DNA from: Apostichopus japonicus
Lineage: Eukaryota > Echinodermata > Holothuroidea > Aspidochirotida > Stichopodidae
NCBI RefSeq assembly: GCF_037975245.1
Contig: NC_092576.1
Coordinates: forward strand, 26,115,611 to 26,179,610
Length of the DNA stretch: 64,000 bases
Reading direction: 5' to 3'
Positions 1 to 64,000 of the stretch are shown here, one piece after another. A program made the position numbers and the translations under genes. The notes beneath the pieces are model-generated. The model was not told the DNA's origin and did not search any database. It saw nothing but the letters and a program-made list of their open reading frames with translations. Position 1 is the first letter of the stretch, and each line of letters begins with the position of its first letter.

Positions 1-735
1 ATTTTTTTATTTTCGGTCTTTCCGTTAACAAATCGCAGCATTTTAACACTGCGTATGGCTGACGGAACGTTGAAAAACGGTGAACCCTAAACTCAATGAT
101 TGTTGTGTTAACTTATTCCAACACTAATCTGTAGTTGATAGTTGCAAATTTACGGACCACGTTAAAATCCAAATAAGTTGTAGTGCAATGTTAACATCAC
201 AATAAACATGATTTATGTTCACTTCTTCATAAATGATATTTTTTACGAAGATCCAAGGTACATATACCTTATATGAGTTCAAATAAATGATGTCCGCTCT
301 TTTCCGAGACTTCCTTTTACAGTTAGTTTGCTTGTTATTCGTATACGAGTGACCACGCTCCTGCAAACGTCCGCGAAGAACCAGTTTGTATCCAATTGCT
401 CTTTTGTGGCAGGTGCCCTACAGCATTCTGAAAAGGTACCTGAGAGATTCTTTTGGTGATCGTGTGCAACTGTCACAACTCCCTGTTACCGTATGTGGAG
501 GGTTCTACAAGACGGGCTCTTTTTATATCTATATATATTTAGGGGCAAAGGAACGTTTTCTCTAATGTAGAATGAGGGGGGAGGAGGATTTATTCTGTTG
601 TCGACTGGGACCTATGTAGCCAGGGAGCTGTTATGTAGGGACAGTAAAGTACTCAACAACTGTGGACGTGAAATAGCGCCCCCTTTTTTGTTTCTTTGCC
701 ATTGGTTGAGATGTTATACATGTACCACCCATGCT
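1..735. other. No gene recognised
   Basis: AT-rich sequence with short overlapping open frames on both strands. None has a recognisable motif or a convincing pair of splice sites. I see nothing beyond ordinary intergenic or intronic DNA up to the MITE at 740. Confidence 0.4.
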
Positions 736-739
736 TTAA

Positions 740-1206
740 GGTAGCATACGCCCATTAAAAGCCCCATTGACTTACACACTAAATCACAAAAGTAATGTGG
801 TCTCTAAGTCTAGATAGAAGTTTTCACTAGCTAAACGCTACCCATCACCGGATAGCTGACAAGTTGGCCTTTCATGGCACCATCAATTTTCCGTACCATG
901 ACCATGAAGATTTTTTGCTATCCGAGCCGGAAGTTTTCGTCACTTGTAAACAAACCTCTTCACTCAGTGGTAAACAAATTTCCTACGCTGCTCCCGGGAG
1001 GCCTAAAGGGGTCTAAAATTGCCTCAATTGACCCAATTTTCTCACCACATGTACTTCCATTCATGCTCTTCAACATGCAAGCCACAAAAAACTAGATTAT
1101 GATTGATAACAGGTCACAAAAGATGTTCTCCCGCTGCTTTTCGGCACTTTTCCTGAAGGAGAACAATCGAGCGGACTGATATAGACTCTAATAGGAGTAT
1201 GCCACC
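740..1206 (+). mobile_element. 467-bp MITE, copy 1
   Basis: Non-autonomous DNA transposon. The left end GGTAGCATACGCC and the reverse complement of the right end (GGTGGCATACTCC) form an imperfect terminal inverted repeat. TTAA lies on both sides (736-739 and 1207-1210), as in piggyBac-type insertion. The 73-codon open frame inside (874-1095) has no known domain and is probably incidental. Other copies lie at 3009 and 18662. The family assignment rests only on the TTAA target and is tentative. Confidence 0.75.
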
Positions 1207-1210
1207 TTAA

Positions 1211-3004
1211 GTGAGATATGAATTTTTTTTTTATCACCAAAATGATACTTTTCATAGTTGTCACCATATAAACCACAACAGAAATCTATGCAATTATCAT
1301 TTTAGGTCCAAAAAGATGTATTTTCAGAGATTTCAGTATGCACGGTGCAGTGTGTAAATACACATATGAGCAATACTGTGTAAGCAGTAACCAGGTCTAT
1401 GTCTGCAACAACACTTCCAGTCACCAATTTTGATAAGCTTGACCAATTTGGGTGCATCTATGATTCTTGCAGGTTTGATTGGTATCCCTGATCACAGTCC
1501 ACTTGGTCTGGCTTGCCCTACCTGCAGAAACATCATCCATAGAAGGGTCAGCGGGGAGGGCTTTTTCGTCTCTGGCTCTGAAAAGTGATGAAAACGACTT
1601 TTGTTTACTCAGCAGATTCCTCCCAAACTGACCCACAGGACATACCCCAATGTATTCCTGAACTGTTTGGAACATGTTAAACTGATATTGCATGACACTC
1701 CAGTGCAACTGTTAAGTTACTAAGAATAAGAGAAGAGAATCGAAGGTGTTCTTTGCCAAAACTGGATCATCGGGATTTGTAAACAACAGCCTCACTGTAA
1801 CAGTATTACAGTAGTCAAAAGGAAAGCTTACTGGAATGCTATCTAGATACACTGTTCACCTCAATAGCACACCCAGTCCATTTAAAGGTTTGTGCATAGG
1901 TTGTAACAATGTATTAAAGACAGTTATAAGAGAAGAGAGGTGGATAGGGGGGCATATTTCATGATAAAACATTCAAATTTGTTGCTCGGCAAGGAACAAC
2001 AACGTCAAATTACCGTATTCTCCATTGGTGGCAAGCACTGGTTCCTATAGTTACTACAGTAGATCTCCCATGGAAGCATCAGGATATCTCTTTCTGCTGT
2101 CAGAGTTGTTTGGGATTTGTTGTTACCTCACCTAACCAGTTGAGTCCATTGATACCACACCCATTCAAAGTATATAGCTGTGCATGCTGAGGACTTAGCA
2201 CATCAACTTTCTCTGAAAATTGACAAAACAACAGAAAACTAATGAGGAGTGAGTAGGCTCAAAAACCCCTTGATGCACATATGCAGGGGCAGAAAATGCA
2301 TACCTTTGTGGATTATTTGCTAAATAAGACTCAAAACATTCTCTGTGCAAGGTATTAGCACTCACCAGCCACTCCACTTAGGATACAGACCTCATACAAC
2401 ATTGTGCTACAGCTGGTGTAGACTTGGTCTAGGATACTAACGTAGCGCCATTATGAACCTGAGGCCTAGGCCTAAGCTAACAACGTTAGGGGTATTTCAT
2501 GCATTGAAACTGAGTTTTTGTCCTTAGTTAAACACCAGGTACTTCCAACTTTAGCAAAAATAACCTAAAATATGATTACCATGTACTTTAGGTGCCCACA
2601 GATGTCAAATTTCACTGAACTTAGTCGTTCACGTCACACACACTGCAGGCATTTTGGTCTGATTCTGAAGGATTTTGAATTTCGTGCATTTGGCACCTAC
2701 TTAGCAGATTCAAGGCAGGAATCATACTACGGAAGCTTTGGTAGGTCAAGGCTTAATGACCCTATAGTTAATTGGGGAGGAAAAACTGGTCAGAAATGCT
2801 CAGAAGGCTGTTCTAGTCTACTGTATAGAAACGCACATGCTCTTTGTGGTACTTTAAGGCTGTAATACTAATTTATGCGTAAAAATCACCCAAGCTTGAA
2901 ATTTTCTGACGTTTGCTTGAAAACCATTTTTACACACCATAGCAACTACTTTGATCCAAAATTGGGACTTCTAGCACTTAAAATGAAAAATTTGGCATTT
3001 TTGC
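1211..3004. other. Non-coding stretch between MITE copies
   Basis: No gene is recognised with confidence. On the minus strand, 1522-1700 looks like a possible internal exon: a CAG acceptor on its right, an open frame of about 60 codons, and a CTGCAG|GTAGGG donor on its left. The frame contains QYQF and VQEYI, which weakly recalls the tail of receptor tyrosine phosphatase domains, but the rest does not match. The remainder is AT-rich DNA without visible repeats. Confidence 0.25.
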
Positions 3005-3008
3005 TTAA

Positions 3009-3475
3009 GGTAGCATACGCCCATTAAAAGCCCCATTGACTTACACACTAAATCACAAAAGTAATGTGGTCTCTAAGTCTAGATAGAAGTTTTCACTAGC
3101 TAAACGCTACCCATCACCGGATAGCTGACAAGTTGGCCTTTCATGGCACCATCAATTTTCCGTACCATGACCATGAAGATTTTTTGCTATCCGAGCCGGA
3201 AGTTTTCGTCACTTGTAAACAAACCTCTTCACTCAGTGGTAAACAAATTTCCTACGCTGCTCCCGGGAGGCCTAAAGGGGTCTAAAATTGCCTCAATTGA
3301 CCCAATTTTCTCACCACATGTACTTCCATTCATGCTCTTCAACATGCAAGCCACAAAAAACTAGATTATGATTGATAACAGGTCACAAAAGATGTTCTCC
3401 CGCTGCTTTTCGGCACTTTTCCTGAAGGAGAACAATCGAGCGGACTGATATAGACTCTAATAGGAGTATGCCACC
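3009..3475 (+). mobile_element. 467-bp MITE, copy 2
   Basis: Same element as at 740, same orientation, same length and, read side by side, the same sequence throughout. TTAA precedes it (3005-3008). The following bases are TTCA, so the right target copy has changed or was never exact. The flanks differ from those of copy 1, so this is a separate insertion and not a segmental duplication. Confidence 0.75.
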
Positions 3476-3477
3476 TT

Positions 3478-4060
3478 CATATCAAGCCATTGTATATACC
3501 ATCAACAAGTACTTTTTCTGCCCATATCTGCTGAATCAGGTATGTTTGTGTTGCTTCAAGTTCAGGAGTAATATTAAGAAAGATGTAGCGACTTGATAGG
3601 GATTATATCAACACTCGTAATGTATTTAGGGTTGGCTATTTATTGATTATTGTTGAACGTTATTTCTAGTCCGAAGAGTAATTGGGCTTACATAGACTCA
3701 ACATGGGAAGTGGTTTTGCGAGTGTTTAACGTTATGTAAATGCACACATAGTTTAAATCACTAAGTACTGTTCAAGTGAGTGACGAGAGATTAATAAGAT
3801 CATTCTGTAGTACATTAAGGTGTTAGTTATACTTCTACTTCTTCCATTTGTTTTTTATTCATTATGCATTTAGCCTTATCCATTGTTTTGTGTTAATTTA
3901 ACCTAACTTGTAAGAAGTTCCACGCTTTGTAAACCGAGGGTTTCAGACCCAGAGTGAGAGGTTGAATAAACCATGCATGCTTTCATATCAAGCCATTGTA
4001 TATACCATCAACAAGAACTCTTGTGTACTTTTTCTGCCCATATCTACTCAATCAGCTGGC
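3478..4060 (+). repeat. LTR-like repeat pair (fossil)
   Basis: A 60-bp segment at 3478-3539 recurs at 3984-4056. Between them lies a block that starts TGTAGCGACTTG near 3581, contains GAATAAA near 3964, and could end ...TCAATCA near 4056, which is the size and TG..CA form of an LTR. The first copy is cut on its left by the MITE. I see no coding part of an LTR element nearby, so the LTR reading is only a suggestion. Confidence 0.3.
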
Positions 4061-4116
4061 TCATGAGCACCACCATCTGCTGTAATAAATAAGAGGAAGG
4101 CTAAGCCAAGGAGCAG

Positions 4117-4240
4117 GAACCTGTGATGGCTATAAGCGAGACCTGTGACCTCTAGACGCAAAACCTGTGACGGCTAGACGCAGAACCTGTGACGGCTAGA
4201 CGTAGAACCTGTGACGGCTAGATGCGGAAACCTGTGGAAC
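4117..4240 (+). repeat. 22-bp minisatellite, about five units
   Basis: Unit ACCTGTGACGGCTAGACGCA plus two variable bases. Starts fall at 4119, 4141, 4163, 4185, 4207 and 4230 (partial), a period of 22 bp. The units differ by a few substitutions. Confidence 0.85.
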
Positions 4241-6877
4241 ACCCCAGGCTCGACCATTGGACCGGGGCAAAAGTTAGTCAGAGGTCGGATGAAGAACGGA
4301 ACTATCTAGCGTTTTTTACTTTAATGCTCAAGTCTTTTGGTCCTTTTCCCCAATTTTCCTTCTTTTTTTTAGTGGAGGCAACTTTAGCTGTACATTCCTC
4401 GAAAACGAAACGTAGGAATTTGATTCAAATTTCCCAGGAATGCTTGGAATATAATCCCCTTTCATATATCAAAAATAATTTTTCTTCTGGACTATCCTTT
4501 TAATAGCTTCTCCCAAAACTGTTGGAGCATTGGCTGATACCGACGCTTTTTATGTAAAAGAGCTTCATAGACACATGGAATATTGTTCTGGACTGTATTA
4601 TTTATAATGATCCATGATCATGTTCTTATTATAGATATTGAAATCATGAAGAAAATATTACGATCGATCTCTCTCAAACAAAATATGCCTTACTGAGTTC
4701 GCTCGGTTTTTCTCGGACCGAGTTACAACAAAGTGTACCAGTCCCGCGAAATCGTAATAACAACCATATTAGAACAACTTATCGCATTAGATGTTGTTCG
4801 TGAAATATATGTTTTCAAGCTGTTATTAAATCGCCAGCCTAGGTTCACAACGGGTTGCATTCTCATTAATATTTTTCCTTTCTCAGTCGCTCATGTTCCT
4901 ATGCCAAATATCACATGTTCCATCTCTTTTAATTTATGGGCATTTCCACAGTAATGAGGTATGTGTTGCAGTGTGAAGTTTGCATTAAAATAGAATTGTG
5001 AACTGGTGTGCAACATGCATTTGTTGTTTCAATTATTCAAACAGACTTTGGAGATATAATAAAGACAATCTTAATACATTTCTCTGTTGTTCCTTTACTT
5101 TATTTATTGAATATGTTCTCCGTCCATATTCTTTGCAGTCTATTTCTTGTGACATCCAAAACATGGCAAATTTAAATTTTACCCTTGGTTATGGTAAAAA
5201 GTTCGGATGATAAAATTATTGGGCCACAATTGTAGTAAATTAGCAAAATTGCTGCTATCAAGACGTTTCTTTTAAAATCTACCCAAAAAAATGGATGAAA
5301 ACCTCATTTCTTCATTGTCTCTTCATTGTCTGTAACGGGCGTAAATCTGTCCGTCCGTAATGTTACATACATGCACAAAGCCACTGTTTGATAGCAGTAT
5401 ACACATTGCCGAAAGAAACTGCCCCCATACGACGTTCCAACATCTTTCTTCCTTGGTAGAAGCTAACAATCCATTTGACAAACTCACTACAGAGCTAAGA
5501 GCAACTGTAACATTCAACCCGAAATTCTGTCCACGATTTGTAATGGACATAACTGGTGTAACGATGTACAGAAGGGCTTTGCATATTGTTGAAGACGATA
5601 TATGTAGCTAACTTCAACATCTTCAGAGTCTGCGCATTCCAATAAAAACGCAGAAAATCGCAAACACGAACGTTATCTCTATGTACGTAGCTGAGCAGAC
5701 GATCTGTCCAAGATGTTACATGCACTACAATGTTACACGCATAACAACAAATGATCAGGTTAGTTAAAATTCCTGAGATATATTTGATTATTAGCGTGTA
5801 CAAATGGTTTTCAGTGAGTCGATCTACAGTTCCACACCATATGCGGTCAATGGGAACCGATGTTTAGCATGGAATCTGGTAGTTTGAAGCTATTTTGACA
5901 GACAATTGAGAATTGTCATTCCTGTTCGTGCGAACAAGGACGGACCGCTGTGTAGCCTACCGATAAGGTACACTGTAACATTAGGCCTAACTTAAGTCTA
6001 CAGTAAGAATAACTTATAACAGTCGATGATACCACGCAAAACAATGATAAATGTGATCTTAAAAACAACATATTAATTGAAATGTTGCTACTTTGCCTGC
6101 TCCCTTACTTAAAAATGGTTTTAACCACCACCTCAACACGCAAGTAGTGTTCACTGTTAGGCTATGCATAATACGAAAAGGCCTACTAGTAACACACATA
6201 ACACAGTGGGGTTAGGCCTACTGAAATCCCAATGTCGCGTAGTTTGCGTGACTGTACGCCTAAGGCCTAGGCCTTTTTGTTTGTTAACAATGGTATTGAA
6301 AGCGTGTTGCACTGCTATAGTAATAGGCTAGACACACACCTAATATGCTTTTTCGTTTTTTTTTCTTTCTTGTTTATTTTTCTTTAAGCCAATGTTTAGG
6401 CCTAAGACTAGTTTTGCAACAACTTTATGCAAGTGAGGCTAGAGGTACTGTGACTTATCTTTGCAAAATTTACAGTTTGAGGGTCTAATAAAGTTGTGTG
6501 ACCATATCATGGGAATGTTGGTGACTAGAATGAATGCACCAACCAGCTTCGGTGGAGTACGAAACCTAGTTTCTTGTCCAAACTTTTCCCCGAAAAAGTG
6601 CCAAAACTTAGCTTAAAAGTTTGAGGTAAATTTCTGTATTTTGCTGTTGAATTAGTGTATATTAAAATAGAGTGAATGAAGTACTCTTCAGTCTGATCCA
6701 TGCAATAACAAGTTTTGCAAAGGAGTATACCAACAATTTTGTTTATACTGTCTGCTTCAGCAGGTGCTGCACTTCATCGCAAAATGAAATTTGCCATCAG
6801 GCTTCGGTCGTCAATCAGATTTCCAAATGAATGCGAAGAAGAGACTCCCCCTACTGTATCTTGATCACGTGCATCAG
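4241..6877. other. No gene recognised
   Basis: AT-rich DNA. Open frames on opposite strands at 5323-5803 overlap one another and match nothing I know. GGCCTA-rich runs such as CCTAAGGCCTAGGCC (about 6258-6272) also occur elsewhere in the window (60.5-62.4 kb). No splice-supported exon or repeat array is evident. Confidence 0.35.
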
Positions 6878-7782
6878 CAATGCGTGAATACAGAAAGAAC
6901 GTAAAGAAAAGTTCTGAAAAATACCAACTTCAGTGTTTGGTGGAAAAGCAGAGGGCCTACAAGTACCGTCATAACATGACAGTCGATCAGAGGGGAAAGT
7001 ACTGTACAATGAAAAAGCAAAACAGAGAATGAGAAGAATGTGGGAAAGGAAAAAGAAACGCAAGTTACTGAGTTACTGAAGTCGATGATGAGTGACCAAC
7101 CCAATTTGCCTTTGTCAAGGGAAGTGCATCACTCAAGTGGGACAACCATGTAAGTAACTACCTTATACTTTTTGCGATATTGTTTTTAACCTTGTTCAGG
7201 GATGCCTTGCTTAATGGCCATAGACACAGACCAGTGAGCTGTTACAGCTAGTACAGTGAGCTGGTAACTAGCATGTTAGAAGAATATTTCCACAGTTGTA
7301 CGATGATAACATTTTGCAAGGAAGTATGATGCTGTTGTTCAACCCTGTTTTAGTCTTCCACAGCTTGGGAATTTGAAGGAATGTTGAAATACATTTTTAA
7401 TATTTCACAGCATTATCATTCATTCCTTCACTAGTTGTTTGACTGGAATCCATTAATTTCTTTTCTCAGCTCTGGAAGTCAAACATTGCCAGGATGCAAC
7501 GAAATGTCCAGAGAGAAATACTATGCAGTCTTCTACGACAAACAATTCCATGTAGGAAGGATGATTGCAGAGGAAGGGGAGGAGTACTACCAATTTAAGT
7601 TCCTACATAAAGTGTGTAACCCTAGTGCTCGACTCTTTGATTGGCCTGCTAGACCAGATATTGATACTGTTCATAGGCGTTTCATAATTCATGGACCACT
7701 TGTTCTGGTTGGAATGGCCCTTTCAAAATTGAGGACTTTGATAAGTGAAAGAACGCTACAAACAAATGAAGTTAACATGTAG
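6878..7782 (+). pseudogene. Gene D remains: Lys/Arg-rich exon and C-terminal exon
   Basis: Two exon-like pieces. The first (about 6878-7150) encodes a basic helical segment starting MREYRKNVKKSSEKY and continuing with EKQRAYKYRHNM and KYCTMKKQNRE. It then meets a stop, while the basic run RMRRMWERKKKRK continues one frame over. A donor (AT|GTAAGTAACT) follows at about 7151. The second piece (about 7470-7782) follows a TTTTCTCAG acceptor and reads REKYYAVFYDKQFHVGR ... YQFKFLHKVCN ... FDWPARPDIDTV to a stop. This layout recalls uncharacterised fish and invertebrate proteins with a basic REYR..KYQ repeat and a Tudor/SH3-like end; that is from memory, not a search. The frame slip makes it a decayed gene or an assembly slip. 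A polyadenylation-type AATAAA lies near 7913. Confidence 0.4.
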
Positions 7783-10700
7783 CTCTGAGCAGTAATTCCT
7801 ATGAAATGGACATTTGCTGTAACTTTTAGGATATTGTGTAAAGCTCCAAGAAAGCTACTTTTAATTCAGAATAATCAGAATAATTTCACTTGGGTCAGCT
7901 ACATTCCTCGAATAAAGAAACAATGTTAAAGATACGTTTTTCTTCAAGTTTCTATGAACATTTAAATCATTTTGCATTGTTAAATTTGAAAACATTGACT
8001 GGATTCTGCTATGGTTGGAAAGCTATCATTTTATCATTATGCATTTGGTATTGATAATTAAGTGAAAGACTGTTAAATTACATATTGTTTGATTTTGTAT
8101 CATTGACTGGAATCACATATGAATGAAAAGCAATTGTTTGATGCATTTGGTATTGATAATTTATTGAGCTTTGATAAATTTATGAAGATTTTGTATTGAT
8201 TTGTTATATATGGATAAATTGCTGCATATGTTGACTGCAGACATTCATGGAAATTCCTGTTAATCTGCCTTGCCATATGGAATGCTTGATTAACAGACCA
8301 CCTGAAGTTTTGTCTAATCTAGGAAGTTCTCTGAATTTTGATTTTTAACTGTTGCGTTATTTCATACTAGTTGAAATGCAAGTTTTTATTGCATGTATTC
8401 CAACTTTCAGAGCATGGAGTGAATGTTACTAACTTCTCTGCAAATCTTGCTGACCTGTGAAATAAAAAAGTGAACATGCATATTAGTGTTTATCTTTTAG
8501 AAGAATGGTTTCATGTGGACATACCAGAATATACTGGAAAATTTCCAAGAACTATTGAAAGAGTTTTACCCTTGTGACCAAAATCTGTTTTACAAAAGTG
8601 TTGCATTTAACATCTTTCATTCATTATTTATTTGTTAATTGACATGTATTTGGTATGCAATACCCATAGAAGCAATAAAAGAGAACAAAGATTTCCGTTG
8701 TTTTACCAAACAGTTATTTAAATCCGTCCACAAAATACTGTTACATACGTATGTAGATTTTCCCCCCAAAAATGATTATATCTTGCTTTGTAATGTATTT
8801 CTTTCTTTCTCTCAATTTAAAGCTCTTGTATCATCACTTACTTTGTTTAGACTGTCTTGCTTTAAGTGTTTGCTAAATTGGTGCTCCCAACAGCATTTCC
8901 TAAATCCTATGTCTGTCCATGTTACATACGTTCCATTACAACTAATTTGACAAGTAAATGTGTTGCGTAAATGCAAACGGTTAAAGCAAATATGTTTATG
9001 CTTGACATGAAGGTCAAAGACAGTGTCTAAATTCAAAAAAATGTAATTCCATGCTTGATATTACAAATTTAATTTTTGGCTACAATGTCACACTTTTGTA
9101 CCTCTCTAGTGTGGAAATGCCCTTATGTCTTTTGGTCTTGTTGTTTCAAAATAACGTGGTCGAAATAAAGATAATGTAATGACCTACTAGTTTGGACATT
9201 TGTAGACCTAAGATTATTGGAATTTAAAATAAATAAATCAACGAAAGCTTTTCACAACCTGATCTATTCAATTAAATGACTAGCTCACATAGGGACTCAT
9301 GATTGCAAGTTAAATGAACGCTTAAATCCACATACCCTCCTCTCCCTCCCTCCCTCCCTCTTCTTCCGTCGACTCAAAGCAACCGCGCGTGGGATTTCCT
9401 GTAGATCTGTTTGATGTTCCTAACTTTCAACATCTATTATTTTCTGCCTGTATCTTTTCACAAGAATAACAAGTAACTTTGGCAACCCGTGTACACGCGG
9501 GCCCAAGCAATCTCCCAGGCACCTTGCCAAACACAATAATATGAGCTCACCCCTTGAAGCAACGAGCTGTCCGCAGTGTGCGCGTAACATCGAGGGATAA
9601 CACCGAGGCCTAACATCGAGGCCGGGAAGCAACTTTCTTGGAAATCCGCAAGCATGTGCGTGCTTATTGTAGAAGTGTCTAGCGATGACTATAAAGGCCA
9701 CTAGTGATTGCACAATCGATGAAAGTGGGAAATTCAACAGCCTTGATAAGAGAATATGCTTATCCTGGCTATAATATAGGAAAACGCGAATATAGAAATG
9801 AAACGATAATAAAGGAAAAGTCGGTATTTGGGAGATGTTTGAATCAAAAAGTATGTGGGAGCCAGGTATTCGTGCACATGAATTTAGATACAAGGCTATA
9901 GTGCCAATCAGCTAGAGTGGGTGTAATAGATACTGAAGGATTGATAAATATTGAATATATCGGTTGGTATTTCAGTGAGGATAGCGGGGAAACAAGAAAG
10001 ACACATGCTACCAATATGCATCTTGTAAAAGTAGAATTGGTGGATTCTGCTATGAATTATTTTTGTTTTGCGCGATCTCCTGTTGTATATTCGAATCTTA
10101 AAACACAGTAAGCATAGATCCCATATATGAGAGTGCATGAACAGTGTAATTTAAAATTATGAGAATACTGTCTTTTTCTCTTTTATATATTACAAAAGAC
10201 TGAGATCACAGGCTATTCCAAACACCAGAGGTACCATAACTATACTGTGGCCTATGAAGTGTTTACCGAAAGGAATGTCCCCAATACAGGAAATAACTAA
10301 TTCCCGAGGGCCCAACTACTTACCAAGGTACATGAGTTGGCACCATTGCAATTTACTGCAATTTTGGGGTTTTGAACACATAGAAGATACTCCGACTTTG
10401 TCTCCGTCTTTTGGCTTGCCACTGTAGACATACTGAACGCATTAATTAAGTAAAATAGAGGCATTCATTAACGGTTGGTGCCAGGGCCATTTTAGCGTAC
10501 TAAGTTTCCCTACTCAGCTCACACACCCCTTCCCCAATAGGTCCTATTTTACCTCTTCCACTGAACGACGAAGACCTTTGTCTTTCTTTTTTTTTCACAA
10601 GCCACAGGAGGAAACTTATAGACCGCAAACATTTTCGGGAAACCGATAGTAGTGCTCTTTTTGCGACAGCGTTCCCTTTGTTGTGTCCTATCTGTTGGGG

Positions 10701-11216
10701 GAAATCTCATCAGGTGATATTAATTAATCACGGAAGGTTTCGAATATACAGTGATACCAGTCGTGTCTAATCTTTAGGTTTTTCGCGCCTAGATCAACTT
10801 TTTTTGCCCTTTATTTGCACTGTGAATGGTCTAAACTTGTGAGGTTGGCGCTTTCCTCAGTCTTTTTTTTTAATATCCTTGTATGTAGGCTTTCGTAATC
10901 CTTTTTAAACTGATACGATTGGTGTAAATTGGAAAAATCGACTTCTGCCGTTTATGTCAGCCACACATATTCAGTTGAACATTTTTATCTGTCAGCCTCC
11001 TGTGACGTGACGTGTTGAAGTTTGCGCTTGAAATAAAATCTAAAAGTAAATAGTTTTTTAAAAAGTGATATTTTTATCTCAGTTGTAGAGGCATATTTCA
11101 TTGTAAATCCCCAAATTTGGTGTTCTAACATAATTCTTATAACATAGGAGAAGAATAAAAAACGAAAGTTTCGCGTTATTTTTGGTTGCTCTGCCGCGTA
11201 CGGTGTGAAATTTAAA
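7783..11216. other. No gene recognised; one TCCC microsatellite
   Basis: AT-rich 3' flank of gene D followed by featureless DNA. A (TCCC)n run lies at about 9340-9360. Overlapping open frames on both strands at 9420-10138 carry no motif; the longest (157 codons, minus) lacks any family signature and looks incidental. Confidence 0.35.
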
Positions 11217-11274
11217 ATGAAATACCAAGGACTGGATCCCGCGTTGACGAAAGCAATACCAAAGTTCTTGTTCG
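11217..11274 (+). CDS. Possible first exon of gene A
   Basis: ATG in an AAAATGA context opens 19 codons (MKYQGLDPALTKAIPKFLF) ending at a strong donor, TTCG|GTAAGT. The peptide has no known motif. The exon ends one base into a codon, whereas the next recognised exon at 13848 needs two. Either an exon between them is missing or hidden among the repeats at 11.8-13.8 kb, or this exon belongs elsewhere. Confidence 0.3.
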
Positions 11275-11838
11275 GTAAGTCATAGTTAAATATACATTAT
11301 ATATTATACCTTCTATAGATGGTTTACAAGACTGCTTCACCATTGGTATATCCATTCTTGTTTAGTGTCATGTCAATAATGAATTTTACTAAACTTCCTG
11401 CAATTCACCCAACCATGGAAGTATTTCGAGGTAGGACATTCGTGACATGGATATTATAAGTGCATGGGTTTACGTCAAACTATTTTCGTAAATAGTGGTT
11501 AAAGCGCATTTTTGGCTTTGATGAGACCACCCTTTCTGTAAGGTTTTCAAACAGTAAATCTTACTTAGGCCTAAAGAAATACCCACAAAAAAATCATTTA
11601 AATTATCAAGTGAATACAATTCACATCTATAGTCCCTTAGCTTATGCCACAGAAATAGTTGGTTATTTTAGTGCCCACCTGTTTAGATGGGAATAAAAGT
11701 TCATTTTTTAATAGAGGCTGTTACTGTACAACAGTCGAAAAGTAAAACTTTCGTAACATTAAAAAGGTTTATGAAAAGGCGAAATATAAATGCCTCAGAT
11801 ATTTTTGTTTTTGTTACTTTAATATCCTATCAATAGGC

Positions 11839-11857
11839 CGCCCCCCCCCCCCCCCCG
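11839..11857 (+). repeat. Poly-C run
   Basis: An almost pure C run of about 18 bases within a putative intron. Similar runs occur near 13384, 14796 and 22791. Confidence 0.7.
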
Positions 11858-12003
11858 CAATGTAAAATGGGAAAAGTAGCAGAAAGAACAACCTAACGCT
11901 AGTAGGGGGAACTGTATATTACAAGTAACGTAAAGGGTCGACTGAACACCCGGAGGCACAACTATCAGAGACCTTCAACTTAAGAAATAAATCAATGGCC
12001 TGT

Positions 12004-12516
12004 TATAACTATATATGACTCTACACTGAAAAAACTTCAAACTGTTCAGAATTCTGCTGCCCGGTTAATATCATGGTCATCGCGTCATGATCACATGTCT
12101 CCAGTGCTTCAATCACTCCATTGGCTTCCAGTAAAACATCGGTCAATTTATAAGCTCCTCTTAACGTACAAGTCACAACACTCCCTTGCCCCTGGTTACA
12201 TTACAAATTTAATTCCTCAGTATCATCCTCAACGCCAACTTCGCTCGTCTACAAAGTGTCTTCTTGCCACCAGCCATACCCCAAACAAAGTTTTATGGAG
12301 AAAGAGCCTTCATCTCTGCTGCACCTCATCTCTGGAACAATCTACCATTTTCAATTCGCAATGCACCATCGGTTGACTGCTTTAATCGTCTCTTAAAAAC
12401 ACATTTATTCCAAAATTTACAGTGATTTGTCTTGCATATTTGTGTACTTGTTTTAAGCGCTTTGAGGCCTTTGCATAAAGCGCTCTATAAATATTTGCTT
12501 ATTATTATTATTATAA
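12004..12516 (+). mobile_element. 3' end of an L2/CR1-like LINE
   Basis: The translation carries the C-terminal block of L2-type reverse-transcriptase ORFs: LHWLPVKHRSIYKLLL, then LAPGYITNLI and RQLRSSTKCLL, followed one frame over by the usual GERAF..PHLWN-type block. It ends with the typical tail: GCGCTTTGAGG, AAAGCGCTCTATAAA and then ATT repeats ending near 12516. It is strongly 5'-truncated and slips frame at least once, so it is a dead copy. Confidence 0.75.
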
Positions 12517-12650
12517 AGGTTTTGCTTGTTTACTTATTTTTTTAATGATGGTGTGTTAGAAGGAATGGCTCGAGGAAGACGATATTCCATCACAAATTAC
12601 AAAAGAGAGTCCTTTTTTTATCGTATCACCATTGCCAAATTATGGAATTG

Positions 12651-13256
12651 GAAAAGGACCACAACATACAGTATGATGATGTTAATGATGATCTAATTTT
12701 ATACGTTCATGTACTAAAAAACTTACGATCATGTACTAAACATTTACGATGATGTACTTAAAAAGTAAGATGTACATCAAAACATATACGATCATGTACT
12801 GAAAACTTGAGATAATGATGAAAAAGCGCAAGTTACAATAAAGTGGCGAATGAATATCCTTTAATGTCGTTTGAATACCTGTATGAATATCCATATATGA
12901 GGAATATAGGACTATCAAATTTGATACCGAAGGCCCGCCCCTAATGGTTCGTAATGAGTAAACACTGAATATTCATACTCGTATGCATACGCCACATACG
13001 AATATACATACGCGAATGCAGACGCCACTTTTTTTAACATAAGATTATTAGTTCATGATCGTATTTGTTTTGATGTACATCGTACGTTTGTAGTACATGA
13101 TCGTATATGTTTAGAACAAGATTGTATACTTTAAGTACATGATCGTAAATTTTTAGTACATGATCATGTATTTCTAGTACACGATCGTAAGTTTTCAGTA
13201 TATGATCGGATAGAGTTAGATCATCATTAACATCATCATATGTTGTGGTCCTTTTC
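12651..13256. mobile_element. 606-bp foldback element with repeat-bearing arms
   Basis: The left end GAAAAGGACCACAACA is the exact reverse complement of the right end at 13241-13256. The arms continue inward with mirrored ATGATGATGTTAATGATGATC blocks. Each arm then carries several copies of a TACGATCATGTACTAAAA-like unit, in one orientation on the left (about 12700-12810) and the opposite on the right (about 13050-13210). The centre has no coding potential. It is a foldback or MITE-type element; no target duplication is clear. Confidence 0.6.
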
Positions 13257-13371
13257 GCGTTCTATACCAAATCACATGCGTATAAAATAAAGCGATGAGA
13301 AACTTCGAGGGGAAACTTTTTTTTTCCTTCAAAATCTATACAAAGTTTACAGGGTTAATATATAAGGAAGA

Positions 13372-13799
13372 CATATGCGGCCATGCCCCCCCCCCCCCCA
13401 AAAAAAATATATATAGACCACGGATATACATAGAAGATTTTTTTTTTTTTAAACCAAAAAAAATTTTTACGACGAAAAACATTTTGTTTTTCGTTTTCAT
13501 TTGTTTGTTTTTCGTTTAAAAAATTGTTGGTTTTTTCGTTTTAATTTGTTTGTTTTCGTTTAATTTCGTTGTTTTTCGTTTTACAAATTGTTTGTTTTTC
13601 GTTTTAAAAATGTTTTTTCTATGTATATCCGTGGTCGAATATATTTTTTCGGCATGGCGAGAAAAAAAATTTAAACGAAAACAAAAATTTAAACGGGAAA
13701 CAACATTTTGCTTTTCGTTTAAAAAATGTTGTTTTTCGTTTTAAAAATGTTTCTTCTATGTATATCCGAGGTTCCTTTTTTTTTTGCATGGCCGCATTA
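13372..13799. mobile_element. Nested inverted-repeat element rich in TTTTTCGTTTT
   Basis: The outer ends TGCGGCCATGC and GCATGGCCGCA are inverted. Inside them ACCACGGATATACATAGAA (from about 13419) is mirrored by TTCTATGTATATCCGTGGT near 13618-13636, and a third, slightly changed copy lies near 13753-13771. The core is a run of TTTGTTTTTCGTTTT variants on one strand and their complement on the other. It looks like two MITE copies or one with an internal duplication. It ends 49 bp before a gene A exon. Confidence 0.55.
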
Positions 13800-13847
13800 G
13801 TCTTCAGTAAATATACTCTTGTAATATATATACGTTTTCTTTGTAGG

Positions 13848-15675
13848 TGGGACGGTTACAACGTTGAGACGTGGCTGCAACCATGCGAGGTCAGGAGCGC
13901 AATAACCAAGCGCCCCCTTAAAACACAGCCGAAGAAGAACCACTGGCCGACAGTCGGGCATCCCAGATGTCTACAACGGCATGATGGGGTCAAGGTTGTG
14001 AGAGCCGACGGCACCACAAGCGAAAGGAAAGTTGTGTACATCAACGATCCATATAATGGGAATGTAAGTGTTTCAAGTGATAAGGGAAAATATCAGCAGT
14101 CTATCGGGTGTGGTCAATTTGACAAAACTTCGTATAACATGTCCTCTTCCTGTCTCTGACATCTGGTTCCAATACCTCCCAAAACTATTTTTAATCTTCC
14201 AAAAGATGGTTTATAAGTCATTTCATTTCATTTTGCATGTACCGTACGGTACCTACCACAAGACAACAAAAGTGAAGTTGTTTTAACAAAGATTCAAGTT
14301 CTTCAATGTGACATGTCGTACTTTAAGTATGACGTTAATAAGCTTCTTTCTGTTACCCCTTGACTTATAGGCTGACTTCACAGTCATATATATCATCATT
14401 TCTTTTTTCACTTTGAAGGTTTCTATGATTTGGAAGCAGTTTGACCTAATGGACATCTTTAGCATAATCTATGACATTCACAGAAGTGCCTGCAGTGCTA
14501 ATGTTACAGCGTCGTTTAAATTGTTACATTTGTAACTTAAATCGATGAATATTATGACAGTTAAAATACAGTAATGCAAATTGAACCTCAATAGAACTGT
14601 TAACTTATCGATCAAGAAGTAAGGCATTTGTTGGCCTAATAGAACACATACCTTAAAGTTTGCTCTGTCATTAAAATGTTTCTGAACCTTTACTCCACAC
14701 TGATTTCAAGTGTCTGTGATTGTTCTTATCCTCATCTGCTGTTTCATCTTAAAGGTAATCACAACCTGCAAACATACCCTACGGTATGGAGTGGACCCCC
14801 CCCCCCCAAGTGGAAACAACAACAAGACCAATCCAGGAGGCTGAGTTGGCAGACACTACTGAGGAAAGCGACACCGAATCACCCAGATCACCCTCACCCC
14901 CACCACCATGGGTTCCTCCAGTCGATTTCCCAACTACTTCCACGCCTAAACGACGAACTATTTTTTCTGTGGTTATCTTTCTACTTCAATACAGAAAATA
15001 AATGTCGTTACAGCTCGGCGTTTAGAAGGCGAGCATAAGCATGAATACAATACAGAGGGCTAGCACATATATAAACAACTTAAAATCGTTGGCGCAAGTA
15101 GCTATTAGTTACCAGAATATATAACTGTTCGTTGGTATTTGGAAGTTTGGATTACGAGATTCGTGATGGATACGTACACGCGTGTGCACGGGGCGAAATT
15201 ATCTATGTCAGTCAGTATTTAGGTCAAATTGACGAAGGAAATGATTGTATCGTATTGTGTCCCCTTGTGACTACCGTAATGTAGTGATGTAACTGAAACG
15301 TTTCGGTGAGCGTCAAATACACTTACTGTAGGATTGTTGGAAGCCATGGAAGTCTGTTTCCACGTTGAAATGAGTAGGTCTATGGTAACAAATATCGGAG
15401 TTGTGTGAGCAGCGATGTAGACAAGGTTATGTGTACTGCCACTTGGTGTGGTGAGGACTAAACTGGTGCGTCTTAAATTGAGGGTGAATGAGTGGGAATG
15501 AAGTTCTACTGAAATGATTTTGATTAGACTATACTTGCACGCCTAAACGACGAACTGCAAATAAAACGGTAAATTCCATTTTTTTTTTGATAAGCTTTTG
15601 CCGTGGTGCCGTGTCTATCTATCTATCCGATCTATCTATCCGATCTTTCTATGTATCTATCTATCTCCACCTCCT

Positions 15676-15708
<33 letters not shown>

Positions 15709-17787
15709 AGCAGGCTAGATAGCCAGATAGCTAGCTAGCTGTCTATCTAGCTATCTATCTGTCAACATTTTTTGCAAATGAGCCTATGCGCACATACAAT
15801 GACAGATTTTTATGAAACTTGGGCAGAATGACAATTGGTGGATTGGACATCATAAGTGGTGAAAAAAATTATGTTAAAGGTCATCTAGAAGTCATTAGGG
15901 GCCATTACGTTGAAAACACTAAAAAGCTTTCTTCTCCTACTGGTTGCATTGTTCAAGTTGGTGTTTGTCACATACTTGGATATTGCTTCCTTCAGGGTGT
16001 TCAGGAATGTTGGGTTAATGTCATTCAGGGGTCAGTTTGTGTCATTTAAAAAAAATGAAACTATTCAAAGACCTTCCCTCCCTGAAATAGCAATATATTT
16101 ATTTGAGATTTGGTCCCAATTATCGTTGAGTAGTAGTTCAGATAAGGTGTTCAGGAATTTTCATTTCGACTTAACTACTGTACCCTTGTCATTTAAGTTA
16201 AAACCTTGTTAACACATTCAAAATTCATGAACTGATCAACTGTAAAAGAGGGAGTAAGAGTGATACGGTCAACAGCCTATCATCACAGCATGGGATGAAT
16301 TATCCTTATCGTGCATGTCATATGTTCATACTACATTACAGTAAAACAAATTGTCAATCACAGAGTTAATAATGCATCATTGTCTTTCTCAATTTACCAG
16401 AAAACAAAGAGCACAGCTGCGACAGCATCCAAACGAAAAAATGCATCAACCGTGGCAGTGACAAAAAAGGTAAAACTCGAATGTCAGTCAAAATTATATA
16501 AGTTATTGTCCAAGTCATTATTTTGATTACAGGGTGCATCAGAGTGCACCACATGTTGTCATTTCAGTGTAAATATTAATGAATGATGTTCTCGACAAAA
16601 GCAAATATAAAAAAAAACACAAACAGAGCGATCAGTATGATGTGGAACATTATTTTTGAAAAATGAACTTCTTTGATTTTCTGTGGAAAATAAAACAACA
16701 CTCTGCATGAAATTGAACCAAACAACAAAGTCTCACAGGATGTCAATTTTAACTATGACTTAAACCAGTTTCAAATTAGAACTAATAATTTGATTAGCAG
16801 TGCATATTCCTAATTGCCTACATTTATACATCATATTACAATGTAATGCATCAAACTTTTCTTCATCTGCTTCAGGCTGCTAAAGTTCTCAGCCAAGGAC
16901 AACCCCCACTAGTGCAGAGTGTTGACCCTCAAGTGGGTATTACTCCCAGCTTGGTGACAGAGAAAGTGCTACAGAGGAGCAAAGCCTTGCTCCAACAGAA
17001 AAAGGATCAAGAAAATGAAGTTGGAGAAAAAAACAAAAATAATACACAGAACAGTACCGCCAATGAGCAAGGCAACGAGGAACATGAAGTTAGTGGGTTG
17101 AATGCAAACGCACCATCCAAAATTGTAAACGAAGAAATGATATGGCATGAATTGAGTAATCTTCGTGCTATGATAGAACAATTGATGCAAGAGATGGCAG
17201 CCTTGTCGGAGGATGTAGCACAAATCAAAGAGGCACAAAACCGAGATTCATTGCAAGAGACATCGGGCATTTTTTCTGAGAGCATGGGTGTGCTAAACGA
17301 TGTCCCGGACTATTTAGAGTCCTCCTTTCTACCAAGTGCCCCAACATCTACTCCGCCGTTGGTAAACACACAACGGCTGGTTGGCACCACCAGTAGTTTG
17401 AGCGAGCAGTCCTCTGAGTGTCTACCTCAGACTTTTTCACTTACAGCTGCCTCAACATCCAATCCGCCGCCGGTTATTACCTTGAACCAGCAGTCTGGGG
17501 CCACTGGGTTTCTTTCCGAGACATGCTTACAATCTCTTTCTTCTTATGCGGACCAACCTAGTACGATTGCACGTAAGCTTGCCAGGCAAATATTCAGCAG
17601 AGAGGAGATGGTAAGGTGCAATTGCAATGGCAGCCACGGGAGAGATGCCCTTCCGCCCCAGAAGCTGGATTTATTAAGGAAGTATTTATTTCAATTAACT
17701 CAAACCCCACCAGTAGGCAAGCAGTTGTTTGGAGAGCAGCAACAACTTCCTTGGATGCTTGCTTCCGCAGCAAGCGATCCTATCTAA
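13848..17787 (+). CDS. Gene A: BEN-domain protein (interrupted)
   Basis: Exons read on the plus strand are 13848-14063 (WDGYNVETWL ... HWPTVGHPRCLQ ... KVVYINDPYNGN, donor GTAAGTG), about 14755-14956 continuing at 15554-15568, 16401-16469 and 16876-17787. The last encodes 303 residues: a Gln/Ser/Thr-rich region, a short coiled coil around LRAMIEQLMQEMAAL, and a C-terminal BEN domain (IARKLARQIFSREEM ... GRDALPPQKLDLLRKYLF). BEN domains bind DNA and recruit chromatin factors, so a nuclear regulatory role is inferred. Exons 16401 and 16876 chain in phase with the PKRRTANKT end of the split exon. Two problems remain: a 576-bp repeat splits that exon, and the frame across its C12 run (near 14796) does not connect upstream to downstream. 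It may be a disrupted allele, a pseudogene or an assembly slip. Confidence 0.65.
14936..15553 (+). mobile_element. 576-bp repeat inserted in an exon of gene A, with 21-bp target duplication
   Basis: The element is 14957-15532. It is flanked by 14936-14956 and 15533-15553, a 21-bp direct repeat with one mismatch (ACTTCCACGCC... versus ACTTGCACGCC...). A second copy lies at 21830-22401. The start forms a short hairpin (TTTTCTGT/ACAGAAAA). There is no poly-A tail, no long inverted ends and no coding frame. The long duplication is more like target-primed LINE/SINE integration than a DNA transposon. Family unknown. Confidence 0.75.
15611..15762 (+). repeat. TATC and TA microsatellites
   Basis: A (TCTA/TATC)n stretch at about 15617-15668 is followed by (TA)n at about 15678-15706 and CTAG/CTAT variants to 15762, all within the gene A intron after the split exon. 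Confidence 0.85.
16876..17787 (+). CDS. Gene A last exon with BEN domain
   Basis: The exon follows a CTGCTTCAG acceptor and stays open for 303 codons to a TAA. The BEN block lies at about 17560-17700. Its features are a paired-helix IARKLARQIF, acidic EEM, CNCNGSHGRDAL, and a Leu-rich final helix. The preceding Ser/Pro/Thr-rich stretch has two similar pieces (SAPTSTPPLV and TAASTSNPPPV), each followed by a VGTTSSLSEQ- or SGATGFLSE-like segment, which suggests an internal duplication of about 60 residues. This is the best-supported exon of the gene. Confidence 0.7.
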   Translation, partial: AAKVLSQGQPPLVQSVDPQVGITPSLVTEKVLQRSKALLQQKKDQENEVGEKNKNNTQNSTANEQGNEEHEVSGLNANAPSKIVNEEMIWHELSNLRAMIEQLMQEMAALSEDVAQIKEAQNRDSLQETSGIFSESMGVLNDVPDYLESSFLPSAPTSTPPLVNTQRLVGTTSSLSEQSSECLPQTFSLTAASTSNPPPVITLNQQSGATGFLSETCLQSLSSYADQPSTIARKLARQIFSREEMVRCNCNGSHGRDALPPQKLDLLRKYLFQLTQTPPVGKQLFGEQQQLPWMLASAASDPI

Positions 17788-17934
17788 AGAAAACCCAAGT
17801 AGGCATTTAGTGGACTGGAGTCTGGAGCCCCTATGAATTTCACATTAATAGTACTTTTATTTCTTCCTTTTTTTCCTAAAGTACATTTCTTCTGTTTTGT
17901 GTGCAGAAACATTCATGTTGTTGTGTTTGTTCAT

Positions 17935-18400
17935 GTAAAAACATACAAGTTTAAAAATCTTAATATATGCATTGATGACACCTTTGTAACATTGTATGGG
18001 GAAATACTCATCCCACTTAATCGCTTGTTTATTCTTCAGAAAAAAGCTATTCGTATAATCACACTGTCAGACTATAGAGCTCACACTTCGCACCTCTTTA
18101 AAGATTTAAAAATTCTCACCTTGTCTGACATTCATAGATTTCAACTAGGTATTTTCATGTATAAAGTTAACAATAACCTTCTGCCCTCCTTGCTATGCAG
18201 ACACTCTAGCTTAAATTCAGACATCCATGACCATTTTACAAGACACTCCAGTAATTTACATTTGTATAGTATCCGCTCTAACATGCAAAAAAATCTTTCA
18301 GTTTCTCAGGTAACCAGTTATGGAATTATCTTGATAACACGGTTGTCCCATCACTTGCATTTTTTTCTAAAAATCTGAAGCATTTACTTTTATCCAATTA
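17935..18400 (+). mobile_element. 3' fragment of a CR1/L2-like LINE
   Basis: The frame contains the C-terminal block LFILQKKAIRIIT, YRAHTSHLFKDLKIL, LSDIHRFQLGIFMYK and NNLLPSLLCR, then H.HFTRHSSNLHL. This is the usual end of CR1/Daphne-like reverse-transcriptase ORFs. Everything upstream of the last part of the RT ORF is missing. It sits just behind gene A. Confidence 0.75.
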
Positions 18401-18661
18401 CTGAAAAGTTTCAGTTGGCTAAGGTAATACATATTTTTTTCGTTTTCATTTTTGTCATTACATATATGATAATTCTTTAAATTGTATAATGTTATCATAT
18501 GTAACGTAAGTACAGTTACATGGTTTATTTGTGTGTGCAACCTTTGTTTTATTTCATGCATTGTTCATGTGGGAATACGCATTATTTACCTCCTTGGCTT
18601 CCCACAGCTCCTTTGGTTGAGGGTTGGACACCCCTCACAGTTTCTAATAACTTTGACTTAA

Positions 18662-19130
18662 GGTAGCATACGCCCATTAAAAGCCCCATTGACTTACACA
18701 CTAAATCACAAAAGTGATGTGGTCTCTAAGTCTAGATAGAAGTTTTCACTAGCTAAACGCTACCCATCACCGGATAGCTGACAAGTTGGCCTTTCATGGC
18801 ACCATAAATTTTCCGTATCATGACCGTGTAGTTTTTTTGCTATCCGAGCCGGAAGTTTTCGTCACTTGTAAACAAACCTCTTCCCTCAGTGGTAAACAAA
18901 TTTCCTACGCTGCTCCCGGGAGGCCTAAAGGGGTCTAAAATTGCCTCAATTGACCCAATTTTCTCACCACATGTACTTCCATTCATGCTCTTCAACATGC
19001 AAGCCACAAAAAAAACTAGATTATGATTGATAACAGGTCACAAATGATGTTCTCCCGCTGCTTTTTGGCACTTTTCCTGAAGGAGAACAATCGAGCGGAT
19101 TGATATAGACTCTAATAGGAGTATGCCACC
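18662..19130 (+). mobile_element. 469-bp MITE, copy 3
   Basis: Third copy of the element at 740 and 3009, same orientation. It differs from them by a handful of substitutions and a two-base longer A run, so it is older. TTAA precedes it (18658-18661) and TTAC follows. Confidence 0.75.
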
Positions 19131-21829
19131 TTACTATTCAGTGTTCACAATAACTACTCGTCTGTGTGACACTTCATTGTTTCAAGATGTTTATTTTCAC
19201 CTTTGCGTGGCAGATTAAAAGCTCTATGAGGTAAATATGTATTTTAGTTGCATTACTTGTAAGATTTATTATCTCGACTGCAATTAACCTGTATTTTAAT
19301 AGTTGTTTGAAGGCCTCGCAACACAGAGTCCTCTAGGAGCAGAGGCCAGGCTAGTAGGTTATGGTTATAGCAGTGCTAAGTTACGTTCGTTGTTCCAACT
19401 ACGGAACAAGTTACAGTAAAAGAACTTATTTTACTTCTTCTACTGCATTTATCATTACATTTTAGAAGTAAGTAATTAATGGGCATCGCGGATGGCAAGA
19501 TGACCCTATAAGATGTTTATTGTTTGTATATGTTTCCATGTTCAAAGTTATACTCAGATTGGCACGTGTATTGTAAGCTTTGGAGCCTATCGAGATAAAT
19601 TACACTTAGGCTGTATGTGGTAGTGACTGCAGAGGTGTTCGTCAATAGCGCCCTCAGATAGTCCCCACCAAGGCATTGTTTTAAAATGGCCGCGCCCATG
19701 TGTCGTTAAACAGAACTGTTGCACACATAGTAGTGTAGGCGTTGGTACTAACTTGTATCCCACTGGCCTTAGTTAATTGTTTCAGTGATGTATAGGATGA
19801 GTTGTTTTAAACCAAATGTTTATTTAATTCTTGAGCTGCCATTTATATTAAGGGAAAATCCCCATATTTTTGGTATTACAGTTGGAAACAGATTAAGGGT
19901 TATTTGAAAGTGAGACCCCCCAGTGGTGATCCATTTTATACATTTTTATATCGTGTCTAAGATTAATTGTTATTGTTCTGTGGCCAGATTACTTTAAGCT
20001 CACTTATCCAACTTAAAGGAGCTTTCCAATTTTATTATATTCACTTATCCAACTTAAAGGAGCTTTCCAATTTTATTCTATTTAATTAAAGGAGTGTTAC
20101 CTTTGATGCATGGTGAAGCTATACTGCTTCTTGTTTCTTTAGAAACTATTCTAGTGTTTTTCTTATTTTCTTCTTTCACATTTAGAGCTCGCTAGAGAGG
20201 AGCCATTAATATACTGCCTACCACAATACTTATTGTTTGCCTCAGTCATTTGTGTCACCCATGGGCGTCACCACACCGACAACCTTACCACTCCCGGCTT
20301 TACATTCCTTTTTTTTTTCTTTTCTTATTGTCTGTCTTTGTACGGGATCTGCCTCGTAAGAGCCTCGGCTTTCTCAGACCTCCTCCACTTTCACATACAT
20401 TTTCTTCTATTATTGTGTTATATATTTTGAATGTGGAAACTAAATGAAATGAAAATGTATATCTGTGCAAGCTCCAGGCGCAGCAGCCACCCATTTTTTT
20501 TGTGGATTGGCTAACACGGTTTGTTTATATTTTGTCAGCAGAGTTTACGCTCTTTGATCACGTGACTTTATCAAGCGTATTCTATATTCTTATCCTTTCT
20601 TTTACTAGTCTTCGTTACGTTTCTTAGTTTTATTATGCTCCTATTTGGTTTTATTGTGCTCTTTCAGTTTTGTTATTTTGTTTTTTACTTGCTTTAAATT
20701 TCTTCTTTTTATATCTGTGTTTTAATAATAATACTAAATCCGAGACTTGAATTGCCCATAGATATGTTTCATTCATTGTTGATTTTGATCCCTCATTATT
20801 AAATATATATCCTATGGAAAATCGTCAAAATTCGTGATCATGTGTTTATCATATATAGTGAGGAGGTACAGTCCATCACTCCTGGACGTTTTGTTTGATA
20901 TGATCGTTAAATCAGTATTTATTGCTTTGACAATAGTAATAACGAAAATCGATATTACGCTTAAACTGATTTTTTTTATTCCTCCCCTCTGCGACAATAA
21001 GGCTGCTATCGAAGCAGCTCCACGCATAAGCAAAAGAGCAGAAACCGGTCTAGCTTTTTCATTTAGAACCAAAGTAATCTTTTAAAAACCCTGGTCACGG
21101 TAATCCATCAAATATTTTGGACCATATTTACCAATAAACAGTAACAACCCCCGGTATACTATGATAACAGCCCATCTTTTGCAATTAATTACCAAAGATG
21201 ATTCGTGAACTTCCTAAAAATAATAAAGGTTCACCAGCTAACCTCTGTAACGTCAGATAGTGGCACCGCCATTTTTTTCAAAAGAACATCAATTATTTTT
21301 TCTTAACGGGTCCCAGGCAACAACCTCAATGACCCACACAGGATTTATTCACGTGAAAATAGAAAAGGGACCCAAGGTTCTCAATTTGAGACAATTTTCA
21401 GCGAATATTCGACAGCAAATTCAGTTCAGAATAAACGTTAAGATTTTACTTGCTTGCCACCGGTGAACGAACTGTTTTTAATTCATAACAACATCATTTA
21501 TCTGCTTATATCATGTATTCATGTCAAACTACAATAACAATAACAGTTCATGTCAAACTACAATAACAGTAATGCGGACATGAAGATCATGTATAGCTTC
21601 GTACAGAACAGTGGCACTTCAATCAAAAGATCATCACAATGAAGTCATTTACTGACCTGAGTGCTGTTCAATGTCATTGTAGTGTTTTCAAATACCTCAT
21701 TTCGTAAAAATTACGGAGGCGCTAATATCAGTGTTTTCATTTCAATTTTTGTTATACCTTTCCGATATATTTATTCAAAAAGGGCCATTATTTGGTAGCA
21801 TGCAAACTACATTGCGTGTAAGAATTGGA
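19131..21829. other. No gene recognised; short tandem duplication
   Basis: AT-rich DNA. A 37-bp block at 20000-20036 is repeated at 20041-20077 with a 4-bp spacer. A smaller doubled block, TTCATGTCAAACTACAATAA, occurs near 21520 and 21548. Open frames at 20233-20494 and 20812-21085 overlap on opposite strands and show no motif. Confidence 0.4.
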
Positions 21830-22401
21830 ACTATTTTTTCTGTGGTTATCTTTCTACTTCAATACAGAAAATAAATGTCGTTACAGCTCGGCGTTTAGAA
21901 GGCGAGCATAAGCATGAATACAATACAGAGGGCTAGCGCATATATAAACAACTTAAAATCGTTGGCGCAAGTAGCTATTATTTACTGTCCCAGAATATAT
22001 AACTGTTCGTTGGTATTTGGAAGTTTGGATTACGAGATTCGTGATGGGATACGTACACGCGTGTGCACGGGGCGAAATGATCTATGTCAGTCAGTATTTA
22101 GGTCAAATTGACGAAGGAAATGATTGTATCGTATTGTGTCCCCTTGTGTCTACCGTAATGTAGTGATGTAACTGAAACGTTTCGGTGAGCGTCAAATACA
22201 CTTACTGTAGGATTGTTGGAAGCCATGGAAGTCTGTTTCCACGTTGAAATGAGTAGGTCTATGGTAACAAATATCGGAGTTGTGTGAGCAGCGATGTAGA
22301 CAAGGTTATGTGTACTGCGACTTGGTGTGGTGAGGACTAAACTGGTGCGTCTTAAATTTAGTAGGAATGAAGTTCTACTGAAATGATTTTGATTAGACTA
22401 T
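21830..22401 (+). repeat. 572-bp repeat, second copy
   Basis: Same element as at 14957-15532, same orientation, with a few substitutions and small indels. Both copies begin ACTATTTTTTCTG and end GATTAGACTAT, which fixes the element ends. No clear target duplication is visible here. Confidence 0.7.
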
Positions 22402-23099
22402 CCAAAAGGGATCAAATGTTTACGATACTACGCTCGGATATTTCCTAAAAGATAGCGATTTTTTTCTTTTGCAAAATCTTGCTTTAATCCTCCCCCACCC
22501 TCTAATAAACAAAATGCAGAAATGCTAGGTTTTTCAGTTAATTAATACCCGGCTATACAGTCAGTACGGTAATCTTACAACGAAGTTCAATGAGGTCTCA
22601 TGTGGGTTCCTGAAGTTCCCAACTATATGGGCCTTACTCATTCATGGCCACATGTGAACGTACATTTAAAACTAAGGGGTCTATTTATCTCAATGGTAGT
22701 GAAAGACTTTGGGAAAATGATAATTACCACCGGTAAATCTATTTTTATAGAGTAAGAGTGTCACCAGAGGGATATTAAAGGTTTGATACCCCCCACCCCC
22801 CCCCCAAAAAAAAGCGTTGGTGCGCTGTCTTTCTCCGCCTGGGAAAATACTCTGGCTTGCCCTGAGATTTCTGCATTACCGACATCTTGCGCCCCAGCTT
22901 ATGTAAGAATTAATTGTTTTCGTCTAATGTACTGTGTACTTGGTCGCCTGGAAGGTATCAGCTGTCAACCCGGTCATAGAGAAATAGGTTAATAGTTCCG
23001 AGGTCAAAGCACCCTGGTCAGAACAAACCGGGCAGTTCTCCGTGAATAATTTCGACTGAATCGTAATTGCATTGCAAGGACGATTTGTAAGTAGACAGC
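22402..23099. other. No gene recognised
   Basis: Featureless DNA with a short C run and A run near 22790. It forms the upstream flank of the transposase unit that follows. I searched it for a terminal inverted repeat matching the DNA after 24305 and found none. Confidence 0.35.
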
Positions 23100-23104
23100 T
23101 CCAT

Positions 23105-23210
23105 GGTTGCACCAATGAGATGGTTGCACCAATGAGATTTAAGTACAAAATTGGCGGTAAGATTGAATCTTAAAAAGGAAACAGAACTAGGATGTGGAAC
23201 CCTATATAAG
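23105..23210 (+). promoter_or_regulatory. Histone-like promoter: tandem CCAAT boxes and TATA
   Basis: A 17-bp unit GGTTGCACCAATGAGAT is exactly doubled (23105-23121, 23122-23138), giving two CCAAT boxes 17 bp apart. A reversed one, ATTGG, follows within TTGGCGGTAA (23151-23160), which resembles an E2F site. TATATAAG lies at 23203-23210, so a start is expected near 23235, about 40 nt before the ATG at 23277. This arrangement is typical of replication-dependent histone promoters. Function is inferred. Confidence 0.55.
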
Positions 23211-23276
23211 GACATGCGAGAATGAAAATAATCACTGTATTTACACTCGTTGAGCTCTTCACAGTACACATTTAAA

Positions 23277-24246
23277 ATGGCTCGCTTGTCTCAGCAGTTA
23301 CGTCGTAGAATTGTTCAGTTTTCCGAAGATGGAAAGAGCAACACGGAAATCCGTGATGTTCTATTGGAGGAAGGTGTTTTGATCCACCTAACGACAATAC
23401 GAAATACAGTTACGCGATGGCGTGTTCACCATACCATCAGAGACCTTCCCAGAAACAGAGCCAGAGGTAAACTTGGTTGAGAAGAGTTGCAGTATATTGA
23501 TCAACTCATATCTCAAGATCGTGAGATCACCTCTGTCCGTATCCAGAAAAGGATAGAAGAAGAACTTGGATTGGCTGTCACATCGAGTGCAGTTAGAAGA
23601 GCCCGTAGACAGAAACTTCAGTGGGTTTGCTCCATGCCATGAGATGCATCGAAACGAAGGATCTTTTCTTGAACGCCATCTTCACAGATGAATGTTCCGA
23701 AGAAATAGACCATACGGCAAAGATACAGTTCCGGAGAAGAGGGGAGTTGCCGAGACTTATCGGGAAGCCGAAACACCCAACGATTGCACGTGTGGGCTGG
23801 GATTTCCTTCAGAGGTGCTACGGATATCATCATCTTTGATGGGATAATAAACAGCGAGTTCTATTGCAATAATCTTTTGCAGCATGGCCTACTTCCATTT
23901 GCTAGAGTCGCCTTTCCAGATGGTAATTATCGTTTTATCCAGGACAATGATCCAAAGCACACCAGCCGGTTCACCAAGGCCTTCATGGCCGCAAACAACA
24001 TCCCTTGGTGGCAAACCCCTCCCGAAAGCCCAGACCTAAATCCGATAGAGATGGTGTGGCATGAGATGAAGCACTGCTTGCGGGTCAGTGGAGAAAAAGC
24101 CTTTCAACTTAGAAGATTTGAAGAGGATGATTGCGGAATTCTGGCATGAACGTATTACACCAGAGAAGTGCCAGAGATACATCGCACATATACAGAAAGT
24201 CCTGCCGAAGGTGTTGGAGTTTGAGGGCAAGGCTACCGGACATTAG
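23277..24246 (+). mobile_element. Tc1/mariner (DD34E) transposase, decayed
   Basis: Intronless transposase of about 320 codons. It starts MARLSQQLRRRIVQFSEDGK with helix-turn-helix motifs for end binding (NTEIRDVLLEEG, VTSSAVRRARRQKL). The catalytic core follows: IFTDECS, VWAGISFRGATDI, QDNDPKHTS and PESPDLNPIEMVWHEMK. Counting from the first D of QDND to the E of NPIE gives 34 residues between, as in Tc1. It ends FEGKATGH and TAG (24244-24246). One in-frame TGA near 23479 and three frame changes (near 23635, 23800 and 24110) prevent expression of a whole protein. No terminal inverted repeats were found. Its promoter and 3' end look like those of a histone gene. Confidence 0.85.
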
Positions 24247-24263
24247 TGGGAGTGTCGAATTTC

Positions 24264-24303
24264 AACGGCTCTTTTAAGAGCCACCAAATATTCCAGAAAG
24301 AGC
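24264..24303 (+). promoter_or_regulatory. Histone-type 3' stem-loop and downstream purine element
   Basis: GGCTCTTTTAAGAGCC (24267-24282) is a six-pair stem with a four-base TTTA loop, preceded by CAAC and followed by ACCAAA. This matches the consensus of replication-dependent histone mRNA ends bound by SLBP. CAGAAAGAG (about 24294-24302) lies a few bases after the expected cleavage point and resembles the histone downstream element CAAGAAAGA that pairs with U7 snRNA. The stem-loop begins 20 nt after the transposase stop codon, a normal distance for a histone mRNA. Confidence 0.8.
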
Positions 24304-24403
24304 GTTCTTCTTCTCCTTTATACATGCAAATTGTCTGTAGCATTAGTAGCATATTTGGAATAATGCATGACTTTTTGGTTCCTCTTATTCCTTTCATCAT
24401 CAG

Positions 24404-27400
24404 ATGGCATCGAAGACAATGGTTGTTTATATGCTTACTGTACTGGAGACAAGAGGATCAAATTATTTTGCTTATGCAGTATCAGAAGACGGCGACATAC
24501 ATGAAATGTTCGTCGTCAGCATTGGGAAGTCGCTGGCAAAAACGCTAGCAATCAAGTTGAAAAAGGAAAATTTTTTGGTCCTAGCGAACTTTTCCTTGAA
24601 TAAACAAGAGGAGTGTTCCTATCTGCGGTTGGCTGCCGACAAATCAAAAGTAAGATTTTACCAGATTCACAATTGGTTCAAGTGATACTGACACTTATGT
24701 ACTTTTACCAGATCTCTGCAGAACATTTTCCCTACAGCAGGTATCAACCATTTTATACAATTGAAAGTTCAAACCATTCAGTTCAACCGTAAGTTGGGTA
24801 ATAAAAGACCCTCTTCAGGACTTAAACAGTTGGCTCTCCCAAACCTTTCGTATTTTATGACTTCTATTTATTCATATCAGTCTGCTCATTTTCATATGTA
24901 TATAGACAACATTGAAGATTCCAGATACATCCAGACATATACTACAAATTATACACAAATGAACTAGGATTGGCAGACTAGCTTCATCTGTATCCACAGA
25001 CATCACCTGAATAGTGTGGATTGGTTTGAATGGCGAAAAGTGAAAAACTAGTGGAGGCAAAAACATGAGGGATATATATATGTAAAAAGACATGTTGCAT
25101 GTTTCTGAGATTTGAGAAACTATTGTTTCAAAATTTAGTTGAAAGATGTTCTGAAAAACATTTTCAAATATATGTGATAGCTAGCAACACAAAACTTACT
25201 TGCAAATAGTTTTGCTTTGCAAGTAAGTATCTCACAAACTAAATGCTACAAAACTAGTGAGAGTACTTTTGAATAACCAATTGTTCACATTTTTCCCATT
25301 AAAATGAAAGATCTTCATAACCATTGATCACCTTTATTGTACCCATACCACCAGTGAAGAACAACCATCTATTTCTTATTTACAATAGGTTTTCAAAACA
25401 TCGAAATCATTTCCTCTTCCAAAAGAAAAACTAGAGAAGTTTTTCAACCCAACAATCTGCACCATCCCTGATGCTTTAGCGTCACCAAAGAAGAGGAAGC
25501 TTTCCGTTGAAGGAAAAGTAGCAAAGGTAATTTAATATGTTTAAAGTATCTAATCAAAATAATATGTTAAAGGTGGAACAGGAAAAGGATTCACAATGCA
25601 GTCATAGCTAAGTGGAAAGTTATCTTTTAATGAAACTTTTATTTGGAAATCACAAAGCTACACCAAATTCACTACATCACAAAACTAACAAACACTGTGT
25701 GTATGTGTCTGTGAGGATTTAAGACATCATCTTTGTATAAAGTGGTACTAGATATAACTAATATTCAGCTGTTACAATGATGGGTAAATACTCCATAATG
25801 AGTAAATGATATAAAAACACCAACATTTAACTTAAAATAGTGAGAAGTACAGCCACAGTTCATATACGCAAACAGGAGCTTGCTCCAAAGCTTTGCATTG
25901 ACATAGCAGCTCAAATAGTTCTCATTGATACCTTTTGTACATGTACCAGTTCTGCTAATTATCACCGTGATAAATATGTATGATTTGGGGTTATGACTGC
26001 ACAGTGTATTTCTATTAAAGATTGCAGTACACTACATTGCCTAGAAAATATATGTAAAGCAATTACAGTACTCAACGTAATTTTCAAGGGATACAAATAA
26101 CATCTAATACATTTTCCAGTTTGTTCAGGTGTACCACTTAACATAATAACAACAAACATTGCTGTAGTGTATTCACAATTTTCACAAAATGCACTTTTCT
26201 GTTCATTTGTTAGGTGTATGATATGGAAGAGGGTCCCACGTGGAAGAGGCGTGATATTCTGCTCGCAGATGATATTACGAAAAAAAAAAATAGCTGCTGT
26301 AAACTGTGGGGGAGCATTCGGAAAAAATTACAGAAAAAACACTGGATCGATTATTAAAATTTCCAATGTAGAGGTAGATGTCAACAACGACAGGCATCAG
26401 CTGAAGTCTACCACATTGACAGCGCTGGAGGTAGATATTTATACATATCTGTTCTCAATGATCGTTAACATGAATGAATCTGACAGTGTTCACACTACAT
26501 TCAATTTATTTTTAGCAATTTGATAAATAGAATACACCAAAGGGGAAATATTGTATTAAGATAAAAAAAATGAAATACATAAACACAGTGGAATATTAAG
26601 AGGTATCAAGGGGAGGGTGGAAATTTCAGCAGACAATAAGATGAAGAATAACATAGAACAGTTGATCTGACTTTAGAACTATTTTGCATTTAAGCCACCC
26701 ACCTATGTAAACATAAATTTCTCAGAGAAGAGAGGTACATTCCCGAGGCGACATGGCATCCTGGCACTGTTACAATGTTAAAGATAGACAAAAATTTCTC
26801 AAGGGGGAGAACACCAGGATGACATTCCTTGCAGAAATGACAAACAAAGATTTTGTCCCAGATGTCAACTATTTTAGATATATGCCACTGTATAAACATA
26901 CTTAAGTTGATTGCATAATTTAACATCTCAAGAACAGAAACCAAAGGTCTCTCAATGATTTTTCTAAGCTGCTATGATAGAATTTTTATTAAGTAGCCTA
27001 TTGCCTTTTTTTTATTCTTTGAACCACACAGATTGCGACATATCATTCTAGTCATAGCTAAGTACTAATTTCTGCTCTCTCTATTGTGCACAACCCTAAA
27101 AACTGCATTCTAAACCATGTCAAATGACCCTACATATTTCAGTATCAAAATTCAATTGTGTCTTTCAGCTTCTGGCTATAATGTAATACAACAAATTATA
27201 AAGATAACTCAAGATTAAAAACCTGAAAAACCATAAACCAAGTATGAACATAAATGCTCATGACAACTTCTTTCCAATTTCTTCACAGATAACAGGAAAA
27301 CAGGTTTCAGCTGAGGCAAGCGACACCATCATTGGTATAGATAACGAAGAGTAAGTTCAATTGTCATGTATAATTTTATCATGACACATGAGCATTAGTG

Positions 27401-28667
27401 TTCTTCTTTACAAGAAAATTGACATCCTCACCAATCACCATATTTAATACTATGAAATTTGAATCTGTTATGGATGAAGTGTAGTTTCAAATTCGTATTC
27501 ACATTTAAACATGTTGTTATTAACAATGACTCCAATGTTGAACAATATTCTGTGATTCTGTGATCTGGTGACCTCAAATTCACTTAAATTTAACCATTAA
27601 ATAAAGACTCTGTAAACCAAGATTCATGTATATGATTTTTAGTGTATACCTACAGATTCCATGGTACAATGATGAGAATTTGTCACAATACTATTGTGAA
27701 AGTGTTACTTTAGGATGTTTCAGAATTTAGATTAAAGGTCAACTAAGGGTCTTATAGGGCTCAGACCATTGCCCTATATTTTCAATAGACTTTTAATTGA
27801 TGACCACCAAATTAACTTCGAATTAGTTGTACCAAGTTACATGTTCATATCAAGTTTCATGTTAATTCACGATGCCTAGTAATTTGCTTCTGGTGACCTC
27901 AAAATTAACCTGCAAAACTTTCAGAACAAATATTAAGTTTCATGTTGATACAACGATGTCTGGTAATTTGACTCCTGGTGACCCTTAGAATCTTCAGCAC
28001 AATATGTGAACTTTAGTACCATGTTTCATGTTCATCCAACAATGTCTTGTTTGAACCCCAAAATACCAGGGACCAAATACTTATAAGGCCTAAGGAATTT
28101 TGATCTATGACACATACCTAACATATGTACCAAGTTTGGTTCAATCCCATTCAATACTCTTTGAATTATGAACGTTTGTTAAGTACAAGAACAAAAGAAC
28201 AGAATAACGGACGGAGAAACATGATGATTTCTTGAGCTGCTCTCACGCAACTGAAAATGTACCCTGGTTCACAATATATCTGCTCTGAACTGGGGACAGT
28301 AAAACTTTATTTGAATTTCAACTTCAGACTTCTCAAAACATGCCTGTGTCACCTTTTGCTGATCGCTGATAGATGATTATCAGTAAACATGCAAGTGTAC
28401 CTTCCAACTGTGTCCAACACTTCTCTTCAAATTGTCCTGAGAAAGAGACACATTATCTTGAGTGTTTTCCTGTACCGAAGAAACAAATTCATCTGCCCTA
28501 GTTAATTTCCTTTTTTCTTTTTTTTAAATTTCAGACTAGACAATATCTCCATGATCACAGAGTGTGGGAACACCTTTGACATACCTTCCAGTCTGCTGGA
28601 AGTCACCGGCCTTGACCTCATCGACATGACTCCATTTCAATATCAATTGACAGTGGAAGGGGTGTAA
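24404..28667 (+). CDS. Gene B: RPA-like OB-fold protein, five exons
   Basis: Exons are 24404-24649, 25389-25526, 26214-26430, 27289-27350 and 28535-28667. All have GT..AG introns and phases 0, 0, 0, 2 chain if exon 3 is taken as net 216 nt. The protein starts MASKTMVVYMLTVLETRG. It has a KKRK basic stretch, and an OB fold spans exons 2-3: VEGKVAKVYD, RRDILLADD, a KLWG block and SIIKISNVEVDV..LKSTTLTALE, the pattern of RPA DNA-binding domains. A single-stranded nucleic-acid-binding role is inferred. Exon 3 is 217 nt and carries an A11 run (26280-26290) where the frame slips by one; KLWG reads in one frame and ISNVEV in another. It may be an assembly slip or a young pseudogene. AATAAA lies at 28726. 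The start could be internal, since a CAG acceptor directly precedes the ATG. Confidence 0.6.
26214..26430 (+). CDS. Gene B exon 3, core of the OB fold
   Basis: Acceptor TTAG|GTGTATG, donor CTGGAG|GTAGAT. The first 22 codons (VYDMEEGPTWKRRDILLADD) are in phase with exon 2 and the last part (IIKISNVEVDVNNDRHQLKS) is in phase with exon 4. The two are in different frames. The switch lies at or after the A11 run; KLWG, the hallmark of RPA OB folds, is readable only in the first frame. A length of 217 instead of 216 fits one extra base overall. Confidence 0.55.
27710..28235 (+). repeat. Degenerate tandem block of an intronic repeat
   Basis: Three loosely similar segments share variants of CAAGTTTCATGTT, ACGATGTCTGGTAATTTG and CTGGTGACC. 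The last ends ACCAAGTTTGGTTCAATCCC, then TTTGAATTATGAACG and GGACGGAGAAAC. This wording resembles a repeat common in marine invertebrate introns (from memory). It lies in the last intron of gene B. Confidence 0.4.
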
Positions 28668-28725
28668 GGTCAAGGAAATTCAGATGGAGTATCCTGGTAC
28701 TACGGATGTATAGAGAAAAAAAACA

Positions 28726-28731
28726 AATAAA
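28726..28731 (+). terminator. Polyadenylation signal of gene B
   Basis: AATAAA 59 nt after the gene B stop codon, followed by A/T-rich sequence. It is the first such signal after the stop. Confidence 0.45.
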
Positions 28732-29656
28732 ACACTTTATATTTGGTGGATAGGTCCACAATGATATTTATCCACAGGCAACCAACCAGATGGGAGGGGG
28801 GGGGGGGGGTTGAGGGCTTTTACCTTTACGACATATCATTTTATACTTCCAGTCTTCTCAACCGGTTGTTTCCCCTTAAAATAAAATTATTTATGATGTG
28901 TGCTGCAAAAGTAACCTCTATTTAAACTAACAAATTTATATCACCTTGCCAACATATCACTATACAACACATTCCTGCCATTTTAGTCTTTAGACAGACT
29001 ATGTTATTGTTATTGTTTAAGCTTCTTTTATATTCCTTTTACATCCTTGTTCTTTATTTTTGATGTTTATAGTTCTATCAGGCATTTCTGAATGATGTTA
29101 AAATAAAACCAGCCTATAAAACAAACCATTACGACTATATCATTTCTGTGCATTTTTTTATGTTGAAAATGTTGATAATTTGAACACATATTACTAGACA
29201 TTTTTGGATCAACATGAAACTTGGTACCTATAGCCAACATTTCGTGCTGAAATTGGGAGGTCCTTTTACTAGACATTCATTCATACTTGAATAGAATCCT
29301 CAAATTTGATTAATCTTATCGTGATGTGATCTAACTTGAGACGGATCACCTTGATTTACTTCTCAAGAAATGTTTCAATAGCATTTTACATCGGTGGAAA
29401 TAATATAGATGGAGATACAGCTGCATTGCTGCTCTTGTATGCTTTCGATTCATGATTGGTTTTTCATTGTGTGTGTACTGTGTGGGATTATAAGGAAAAC
29501 AAAGCCCCAGTTACTTTGTACATGGTGGTTATTGTTGATTCTATGACTGAATGAATATAGAAAGAAAACTTTTTTTCCATGTTTGTAAAAGTAAGTGAAT
29601 ATTAAATTTAAAATGGGTATTATTTGTGACTTTTATGGTCTTTCTATACTATATAG

Positions 29657-32600
29657 AAAAGAAAATGCTGTTACAACATCTGGAAGAGACTACCAACTCG
29701 TCAGCCTCCCCAGTTCCAGCAAAGCGAGCACGAAAAGCATCGAGGCACCTTCAGAGCTACCTAGTGAAGGATGCTACTGCTAGCAACGTGGCAACTCGCC
29801 AGTCTCCAAGGGTATGTTAACCATAGTTCTTTTGTATCATTCATAACTTAAATAGAAGTGTGAATAAAAAGAAATGTACGTGTTAGTAATTGTAAGGGAT
29901 ATCAGCAGAGTTTGAAATTTTAATATTTAATGGTTAACAAGGAAGTCCTTGATCTATCAAGCAACATTTCATGATTTCACAATCTTGCAAAAGAAACCAC
30001 GTACTACTGGGCAACATCCATATTTTATGTTATTTGTATCTTGTTCATGGAAGGCTGTTGAAGGGCAATGATTTACTTACAAGTGAACCATGGAGCATTG
30101 TATGGGCCTGATGCTTGTGCTTTTTACGTGACCCGCCATGCGGGATACAAAACGTCACGGCCAAACGGCACTACCGAACCATCCCATTCTGACAAACGAA
30201 ACTAAGGTCTAGCGAGCCAAAAAAACATGCGCCCGCCGACCTGCAGAGACAAAACGCCCAACCCCCCCCCCCACTGAAACATTCAAAAACGTACAGAAGG
30301 ACGACCCGCACGCAGCGAAACGAAAAACCCCTCCCCAGCACACCAGCGTCCAAAAAAGGCAGCCCCAGATAAACGGCGAAAATCGCCTTCAATCTGAAGG
30401 CGAATGTCGGACTTCACCGCCTCCAGGACTGCCTGCCAACTGGCAAATTTCCCCCTAAAAACCAAATTACACCTATTCCGCCAAACATGTTTTTTTACAA
30501 TCGAGCAAACAAAAATGATGCGGTGCAACACAGCTACCGAACAAACTGGAGGGTCTACCCCATATAAAATAAAGCCCTGCCCTACCGACCATGAACGGTC
30601 TCCCGTAACACGGTCGGTCCAGGTCTGGAACCACTCCCATAAGTTTACTACAAAGTAACAATGCCAAAAAACATGAGCAGTACTCTCTAAGCTGTCACAG
30701 CCGGTCCTAGGGCACAGTCCATCACCCAATCGCCAATGATATCTTTTTAGGTTGGTCACCAAGGCACCGTGTGCAACTCTCCATGCAAGATCACGGAGCC
30801 TGTAACCATTCAGCTTTGAATGCACCGAACGCCATACTTCGGCAGAATGACGTCCCTGGACAAAAGTTGCATTCAAGGCCTTATCCCTCAACGAACTGTG
30901 AACGAGGGCCGGCTGTGACAGGTCAACAGGGGGCAACTCAATCAGAGCGGAGCAGATGACACGCACCACCCTGTTTGGAGTACTACTATGCGGTTCTCTG
31001 TTGCTAAACAGCGCCGGGACCCATCGACGCAGGTGCAAACCGCCCCAAAAACGTACAAAATATGAACAAGGCAACCCTGGGTCAGTTACCGCTACAAACA
31101 ACTGCTTAAATAACAAAAAGGTCAATTTACTTCCCAGATGAACCACCCCTAGTCCCCCCTTCTCCAGTTTTTGGTACAATACCGCCCTCTTGACAAGCTC
31201 TGTACCCCCAGACCATATGAATGAAAAAATCGCCCTCTCCAACCGTACCAGGACGCGACGCGGAATAGGGTACACCGCGCCCGGGTACCACAAGATGGGC
31301 GAAACGAAACGATTAATAACAGTGACTTTCCCCAAGATCGAAAGCCAGCGGGTGCCAAAGGTTTCGAGTCTGCTCTGAAATACCTCAGCCCTCTCGTTCC
31401 AGGTGACATCACAAGGTGCATCGTAGCCGAACCATATACCATTAATTTTGATATTCTGATCCGACCACGACGCACCGAATGGTAAGTCTCTGTATCTCCA
31501 GCTACCAAGACGAAGGCCCTTTGTCTTTTCTGGATTCAACTTCGCCCCGGTAGCTCTCTCAAAAATAGATAGATCCTGCGAGAGTGCGCGAAAGGAGCCG
31601 AGACTCGAAACAATACATGTCACGTCATCTGCATATTGAGCGCATTTCACTTTGGCACCCCCTGGCACAACGAATGGAACAAGTTTGGAGTCCCTTTCCA
31701 AAAGACGAGAGAGGGACTCGCTAAACAAAACATAAAGTAATGGAGACAGAGGGCACCCCTGGCGCACCCCCCTCTCTACGTTAAAAACCTCCGAACAAAA
31801 CCCATTTACGATAACAGAACTGAAACTTTGTTCATACAAAACAGAAATCCATTTACGAAAATTTGGGTGCAACTGAAACGTCTCCAATACATTCATTAAA
31901 AAACCGCGATCCACCATGTCAAAGGCCTTCTGCTGGTCCAGAGACACCAATGCACATGGCAGATCACGCTCAATAACAAAGTCGGTCAAGTCGCGCATCA
32001 ACCACAAGTTCTGCTGGATGCAATGACCCTTCACTGCACAAGTCTGGAGATCACCAACAAGATGCGGCATAGCCAGTGCAAGGCGGTTGCACAAAGCCTT
32101 AGCCAGCAACTTGTAGTCCACATTTAGCAAGGTGATCGGACGCTTGTTATGGGGATCCAAGGGGTCCCCAGACTTTGGCAGCAAAGTAATCATGCCCAGA
32201 CGTTGACTTTGGTTTAACAGTCCGTTTTGGAAGGCGTCCTCGAAGACGGCTCTGATGTCGGGTCCTATTATTGCCCAGAAGGTTCGGTAGAACTCCCTCG
32301 GAAGCCCGTCCGAACCCGGGGACTTGCCATTCTTCATCTTCGAAAGCGCCTTCCAAAGCTCAACAGTGGTTATTCCGCCCCCCAAAATATCATTGACATC
32401 GTGGGGAACGGTTTTTGAGATTCCCCTCAATAAATCAGACTGTGCCGACAAGTCGACATTGCCACGCGTAAACAAACTCGAATAATACTCTTTATATACG
32501 CGGACAATGCCGTGAGGGTCACTGACCACGGTCCCATCGGTAGCACGCACAGACGGGACGCGTCTGTCACCCGCCGATGAGCTAACGGACTGGTAAAACC

Positions 32601-35600
32601 TCAGTGAAGGGCGCTCCTCGGCTTCCACCGCTTCGACACGGGCCCTGACGCGGGCACCGTGGTACTTTTCATCGAGATACGTCTGCAAAGCGATGACTGC
32701 CGAAGGGTCGCCAAACTTCACCTCCGCGCACAGCTTCGAGAATTTTTCTCTTCGACGCCGTGCGCGGGTCACGCAATACTGAATTGCGTAGCGTTTGATG
32801 CGCAACTTGATATTATCCCACCACTGGGATGTAGAAGCAAAGGCCGGCTTCAATGTTTGCCATCCTTTGTACCTGGTCTCGAAACCTTGGCGGAATTCTG
32901 CCTCGCCAAGAATCCGACAGTTAAGCTTCCATAGGCCCCGCCCGATCGGGAAAATGGAAGGCAAAACGAAACGTGCTACCACAGTGTCATGGTCAGAGAG
33001 CGGACAGCTGAGCGTCTCGCAACCCGAAAATTTAAAACTTACGGGCGCATACACTCGATCTATCCTGGAGGCATCTTCTCCGTTAGGCCTCACCCACGTA
33101 TACACCGTACTACACGGGTGTATACGCCTCCAGACATCGGCTAAAAGGTGTGCGGAAGTAAATCTGTCCAATTCTGTGATCCCAGCGTCGGGACTAGCAG
33201 ACACAGAAGCCCCGAGTCTGTCAAGACCCGAGTCTGGGACACAGTTAAAGTCTCCGACCATGACACATGGAGCACTACCAGGAATAAAGGAAGGCAGTGT
33301 GTTAAAAAAATCTCGTCTAGCAGAAGGCCGATTGGGAGCATACACATTGCAAAGGGAGATGTTACCCTGTGGATACTTGAAAAGAATGCAAACCAATCGG
33401 CCCTCGTGATCCGTCTCCACCCTAGTGGCACAACACGCCTGACGAGGTGACAGGAGGATGACAGTGCCACAGGATGAAGACGAACCAAACGAAGCATGCA
33501 GCCCACCACCCCACTCATAGGCCCATAGAGGGACATCTTCTTCCAAAATATGTGTTTCTTGTAGGCAAACGCAGTCGACTTCCATTGAAATACAATATTG
33601 GAAAATGCGACTGCGCTTGCGATGATCCCTCATGCCATTCACGTTCAAGGTGGCAACTGAAAATGTATGGGCCATGAGAGGGCAATGGGGCAAAACTACG
33701 CCGACGTCGATTCTGTAAGCTTCAAGCGCGCTCTAGACGACATATCGTCGTCGGAGTCGTCACTTGAGGCCGACCTTTTCAGTGATGGTTCCCCCATCTC
33801 GTCGTACCAGCTCGTCCCAGTGGCACGTTTCGGCTCGACGATCACCGAGCCTCCGGAGTCGCTGTCAGACATAGCCTCCGGAGACCGGACGACCGAGTCG
33901 TCGTCAGACAGAGTCTCCGGATCTGGCGATACCGGCGGCGGACTGGGGACGGAACTGGACGGGTTGATGGGGGAAGCTGGTGGAGACCCCGTGTCCGCTT
34001 CGCTGTGTGGTGGAGACGGTGTGGGCACGGGGTTGATGGGGGAAGCTGGTGGAGACTTTCTCGGTGCGGGCACGGGGTTGGGGTCTGCAACTACGGGGGA
34101 GGATGAAGGAGGTGCGGAGAGTGAATCCGCACCCGTTTCCCCCTCCTTGCGTGGAGCTTCCTCCGGGGCAGTAGGTGCGCCAGAACTTGGCGCCTTTGCT
34201 TGACCCCCACTCTTTGTCATAAAGACATAAGAGGAGGGACAAGCGCGAAAGACATGTCCCTCCTTCCCACAGAGTGAGCACACGACTTCGCTTGGGCAAG
34301 CAGAGGTATCATGCCCAAGACGAAGGCAGCGCCCACACTTTTTATTTGGGCAGCCCTTGGCTTCGTGCCCGGTCTCCCCACACCTGAAGCAGGTACGGGG
34401 CTGACCGGGGTAACGCACGTGAGCTTTATGCCCGGCAATAAAAAGGAAGGAGGGAATGTCCTGCTTGAGGTCGATCCGAACCTGTCGGTGCCCGTTGAAC
34501 ACCCCAGGGGCCTGTGCGTAGGAGCACATTTTAATAGCCTTGACAGCCCCGAACCGACCTAAAACAGTTGCGACAAGTTCTTGACGCACCTCTAATCCTA
34601 CGTGGATGACAGTTACCCATACGGAACGTTCGTATGGAGTAACTGTCAAACCTTCAACCCCACTCAGCAACGTGACACCCTTCTGCCGGGTCACGTCACT
34701 GGTAAAACGTAGATCATACGTATTACGACCCTGGAGAGCTTGTAGAGCATCAACCTCTCCAGGCACAACAACACCCTTACTCTTTAAAATACTAAAAACT
34801 TGCACCGGTGGAACCGCTTGTTCACCGGTGAAGGTCAACTTAACAATTTTCGAATCACGGCGCGATGCCATGATACCGAAGGTGGCTAGGCCACAGAGGA
34901 GTAACAAAAACAAACTATAAAGACAGGTTTAAACTTAAAACGATATACGATAACTATATACGACAAACGCACACACCCGCCTGGCGGGAAGTATAGCACA
35001 GTACAGTACAGTAAGGTAAGGTAAGGTAAGAAAGTAGCTGTATCAGATGGAGGGCGAGAGCGAGACACGTCTGCACTCCACGAAAGCCAACTAGCCAAGT
35101 GGTTGTTGATAACTCCTTTGGTCTGTTGTGTGTGAAATTGTTCTGTGTAAATCTGTGTGATGCTTGTGTTAATATCCTAAAATAATCTTTTAAAATTTAT
35201 ATCCTGTTGAAGAAGGCCAAACTTTACAGCATACACCGGTATTTTCTATTCAATGAAGTACGCTTTTGCTTTGTTCATGTTTTCTTTTCCGTTTCATTTT
35301 AGAAAGGAAAGAAGAAGGCCTCTTCTATTAGCCTGGCCAGGAGGACCTTGGATGATTCTATTGATCTTAGGCCGCTAAGCGATAGCGAGGATCTGTTTGA
35401 AACTGTAGATATTGAGTTTGACAATATCAGACTCAAACAAAAAGTACAGGAGCTAGAGGAGGAGATCAAAGCTCTGAAGGAACAGCTGGGTAAGTCAGGG
35501 TTGGCTGCACAGGTGTCCATGTTACTAGGGTACCTGCCCAACTAATTGCCACACATATTGAACGTTGCTAGGTCCTTGTTCTAGCCTATTTGCTGATTTT

Positions 35601-38600
35601 TCATATTTTGTATTAGTTGATCCAATATCTGCAATGGCACTAAGCTAGGCTCTGATGAACTACATTTGACAATTGATGAACATTGTCTTATGCTAAGAAG
35701 GCTTTAGTACATCACTATAGTAAACCACCTTTGGTGTTTAAAAGAAAGAAAAAGAAGCTTGTTTTTATAACTTTCTAAAATACATGGAAAATGATATCCT
35801 AAGATATAATGCAAATAGCCTGACCACCCTATCATAATTTAGTTGATTTATTAATTTGGCATGGAATGACCCTTTCGATACATGTATAAAAGTGCCCACA
35901 TGTGTCAAATTTACCAAGGTAAATTCACTTTGTTGTGGGGAAATGGTATTTCAGGTTACAACATTTAAAAATGCGTTATACTTGCTCCATGTTCCTCACT
36001 TCTCACACACTCTTTACTGACTCCCATGTGTTTAATCTTATTCCTGTGTTTTATCTTCATCAGACATACAAGACACTGTAAAGCAGTTGAAGAGGGTTGT
36101 GAAGAAGCTGACCTCTGTTTCTTCTCTGACACCAGCTCTAAGGAGGCACCAGTTGCTGGAGAAGAAGAGGTCAGCAGGATTGAGCAGACACAGTCCTTTC
36201 AACATCTGCGGTACAAGCCATCTGATGTCGGTGTAAGTTCATTGCTCACTGTACTGTTTTTAAAGTGTTTTTTTTTCTTTCCATTCTCTATTGCAAGGGT
36301 CCTCTCTTAATGTACTTAAGGCATAAAAAACTCAGTAAGGTTACCCTGCATTTGCATCATCATTATAAAATGAAAACTTGTAGCCAATAACAATATGGCA
36401 AACCAATTAGAGGATAGAGTTTTTAACTTAAAGAGGATAGGTAGTTGAGAGATACAATTTTACATGACTCTCTGTACAGATTCCTTACAAACCCATCTGT
36501 AAATATGCATCCTGCAAAGATTTCCATAATAAACATGCCTCAGCAGTTGCAATTTCCATCAGCAATTTCTTTCATTACAAGAAAAACATTTTATATTTGA
36601 ATTTTTCTTTAGTTCACATTCCAGTCATAACTACATATCCACCTTGAAAGTAGTATCCTGTGCAGTATCCTTCCACCAAATCAGCTAAGTTTAGTACTTC
36701 ATCCAAATGTTAGGACTCACATCCAAAAAGTCGACGAATTGCAGATATTATGCAAGTAGTGACAATCTAGAGGAATTTTGTTACATTTTTGTATCTTTTA
36801 TTTCATTTTTTTTTCAATGCCCTTAAATAAGTCAAAATAGTATGTGGTGTTTGAAATGATCACAATGATCCTCTAGCAACTTTCACCAAGAGGAATGATA
36901 TGTATTTGCTGTCCCATGCTGTCTTTTGAAGTTTTGTTCCGGTCAGGATGTTTGCTGTTGATTTGATTGAATTTTGAATTTTTGCCAATGTCTCTCTGTA
37001 GGTTGTGGAATAATCAAGGGAAGTCATGTGTACCTTACAAAAAATAAGTTAATGGCTGCCATGACTTCCAAAACTGACGCTACCATGGCCAGAAATTTGA
37101 TGTGCCGGGTTTTCCTCCAAAAGGCCATGTTGGCTTGTTCAGTTAAAGGAAAAAAATCAAGAGGAAAGGAGAAGACGGGCACCATCAAACCACCTCTGAA
37201 TCCACGTGGTGTAAATGCCATTGTAAGTAAGTAACTCCTGACTCCTTTAAAGCCCCATTATGTGTTTGAATATAAGAGTTAAAAAAAATTCTCTCAGGGC
37301 TGGTATCTTTCTTTTGATGATAATAGTAACCTTTGCAGTCATGGTGGCGCATGTGCACAGAATGTATGTGTGTTCTTGCAATGCCAAGCTTGTGAACACA
37401 ATATCTCAAAAGTTAAAGCCTTAACAGATCTCAGATTCATAATGTACAAGTACCAGATTTAGTTCATTTAGACATAACCGTTGTGTTTGGTATGTAGACG
37501 TGCCACATTGATGAGAATAATCATATTGTCGTTGCCTCATTGGTTCAAATCAATTAATTCCAAAAGAATAATATGTTAAGAAGTATAGCTTTGGGAGATA
37601 ACAAGTTTAGTATGCTGAGAAATAACAATGAGTACAAGAGGACTTAAGTCCACTTCAATCATCAGCTGTTATTGCAAATATTGTTTGTCACATCTCACAG
37701 ATTTTTGAATTAGATCAAGAATGTCGTCCTCCTTGTTAATAGCCAAAAGTAAAGTAGTGAATTATATCATGACCAGAGAAACATATGCATTTATGATGGC
37801 CTGTGTATGCATGTACAAGTGTGATACACAATAACTCACGAAATTTAACTTTTTGTTTTGCCACTTTGTGATAATGCAGCTTTGATATTTCAACGTCTTT
37901 TCATTTCTTCAGCTTGTGTACTGAACAAATTTAAGAAAACAGGAGACCGAGCGCCTGCTCTTGTTACAGCAATGGGGACAAGGCTGTCCGAATTACGATC
38001 GGATGTTGGAAGTATCCAACCGGATGTGGATGTGGTTGATGATGATGAGGAGACTCAGCTGTTCTTAGTGGCTGGTAAGTTTAACACATTTTAATGGTCC
38101 AGCTGCTATAATTGGCCCATATTTAGGCATGCTCATACCGAGAAAAAAATCATTATTATGTCATTGACCCCACCATGGTCTTTAAATGACTCAGGCTACA
38201 CAATAGCCCGCAGGCCTTCTACACACTGTATAAGGCTCTTTGTGGCAACACTGTGATAATGAGTCCTTGCATATGCAAAGTCATTTAAAATAAAGTGTTT
38301 ACAGAAAGACTCTCGTACAAGTAAAATAACTGTCAGAAAGTGCAGGCTAATTTTTGAACAGCAGTCATTTTATGACAGTAGAAGTCAGATTAGGGAACAG
38401 CAAGGGGCTTTTCTAGTGATATTTTTTAGGCCAATACTGCAGATTCTTGAGTCTAAGATAAGTTGATCTTTACCTGCAATTAAGCCTTGCTTTTGGGGGT
38501 TTTTTCAGACACAGTTTTAATTTTTCTTAAATCTCTTTTAAGTTTTAAGCATTTGGAGTCACAAATAAAACTGTGTGTCACAAAAAGTTATGTCCACAAT

Positions 38601-38944
38601 TGGGTTTGGAATGTGCTGGAAATAAAGTAATGCCAACTTTATAATGTCTTGGTCATTATTTTGAAAATTGTGTCGATGAAACATCTCGTCCATTCTTCTA
38701 AAGATCTAGTGCTTTGTTGATTGCCAAATTGTAATGCTAATTCTTGGCAAAACCTCACGAACAAACAGGCTGTGACAGAACTGCATTGCCATATCTTTCT
38801 TGAAAGAAGTGTCTTTTGAAGAGTTTCTTTTGAGGCAGTAAGCTCATAATGATGTCTTAATTTTTTCTTTTATCAGACATTGCAGAGACTGAAGAGTCAA
38901 GAGTCAGCAGAATGATGGGCAATTTGAAAGACCCAGGATTTCAG
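29657..38944 (+). CDS. Gene C: coiled-coil and BEN-domain protein, at least six exons
   Basis: Exons are 29657-29811 (ATG at 29665 possible), 35303-35489, 36064 to about 36230, 37002-37226, 37913-38074 and 38877-38944, with good donors. The order of parts is a basic Ser/Ala-rich N-terminus (PAKRARKASRHLQSY), KGKKK, an acidic stretch, and a coiled coil (IRLKQKVQELEEEIKALKEQ continuing as VKQLKRVVKKL). The BEN domain over exons 37002 and 37913 reads VYLTKNKLMAAM, MARNLMCRVFLQKAML, LNPRGVNAIV and CVLNKFKKTGDR. An acidic tail and SRMMGNLKDPGFQ follow, with more exons expected. BEN proteins act on chromatin, and dimerisation through the coil is inferred. Exon 36064 enters in one frame but only leaves in phase in the next, so one base is out. 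A 5-kb LINE sits antisense in the first intron. No last exon was found before or after the repeat nest at 39-58 kb. Confidence 0.6.
30120..30165 (-). other. Conserved 3' RNA structure of the L1-Tx1 LINE
   Basis: On the element strand, CGTGA pairs with TCACG across a 5' bulge. Inside, CCCGC pairs with GCGGG around an ATG loop, followed by TAAAAAGCAC. The copies ending at 46040 and 55652 have CCCGT/ACGGG instead, a two-sided change that keeps the stem. This is probably the site recognised by the LINE reverse transcriptase. Confidence 0.7.
30283..33675 (-). CDS. L1-Tx1 ORF2: endonuclease and reverse transcriptase
   Basis: It is 1130 residues from the ATG at 33675 (an upstream in-frame TTG at 33693 is a weaker start). 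The N-terminal quarter is an APE-type endonuclease (VATLNVNGMRD, CLQETHI, VGDFNCVPD, SRIDRVYAP, LSDHDTV). The middle is a reverse transcriptase (RPITLLNVDYKLLAKAL, SLDQQKAFDMVD, RGVRQGCPLSPLLY, CAQYADDVTC). The C-terminus is an RVT-type zinc finger (CPRTGC...STAHVFWHC). All catalytic motifs are present and no stop interrupts the frame. It nicks the target and copies its RNA there. ORF2 starts 20 nt after the ORF1 stop in another frame, so reinitiation or coupled translation is likely. Confidence 0.92.
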   Translation of the reverse strand: MAHTFSVATLNVNGMRDHRKRSRIFQYCISMEVDCVCLQETHILEEDVPLWAYEWGGGLHASFGSSSSCGTVILLSPRQACCATRVETDHEGRLVCILFKYPQGNISLCNVYAPNRPSARRDFFNTLPSFIPGSAPCVMVGDFNCVPDSGLDRLGASVSASPDAGITELDRFTSAHLLADVWRRIHPCSTVYTWVRPNGEDASRIDRVYAPVSFKFSGCETLSCPLSDHDTVVARFVLPSIFPIGRGLWKLNCRILGEAEFRQGFETRYKGWQTLKPAFASTSQWWDNIKLRIKRYAIQYCVTRARRRREKFSKLCAEVKFGDPSAVIALQTYLDEKYHGARVRARVEAVEAEERPSLRFYQSVSSSAGDRRVPSVRATDGTVVSDPHGIVRVYKEYYSSLFTRGNVDLSAQSDLLRGISKTVPHDVNDILGGGITTVELWKALSKMKNGKSPGSDGLPREFYRTFWAIIGPDIRAVFEDAFQNGLLNQSQRLGMITLLPKSGDPLDPHNKRPITLLNVDYKLLAKALCNRLALAMPHLVGDLQTCAVKGHCIQQNLWLMRDLTDFVIERDLPCALVSLDQQKAFDMVDRGFLMNVLETFQLHPNFRKWISVLYEQSFSSVIVNGFCSEVFNVERGVRQGCPLSPLLYVLFSESLSRLLERDSKLVPFVVPGGAKVKCAQYADDVTCIVSSLGSFRALSQDLSIFERATGAKLNPEKTKGLRLGSWRYRDLPFGASWSDQNIKINGIWFGYDAPCDVTWNERAEVFQSRLETFGTRWLSILGKVTVINRFVSPILWYPGAVYPIPRRVLVRLERAIFSFIWSGGTELVKRAVLYQKLEKGGLGVVHLGSKLTFLLFKQLFVAVTDPGLPCSYFVRFWGGLHLRRWVPALFSNREPHSSTPNRVVRVICSALIELPPVDLSQPALVHSSLRDKALNATFVQGRHSAEVWRSVHSKLNGYRLRDLAWRVAHGALVTNLKRYHWRLGDGLCPRTGCDSLESTAHVFWHCYFVVNLWEWFQTWTDRVTGDRSWSVGQGFILYGVDPPVCSVAVLHRIIFVCSIVKKHVWRNRCNLVFRGKFASWQAVLEAVKSDIRLQIEGDFRRLSGAAFFGRWCAGEGFFVSLRAGRPSVRF
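33696..34913 (-). CDS. L1-Tx1 ORF1: gag-like protein with three CCHC knuckles
   Basis: 405 residues, open throughout. The N-terminal half is an RRM-like domain (IVKLTFTGEQAVPPVQVF ... VTVIHVGLEVRQELV). Three zinc knuckles follow (CFRCGETGHEAKGC, CGRCLRLGHDTSAC, CSLCGKEGHVFRAC). The tail is rich in Pro/Ser with a short internal duplication (KSPPASPINPVPTPSPP and GSPPASPINPSSSVPSPP) and ends with acidic Ser/Asp stretches. ORF1 proteins of this clade bind the LINE RNA. The length and knuckle number suit Tx1-type elements. Confidence 0.88.
   Translation of the reverse strand: MFLLLLCGLATFGIMASRRDSKIVKLTFTGEQAVPPVQVFSILKSKGVVVPGEVDALQALQGRNTYDLRFTSDVTRQKGVTLLSGVEGLTVTPYERSVWVTVIHVGLEVRQELVATVLGRFGAVKAIKMCSYAQAPGVFNGHRQVRIDLKQDIPSFLFIAGHKAHVRYPGQPRTCFRCGETGHEAKGCPNKKCGRCLRLGHDTSACPSEVVCSLCGKEGHVFRACPSSYVFMTKSGGQAKAPSSGAPTAPEEAPRKEGETGADSLSAPPSSSPVVADPNPVPAPRKSPPASPINPVPTPSPPHSEADTGSPPASPINPSSSVPSPPPVSPDPETLSDDDSVVRSPEAMSDSDSGGSVIVEPKRATGTSWYDEMGEPSLKRSASSDDSDDDMSSRARLKLTESTSA
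36064..37226 (+). CDS. Gene C exons: coiled-coil end and BEN start
   Basis: Exon 36064 to about 36230 follows TTCATCAG and continues the coil as DIQDTVKQLKRVVKKL. Near its donor (GTCG|GTGTAAG) the phase that fits exon 37002 belongs to a neighbouring frame, which reads HLRYKPSDVG. Exon 37002-37226 follows CTCTGTAG and gives GCGIIKGSHVYLTKNKLM and the first BEN helices. Of three nested donors at its end, the one after 37226 keeps the frame open into exon 37913. Confidence 0.5.
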
Positions 38945-39167
38945 GTGACCTATCCTTTTTTCTTCATCTTTTTATACCTACCATCTACTTTTGCTTGAAT
39001 TTCTTAGTTCATCCTACTTTTTACTTGGCACCTTTTTTAACAAATATAAGTTTCTCCCGAATGCCTGCAAAAGTTTTACTTTCATTTTATTTTGGATCCT
39101 TCTTTTATCCTACTTGTTCACTAAGGTCTACTTGCAGCCTGCTATAGTGAAATTCAAGTAAAGTATT

Positions 39168-41529
39168 TGTAATAAAGTAGAAATTCATCCTGCTACTGTA
39201 ATGTTTTTAAGTGTGGGTACACTAATTGGCCTTACATGTGACTCTGACAGACCCAGGACATACTGCCTATTCATATTTTGAATATTCATGATGTCAAAGT
39301 GAGTGTAGTATCTCACTGCCATGCACCCATGTGGGCACTTCACTCTTTGTTGTTGTCCAAGCAATATGCCAGTTTCAGCTGTGCAAAAGTATTTCGAATT
39401 GAGCCTTTCGTGAAGATTCAATGGTGGTAAGGCTGGTGCTACCTGGTGAGTTTACCATTAAAAATTATGTATTGTATTGTTTAGAACTAAGTTGTTGTTT
39501 CTGTGTAAGTTATAGATCGAAATTTACTTAGGGTCTATGGCTTCACTGTGTTAGGCTGCCTATTGAATTAGCGTAGCTAGGGTCCAATTTCAAGAGAAAT
39601 TGCAGTGTTCACAATTGCATACATTTTACTTATCTGATTCTAACCAATTATGTAGAATTGGATGGGATATTTGTGGTAGCCAGGTATACAGAGAGAGAGT
39701 TAATTTAATGTAAGGCTGCATGTAGGAGGACATGTAGATTAATTGTGTCTTTGGAGAATGTATTTTGTTCAAATCTTGGTTTATATTATATAAGGTAAAT
39801 ATTCCCTACATTGAAGTGATGTTGAGTTAGTATGGAATTCCCTTTTACAATTATGAGTTAAAGGAATTATCATTACTTTGTGTAGATTTGTTTCAAGATG
39901 CTGTTAAATAAAAGATGACTTTCATTCATAAGGTTTTATACTAAATTTAGTATACATGTGTTAGTGTGTTGTTCTAGTCACATGGTTGAAGAGGGGGCTA
40001 TTGTATTTAGAGAGGTGGCCCATGTGCTCACCTAGAACAAAGGATCCCTGGCTAGGCCACAGTCTGACACACTGTAGGTGCTATGTTTTCAGCTTAGGCT
40101 ACAGCCTAACGCTATGTAGGTGTAATGGACCCAACTTAGGTTATGGCCTAACACAGTAATACTATAGGGTCAGCTTGGGCTAGCAGCCTAACACACCATG
40201 GCTATGTGGGCCTATATGGTTTGATTTGTTGTAATTGATCTACATGTATGATAGTATGCTTAATTGTTTATATGCAACTTGTTTTATTGTTTTAACCTAC
40301 ATTATTCTTTATATCTCTATTTTGTTTATCTTGTGTAATTGTACTCTATATGTAATAATTTCATAGGACAACCAGGTCCCACATGACTAAGGTGGTGTGA
40401 CACACTACATTGTCTAACAGGTACAGGGGTCTTGCCGCAGTTTGCTTTAGGTATTTTATGTGTTTACATCACTCTTTCTAATAGACTCCGGGTCGTGTAG
40501 TAGATTGTGCGACGTGACGCACTGAGAATGTCCTTGGGTTAACAGAGTTGCTGTAGACTTATTCATTTGGGTCTGGTGAGTAATGAGTTGAATAGGGTGC
40601 AGTTGTCAGGCACATTCCGTGTCTCACCAGGTCTTGTTATACGATCATTCTTTATTGTTAATATTTCTTCTAATATTTGTGATACCTTTTCATGTTCTGA
40701 GTTAAGAGGTGTAGTTGTATAAAGGATTTAAAAAGCTGATATTTTATAGACAAAGCATGAGTCTGAGCTTTACAAATTGTAGTTAATGTCAGTGACAAAC
40801 TTTTTCAGTCGTTTCCATTTATTATATCTATTCCGTGCGTAACATGAGTTATGGTTTTCGGTCTCTATAGGTAAAGCGCCGTTGTTGTTGTTTATGATTA
40901 CGTATTGCTATTTACAGTGTCCTTCAGTTACGTAACTATTTGTCATGGGAATGTACTCATTCTTATGCAAAGTGTTTATTATTAATTTAAAAGTATTTTG
41001 TTAAATAGTTTTGTTGATGACCACTCTCTCTGGTTGAGGTCACTTTGGTGAATCCCTGATCTACCTCCAGTTACCTTGGGCATTCGTTGTATATTAACTG
41101 TATTCAAATTTCAGATGTTTTGTCATTGTGTGTAGATTCCTTTGAAGTTATAGTTTCAAATTGCATCAACATTTCGGTGCTTGTTTCACTCTTGTTAGTT
41201 CCGTGCTACGTGTGTGATAACCTTTACACAGTTGTGCATTGCTTCTTCAAACAATGAGACATTACGTCTGAGCTTCGTGGTAGTCTGCACACAGTGAACA
41301 TTTTGTATTATTATTATCATCATGTTATCTCATATTCTGTTTGTTATTTGCTCTATTTCACAGAGGCTGTTCTTTCTTATATTGTAATTGCTTTTGACCT
41401 TGGCGTGTTAAAAGGTCAAGGAATTAAGGGGGACAACTTAAACCAAGATATCTACATTTGTACTGTCATCATTTGTTTGGTGTGGCCCGCGTAACGCTTC
41501 CTTCCTCCCTGGGCTGGTTCCCTTTCACT
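39168..41529 (+). repeat. 5' LTR, long form (2.36 kb)
   Basis: Starts TGTAATAAAG and ends CTTTCACT next to the primer-binding site. It contains two blocks absent from the 3' LTR: 39446-40484 and 40576-41364. Each begins GTGAGT and ends in a pyrimidine-rich tract and AG. The remaining 534 bp line up with the 540-bp 3' LTR along its whole length. Confidence 0.8.
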
Positions 41530-44500
41530 GGTGTCAGAAGTGGGATTCCAGTACTACATTCAGGACGAAGACGTGCTACCGTGGTGCAACACTAGTAGCA
41601 AGACGAGAACAGTAACAAAGAACAGCCTCAGACCTAGTAATAATAAGTTTAAGTACTAACGGTATTATTTTCATACATTTAACCAGGTATTGTTGTTAAC
41701 CATGTCTCTCCCTGATACGAGTGGACCAGCTGCCTCTGGTGCACAGCCTTCACAATTGATTTAGCGATGATGTAACAATTTTTTAAGAGAGCAATGAGTT
41801 TCCAGGGCATCCCACATGGCCGGTTACAGAAATTTACTGGGCCTCCTTATAGAGCGGGTGAGCTGTCCCTATTGGAGTGGTTGGAGGAGTTCGAAACCAT
41901 TGTGTCTCCTTTTAATCCAACGGGTGAAGAGAAGGCTAGACAGCTGATCGAGCACCTTGGTGGCGCGGCCAAAGAGGAAGTGAAGTGCATGGGAGAGACG
42001 GAAAGGAACGATTATGACGAGATTGTTGCCGCTCTAAAGACGTGTTTTGGTGCACACGAGAGTGTGCAGAGTCTCCACGGCAGCTTCCACAACCGGGTCC
42101 AACAGGAACAAGAGTCCCTGTCAGATTTTAGTAGAGCACTGAAGCGGCTGTATTCTAACATGGAGATGGCTGCTCCAACAGATAAGGAAACCAGCGCTCT
42201 CCGCCACTTGAGAGATGGATCATTGCGCTCACAGTTTGTACAGGGAGCCAGGGATACGTGGGTGAGACAAGAACTCCGGAGAATCGATATGGCGACATGA
42301 CAAGAGTATTGACGTGATGCGACAGGAAGTCCTTACCCTTTTCCAGGAGTCTGAGCAGTTGCAGTCACCTGTTCGAATGACCAGGGCGAGGGAGGCTCAA
42401 GTGGAATTACCGAAGGAAGCAAAGCCTGACCAGATGTCCCTGATTGCTGACCTCCTTGCTGGGCAGAAGAACCTCGTTGATGCTGTGGAACGTTTAAGCG
42501 GGGAACTTGCAACGATAAAGTCCAAGTTACCTGGCCCTAGCAGAACCCCACTATCAGAAATTGTCTGCTTTAAGTGTAATAGCAAGGGGCACATAGCAGC
42601 AAACTGTCGCAGCCGACAGGGTGACACCAGGCCGGGATCCAATCGGTGGGCTCCTCAACCTAGGGCCTGGCATCCTCAGCAGCAGTCGCAGGCACCAGCA
42701 GGTGTACCTTCAGCTTCTCGGCCGGGAAACTGCTAGGCTCTACTATTAGAGGCGAGGTGGTAGAGATTGAGGAATCGCCTACAGAAGTTAAGATCGGAGC
42801 AGTCAGTGGGATCACGGATGTCCAGAATGATGAGATTATGGAATCGCTTATTTCGCCTAGTCCTACCATGATGGCGATGATTGGAGGAGTGAATCTTGGT
42901 TGTGTACTGGACACAGGAGCGGAGACATCCTTGAACCCATCTGACATATTTCATCGACAACTGGAGCCGAAAGTTGGCCTATTGAAAGAGTTACCAAAGC
43001 CGGTACTGGTGGTTGGACTCGAGGAGACTGGAATGCCAGCTTTGGGGTACATTGAGACATCAATTATAGTCAATGGAAGGGAAGCTTGGACCAGATTTTT
43101 GGTTGTAGATAGTTGGTCTCCGGCATCTGGTAGGAAAAGGGATTATCCAGTCCTATTAGGTTGTAATGTGTTGAAGCTTTTTACAGGACGTAGAGACTCA
43201 GGCTGCAAGGTAGGCTGCAGGGTAGGCTTAGGATTAGCTTTGGACAGCTTGGAGTTCCTGGAGACGAGCTCGAGTGAAGCTCAGGTAGAGGTGAGGGTCG
43301 AGGCCGAGGAGGCAACTGTTCTACCTGTGTAGGCTGTAAACACATTGACCTGATAGATGAGGATGTAGTTACGATGCCGGGGTCTAATTCCTGCGAAGTG
43401 TGCCCACTGGAGTGTCCGCAGAGTACCAAACCATGTGCTTTGGGAGAGGTAGAGCTTTCTGTTGATGCCATGCCTGAGGTCGTACCAACTGACCGTCCTC
43501 CACCAGAGGTGCCAACCGTTATTGAGGAAGGTCCATTAGAGGAAGGCTTGCCAGAGGTTGTTGAGATGGAGGATGGTACCCGAACTGACCTTCCTATCGG
43601 GGTGAGCTTGAGCCACTTAAAACTAGATCATACAAGGCAAATTGCTGGGTTGATCGACGACAATAGGACTGCTTTCTCTAGAGGGGAGTTCGACCTTGGA
43701 CTTTGCCGTCTGGTGCCCCACGAGATAAGAGTCACTAACGAGACACCAATTCGACTACCATATAGACGTGTACCACCTACTCAGATGTCTGAGACATGGT
43801 GGACCAGAAAATAATCCGAAGATCTGCAAGTCCTTATGCCAGTCCAGTGGTGTTGTTAAGAAAGAAGTCTGGAGCGCTACGGTTCTGCATCGATTATCGT
43901 AGGCTGAATTTGGTCACGGTAAAAGATTCATTTCCACTGTCAAGAATCGACGAGTCACTGGAGGCCATGGGGGGAAGTCAGTTTTTCAGCTCGCTGGATT
44001 TATCTCATGGCTATTTTCAAATTGCAATGCAACCTGATTCCATGCCGTACACAGCTTTCAGAGTTCCATGGGGCCTGTTTGAATTTGAAAGGATGCCACA
44101 AGGACTCTGCAATAGTCCCAGTACATTTCAGAGAGTGATGGAGATAATCTTCGGCGATATGAACCTCAGCCAGCTAATTTTATACTTAGACGATATTTTG
44201 ATTTTCTCTGCTACACTCGAACAACATCTGGACAGACTTCAAACAGTGTTCCAACGGTTGATCCAGCATGGTCTTAAACTGAAAGGTGAGAAATGCAACT
44301 TTCTTCAGCGAGAAGTTCAGCACCTAGGTCATGTGGTGAGTGCTGAAGGGGTATCAGTGGATCACGGCAAGGTAGACCGTATTGTGAATTGGCCTATCCC
44401 AACCACTTTAACAGAACTTGCTTCTTTCCTAGGGTTGGCATCCTATTATCGGAAGTTCGTACCAAATTTGGCAAAACTTGCAGCACCACTACACAGCCTG

Positions 44501-44992
44501 AAGAAGACCGACACGACCACAACAGCAGGGAACAAATCTCGCTCAAAACAGTCGCCTCTCAAATGGAACAAGGAGGCTGATGAGGCATTCAGACAATTGA
44601 AGACTCTGTTGTCATCCTCTCCTGTCTTGGCATATCCCCGGTTTGACAGAGAATTTGTTCTTGAGATAGACGCTTCACTGAAGGGATTGGGCTGCTGTCT
44701 GCTCCAACGTGATGATGCTGGCCTTCTCCACTCAATTGCGTATGTAAGCAGAGGGTTACGTGATGCCGAGAAAAATTATTCAGATTTCTCAAGCTTTAAA
44801 TTGGAACTTCTGGGTCTGAAGTGGGCAGTCAGTGACAAGTTCAGGGAGTACTTGATGGGATCTCGTTGTTTGGTCTTGACTGATAACAACCCATTGGCCC
44901 ACTTAGACAATGCGAAGTTGGGAGCAACAGAACAGAGGTGGGTAGCACAACTTGCTTCATTTAATCTTGATATTCAGTACAGACCAGGCAGA

Positions 44993-46040
44993 CTGGAGAA
45001 GGGTGGGTTAGGGGTGGTTCATCTGGAAAGTAAGTTAACTTGTTTGTTATTTAAGCAGTTGTTTGTAGCGGTAACTGACCCAGGGTTGCCTTCTTCATAT
45101 TTTGTACGTTTTTGGGGCGGTTTGCACCTGCGTCGATGGGTCCCGGCGCTGTTTAGCAACAGAGAACCGCATAGTAGTACTCCAAACAGGGTGGTGCGTG
45201 TCATTTGCTCCGCTCTGATTGAGTTGCCCCCTGTTGACCTGTCACAGCCGGCCCTCGTTCACAGTTCGTTGCGGGATAGGGCCTTGAATGCAATTTTTGT
45301 ACAGGGACGTCATCCTGTCGAAGTATGGCGTTCGGTGCATTCAAGGCTGAATGGTTGCAGGCTCCGTGACCTTGCATGGAGAATTGCACACGGTGCCTTG
45401 GTGACCAATCTGAAAAGGTATCACTGGCGATTGGGTGATGGACTGTGCCCGAGGACCGGCTGTGACAGTTTAGAGAGTACTGCCCATGTTTTTTGGCATT
45501 GCCCCTTTGTTTTGAACTTGTGGGAGTGGTTTCAGTCCTGGACCGACCGTTTAGCGGGAGACCGTTCCTGGTCGGTAGGACAGGGTTTTGTTTTGTATGG
45601 ATTAGATCCTCCAGTTTGTTCCGTTGCTGTGTTGCAGCGTATTATTTATGTTTGTTCTGTTGTAAAAAAACTTATTTGGAGGAATAGATGTGATGTTGTT
45701 TTTAGGGGGAAATTCGCCAGTTGGCAGGCAGTCCTGGAGGCGGTGAAGTCTGACATTCGCCTTCAGGTTGAAGGCGATTTTCGCCGTTTATCTATGGCTG
45801 CCTTTTTTGGACGGTGGTGTGCTGGGGAAGGGTGTTTTGTTTCGCTGCGTGCTGGTCGTCCTTTTGTAGTTTTTTAATATTTCAGTGGGGGGTTGGGCGT
45901 TTTGTCTCTGCAGGTCGGTGAGCGTATGTACTTTTTTTGGCTCGCTTGACCTGAGGTTCGTTTTTCAGAATGGGATGGTTTGGTAGTGCCGTTTGGCCGT
46001 GACGTTTTGTATCCCGTATGACGGGTCACGTAAAAAGCAC
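44993..46040 (+). mobile_element. Truncated L1-Tx1 LINE inside the gypsy element
   Basis: The last 1.05 kb of the LINE family at 30120-35157: the C-terminal RVT zinc-finger region (CPRTGCDSLESTAHVFWHC) to the stop at 45877, 3' UTR, and the structured end TCACGTAAAAAGCAC at 46040. Both sides are gypsy pol sequence. The 5' truncation is typical of incomplete reverse transcription. The junction shares CTGGAGAAG between host element and LINE, so microhomology may have joined the 5' end. The copy is intact over what remains. Confidence 0.88.
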
Positions 46041-48060
46041 TAAACCGATGCGCTGATGCCTTGAGTCGATGTCCTAGCAAACGTATGGGAGAGGACCAGT
46101 TAGTGAATGTTGATACTGCCACATACATTTGTAAAGCTCCCGAACCGTCTTTGGTGGATTTTGACCATTTTGTCACCGAGGTCACTGCATGCAGTGCTTT
46201 ACCAATAGAGGTGGTAAGAAATCCGCTCCCAGAGGATAACCCACCGGAGGAAATTACCAGGCCATCGATCTTTCCCTCATTTTCATTCAGTCAGTTGGCC
46301 GACTTACAGAAGAAAGATGATGCCCTATCAGTAGTTTGGGAGTGTTGGACATCCGACTGGCAACCAGGCGAGGAGTTGCGACAACCATGTACCCCCGAGA
46401 TCAAGAGTTGGTTACGAGAATTCTCCAAGATTGTTGAACGTCACGGCGTCCTTTACCGTGAAGTCACAGACAAGTGGGCAGGGACCTCTCGACAGTTGCT
46501 TGTGCCTATCAGTTTGCGAACGAGATTATTGGAGATGGCTCATGACGACTGTGGACACCAAGGCGTAAACCGTACTTTTGGCATTCTTAAGGCACGATGT
46601 TACTGGCCTGGCCTTCATAGAGAAGTGCAAATCTATGTGAAGGATTGTTTTACCTGTGCTGCTATCAAGGAGCAAACTCCAAAGGTACGTACTCCCCAGC
46701 GACATCTGCTCGCATTCAGACAACAAGAGATGTTGGCAATTGACTTCCTCAAGTTGGACCGTGGCAGAGGTGGCTTCGAGGATGTCCTGGTCATGACGGA
46801 TGCATTCACTAAGTATGCGCAGGCCGTACCTTGTCGTAATCAGACCGCCCCTGTAGTTGCAAAGGCCCTCCGAGATCATAGGTTTAGTCATTATGGTACA
46901 ACCTTACGGATACATTCTGACAGAGGCAGGAATTTTGAGAGTGGATTGATCCGAGAGATTTGCAAGTTGTATGGTATAGAGAAAACCCGCACCACTCCCT
47001 ATTATCCTCAAGGCAACGGCCAAACTGAAAGATTCAACCGGACCTTGTGTGGAATGGTACGATCCCTTGAGCCTGAACATCGACACAAGTGGCCAGAATT
47101 ACTTAACCATCTGGTGTTCCCATATAACTGTACCCCTCACAGTGTCACCGAGTTCTCCCCTTACCGACTCCTCTTTGGACGTGAGCCATATACTCCGATG
47201 GACCAACTTCTGGGAAACACTAAAGAAGACTGGGATGAAGAGTTTGTCACAACCCACGCAGATGCTCTACTGAAGGTTCATCAGGGGCCTCAGGAGCGGA
47301 TGAAGGCTGCACTACAAGCCAGCAAAGAGAGACATGACCTCCAACAGCTGAGCCCTTACATACTTGTTGGTAGCACAGTTCTCCTCAAGAAATGTGCGCA
47401 CGAAGGCCGACATAAACTAGAAGACAAATACAACAGGGAGCCATTTATTGTAGTTGGTGTAAATGAAGGCCTTGATGTTTACAATATCAGACCATTATTA
47501 GGCGGAGCAGTGCGCACAGTAAACCGGCGTTTGCTCATCCTAGATCCCCGCCAACCCTTTCCATCCTTGCCAGGTGAGGACGGTCAGGACATTCCGGAGG
47601 ATGTAGTTGCTGAGGAGGGTGACCTGGAGCCTGACGATTGGGAAGACGATGACGTCGATGACGACATGGATAGACATACACTCATTCCATACTGGATGTT
47701 CCACGAGCCAAGGAGGGAAGAAATCACACCCCAAGAAGATCCACCATGTCAAAGTATTCGTAGATCAGCACGTACTACTAAGGGTCAACACAGCAATCCA
47801 ACTCATCTCCCTAGATCTTCAATTCCAAACCCATAGCGACATGGCTGTTTTATAATTGATATAGTGTTGTGGTTTTGTATTTACATTAGTTCTGTGAACT
47901 AATATACTCTTTTCTTTTAAGTTTGTATTTCTCAGTATATCCAGTGTTGTTTGATCAGGTAGACGTCACCTGACTGGTTACTAGCATATATTATTTTTAA
48001 CTGTTCCGTATGCCTTAGATTAACGTCCATCGGGGCGAGGACTTTAATCGCGGGGAAATT

Positions 48061-48600
48061 TGTAATAAAGTAGAAATTCATCCTGCTATACAATAATTGG
48101 GTACAATTGGGTACAATAATTGGCCTGACATGTGACTCTCACATGCCCAGGACATACTGCCTATTCATATTTTGAATATTCATGATGTCAAAGTGAGTGT
48201 ACAGTATCTCACTGCCATGCACCCATGTGGGCCCTTCACTCTTTGTTGTTGTCCAAGCAATATGTCAGTTTCAGCTGTGCAAAAGTATTTCGAATTGAGC
48301 CTTTCGTGAAGATTCAATGGTGGTAAAGCTGGTGCTACCTGACTCCGGGTCGTGTAGTAGATTGTGCGACGTGACGCACTGAGGATGTCCTTGGGTTAAC
48401 GGAGTTGCTGTAAACTTATTTATTTGGGTCTGGGGCTGTTCTTTTTTATATTGTCATTGCTTTTGACCTTGGCGTGTTAAAAGGTCAAGGAATTAAGGAA
48501 GACAACTTAAACCAAGATATCTACATTTGTACTGTCATCATTGGTTTGGTGTGGCCTGCGCAACGCTCCCCTTCCCTTCCTGGGCTGGTTCCCTTTCACT
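48061..48600 (+). repeat. 3' LTR, short form (540 bp)
   Basis: Matches the three outer blocks of the 5' LTR joined end to end. The joins fall where the long form has GT..AG-edged blocks: ...CTACCTG|ACTCCGGG and ...GGGTCTG|GGGCTG. The right end abuts a Harbinger transposase sequence directly. Confidence 0.8.
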
Positions 48601-49435
48601 ACAACATTGATGATTTTGTATTTTGCACTACAAATTAGCTGTACATTGATTGCATGTCTACCTTTACGGCTAACAAATACATACCCATCCGGCCCATGGT
48701 TACAACCGTGAATTCCAATCAATGTCCCATCTACTGCACCCACAACCTGCGGAAATCCTGCTACCAAAAAAAAAGTCCCTCTGAGCATTGGTCACAGAGG
48801 CTGGAGTGATTGGGAAATTAATTTCCTCATTCCGGATTTGAACCAATGCTTTTGTAACCCTCCTCAATGCCCGTGAGGCAGATGACTTGCTGCATCCGTG
48901 TAAAGAGGCACACTCTGCTAAGGCACTTTTCGATCCTGATGCATAAAATCTTAGATCTAACTGGGCCCTTAATCTATTGATTATAGTCATACAGCCTAGC
49001 CTAGTAAACCTACATCTTTGGTACATGTCAACATCATTATAAAGTTTAAAAGGCTGCCTTCTGTCTCTAAAAATTCTCTCTCTTTGTAGAATCCGACGAT
49101 AATTGCGTTGTTGACCAGCTTGCCGATACAGAAATAACGCCATTTGTGCACAAGTACATGAAATTCACATTTTATTACTTCTACATGTACTGTGTACAGT
49201 AAAAAACATCACAAATTTAAAACAAGTGTTTACCATAGCAACGTATCATACTTAAGATTGATCTGGATCACTACTTAAAGTTACGCATGATCGGATCGAA
49301 CTTAAGCTTGATATCAAGCGTAAGTTTCTTTGTGGAACGGAGATAAGTTTGATATCAAACTTACGCTCGATCGGCTGACTTACGCACGATCGATCAAACT
49401 TAAGATGAAGCGTAACTCTTTGTGGAACGGGGCCC
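48601..49435 (-). mobile_element. Harbinger transposon, 5' part
   Basis: On the minus strand the element starts with the terminal repeat GGGCCCCGTTCCACAAAGAG (right end 49435). About 290 bp later comes a HARBI1-type transposase: MALFLYRQAGQQRNYRRI, YNDVDMYQRCRFTRLGC, a helix-turn-helix GCSKSSASRALRRVTKAL, then GFPQVVGAVDGTLIGI with the first catalytic Asp and GRHAINVQLICS. The frame changes by one base at an A9 run near 48768. The rest, with the other two catalytic residues and the second terminal repeat, is missing at the LTR junction at 48600. The inner flank repeats CTTTGTGGAACGG, so the terminal region is partly doubled. Confidence 0.8.
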
Positions 49436-49439
49436 AGGT

Positions 49440-52400
49440 GGAAGATGTACCAGGCGTGCCCGAAAACCTTTAACGAGGTGGTTAGCATCGCTGTTGAGCT
49501 CGAGGCTTTTGCGTTGTCTGAACAGAAGAGAGGGAACATGAAGAGAGTGAGGGCGGTAGGCGAAAGAACGGGAAGTGTGAAAGAGGACGAGGGTCTCAGA
49601 GGGATGAGTGAAGTCCTAAGCAATGCTGTGTCGAAGAGTTTCTGAGTTGACGGAAAACCTCACGAAATTACTGCGGAAAGACACAAGGAATAACTTATAT
49701 GAGGGAAAAAGGAAGAATAAGACCATAACGTGTTGGAACTGTGGGGAAGTGGGCCACGTTAGCAGAGATTGCACGAACTCTAGAAAGGAAGAAGCATCGA
49801 AGAGAAGTGAATTTCACAAGGAAAACTGCTAGGAGTTGACCTTGCGGGGCGAAGGTCAACTTGTTTTCAAAATGAGCCCATAAAGTTAGCACTTTCACGG
49901 AAGCAATTGTGGTCAGTTGGATCCAACAGTTTGTATGTAACTGGGAAGCTGGAAGGTGTAAGGGTGAATTTCCTGGTAGACACTGGTGCTGAAGTTACTG
50001 TAATAAAGACGGGAGTGTTTAGGAGGCTGAGCACGGGAAAGCTTTGTGACTGGATGAAGTTCCTTTAGATTTGGCTGCTGCTGACGGTAGGCCGCTGACA
50101 TTTCTTGGAAGAGGAAATCTCCTTCTGAAAGTGGGTGAACTTGAAGTGGAGCACGAAGTTTTGGTGGTGGATATCGATGTTGATGCGCATCTGGGCTATG
50201 ACTTTTTGAAGTTGTATAACTGCACAATTGACGCTGGAGCAGGAAAGTTAACAATAGGGAAGAGGCAACTGGAGCAACTGGGTACAGATGTGGATAAATC
50301 TGTTGGAACTCGGGTTGTTGTTGCTAACACTGTAGTTGTTCCTGTTAGCAGCGAGAAAATTGTCATGGCGAGAACGTCTGCGCAGATGGAGATGTCGGCA
50401 TGTGCAATTGTGGAGTGCAGCGAAAGCTTCTTGAGACGTCGACAGTTGATGGTGGCTAGGGCAATCGTGGACCCGTCTAAGGGAGTGATTCCTTTAAGGC
50501 TGATGAATGTGACAGACCAACCAGTTACCCTTTGTGAAGGAACTTCTGTCGGGCAATGCCAGCCCATCGAACTAGTCGACAGTATCGCTTCTAAGCGGGC
50601 GAAATGCCGGACGGTGACTAAAGGGGAGAGGTCAGGAGCTAGAGGGATAACTGCCTTGGGGGAACACCTCGAAATTCTAGCCGAAAAGAGTTAAACGACC
50701 TTTCGAAGGAAGAGGCGGATAGGGTAAGGCAGCTTCTTGCGGATAACGCAAATGTTTTCGTTCGATCAAAGGAAGACCTTGGGGGTACAGACTTGGTTAA
50801 ACACGAGATCGATACTGGTACTGCGAAATCCATCCGCCAGGCGCCTAGACGGCTAACTATTCATAAGAAGGCGAAAGCCGACAAAGAACTCGACAAAATG
50901 CTAAGACAAGGAGTTATCGAACCCTCAAGTAGTGCCTGGTCCTCCCCGGTGGTGCTTGTTAAGAAGAAAGACGGTTCGCTTCGATATTGTATAGATTACA
51001 GGAAACTGAATAATGTGACGGAGACGGACTCTTACCCCCTCCCCGGATCCATGATTAAGGACGGCGTTTGTAACTAACAGGGGTTTGTTTCAATTCAAGG
51101 TTCTTCCTTTCGGTCTGTGCAATGCCCCCGCAACTTTCGAACGGTTAATGGAGAGGGTTCTAAGAGGACTTCAGTGGCAGACCTGTCTACTCTTTCTTGA
51201 CGATGTAATTGTCTACGGAACGTCGTTTGATCAGGCTTTGACCAGACTTACTGAAGTTTTCCAACGGCTTCGGGAAGCTAAGTTGAAGCTGAACCCATCG
51301 AAATGTTGCTTGTTTCAGCGAGAAGTCAGTTACCTAGGGCACATTGTTTCCATCGAAAGCAGAAAGGAATTACTGCGTCACAAGAAAGGAACTTTTGGCG
51401 ATAGTGGCGTCGGTAAAACATTTTCACCATTATCTATATGGTGCGAAGTTTCTTATCCGTACTGATCATGGGGCTCTTCGTTGGCTGACAAACTTTAAAA
51501 ACCCAGAAGGTCAACTTGCAAGATGGCTGGAAACCCTTTCCATATACCATTATGAAATTCAGCACCGCCCGGGTAGACTACATGGTAACGCCGACGCCAT
51601 GTCCAGGAGGCCTTGTACTGATTGTCTCCGAGGCAAAAGAAGAAGTAGCAAAAACAGAGACGGGAAATACCTTTGCAATCACCAATGCGCCCGCAACACT
51701 CTCAGATGCTACTGTTTCACAATCGGAGGTGGTCAATCAGAACGAAGTGTCACCGTGGTACCACAAACACACTCAAGCTGAATTAAGAGAGATGCAATTG
51801 AACGACAATGACATCGGACCGATCCTACTATGGAAAGACGTACAGGAGTCGAGGCCTGACTGGGCGCAGGTATCACCTGGCAGTCCTGCACTTAAAAACT
51901 ATTGGGGCCAATGGACAGGCTGAAACGTAAAGAGGGCGTGCTTTATCGGGAGCTTGAATCCGACTCTGGTAACTCTGTAATGCTACAGCTGATTGTACCG
52001 AAGAAATTGCAGCAGGAAATATTGACGCAGGCGCACAACCACAGGCTGTCGGGTCACCTGATGGCGAAGAAAACGCTGGGCCGAATAAGAGATAAGTTCT
52101 ACTGGAGTGGTTACCGGCGAAGTGTAGAGAACTGGTGTAGGGGTTGTGATCAGTGTGCATCGAGGAAGGGACCGAGCAAGAAATTTAACGCAGAACTTAA
52201 ACAGTACGGATCAGGTCACAGAATGCAACGATGTGCTATGGACATCATGGGACCGCTGCCGAAGTCGACTCGTGGAAACCGCTACGTTCTCGTGATTGCC
52301 GACTATTTACTAAATGGACAGAGGCGTATCCGGTGGCTGATATGGAGGCCGAAACGGTTGCCCGACTGTTAGTAGAACAGTCTATCTGTAGGTACGGAGT

Positions 52401-53170
52401 GCCTGATGAATTACACACCAACCAGGGCAGGCAATTCGAGTCGGAGCTATTTCAACACATGTGTCGGTTGCTCGACATCAACAAAACAAGAACGACACCA
52501 TTCCATCCTCAATCTGATGGGATGGTTGAAAGATTTAATCGAACGTTAGCAGAGATGTTATTGGCTGTTGTCGCCAAAGAACAACTTGATTGGGATTCAT
52601 GGATTCCCTACGTGCTAATGGCCTATCGTTCGGCAGAACATGAAAGCACTGGGTTCTCCCCTGCTGAACTGATGCTTGGGCGAAAACTGGGACTCCCACT
52701 CAGCACCACAGTCCCCCCCCCCCACCACCGGACGACGTCGGAACCACTTCTACAGCCATTCCAAAAATTGTAAAAGAACTAGGGGGAACCCTGTACGAAG
52801 TGCATGAACTTGCGAGAAAACGGTTGAATCTCTCTAGTGAGAAGCAGAAAAAGTTCCATGACAAGGCCGTACATACCCATACCTATAAAGCAGGAGACAT
52901 AATTTGGCTCTTGAACACCAAGAGAAAGAAAGGTGTGTCTCCCAAGTTACAGAAACGATAGGACGGTCCGGGACGGGTTATCAAGAAACTAACGGATGTT
53001 GTATATCGAGTGCAGATGGGACCTAAGAAGAAACCAACCGTTGTACACCATAACCGCCTAAAACCGTATGTAGGAGACGATCCACCTTTGTGGTTACTCA
53101 AACCACTGAAAACTCAGTCTTTAACGCCCCTGGTTGTACCCACTATAGAGGAACTGCGAAAGCACTAAAA
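49440..53170 (+). mobile_element. Second Ty3/gypsy element (fossil)
   Basis: A different gypsy lineage from the one at 39 kb. Recognisable parts: gag end with one CCHC knuckle (about 49.7 kb), protease (VDTGAE, about 50.0 kb), reverse transcriptase (about 50.8-51.4 kb), RNase H (about 51.4-51.6 kb), integrase with zinc and DDE core (about 51.9-52.7 kb), and an integrase tail (about 52.9-53.1 kb). It is broken, with roughly eight breaks, and most of gag is absent. No LTR was recognised on either side. It begins where the Harbinger terminal repeat ends. Old. Confidence 0.85.
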
Positions 53171-53402
53171 CAGAGAAGAAGCTATCACCTCTACCACCTC
53201 TTGTCCAAAAGTTATCCCCTGGGAAAACAAACGAAAGAGAGAAGTCCTAACCACCGGACGATATCCCGCTGGGGAAGATACCCACGTAGCGCCCAACCAT
53301 CGAAGGCCGTTGTTTATAAACTTCACTCATACCAACACCTCCGGAGCTATCAACACTGCAAGACCATTTGCTGACACTGTGTTTAATTGTTTTTTTTTTA
53401 CG

Positions 53403-54005
53403 ATGTCCTCCCTGTACGACGGTGAGTACAAGTGTAAGGTGTGTAAGAGGCACTACCCCTCTCTTACCGAACTGAAGAGACACTATAGTGAGAAGCACGG
53501 GAATGTGAAGAAAATGTTTAAGTGTGACGTATGCGACTACTCGTCGGAGAGGAAAGCGGACGTAACTCGCCATGCGAGTAACCGCCAATCAACTACAAAT
53601 GCATTGGCAGGGCCGTCCACTGGTGCCGGTGAAGCGACCTCTACCGTTCCCCACCTGAAATCCCCACTAAGGCCCCAGCGGAAAACTGACGCACCAGGGT
53701 GGCCGATGTTGTCCGAACTACTTGGGACACCGCATTCAGAACATGGATTGCCACGAACGGACGACCGACAACAGAGGGATGTTCCCCCCACCCCACAGGT
53801 GTCACCTGCGAAGCGGCCTTCGACAGACGATGGTGAGGAAAACGCACTGCGTGTTATTAAACGAGTTAAAGAAGCAGCCGACCTGAACATCGCCGAAGAA
53901 AACCTCAGCCTGCGAAATAATAACTTCAGCGAGCGAATCTCCACTGTAGTCTTGCCGACGGTCGTAACGGTCGTAACGGTCGACAAATTTGAACACAAAG
54001 CTTAA
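53403..54005 (+). CDS. C2H2 zinc-finger ORF downstream of gypsy pol
   Basis: About 200 codons from the ATG at 53403 (MSSLYDGEYKCKVC). Finger 1 is CKVCKRHYPSLTELKRHYSEKH. Finger 2, CDVCDYSSERKADVTRH, is followed by N, not the second His. A Pro/Ser-rich linker follows, then PAKRPSTDDGEEN and a basic-acidic helix ALRVIKRVKEAADLNIAEE. The frame is whole. It starts about 250 bp after the last integrase-like sequence, so it could be an accessory ORF of that element, an unrelated single-exon gene or a captured exon. I see no splice site that decides. DNA or RNA binding is inferred from the fingers. Confidence 0.5.
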   Translation: MSSLYDGEYKCKVCKRHYPSLTELKRHYSEKHGNVKKMFKCDVCDYSSERKADVTRHASNRQSTTNALAGPSTGAGEATSTVPHLKSPLRPQRKTDAPGWPMLSELLGTPHSEHGLPRTDDRQQRDVPPTPQVSPAKRPSTDDGEENALRVIKRVKEAADLNIAEENLSLRNNNFSERISTVVLPTVVTVVTVDKFEHKA

Positions 54006-54479
54006 AATGTAACTCACACATCAACTTTGAGAGGTGAAGCGGATAAAGCAACAAGACTACGCAAAATTTTTCCCTGCCTGAAAATCGCGGTGTTATCTTA
54101 CATTACTTTGAAAAAATTAGCTACACTCATACCACACAAACCACTTCTGCTCGTTTCTGTTTTATTTAGTAACCACCCAGTTTGATTGTCTGTGGACCGC
54201 GGTGATTTATATTTTACGTGTTTTACTGCGGACGGTCTGCTGCGGCATTTACTTGTCACAGAGTTGAAAGTTTCCTAGTTGTTCATGGACACTCAAAGAT
54301 TTATTGTTTTTATTCTTTTACATGGACGATTTTATTACTTGTTTATGAATATTTTCCATTCATGAGTTCTGTTTGGACCGTATGCAGGTCAGTACTGTAT
54401 TCATATTGCTAATTAGCTGTTGTAGATTGCAACTTACATTTTGATTTGATTTTTGTTTTATTTTTCCTTAAAATGCGAG

Positions 54480-55648
54480 GAGGCTCCAGGTATCGATAGA
54501 CTGATATCAACATTGTTAATAGAAATTGCGGAGGAAATTAGCTCTCCACTAAGTTTCATCTTCAACAAAAGCTTTAAGGACCATCAAGTTCCGGACGATT
54601 GGAAAAAAAGCTAATGTTTCGCCATTATTCAAAAAAGGATTGCGAAGTGATTCTGCTAATTATCGCCCAGTTAGTCTCACCAGCCAGGTCAGCAAAGTAT
54701 TCGAGTCAATACTGAAGGATGCCATCGTGGATCATTTAGCTAAATTTAACCTGATTGGGTCTACTCAAAATGGATTTAGAAGTGGCCGATCCTGTTTTAC
54801 GAACTTACTGTTGTTCCTGGAAAGTGTTACAAGCCTTATGGATGAGGACTTACCAGTTGATATAATTTATTTAGACTTTAGTAAAGCATGCTTGTCTAAT
54901 TAAAAAGTTAAGAAGTCATGGTATTTCGGGTCACGTTTCCGAGTGGATAGAGGCATGGTTGACAGGTCGCCAGCAAAGAGTTCTCGTCAACGGAGCTGAG
55001 TCGGAGTGGAAGCCGGTAATTAGCGGAGTCCCACAGGGTCTGTTTTAGGCCCCATATTATTCTTGATTTATATTAACGACATTGACGATAATATTGATAG
55101 TAATATCCTTAAATTTGCCGATGACACTAAGATTTGGAGAATGATGGCATCACCTGTGGACGCTATGATCATGCAAGAGGACTTGTATAGACTGAAAGGC
55201 TGGTCGACTGAGTGGCACATGTTGTTTAACCCTGGAAAGTGTAAGTGTCTCCATGCTCGCCGTAAGAATATGCACTACGATTATTATATGGGTGACACAT
55301 GTATTACTTCAATAAATGAAGAAAAAGATTTAGGAGTGCTTATCACTGCCAGTATGAGTCAAAGTCAGCAATATGCGAAGGCCGTCAAGACAGCAAATCA
55401 AGTACTTGGAATGATCAAGCGATCTATTTGTTATAAAGAACAGGACATTCTTATCAGGTTGTACAAGTCTCTCGTCCGTCCACATCTAGAGTACGCTATT
55501 CAAGCTTGGTGTCCATATTTACTAAAAGAGATTGTTCTGCTTGAGAATGTTCACAGGAGATTCACAAAGATGATTCCAGGATTACATCATCTCCGATACG
55601 AGCAACGACTTAAGAAGTCTCAAGAATCTCACTTCACTTGAGACAAGA
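54480..55648 (+). mobile_element. CR1-like LINE fragment (reverse transcriptase)
   Basis: Starts inside the RT (APGIDR-like, near 54482) and contains NYRPVSLTSQVSKVFE, NGFRSGRSCFTNLL, IIYLDFSKA, ISGVPQG, ILFLIYINDID, LKFADDTKIW, WHMLFNPGKCKCL, EEKDLGVLI and LVRPHLEYAIQAWCP. The order is that of CR1/Jockey-type elements. There are at least three frame changes (near 54610, 54895 and 55040) and both ends are missing. Its 3' side is cut by the L1-Tx1 copy at 55652, just after the RLK..LTSLETR block. Confidence 0.85.
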
Positions 55649-55651
55649 CGT

Positions 55652-57960
55652 GTGCTTTTTACGTGACCCGTCATACGGGATACAAAAACGTCACGGCCAA
55701 ACGGCACTACCAAACCATCCCATTCTTACAAACGAAACTCAGGTCAAGCGAGCCAAAAAAGTACACACGCCCACCGACCTGCAGAGGCAAAACGCCCAAC
55801 CACCCACTGAAACATTAAAAAAACCACAAAAGGACGACCAGCACGCAGCGAAACAAAACACCCGTCCCCAGCACACCACCGTCCAAAAAAGGCAGCCCCA
55901 GATAAACGGCGAAAATCGCCTTCAACCTGAAGGCGAATGTCAGACTTCAACGCCTCCAGGACTGCCTGCCAACTGGCAAATTTCCCCCTAAAAACACATC
56001 TATTCCTCCAAATAATTTTTTTTTTACAACAGAACAAACATAAATAATACGCTGCAACACAGCAACAGAACAAACTGGAGGATCTAATCCATATAAAACA
56101 AAGCCCTGTCCTACCGACCAGGAACAGTCTCCCGTTAAACGGTCGGTCCAGGACTGAAACCACTCCCACAAGTTCAAAACAAAGGGGCAATGCCAAAAAA
56201 CATGGGCAGTACTCTCTAAGCTGTCACAGCCGGTCCTCGGGCACAGTTCACAGTCACCCAATCGCCAGTGATACCTTTTCAGATTGGTCACCAAGGCACC
56301 GTATGCAATTCTCCATGCAAGATCACGGAGCCTGCCACCATTCAGCCTTGAATGCACCGAACGCCATACTTCGACAGGATGACGTCCCTGTACAAAAATT
56401 GCATTCAAGGCCCTATCCCGCAAGGAACTGAGAACGAGGGCCGGCCGTGACAGGTCAACAGGGGGCAACTCAATAAGAGCGGAGCAAATGACACGCACCA
56501 CTCTGCTTGGTTTGCTACTATGCGGTTCTCTGTTGCTAAACAGCGCCGGAACCCATCGACGCAAGTGCAACCCGCCCCAAAAACGTACAAAATATGAACA
56601 AGGCAGCCCTGGGTGAGTTACCGCTACAAACAATTGCTTAAATAACAAACAAGTTAACTTACTTCCCAGATGAACCACCCCTAGTCCCCCCTTCTCCAGT
56701 TTTTGGTACAACACCGCCCTCTTGACAAGCTCTGTACTACAAGTCCATATGAATGAAAAAATCGCCCTCTCCAACCGCACCATGACGCGACGCGGAATTG
56801 GGTACACCGCGCCCGGGTACCACAAGATGTGTGTAACGAAACGATTAATAACGGTGACTTTCCCCAAGACCGAAAGCCAGCGGGTGCCAAAGGTTTCGAG
56901 TCTGCGCTCATATACCTCAGCCCTCTCGTGCCAGGTGACATCACAAGGTGCATCGTAGCCGAACCATATACCATTAATTTTGATATTGTGATCCGACCAC
57001 GACACACCGAATGGTAAGTCTCTGTATCTCCAGCTACCAAGACGCAGGCCCTTTGTCTTTTCTGGATTCAACTTCAACGGTAGCTCTCTCAAAAATACAT
57101 AAATCCTGCGAGAGTGCGCGAAAGGAGCCCAGACTCGAAACTACACATGTCACGTCATCTGCATATTGAGCGCATTTCACTTTGGCACCCCCTGGCACAA
57201 CGAATGGAACAAGTTTGGAGTCCCTTTCCAAAAGACGAGAGAGGGACTAGCTAAACAAAACATAAAGTAATGGAGACAGAGGACACCCCTGGCGCACCCC
57301 CCCCCCCTCTCTACGTTAAAAACCTCCGAACAACACCCATTTACGATAACAGAACTGAAACTTTCTTGATATAAAACAGAAATCCATTTACGAAAATTTG
57401 GGTGCAACTGAAACTTCTCCAATACATTCATTAAAAAACCGCGATCTACCATGTCAAAGGTCTTCTGCTGGTCCAAAGACACCAATGCACATGGCAGATC
57501 ACGCTCAATAACAGAATAACGCCCAGAAGGTTCGGGAGAACTCCCTCGTAAGCCCGTCCGAACCCGGGGACTTGCCATTCTTCATCTTCGAAAGCGCCTT
57601 CCAAAGCTCAACAGTGGTTATTCCGCCCTCAAAAATATCATTGACATCGTGGGGAACAGTTTTTGAGATTCCCCTCAATAAATCAGCCTGTGCCGACAAG
57701 TCGACATTGCCACGCGCAAACAAACTCGAATAACTCTTTATATACGCGGACAATGCCGTGAGGGTCACTAACCACGGTCCCATCAGTAGCGCGCACAGAC
57801 GGGACGCGTCTGTCACCCGCCGATGAGCTAACGGACTGGTAAAACCTCAGTGAAGGGCGCTCCTCGACCTCCACCGCTTCGACAGGGGCCCTGACGCGGG
57901 CACCGTGGTACTTTTCATCGAGATAAGTCTGCAAAGCGATGACAGCCGAAGGGTCGCCAA
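55652..57960 (-). mobile_element. Truncated L1-Tx1 LINE, second partial copy
   Basis: Same family as 30120-35157. It covers the 3' UTR, RVT zinc finger, reverse transcriptase and a piece before it, and ends with TAAAAAGCAC at 55652. It is damaged: the RT part is in several frames, and a stretch of about 280 bp present in the full copy (its 32.0-32.3 kb) is absent at about 57513. The 5' side stops abruptly at the GC-rich block near 57960. It shares the CCCGT/ACGGG end hairpin with the copy at 44993, so these two belong to one subfamily. Confidence 0.85.
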
Positions 57961-58400
57961 CCCAGCCAGCAAGCCGACGTCGGGCCGCCGGCGGCATACC
58001 AGCGGCATATCGGCAGCGGCAAACCGCTTAATACCCGCCGGTGGGCCGACGTCGGCTAACATGCGGCTTGCCGACGTCGGCCTGCCGCTGGCGGGCCGAC
58101 GGCGGTGAGCAGGCGGCAAGCCGCCCTCGGTAAAGGAGCGGTTTACCGCCGGCGGGCCGACGGCGGTGAGCAGGCGGCAAGCCGCCCTCGGTAAAGGAGC
58201 GGTTTACCCCCGGCGGGCCGACGGCGGTGAGCAGGCGGCAAGCCGCCCGCGGTAAAGGAGCGGTTTACCGCCGGCGGGCCGACGGCGGTGAGCAGGCGGC
58301 AAGCCGCCCGCGGTAAAGGAGCGGTTTACCGCCGGCGGATGAAAGCCGAGATGCCACCGGCGGCAAGTAAGCGGCATACCGCCGGGGAGCCGGAGGCGTC
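57961..58400. repeat. GC-rich block with a 61-bp tandem array
   Basis: Four near-identical 61-bp units start at 58090, 58151, 58212 and 58273. Each contains GGCGGGCCGACGGCGG, AGGCGGCAAGCCGCC and GGAGCGGTTTACC, and so is full of inverted repeats. The preceding 130 bp carries related GCCGACGTCGGC palindromes. The base composition is far above the surroundings. No coding frame is evident. The left edge coincides with the end of the truncated LINE. Confidence 0.8.
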
Positions 58401-58805
58401 ATTCCGATATCGCTTACTTTACGTATTTAAGCCGTTTTGAGTGACCTGTTCATATCGTAAGCTGGAAATTTATCGGTAATAGATAAGCAAATTAAATTTG
58501 CCGTCAGATTATCGTTCTATATAATCCTAATAACAGATCCGCTTGGACTTATGAATTACGTGTAAAGCTGCATCGGCGCCGCGTGTATATGGCAAAGCCA
58601 TATAGGACACCGCATATATTCTCGTATTAATATCCTCGTATTAATTCGAATTCATACGTGTATTAAATCATATATTGCATGTCTTATATCTGTCACCCGC
58701 ATTAGCCTCGCCAGTTCAATAAATGAGAGATGACAAAGTTAGTCTCTATATTGACGTACGCCCTGGCCAACGTACTAAATCTAGACCACATCATGACTTA
58801 ATATG

Positions 58806-58872
<67 letters not shown>

Positions 58873-59479
58873 TTAAACCGTGTGCATGGACTTACCCAGG
58901 GGAGCAATCACTCCCCAACCCTCCACTCTGGAGTACCCCGAAAATTCAAATCAAATAGTAAAAAGTAGGAAATATCATGAAAGCCTTCTATTCCGGATGA
59001 AGGACGCTAAGCGACCCTTCTCAATCTTACCCCTGGAAGTTAATTCGTCAACTACACACGGAGGCTTAATAGGAACAAAGGAAGGAAAAAAGTTGTCCTC
59101 AAATCTCAAAATGTTGAGATTAAAAATAAAACAAATCTCTTTTCATCCTATCAAGTATATTAAAATATTAAAAATATTAAAATATTGACTTTAAAGTCAA
59201 AATGTTGACCTTTTATTATACGAATTTGACTCTAACAATCAAAATTTGGAGATAAAAGGTCAAGATTCTGACATTTTGTATACCTTTTGGGTTAAAAATT
59301 TTCAGGAATTAATCCTCATATATGTATTCGAATTAATTCGTGTTTATAATCGAATTAATACGCGGATATATTTGGACCTTATGATTGGTTAAAAATATAT
59401 ACACGTATTTGTTCGAATTTAATTATACGCGTATATATTCAAATTAATACGCGGATATATTATGCAGTGTTTGTCTTAC
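58401..59479. other. No gene recognised; AT-rich with TA microsatellite
   Basis: An uninterrupted (TA)n runs at about 58807-58869. Variants of CGAATTAATACGCGGATATAT recur near 59342 and 59440. TTAAAATATTAAAAATATT at about 59158-59186 is followed by GACTTTAAAGTC. I see no gene. Confidence 0.5.
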
Positions 59480-59744
59480 ATGGCTTCCCATACGCGTTTG
59501 CCGCCGATCACGTATACTTGAAGCCTACGTGAGACGTTGCTATCCGTCATCGAACCAGAACACAAGGAAAGTGAACCAGACGATATTCGTTTCGACGCAT
59601 GCGCTCATGCCAGAAGTAGTGGCAATGTGGGCGCGGCTATAACATTGTGCATGCGCATAAGGGAGAAAAGAGAAAAAGCGCCAAGTTATGAAGTGCAAGA
59701 AAAGTCGGAAAGTTGATCATTCAAGCTAACAAAACAGAATGAGG
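59480..59744 (+). promoter_or_regulatory. Possible promoter and first exon of gene E
   Basis: A short CpG-rich island in AT-rich DNA. It has two NRF1-like sites (CGCATGCGCT at 59596-59605, TGCATGCGCA at 59648-59657) and no TATA box, then a donor ACAGAATGAG|GTAAGTCG at 59744/59745. This is the look of a TATA-less housekeeping promoter and a mostly non-coding first exon. The ATG in ATGAG would open only a short frame if joined to the acceptor at 63742. Confidence 0.4.
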
Positions 59745-60371
59745 TAAGTCGTGTCAATTGTTGTAATTCCTTAATAAAGAACTTAATGAGTTGATTTGGT
59801 GGGATTTACTGCTTAATTGATAAAGAGTAATAGCTGTTCAAATTTCTTCCAAATGTCAAATAAAAATATAGAAAAAAAAGAACTTTCTACCTGTTAAAAA
59901 AAGTGCATTTATAGTGGCAAAAGCTTAGTCTTATCGGGAACGGCCAGAAAAATTGTGTACATGTTTAGTTCCACTATAGTAGTACTGAGGGCCCCTACTG
60001 CAGGCTTACTAAAATTAGTACTAGGCCTACATTTTTAAAAATGTTTACCAAATTTAGCAAAGAAATATAGGAGATCAATGAAATTCCCAGCAGACAAAAA
60101 AAAAAAAAGTTAATTATAATTCACATGTACACATGGCATCTAGACTTCATCGCTGGTCTTATTTATAGGTCAGGGTCAGACAGTAGGTGTGTATATGCAT
60201 CAACGAAAATTTGTACAGCAAAATTTGGAGCATTTTTAATTATTCTTTTCCTCAAGATTGAAGGTGAAGCACATATTATTTTAGAGAATTGCAATAAAAA
60301 TTAGCCAAGCAGTAGCAATATTAAGTTATATTTTTATAATATTCTCAGAGGCTAGGCATTGGCATACAAAA

Positions 60372-60888
60372 AAATCCTGATGTTTATGTTCCTTTGAATT
60401 TAAATTAAATGTTGCCAATTGCTACAATTGGCATCTTTCAAACTCAATCTTGAAGTATTAAATGAGTCAATGATATTTTTATGAATACTCCAGTTTCCAA
60501 AATATATGGCCTACAAAGAAATCCTGATGTTTATTTTCCTTTGATTTTAAATTGTTGTTAGGCCTAGGTATGAAAATCTAATTTCTTTTAAATGTTAGGC
60601 CTAGAATTGGCATCGTTCATACTCAATCTTGATTTATTAAATGAATCCATGATACTTTTTTATGAAAACTCCAGTTTCCAATATATGTGGCCTGCAATAT
60701 CGCCCACAAAGAAATCCTGATGTTTATGTTCCTTTGATTTTAAGTTGTTGTTAGGCCTATGGAAGTCTAATTTTTTTAATTTCTAAGCCTAGAATTGGCA
60801 TTGTTCATACTCAATCTTGAAGTATTAAATGAGTCCATGATATTTTAATGGACACTCCAGTTTCCAACATAAATGGCCTAGCCTAACA
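60372..60888 (+). repeat. Three diverged tandem units of about 150-190 bp
   Basis: AAATCCTGATGTTTAT starts at about 60372, 60519 and 60712. Each time it is followed by CCTTTGA..TTTAAA, then GAATTGGCAT or similar, ACTCAATCTTGA, TATTAAATGA and ACTCCAGTTTCCAA. It lies in the proposed first intron of gene E. Confidence 0.7.
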
Positions 60889-61562
60889 CGATGTCCACCC
60901 TCTGCGGGTAGCACATGGGTCCATACTCAAGACAAATCCCCAATAATGAGCCAAGTAATTTTACCAAATTTTGAAGTATCAATACATCTTGATTCCTAGC
61001 ATAAAGCATATTTATGCTGGTGTAGCAAAGGCTATTTAATTCAATTTTATATATGATATGTTTAATTTTGATAGCCTACTTACCAACCACAGGCTTCTAA
61101 CTATACTAGCACATCCTTTGCTTTATAATGCATATAACTTGGACTTTATATATATTGCTTAGCCAAACCTGGGTTAGGTCAGACCTAGTCATTTAGGGCA
61201 TAGCCTATAGCTACATAAATACCATGAAAATAGATCTTCCCCATCTAACCGATGACAGTATAATTATACTAGAGTACACCTGGACCAGGGCTACCAGTAA
61301 GGGGTACAGGGCCCATTTTAATTTTGAGCAGTTATTAGTAGCAGTACAGCATTACAACTTACATGTGCAATGAAACAGGTTTCAGCCTGAGAAATTAATT
61401 CTTAAAAACTTGAAGTATGTTCAGACTAAAAGCAGCATATGGTGAATATAACATCCTATTACTGGGCCTTGCCTACCTACTGCATAGACATGATTGGGTA
61501 TCTGAACAAATTTCAGCCTTGCATAACATTAATACTAATAACAATGACATATAACTATGGCC

Positions 61563-61801
61563 GTGGCTATTCTTACGACTAGTCGTAACAATTATTTATA
61601 AACTATTCTTACGACATTGGCGAATTCAAACACAGTAAAGTAAATAAAGCAACTGCGCATGTAGTAGGGGTAACCCTAACCCTAACCGGAAATTATTGTT
61701 ACTCCTAGTTGTAAAAATAGTACTCCTATTGTAAAAATAGCCATGTTAAAGCAACTGCGCATTTATAAATTATTCTTACAACTAGTCGTAAGAATAGCCA
61801 C
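61563..61801. mobile_element. 239-bp MITE with 26-bp terminal inverted repeats
   Basis: The left end GTGGCTATTCTTACGACTAG (continuing TCGTAA) is mirrored by the right end with one mismatch. AAGCAACTGCGCAT occurs twice inside, and a short telomere-like (CCCTAA) run lies near 61672-61688. No coding frame and no clear target duplication. Superfamily unknown. Confidence 0.65.
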
Positions 61802-63742
61802 TTTGTATTACTGTACTATAGGCCTACCCAGCATTATTTGCTCATGTTTTTCTTCCAATAAGAATACTTTGTATATTTTGCCTAGGCTACATAATGATAC
61901 TGACATGATTGTTACTTCCTAGCATTCTTTCCATGTACAGTAATACCAATTAATATACACTCATAATACTAACTAATAAACAAATCGAGCGCATTGTACA
62001 ATAACTCTAGGCCATTCAAACTAGAGTTGGGTTTCTCCAACCCCAGCTTTATATAACTTTTGAATAATATGATACAACTTTTGCAAGTATTGTACATAGG
62101 ACTACAGTGGTAATACTAGTTCTATTCTATAGCCTTTGAACTACAAAGGCTAGAATAATAGGACTAGTACAACAACTAGGCCTACTGTACTTGCTGCTAG
62201 ACCTACCACATATTATTAAATAGCCTACACAGGATCGATTAAAAGTGCCTTACCTAGTCTAAAGCCTAGGCTAAAATTCATGTCAAAGTTCTCGACAGGG
62301 TATGGTACATACTCGTCGTGAATAGCTGTATACCACTGAAAATGCTGCCTATTAATAACCCATTGATATAAGGCCTAAACTCACGAGCTTATTTGACCGT
62401 GTGTTTGTCTCTAGCTTAGACACGTTAGGCCTACTAACTGTGTAACATAAATCTGATCGCGTACAAAAGCCTAGCCAGACTTTAGAGGCCCAACGTGACC
62501 TAGAATAATTCAGCTTGACTCGCTGATTTAAGCAGGAAAGTTACTACATGCGACACACAACGTATGTAGACTGTATCCTTTCAGTACGCCTAATCTATGT
62601 CAAACCGAAATGCGTACTCGCATGTTTGAATGTATCACAGATTATGCAAAATTCACTACTGTTCTCGGTAAAAAAATAACCTTTAAACTGGCCTAACACA
62701 GTACCAGCACAACACTGAAGTACGTCAATGTGGGAGATGCACGCAAGGTACGTGCAAAATGCGATCTGCTTTGAAAAGAAATGGAACTGACCAGAGCACG
62801 CTTCGATATTTCGGCTACATTTCTGTCAAACGAACCATTGGATTCGTAATCTATGTTGAAACGAGTTATGCTATAGTCGAAAATATGGTCATCTATTTTT
62901 ACTTATTGGGCTCAGTACGTGAACTGACTGTAAACAGTTCAACACAAGTGAATATGCTAAAACTGTAGTAATGTTCTACCTTGAAGTGTTTCACCAAACA
63001 TGCAGATATATATACATATGAAAAAATCTAGGCAGCCAACTGAGCACAGTTCATTTTTTTCAAAAAGAATTGGGACAAACTGCCTAAAAGGCATACACCA
63101 TTTTTTCCTTCTAGAAGTACGACTTTCCCGTTTAAGGGTTGTAATTTGTAGCCGCTTTCAGCCACCCTTGACTGTGGAATGGGACTTGCCTTAATGTGAA
63201 AAGTTCCCTCCTGCACTCACACCTTGAAAAATAACATTCATAGAAACAGTATTGCTTGCAAAGGTTGTAAAGTTAAAACTCCCCTTTATTTAACGAATAA
63301 TTTGGCACTCAACAAATGCTAACTGAATTTCTGTTACTAAACTATACATTTTAACATTCGAAACCATAAGATAAAGAAGCTAAAATAGTGAAGAAAGGCT
63401 TATTTAAAATGGACATGGTATAAATACATATATGATGCATTACACTTATTACTTATCTAATAGACTGAAGGATACTGGTGAACAATTTGCAATTGGGATT
63501 TGGTTTTCAACAAGTAATACAGAAACAAGGCAAATTTTTGAAACAACTTCACACAATCATTTTAAGCATTGTAATCAGGTGTCCCTTTTTGTGTATCGGT
63601 TCCTTCTCTCCAATAGGGTCTTTGATGGGGACTTAATTGTCCTTCCTGATCCTTTTTTCAACAAAACTAAACTAAACATTCACCACCTAATCTATACTGT
63701 ATGTACTGTAACTGTTCCAAACTTGGTTTATCTCCCTGATAG

Positions 63743-64000
63743 CTCATCATGGATCATGGTCCACAATCATATCGCACCAAGAGAAGAAAAATCAATGATG
63801 AAGTGTTAAACTACATACAACCAATATCAGATGAATCTTGCGGGCAAAATAATTTCTCTGGACCAATAGATAACACCAGGAAGGACAATGATAAATCTTT
63901 ACATATCAAGGAAAAAAGGAGCCAACTGCAGCAGTTGCACCAACTGGAACAGTTGTCTGAAAATGATGTTGCTGATGGTGTTGACAGTGATTTGTTCCAG
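63743..64000 (+). CDS. Gene E: start of a coding exon, runs off the window
   Basis: After the acceptor TCCCTGATAG (63742), ATG at 63749 in a strong context (ATCATGG) opens 84 codons without a stop to the last base. The protein starts MDHGPQSYRTKRRKINDEV, then polar sequence and a Gln/Leu-rich helix (KEKRSQLQQLHQLEQLSE). The basic YRTKRRKI start recalls transposase-derived proteins of marine animals; that is a weak impression. A start at the exon-1 ATG (59740) would instead read 23 codons and stop, overlapping this start. Confidence 0.45.

Follow-up and report, generated by a model that had tools for sequence, protein, structure and literature searches.

A putative clade of Tc1-type transposons with a histone-type 3′ end on the transposase gene in Apostichopus japonicus

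In the maturation of histone mRNAs, SLBP binds the histone stem-loop, the U7 snRNP binds a downstream element, and CPSF73 cuts between the two; SLBP also acts in translation, and histone mRNA is limited to S phase. Elements of the Tc1/mariner type usually consist of a single gene within 1 to 2 kb. For such cut-and-paste elements expression in S phase is useful, since the donor site can then be restored from a sister chromatid. The biology of histone 3′ ends is treated in PMC2781718, PMC5636114, and PMC7026596, and PMC6303110 describes 3′ ends of this type as restricted to the mRNAs of replication-dependent histones.

We consider it likely that A. japonicus harbors a clade of Tc1-type transposons in which an intronless transposase gene carries a histone 3′-end cassette and would yield an S-phase mRNA without poly(A). 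The window, a stretch of 64,000 nucleotides of A. japonicus DNA, holds a dead copy of that clade. Like metazoan replication-dependent histone genes, the transposase genes of the clade are intronless and have a stem-loop, an ACC, and a purine-rich downstream element; unlike them, they specify a transposase. The enzyme resembles that of Tc1/mariner elements of the Sleeping Beauty type: it matches structure 5cr4 (E 1.7e-24), contains a DDE_3 domain, and has 34 residues between the second D and the E, as counted on the transposase sequence. One subfamily, subfamily 2, also has the TA target and the CAGT ends of that group. What sets the elements apart from Tc1/mariner is the histone-type 3′ end of the transposase gene and, in subfamily 2, a length of 9.0 kb and the presence of a further gene with a BEN domain.

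The window copy and its flanking features

Within the 64-kb window, the sole Rfam match at gathering level was to the histone 3′ stem-loop model RF00032 (positions 24262 to 24308; 40.5 bits against a gathering score of 34). The preliminary description had reported a histone stem-loop and a U7-type purine element beyond the transposase stop, and both were confirmed: the stem-loop GGCTCTTTTAAGAGCC starts after a spacer of 20 nt behind the TAG at 24244 to 24246, is directly followed by ACC, and lies about 10 nt ahead of the purine element CAGAAAGAG (Table 1). In the minimum-energy fold of the window sequence, part of the stem paired with the purine element, while the centroid fold was the histone stem. 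Folding-energy z scores (−0.80 for the window, +0.47 for subfamily 2, and −3.13 for subfamily 3) were not decisive.

Table 1. Features of the element in the window (positions refer to the 64-kb stretch)
Feature	Positions	Strand	Evidence and remarks
Companion gene fragment, first conserved segment	13836-14069	+	tblastn; 53% to subfamily 3, 32% to subfamily 2
Blocks of homology with the subfamily 1 element copy at C1:11.24-11.26 Mb	14448-24338	+	blastn blocks
Companion gene, BEN-domain part, decayed	16884-17799	+	blastn blocks, open frame of the C1 copy
Promoter-like block	23112-23209	+	CCAAT at 23112 and 23129, TTGGCGG at 23151, TATATAA at 23203
Transposase pseudogene, Tc1-type	23277-24246	+	intact C1 relative of 339 aa, DDE_3
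Histone 3′ stem-loop GGCTCTTTTAAGAGCC	24267-24282	+	6-bp stem, 4-nt loop; RF00032, pair counts
Purine element, U7-type histone downstream element CAGAAAGAG	24294-24302	+	sequence reading, spaced pattern
ACATGC motif	24322-24327	+	55 nt from stem-loop start; common to A. japonicus histone genes

An intact transposase gene in the window was ruled out by stops in all three reading frames and by additional frame shifts. Because of these stops, the window copy is unable to specify a transposase; it is dead, and the action of the gene, whatever its nature, falls to other copies. Apart from small indels and a deletion of ∼55 bp, it is colinear with its intact relative and hence gives no sign of an intron, so that the intronless transposase of the preliminary description stood as to structure, but as a pseudogene. 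Between the window and the C1 copy, homology extended over long blocks of 93 to 97% identity and two short blocks of 83 to 89% (blastn), interrupted by insertions (e.g., at about 18569 to 20311). A separate dispersed repeat with relatives on contigs C17 and C7 adjoins the right side of the element (24339 to 25975). Another repeat is present in three window copies (30116 to 31493, 44992 to 46040, and 55643 to 57025), which are 91 to 98% identical to the related locus L044.

Upstream of the ATG at 23277, the window transposase is preceded by CCAAT, TTGGCGG, and TATA motifs. At least two CCAAT boxes in either orientation, TTGGCGG, and TATA occurred together in 20 of 12764 overlapping 180-nt segments of the 64-kb window (both strands, true site counted), a co-occurrence that is uncommon but by itself a weak argument. 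All three kinds of motif were present in the window and C1 copies, that is, in two of the three copies of subfamily 1, the C17 copy being without the promoter region. The block was not found in subfamilies 2 and 3 (one copy of each examined) and was rejected as a family-wide feature. In subfamily 1 it may act as a genuine promoter, but it is no conserved promoter of the histone type. The earlier picture of a transposon packaged as a histone gene was supported in its 3′-end half, and more broadly than claimed, but its promoter half did not extend to the whole family.

Related transposases and conservation of the cassette

The whole genome (672 Mb in 35 contigs) was searched for relatives. Its COX1 gene, on a contig of 16.1 kb, gave Lys (AAA) and Met (ATA) under the invertebrate mitochondrial code at positions where Asn and Ile are conserved, with TGA read as Trp; AAA for Asn together with ATA for Ile is typical of the code of echinoderm and flatworm mitochondria, and the protein has an echinoderm look. 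RF00032 matched at least 71 places at E values up to 0.001 (75 candidates scored), four of which exceeded the cut-off: the window, C17:24843883, C1:11247548, and one H2A gene on C12. Three of the four best RF00032 stem-loops of the genome thus sit behind transposase copies. Since a match below the cut-off also turned up in one of 14 control genomes, that of the bacterium Lactococcus, weak RF00032 matches alone prove nothing. A short stem-loop pattern had 624 matches in the 672 Mb, against 5 for the reversed control; most of the first 100 listed lay in an array on C1, two units of which were read and hold histone genes. When the pattern was extended by the spaced purine element, 31 matches remained, against 0 for the reversed control. 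They comprised eight transposase loci, six retroelement copies that were fetched, one H1 gene, four further loci with a retroelement core, and four loci without a recognized frame (L025, L026, L027, and L038), the other eight lying outside the inspected set. The C1 transposase copy is missing from the 31 matches because its purine element differs. A search for virus-borne relatives gave 61 pattern matches in viral contigs, none of which was confirmed.

At the DNA level, the window element had two close copies, on C1 (95 to 97% identity) and C17 (90 to 93%), and further related ones, and protein searches with the transposase returned at least 42 and at least 48 matches among the best candidates scored. 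From 24 of the 25 loci of the 42-match search we read 25 sequences, leaving out C10:3.52 Mb and a few weak matches particular to the 48-match search. As the preliminary description had proposed, these family copies were scanned for the stem-loop, and the cassette was found 3′ of the coding end in 14 of the 25, in four lineages and on seven contigs. Its carriers are the window, L039, and L040 in subfamily 1; L042, L043, L045, L046, and, with decayed stems, L066 and L068 in subfamily 2; L056, L057, and the partly decayed L060 and L061 in subfamily 3; and L062, a decayed representative of a fourth lineage that is 55% identical to subfamily 2. Stems were decayed in 5 of the 14 cassettes (L060, L061, L062, L066, and L068). 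No cassette was detected within 130 nt of the coding end in L041, L044, and L069, which form one close lineage, or in L059 and L063, and in six others (L058, L064, L065, L067, L070, and L071) the match breaks off before the coding end is reached. L058 and L059 are parts of a single locus, separated by ∼3 kb, and the match of L065 ends at a GTAAG; this lineage thus appears to contain an intron. Those transposase genes that are intact and have a cassette are without introns.

L056 and L057 lie on an 8.5-kb segment present on both C1 (21311000 to 21319500) and C17 (26973000 to 26981600) with no mismatch and three gaps, an apparent duplicate that is either the product of a recent duplication or an effect of assembly. 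As one duplicated segment, they are to be counted once among the 14 carriers. Intact transposase frames were present at C1:11247613, C1:21314479/C17:26977075, and C3:15820809, so that subfamilies 1, 2, and 3 are all represented. Of the subfamily 2 copies, that on C3 alone is open along its whole length, and those on C20, C23, and C9 hold stops. PF13358 (DDE_3) scored above its cut-off in all four transposases submitted (L039, L043, L041, and L057).

The three subfamilies are only distantly related, with protein identities of 68, 45, and 46% for the three pairs. Their fourfold-degenerate sites agreed in 25/79, 22/57, and 19/62 cases, close to the chance level, and silent sites thus seem to be saturated. 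The stem-loop and purine element, 41 nt in all, agreed at 30/41, 33/41, and 31/41 positions. For the 80 nt past the purine element, the corresponding values were 50, 51, and 50, within the range of shuffled sequence for all three pairs (means, 48.6, 48.6, and 46.7; maxima, 55, 54, and 53). As judged by these alignments, the comparisons show that the cassette belongs to the transposases and is kept across deep divergence.

Stem pairs were counted in 8 of the 14 cassettes, corresponding to seven distinct rows, with the duplicate L056 and the five decayed-stem cassettes left out; all 42 pair cells were standard pairs, a count that, with the eight best-kept cassettes chosen, speaks for kept copies only. 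In two of the six stem pairs of these eight, both partners changed (CG to UA and UA to CG). The paired percentage, the number of cells with two-sided changes, and the covariation score were each reached by 5 of 500 shuffles, in a control that ignores the relatedness of the rows; the number of two-sided pairs (260 of 500 shuffles) and that of pair types (465 of 500) were not unusual. Sliding the 3′ side lowered pairing to 21 to 60%.

Downstream of the purine element, each of the 13 transposase loci whose cassette was located by the script (14 given) had ACATGC at 52 to 59 nt from the start of the stem, and L068, which the script missed, also shows the motif in its sequence. The motif stood at 55 nt in six of six retroelement copies, at 55 to 56 nt in five of five histone loci (L004, L005, L006, L008, and L024; recognized by eye, two of them from one array), and at 54 to 63 nt in six of seven other repeats. 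The transposase cassettes thus share the ACATGC spacing of A. japonicus histone genes. We know of no earlier description of this motif. The purine element of subfamily 3 reads CTGAAAGAG; that of the C1 copy, the sole intact copy of subfamily 1, is altered in its last part and reads CAGAAATCG instead of CAGAAAGAG.

Mobile elements that carry the cassette

Element boundaries were found for subfamily 2. The C3 copy has 31-bp terminal inverted repeats (TIRs; 30 of 31 positions identical), measures 8,999 bp from CAGT to ACTG, and has TA outside. At its right end, 14 of 39 other rows begin (query positions 1086 to 1087), and at its left end 10 of 48 other rows stop at query position 1189 and one at 1192. 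Pairing of the ends yielded two near-full copies, of 9.4 kb on C20 and 9.3 kb on C23, a copy of 12.6 kb on C7, and six short copies of 3.2 to 4.1 kb (two on C12 and one each on C7, C5, C13, and C1). Copies on three contigs were ∼98% alike. None of the six short copies had a transposase among the protein-search matches listed, and they look like internally deleted derivatives that would have been mobilized in trans. By these features subfamily 2 is a TIR-bounded, 9.0-kb mobile transposon of the Tc1 type, and its boundaries, as read from the copies, show that in this one lineage the cassette moves as part of an element with TIRs at its ends. For subfamilies 1 and 3 the search gave no TIRs, nor were the element termini of subfamily 1 found, for which the C1 flanks searched for a TIR pair sit in a locally repeated region.

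A companion gene accompanies the transposase. In the C1 copy of subfamily 1, a frame on the transposase strand scored 29.2 bits, above the Pfam cut-off for the BEN domain. In subfamily 2, an exon-like and a BEN-like frame lie upstream of the transposase on the opposite strand, the latter with 23.0 bits, slightly under the cut-off of 23.2. Subfamily 3 and L041, which has no cassette, also contain the first companion segment, and the BEN part turned up solely in subfamilies 1 and 2. These Tc1-type elements thus look like two-gene elements. Tc1, BEN domain, and transposase are named together in one paper.

The cassette was also present in a retroelement that looks Penelope-like, with six copies fetched (L031 to L036) and an RVT_1 match of 35.2 bits in L036; no related solved structure was found for its reverse transcriptase (RT) at E 0.01. 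It shares the stem-loop, purine element, and ACATGC with the transposases, but its enzyme is unrelated to theirs and its cassette lies between two frames, not at the end of the element. In L036, a 191-aa frame (903 to 1478) is followed after ∼25 nt by the cassette (stem-loop at 1504), and the RT frame starts at about 1561. Relative to L036, the other copies begin at 893, 1068, 1149, 1177, and 1311, and all extend beyond the cassette; hence, the 5′ ends vary and the cassette is internal. The whole first frame is found only in L034 and L036. Since the copies are 98 to 99.9% alike, conservation of their cassette cannot be judged. Dispersed repeats without a recognized frame (L007, L022, L025, L026, L027, and L028) contain the cassette as well, and some of them are related over ∼1.1 kb. 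It is somewhat more probable than not that at least two unrelated kinds of mobile element have taken over the whole histone cassette in this animal and give rise to poly(A)-minus, SLBP-bound, and replication-coupled mRNAs. Transposons would thereby have a means, not described before, of timing themselves to the replication of DNA.

Origin and possible role of the cassette

If the cassette acts as it does in histone genes, the transposase pre-mRNA would be cleaved by the SLBP/U7 machinery of the host, and the resulting mRNA would end in the stem-loop without poly(A). Its synthesis and translation would fall mainly within S phase, and it would be degraded when that phase ends. The element would probably profit from excision during its own replication, when the gap can be refilled from a sister chromatid or the element can move ahead of the fork; either way, copy number would rise. 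The U7 snRNA itself gave no match in a search of the genome, and a U7 pattern had 8 matches against 12 in the control. A U7 cluster on C20 was discarded as a repeated stretch with no U7-like hairpin, and none of six candidate stretches matched a U7 model.

Taken by itself, the window copy, single and dead as it is, would fit a lone insertion that came to lie by chance beside a histone pseudogene. Either such a flank or family copies without the stem-loop had been named beforehand as evidence against a histone-type transposon, yet the cassette recurs at the same place in the 14 carriers on seven contigs and moves inside the TIR-bounded element. Together with the 31 extended-pattern matches against none in the control, these observations led us to reject a chance match or flank, and we regard a chance insertion as extremely improbable. 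It is also unlikely that the transposases have become a domesticated host gene family with histone-like regulation and are no longer transposons. The small number of copies, the several intact frames, and the failure to find TIRs in subfamilies 1 and 3 would agree with domestication, but subfamily 2 has its 31-bp TIRs with TA, nearly identical copies on three contigs, and internally deleted copies without a listed transposase, and subfamily 1 includes decayed copies, that of the window among them. Similarly unlikely is the view that the stem-loop has been retained for mRNA stability or SLBP-stimulated translation and that ordinary polyadenylation forms the 3′ end. The part that SLBP plays in translation would allow this, and the altered purine element on C1 would fit; however, although cleavage of a histone mRNA would remove both the purine element and ACATGC, these are for the most part conserved, which argues for cleavage at the histone site.

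Less easily dismissed is the possibility, to which we give somewhat less than even weight, that several transposons took the cassette independently from host histone genes and that function keeps it there. On a tree of seven rows, the cassette label needs two changes, a single change sufficing in 2% of bootstrap trees, and its occurrence in the RT element and in repeats without an open reading frame implies that it was acquired more than once in the genome. Against this, three of the four inner branches of the tree are open, so that one gain with subsequent losses fits too, and the shared spacing fits descent equally well. The cassette of the transposases may thus have been inherited or gained more than once, alternatives that the seven-row tree does not separate. 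Repeated capture would alter the origin of the cassette, not its function.

Among the titles and opening abstract lines of the open-access literature, outside which most subscription papers lie, we found no report of a histone stem-loop on a transposase; PMC3846280 makes no mention of histone, stem-loop, or hammerhead. A clade of transposases with the cassette retained across divergence at the level of saturation would break the rule that such 3′ ends belong to histones only. Its natural cassette variants could help to dissect histone 3′ processing, including the part of ACATGC. If the reading of a Tc1-type clade with a histone 3′-end cassette is true, it would connect transposition with S phase directly at the molecular level.
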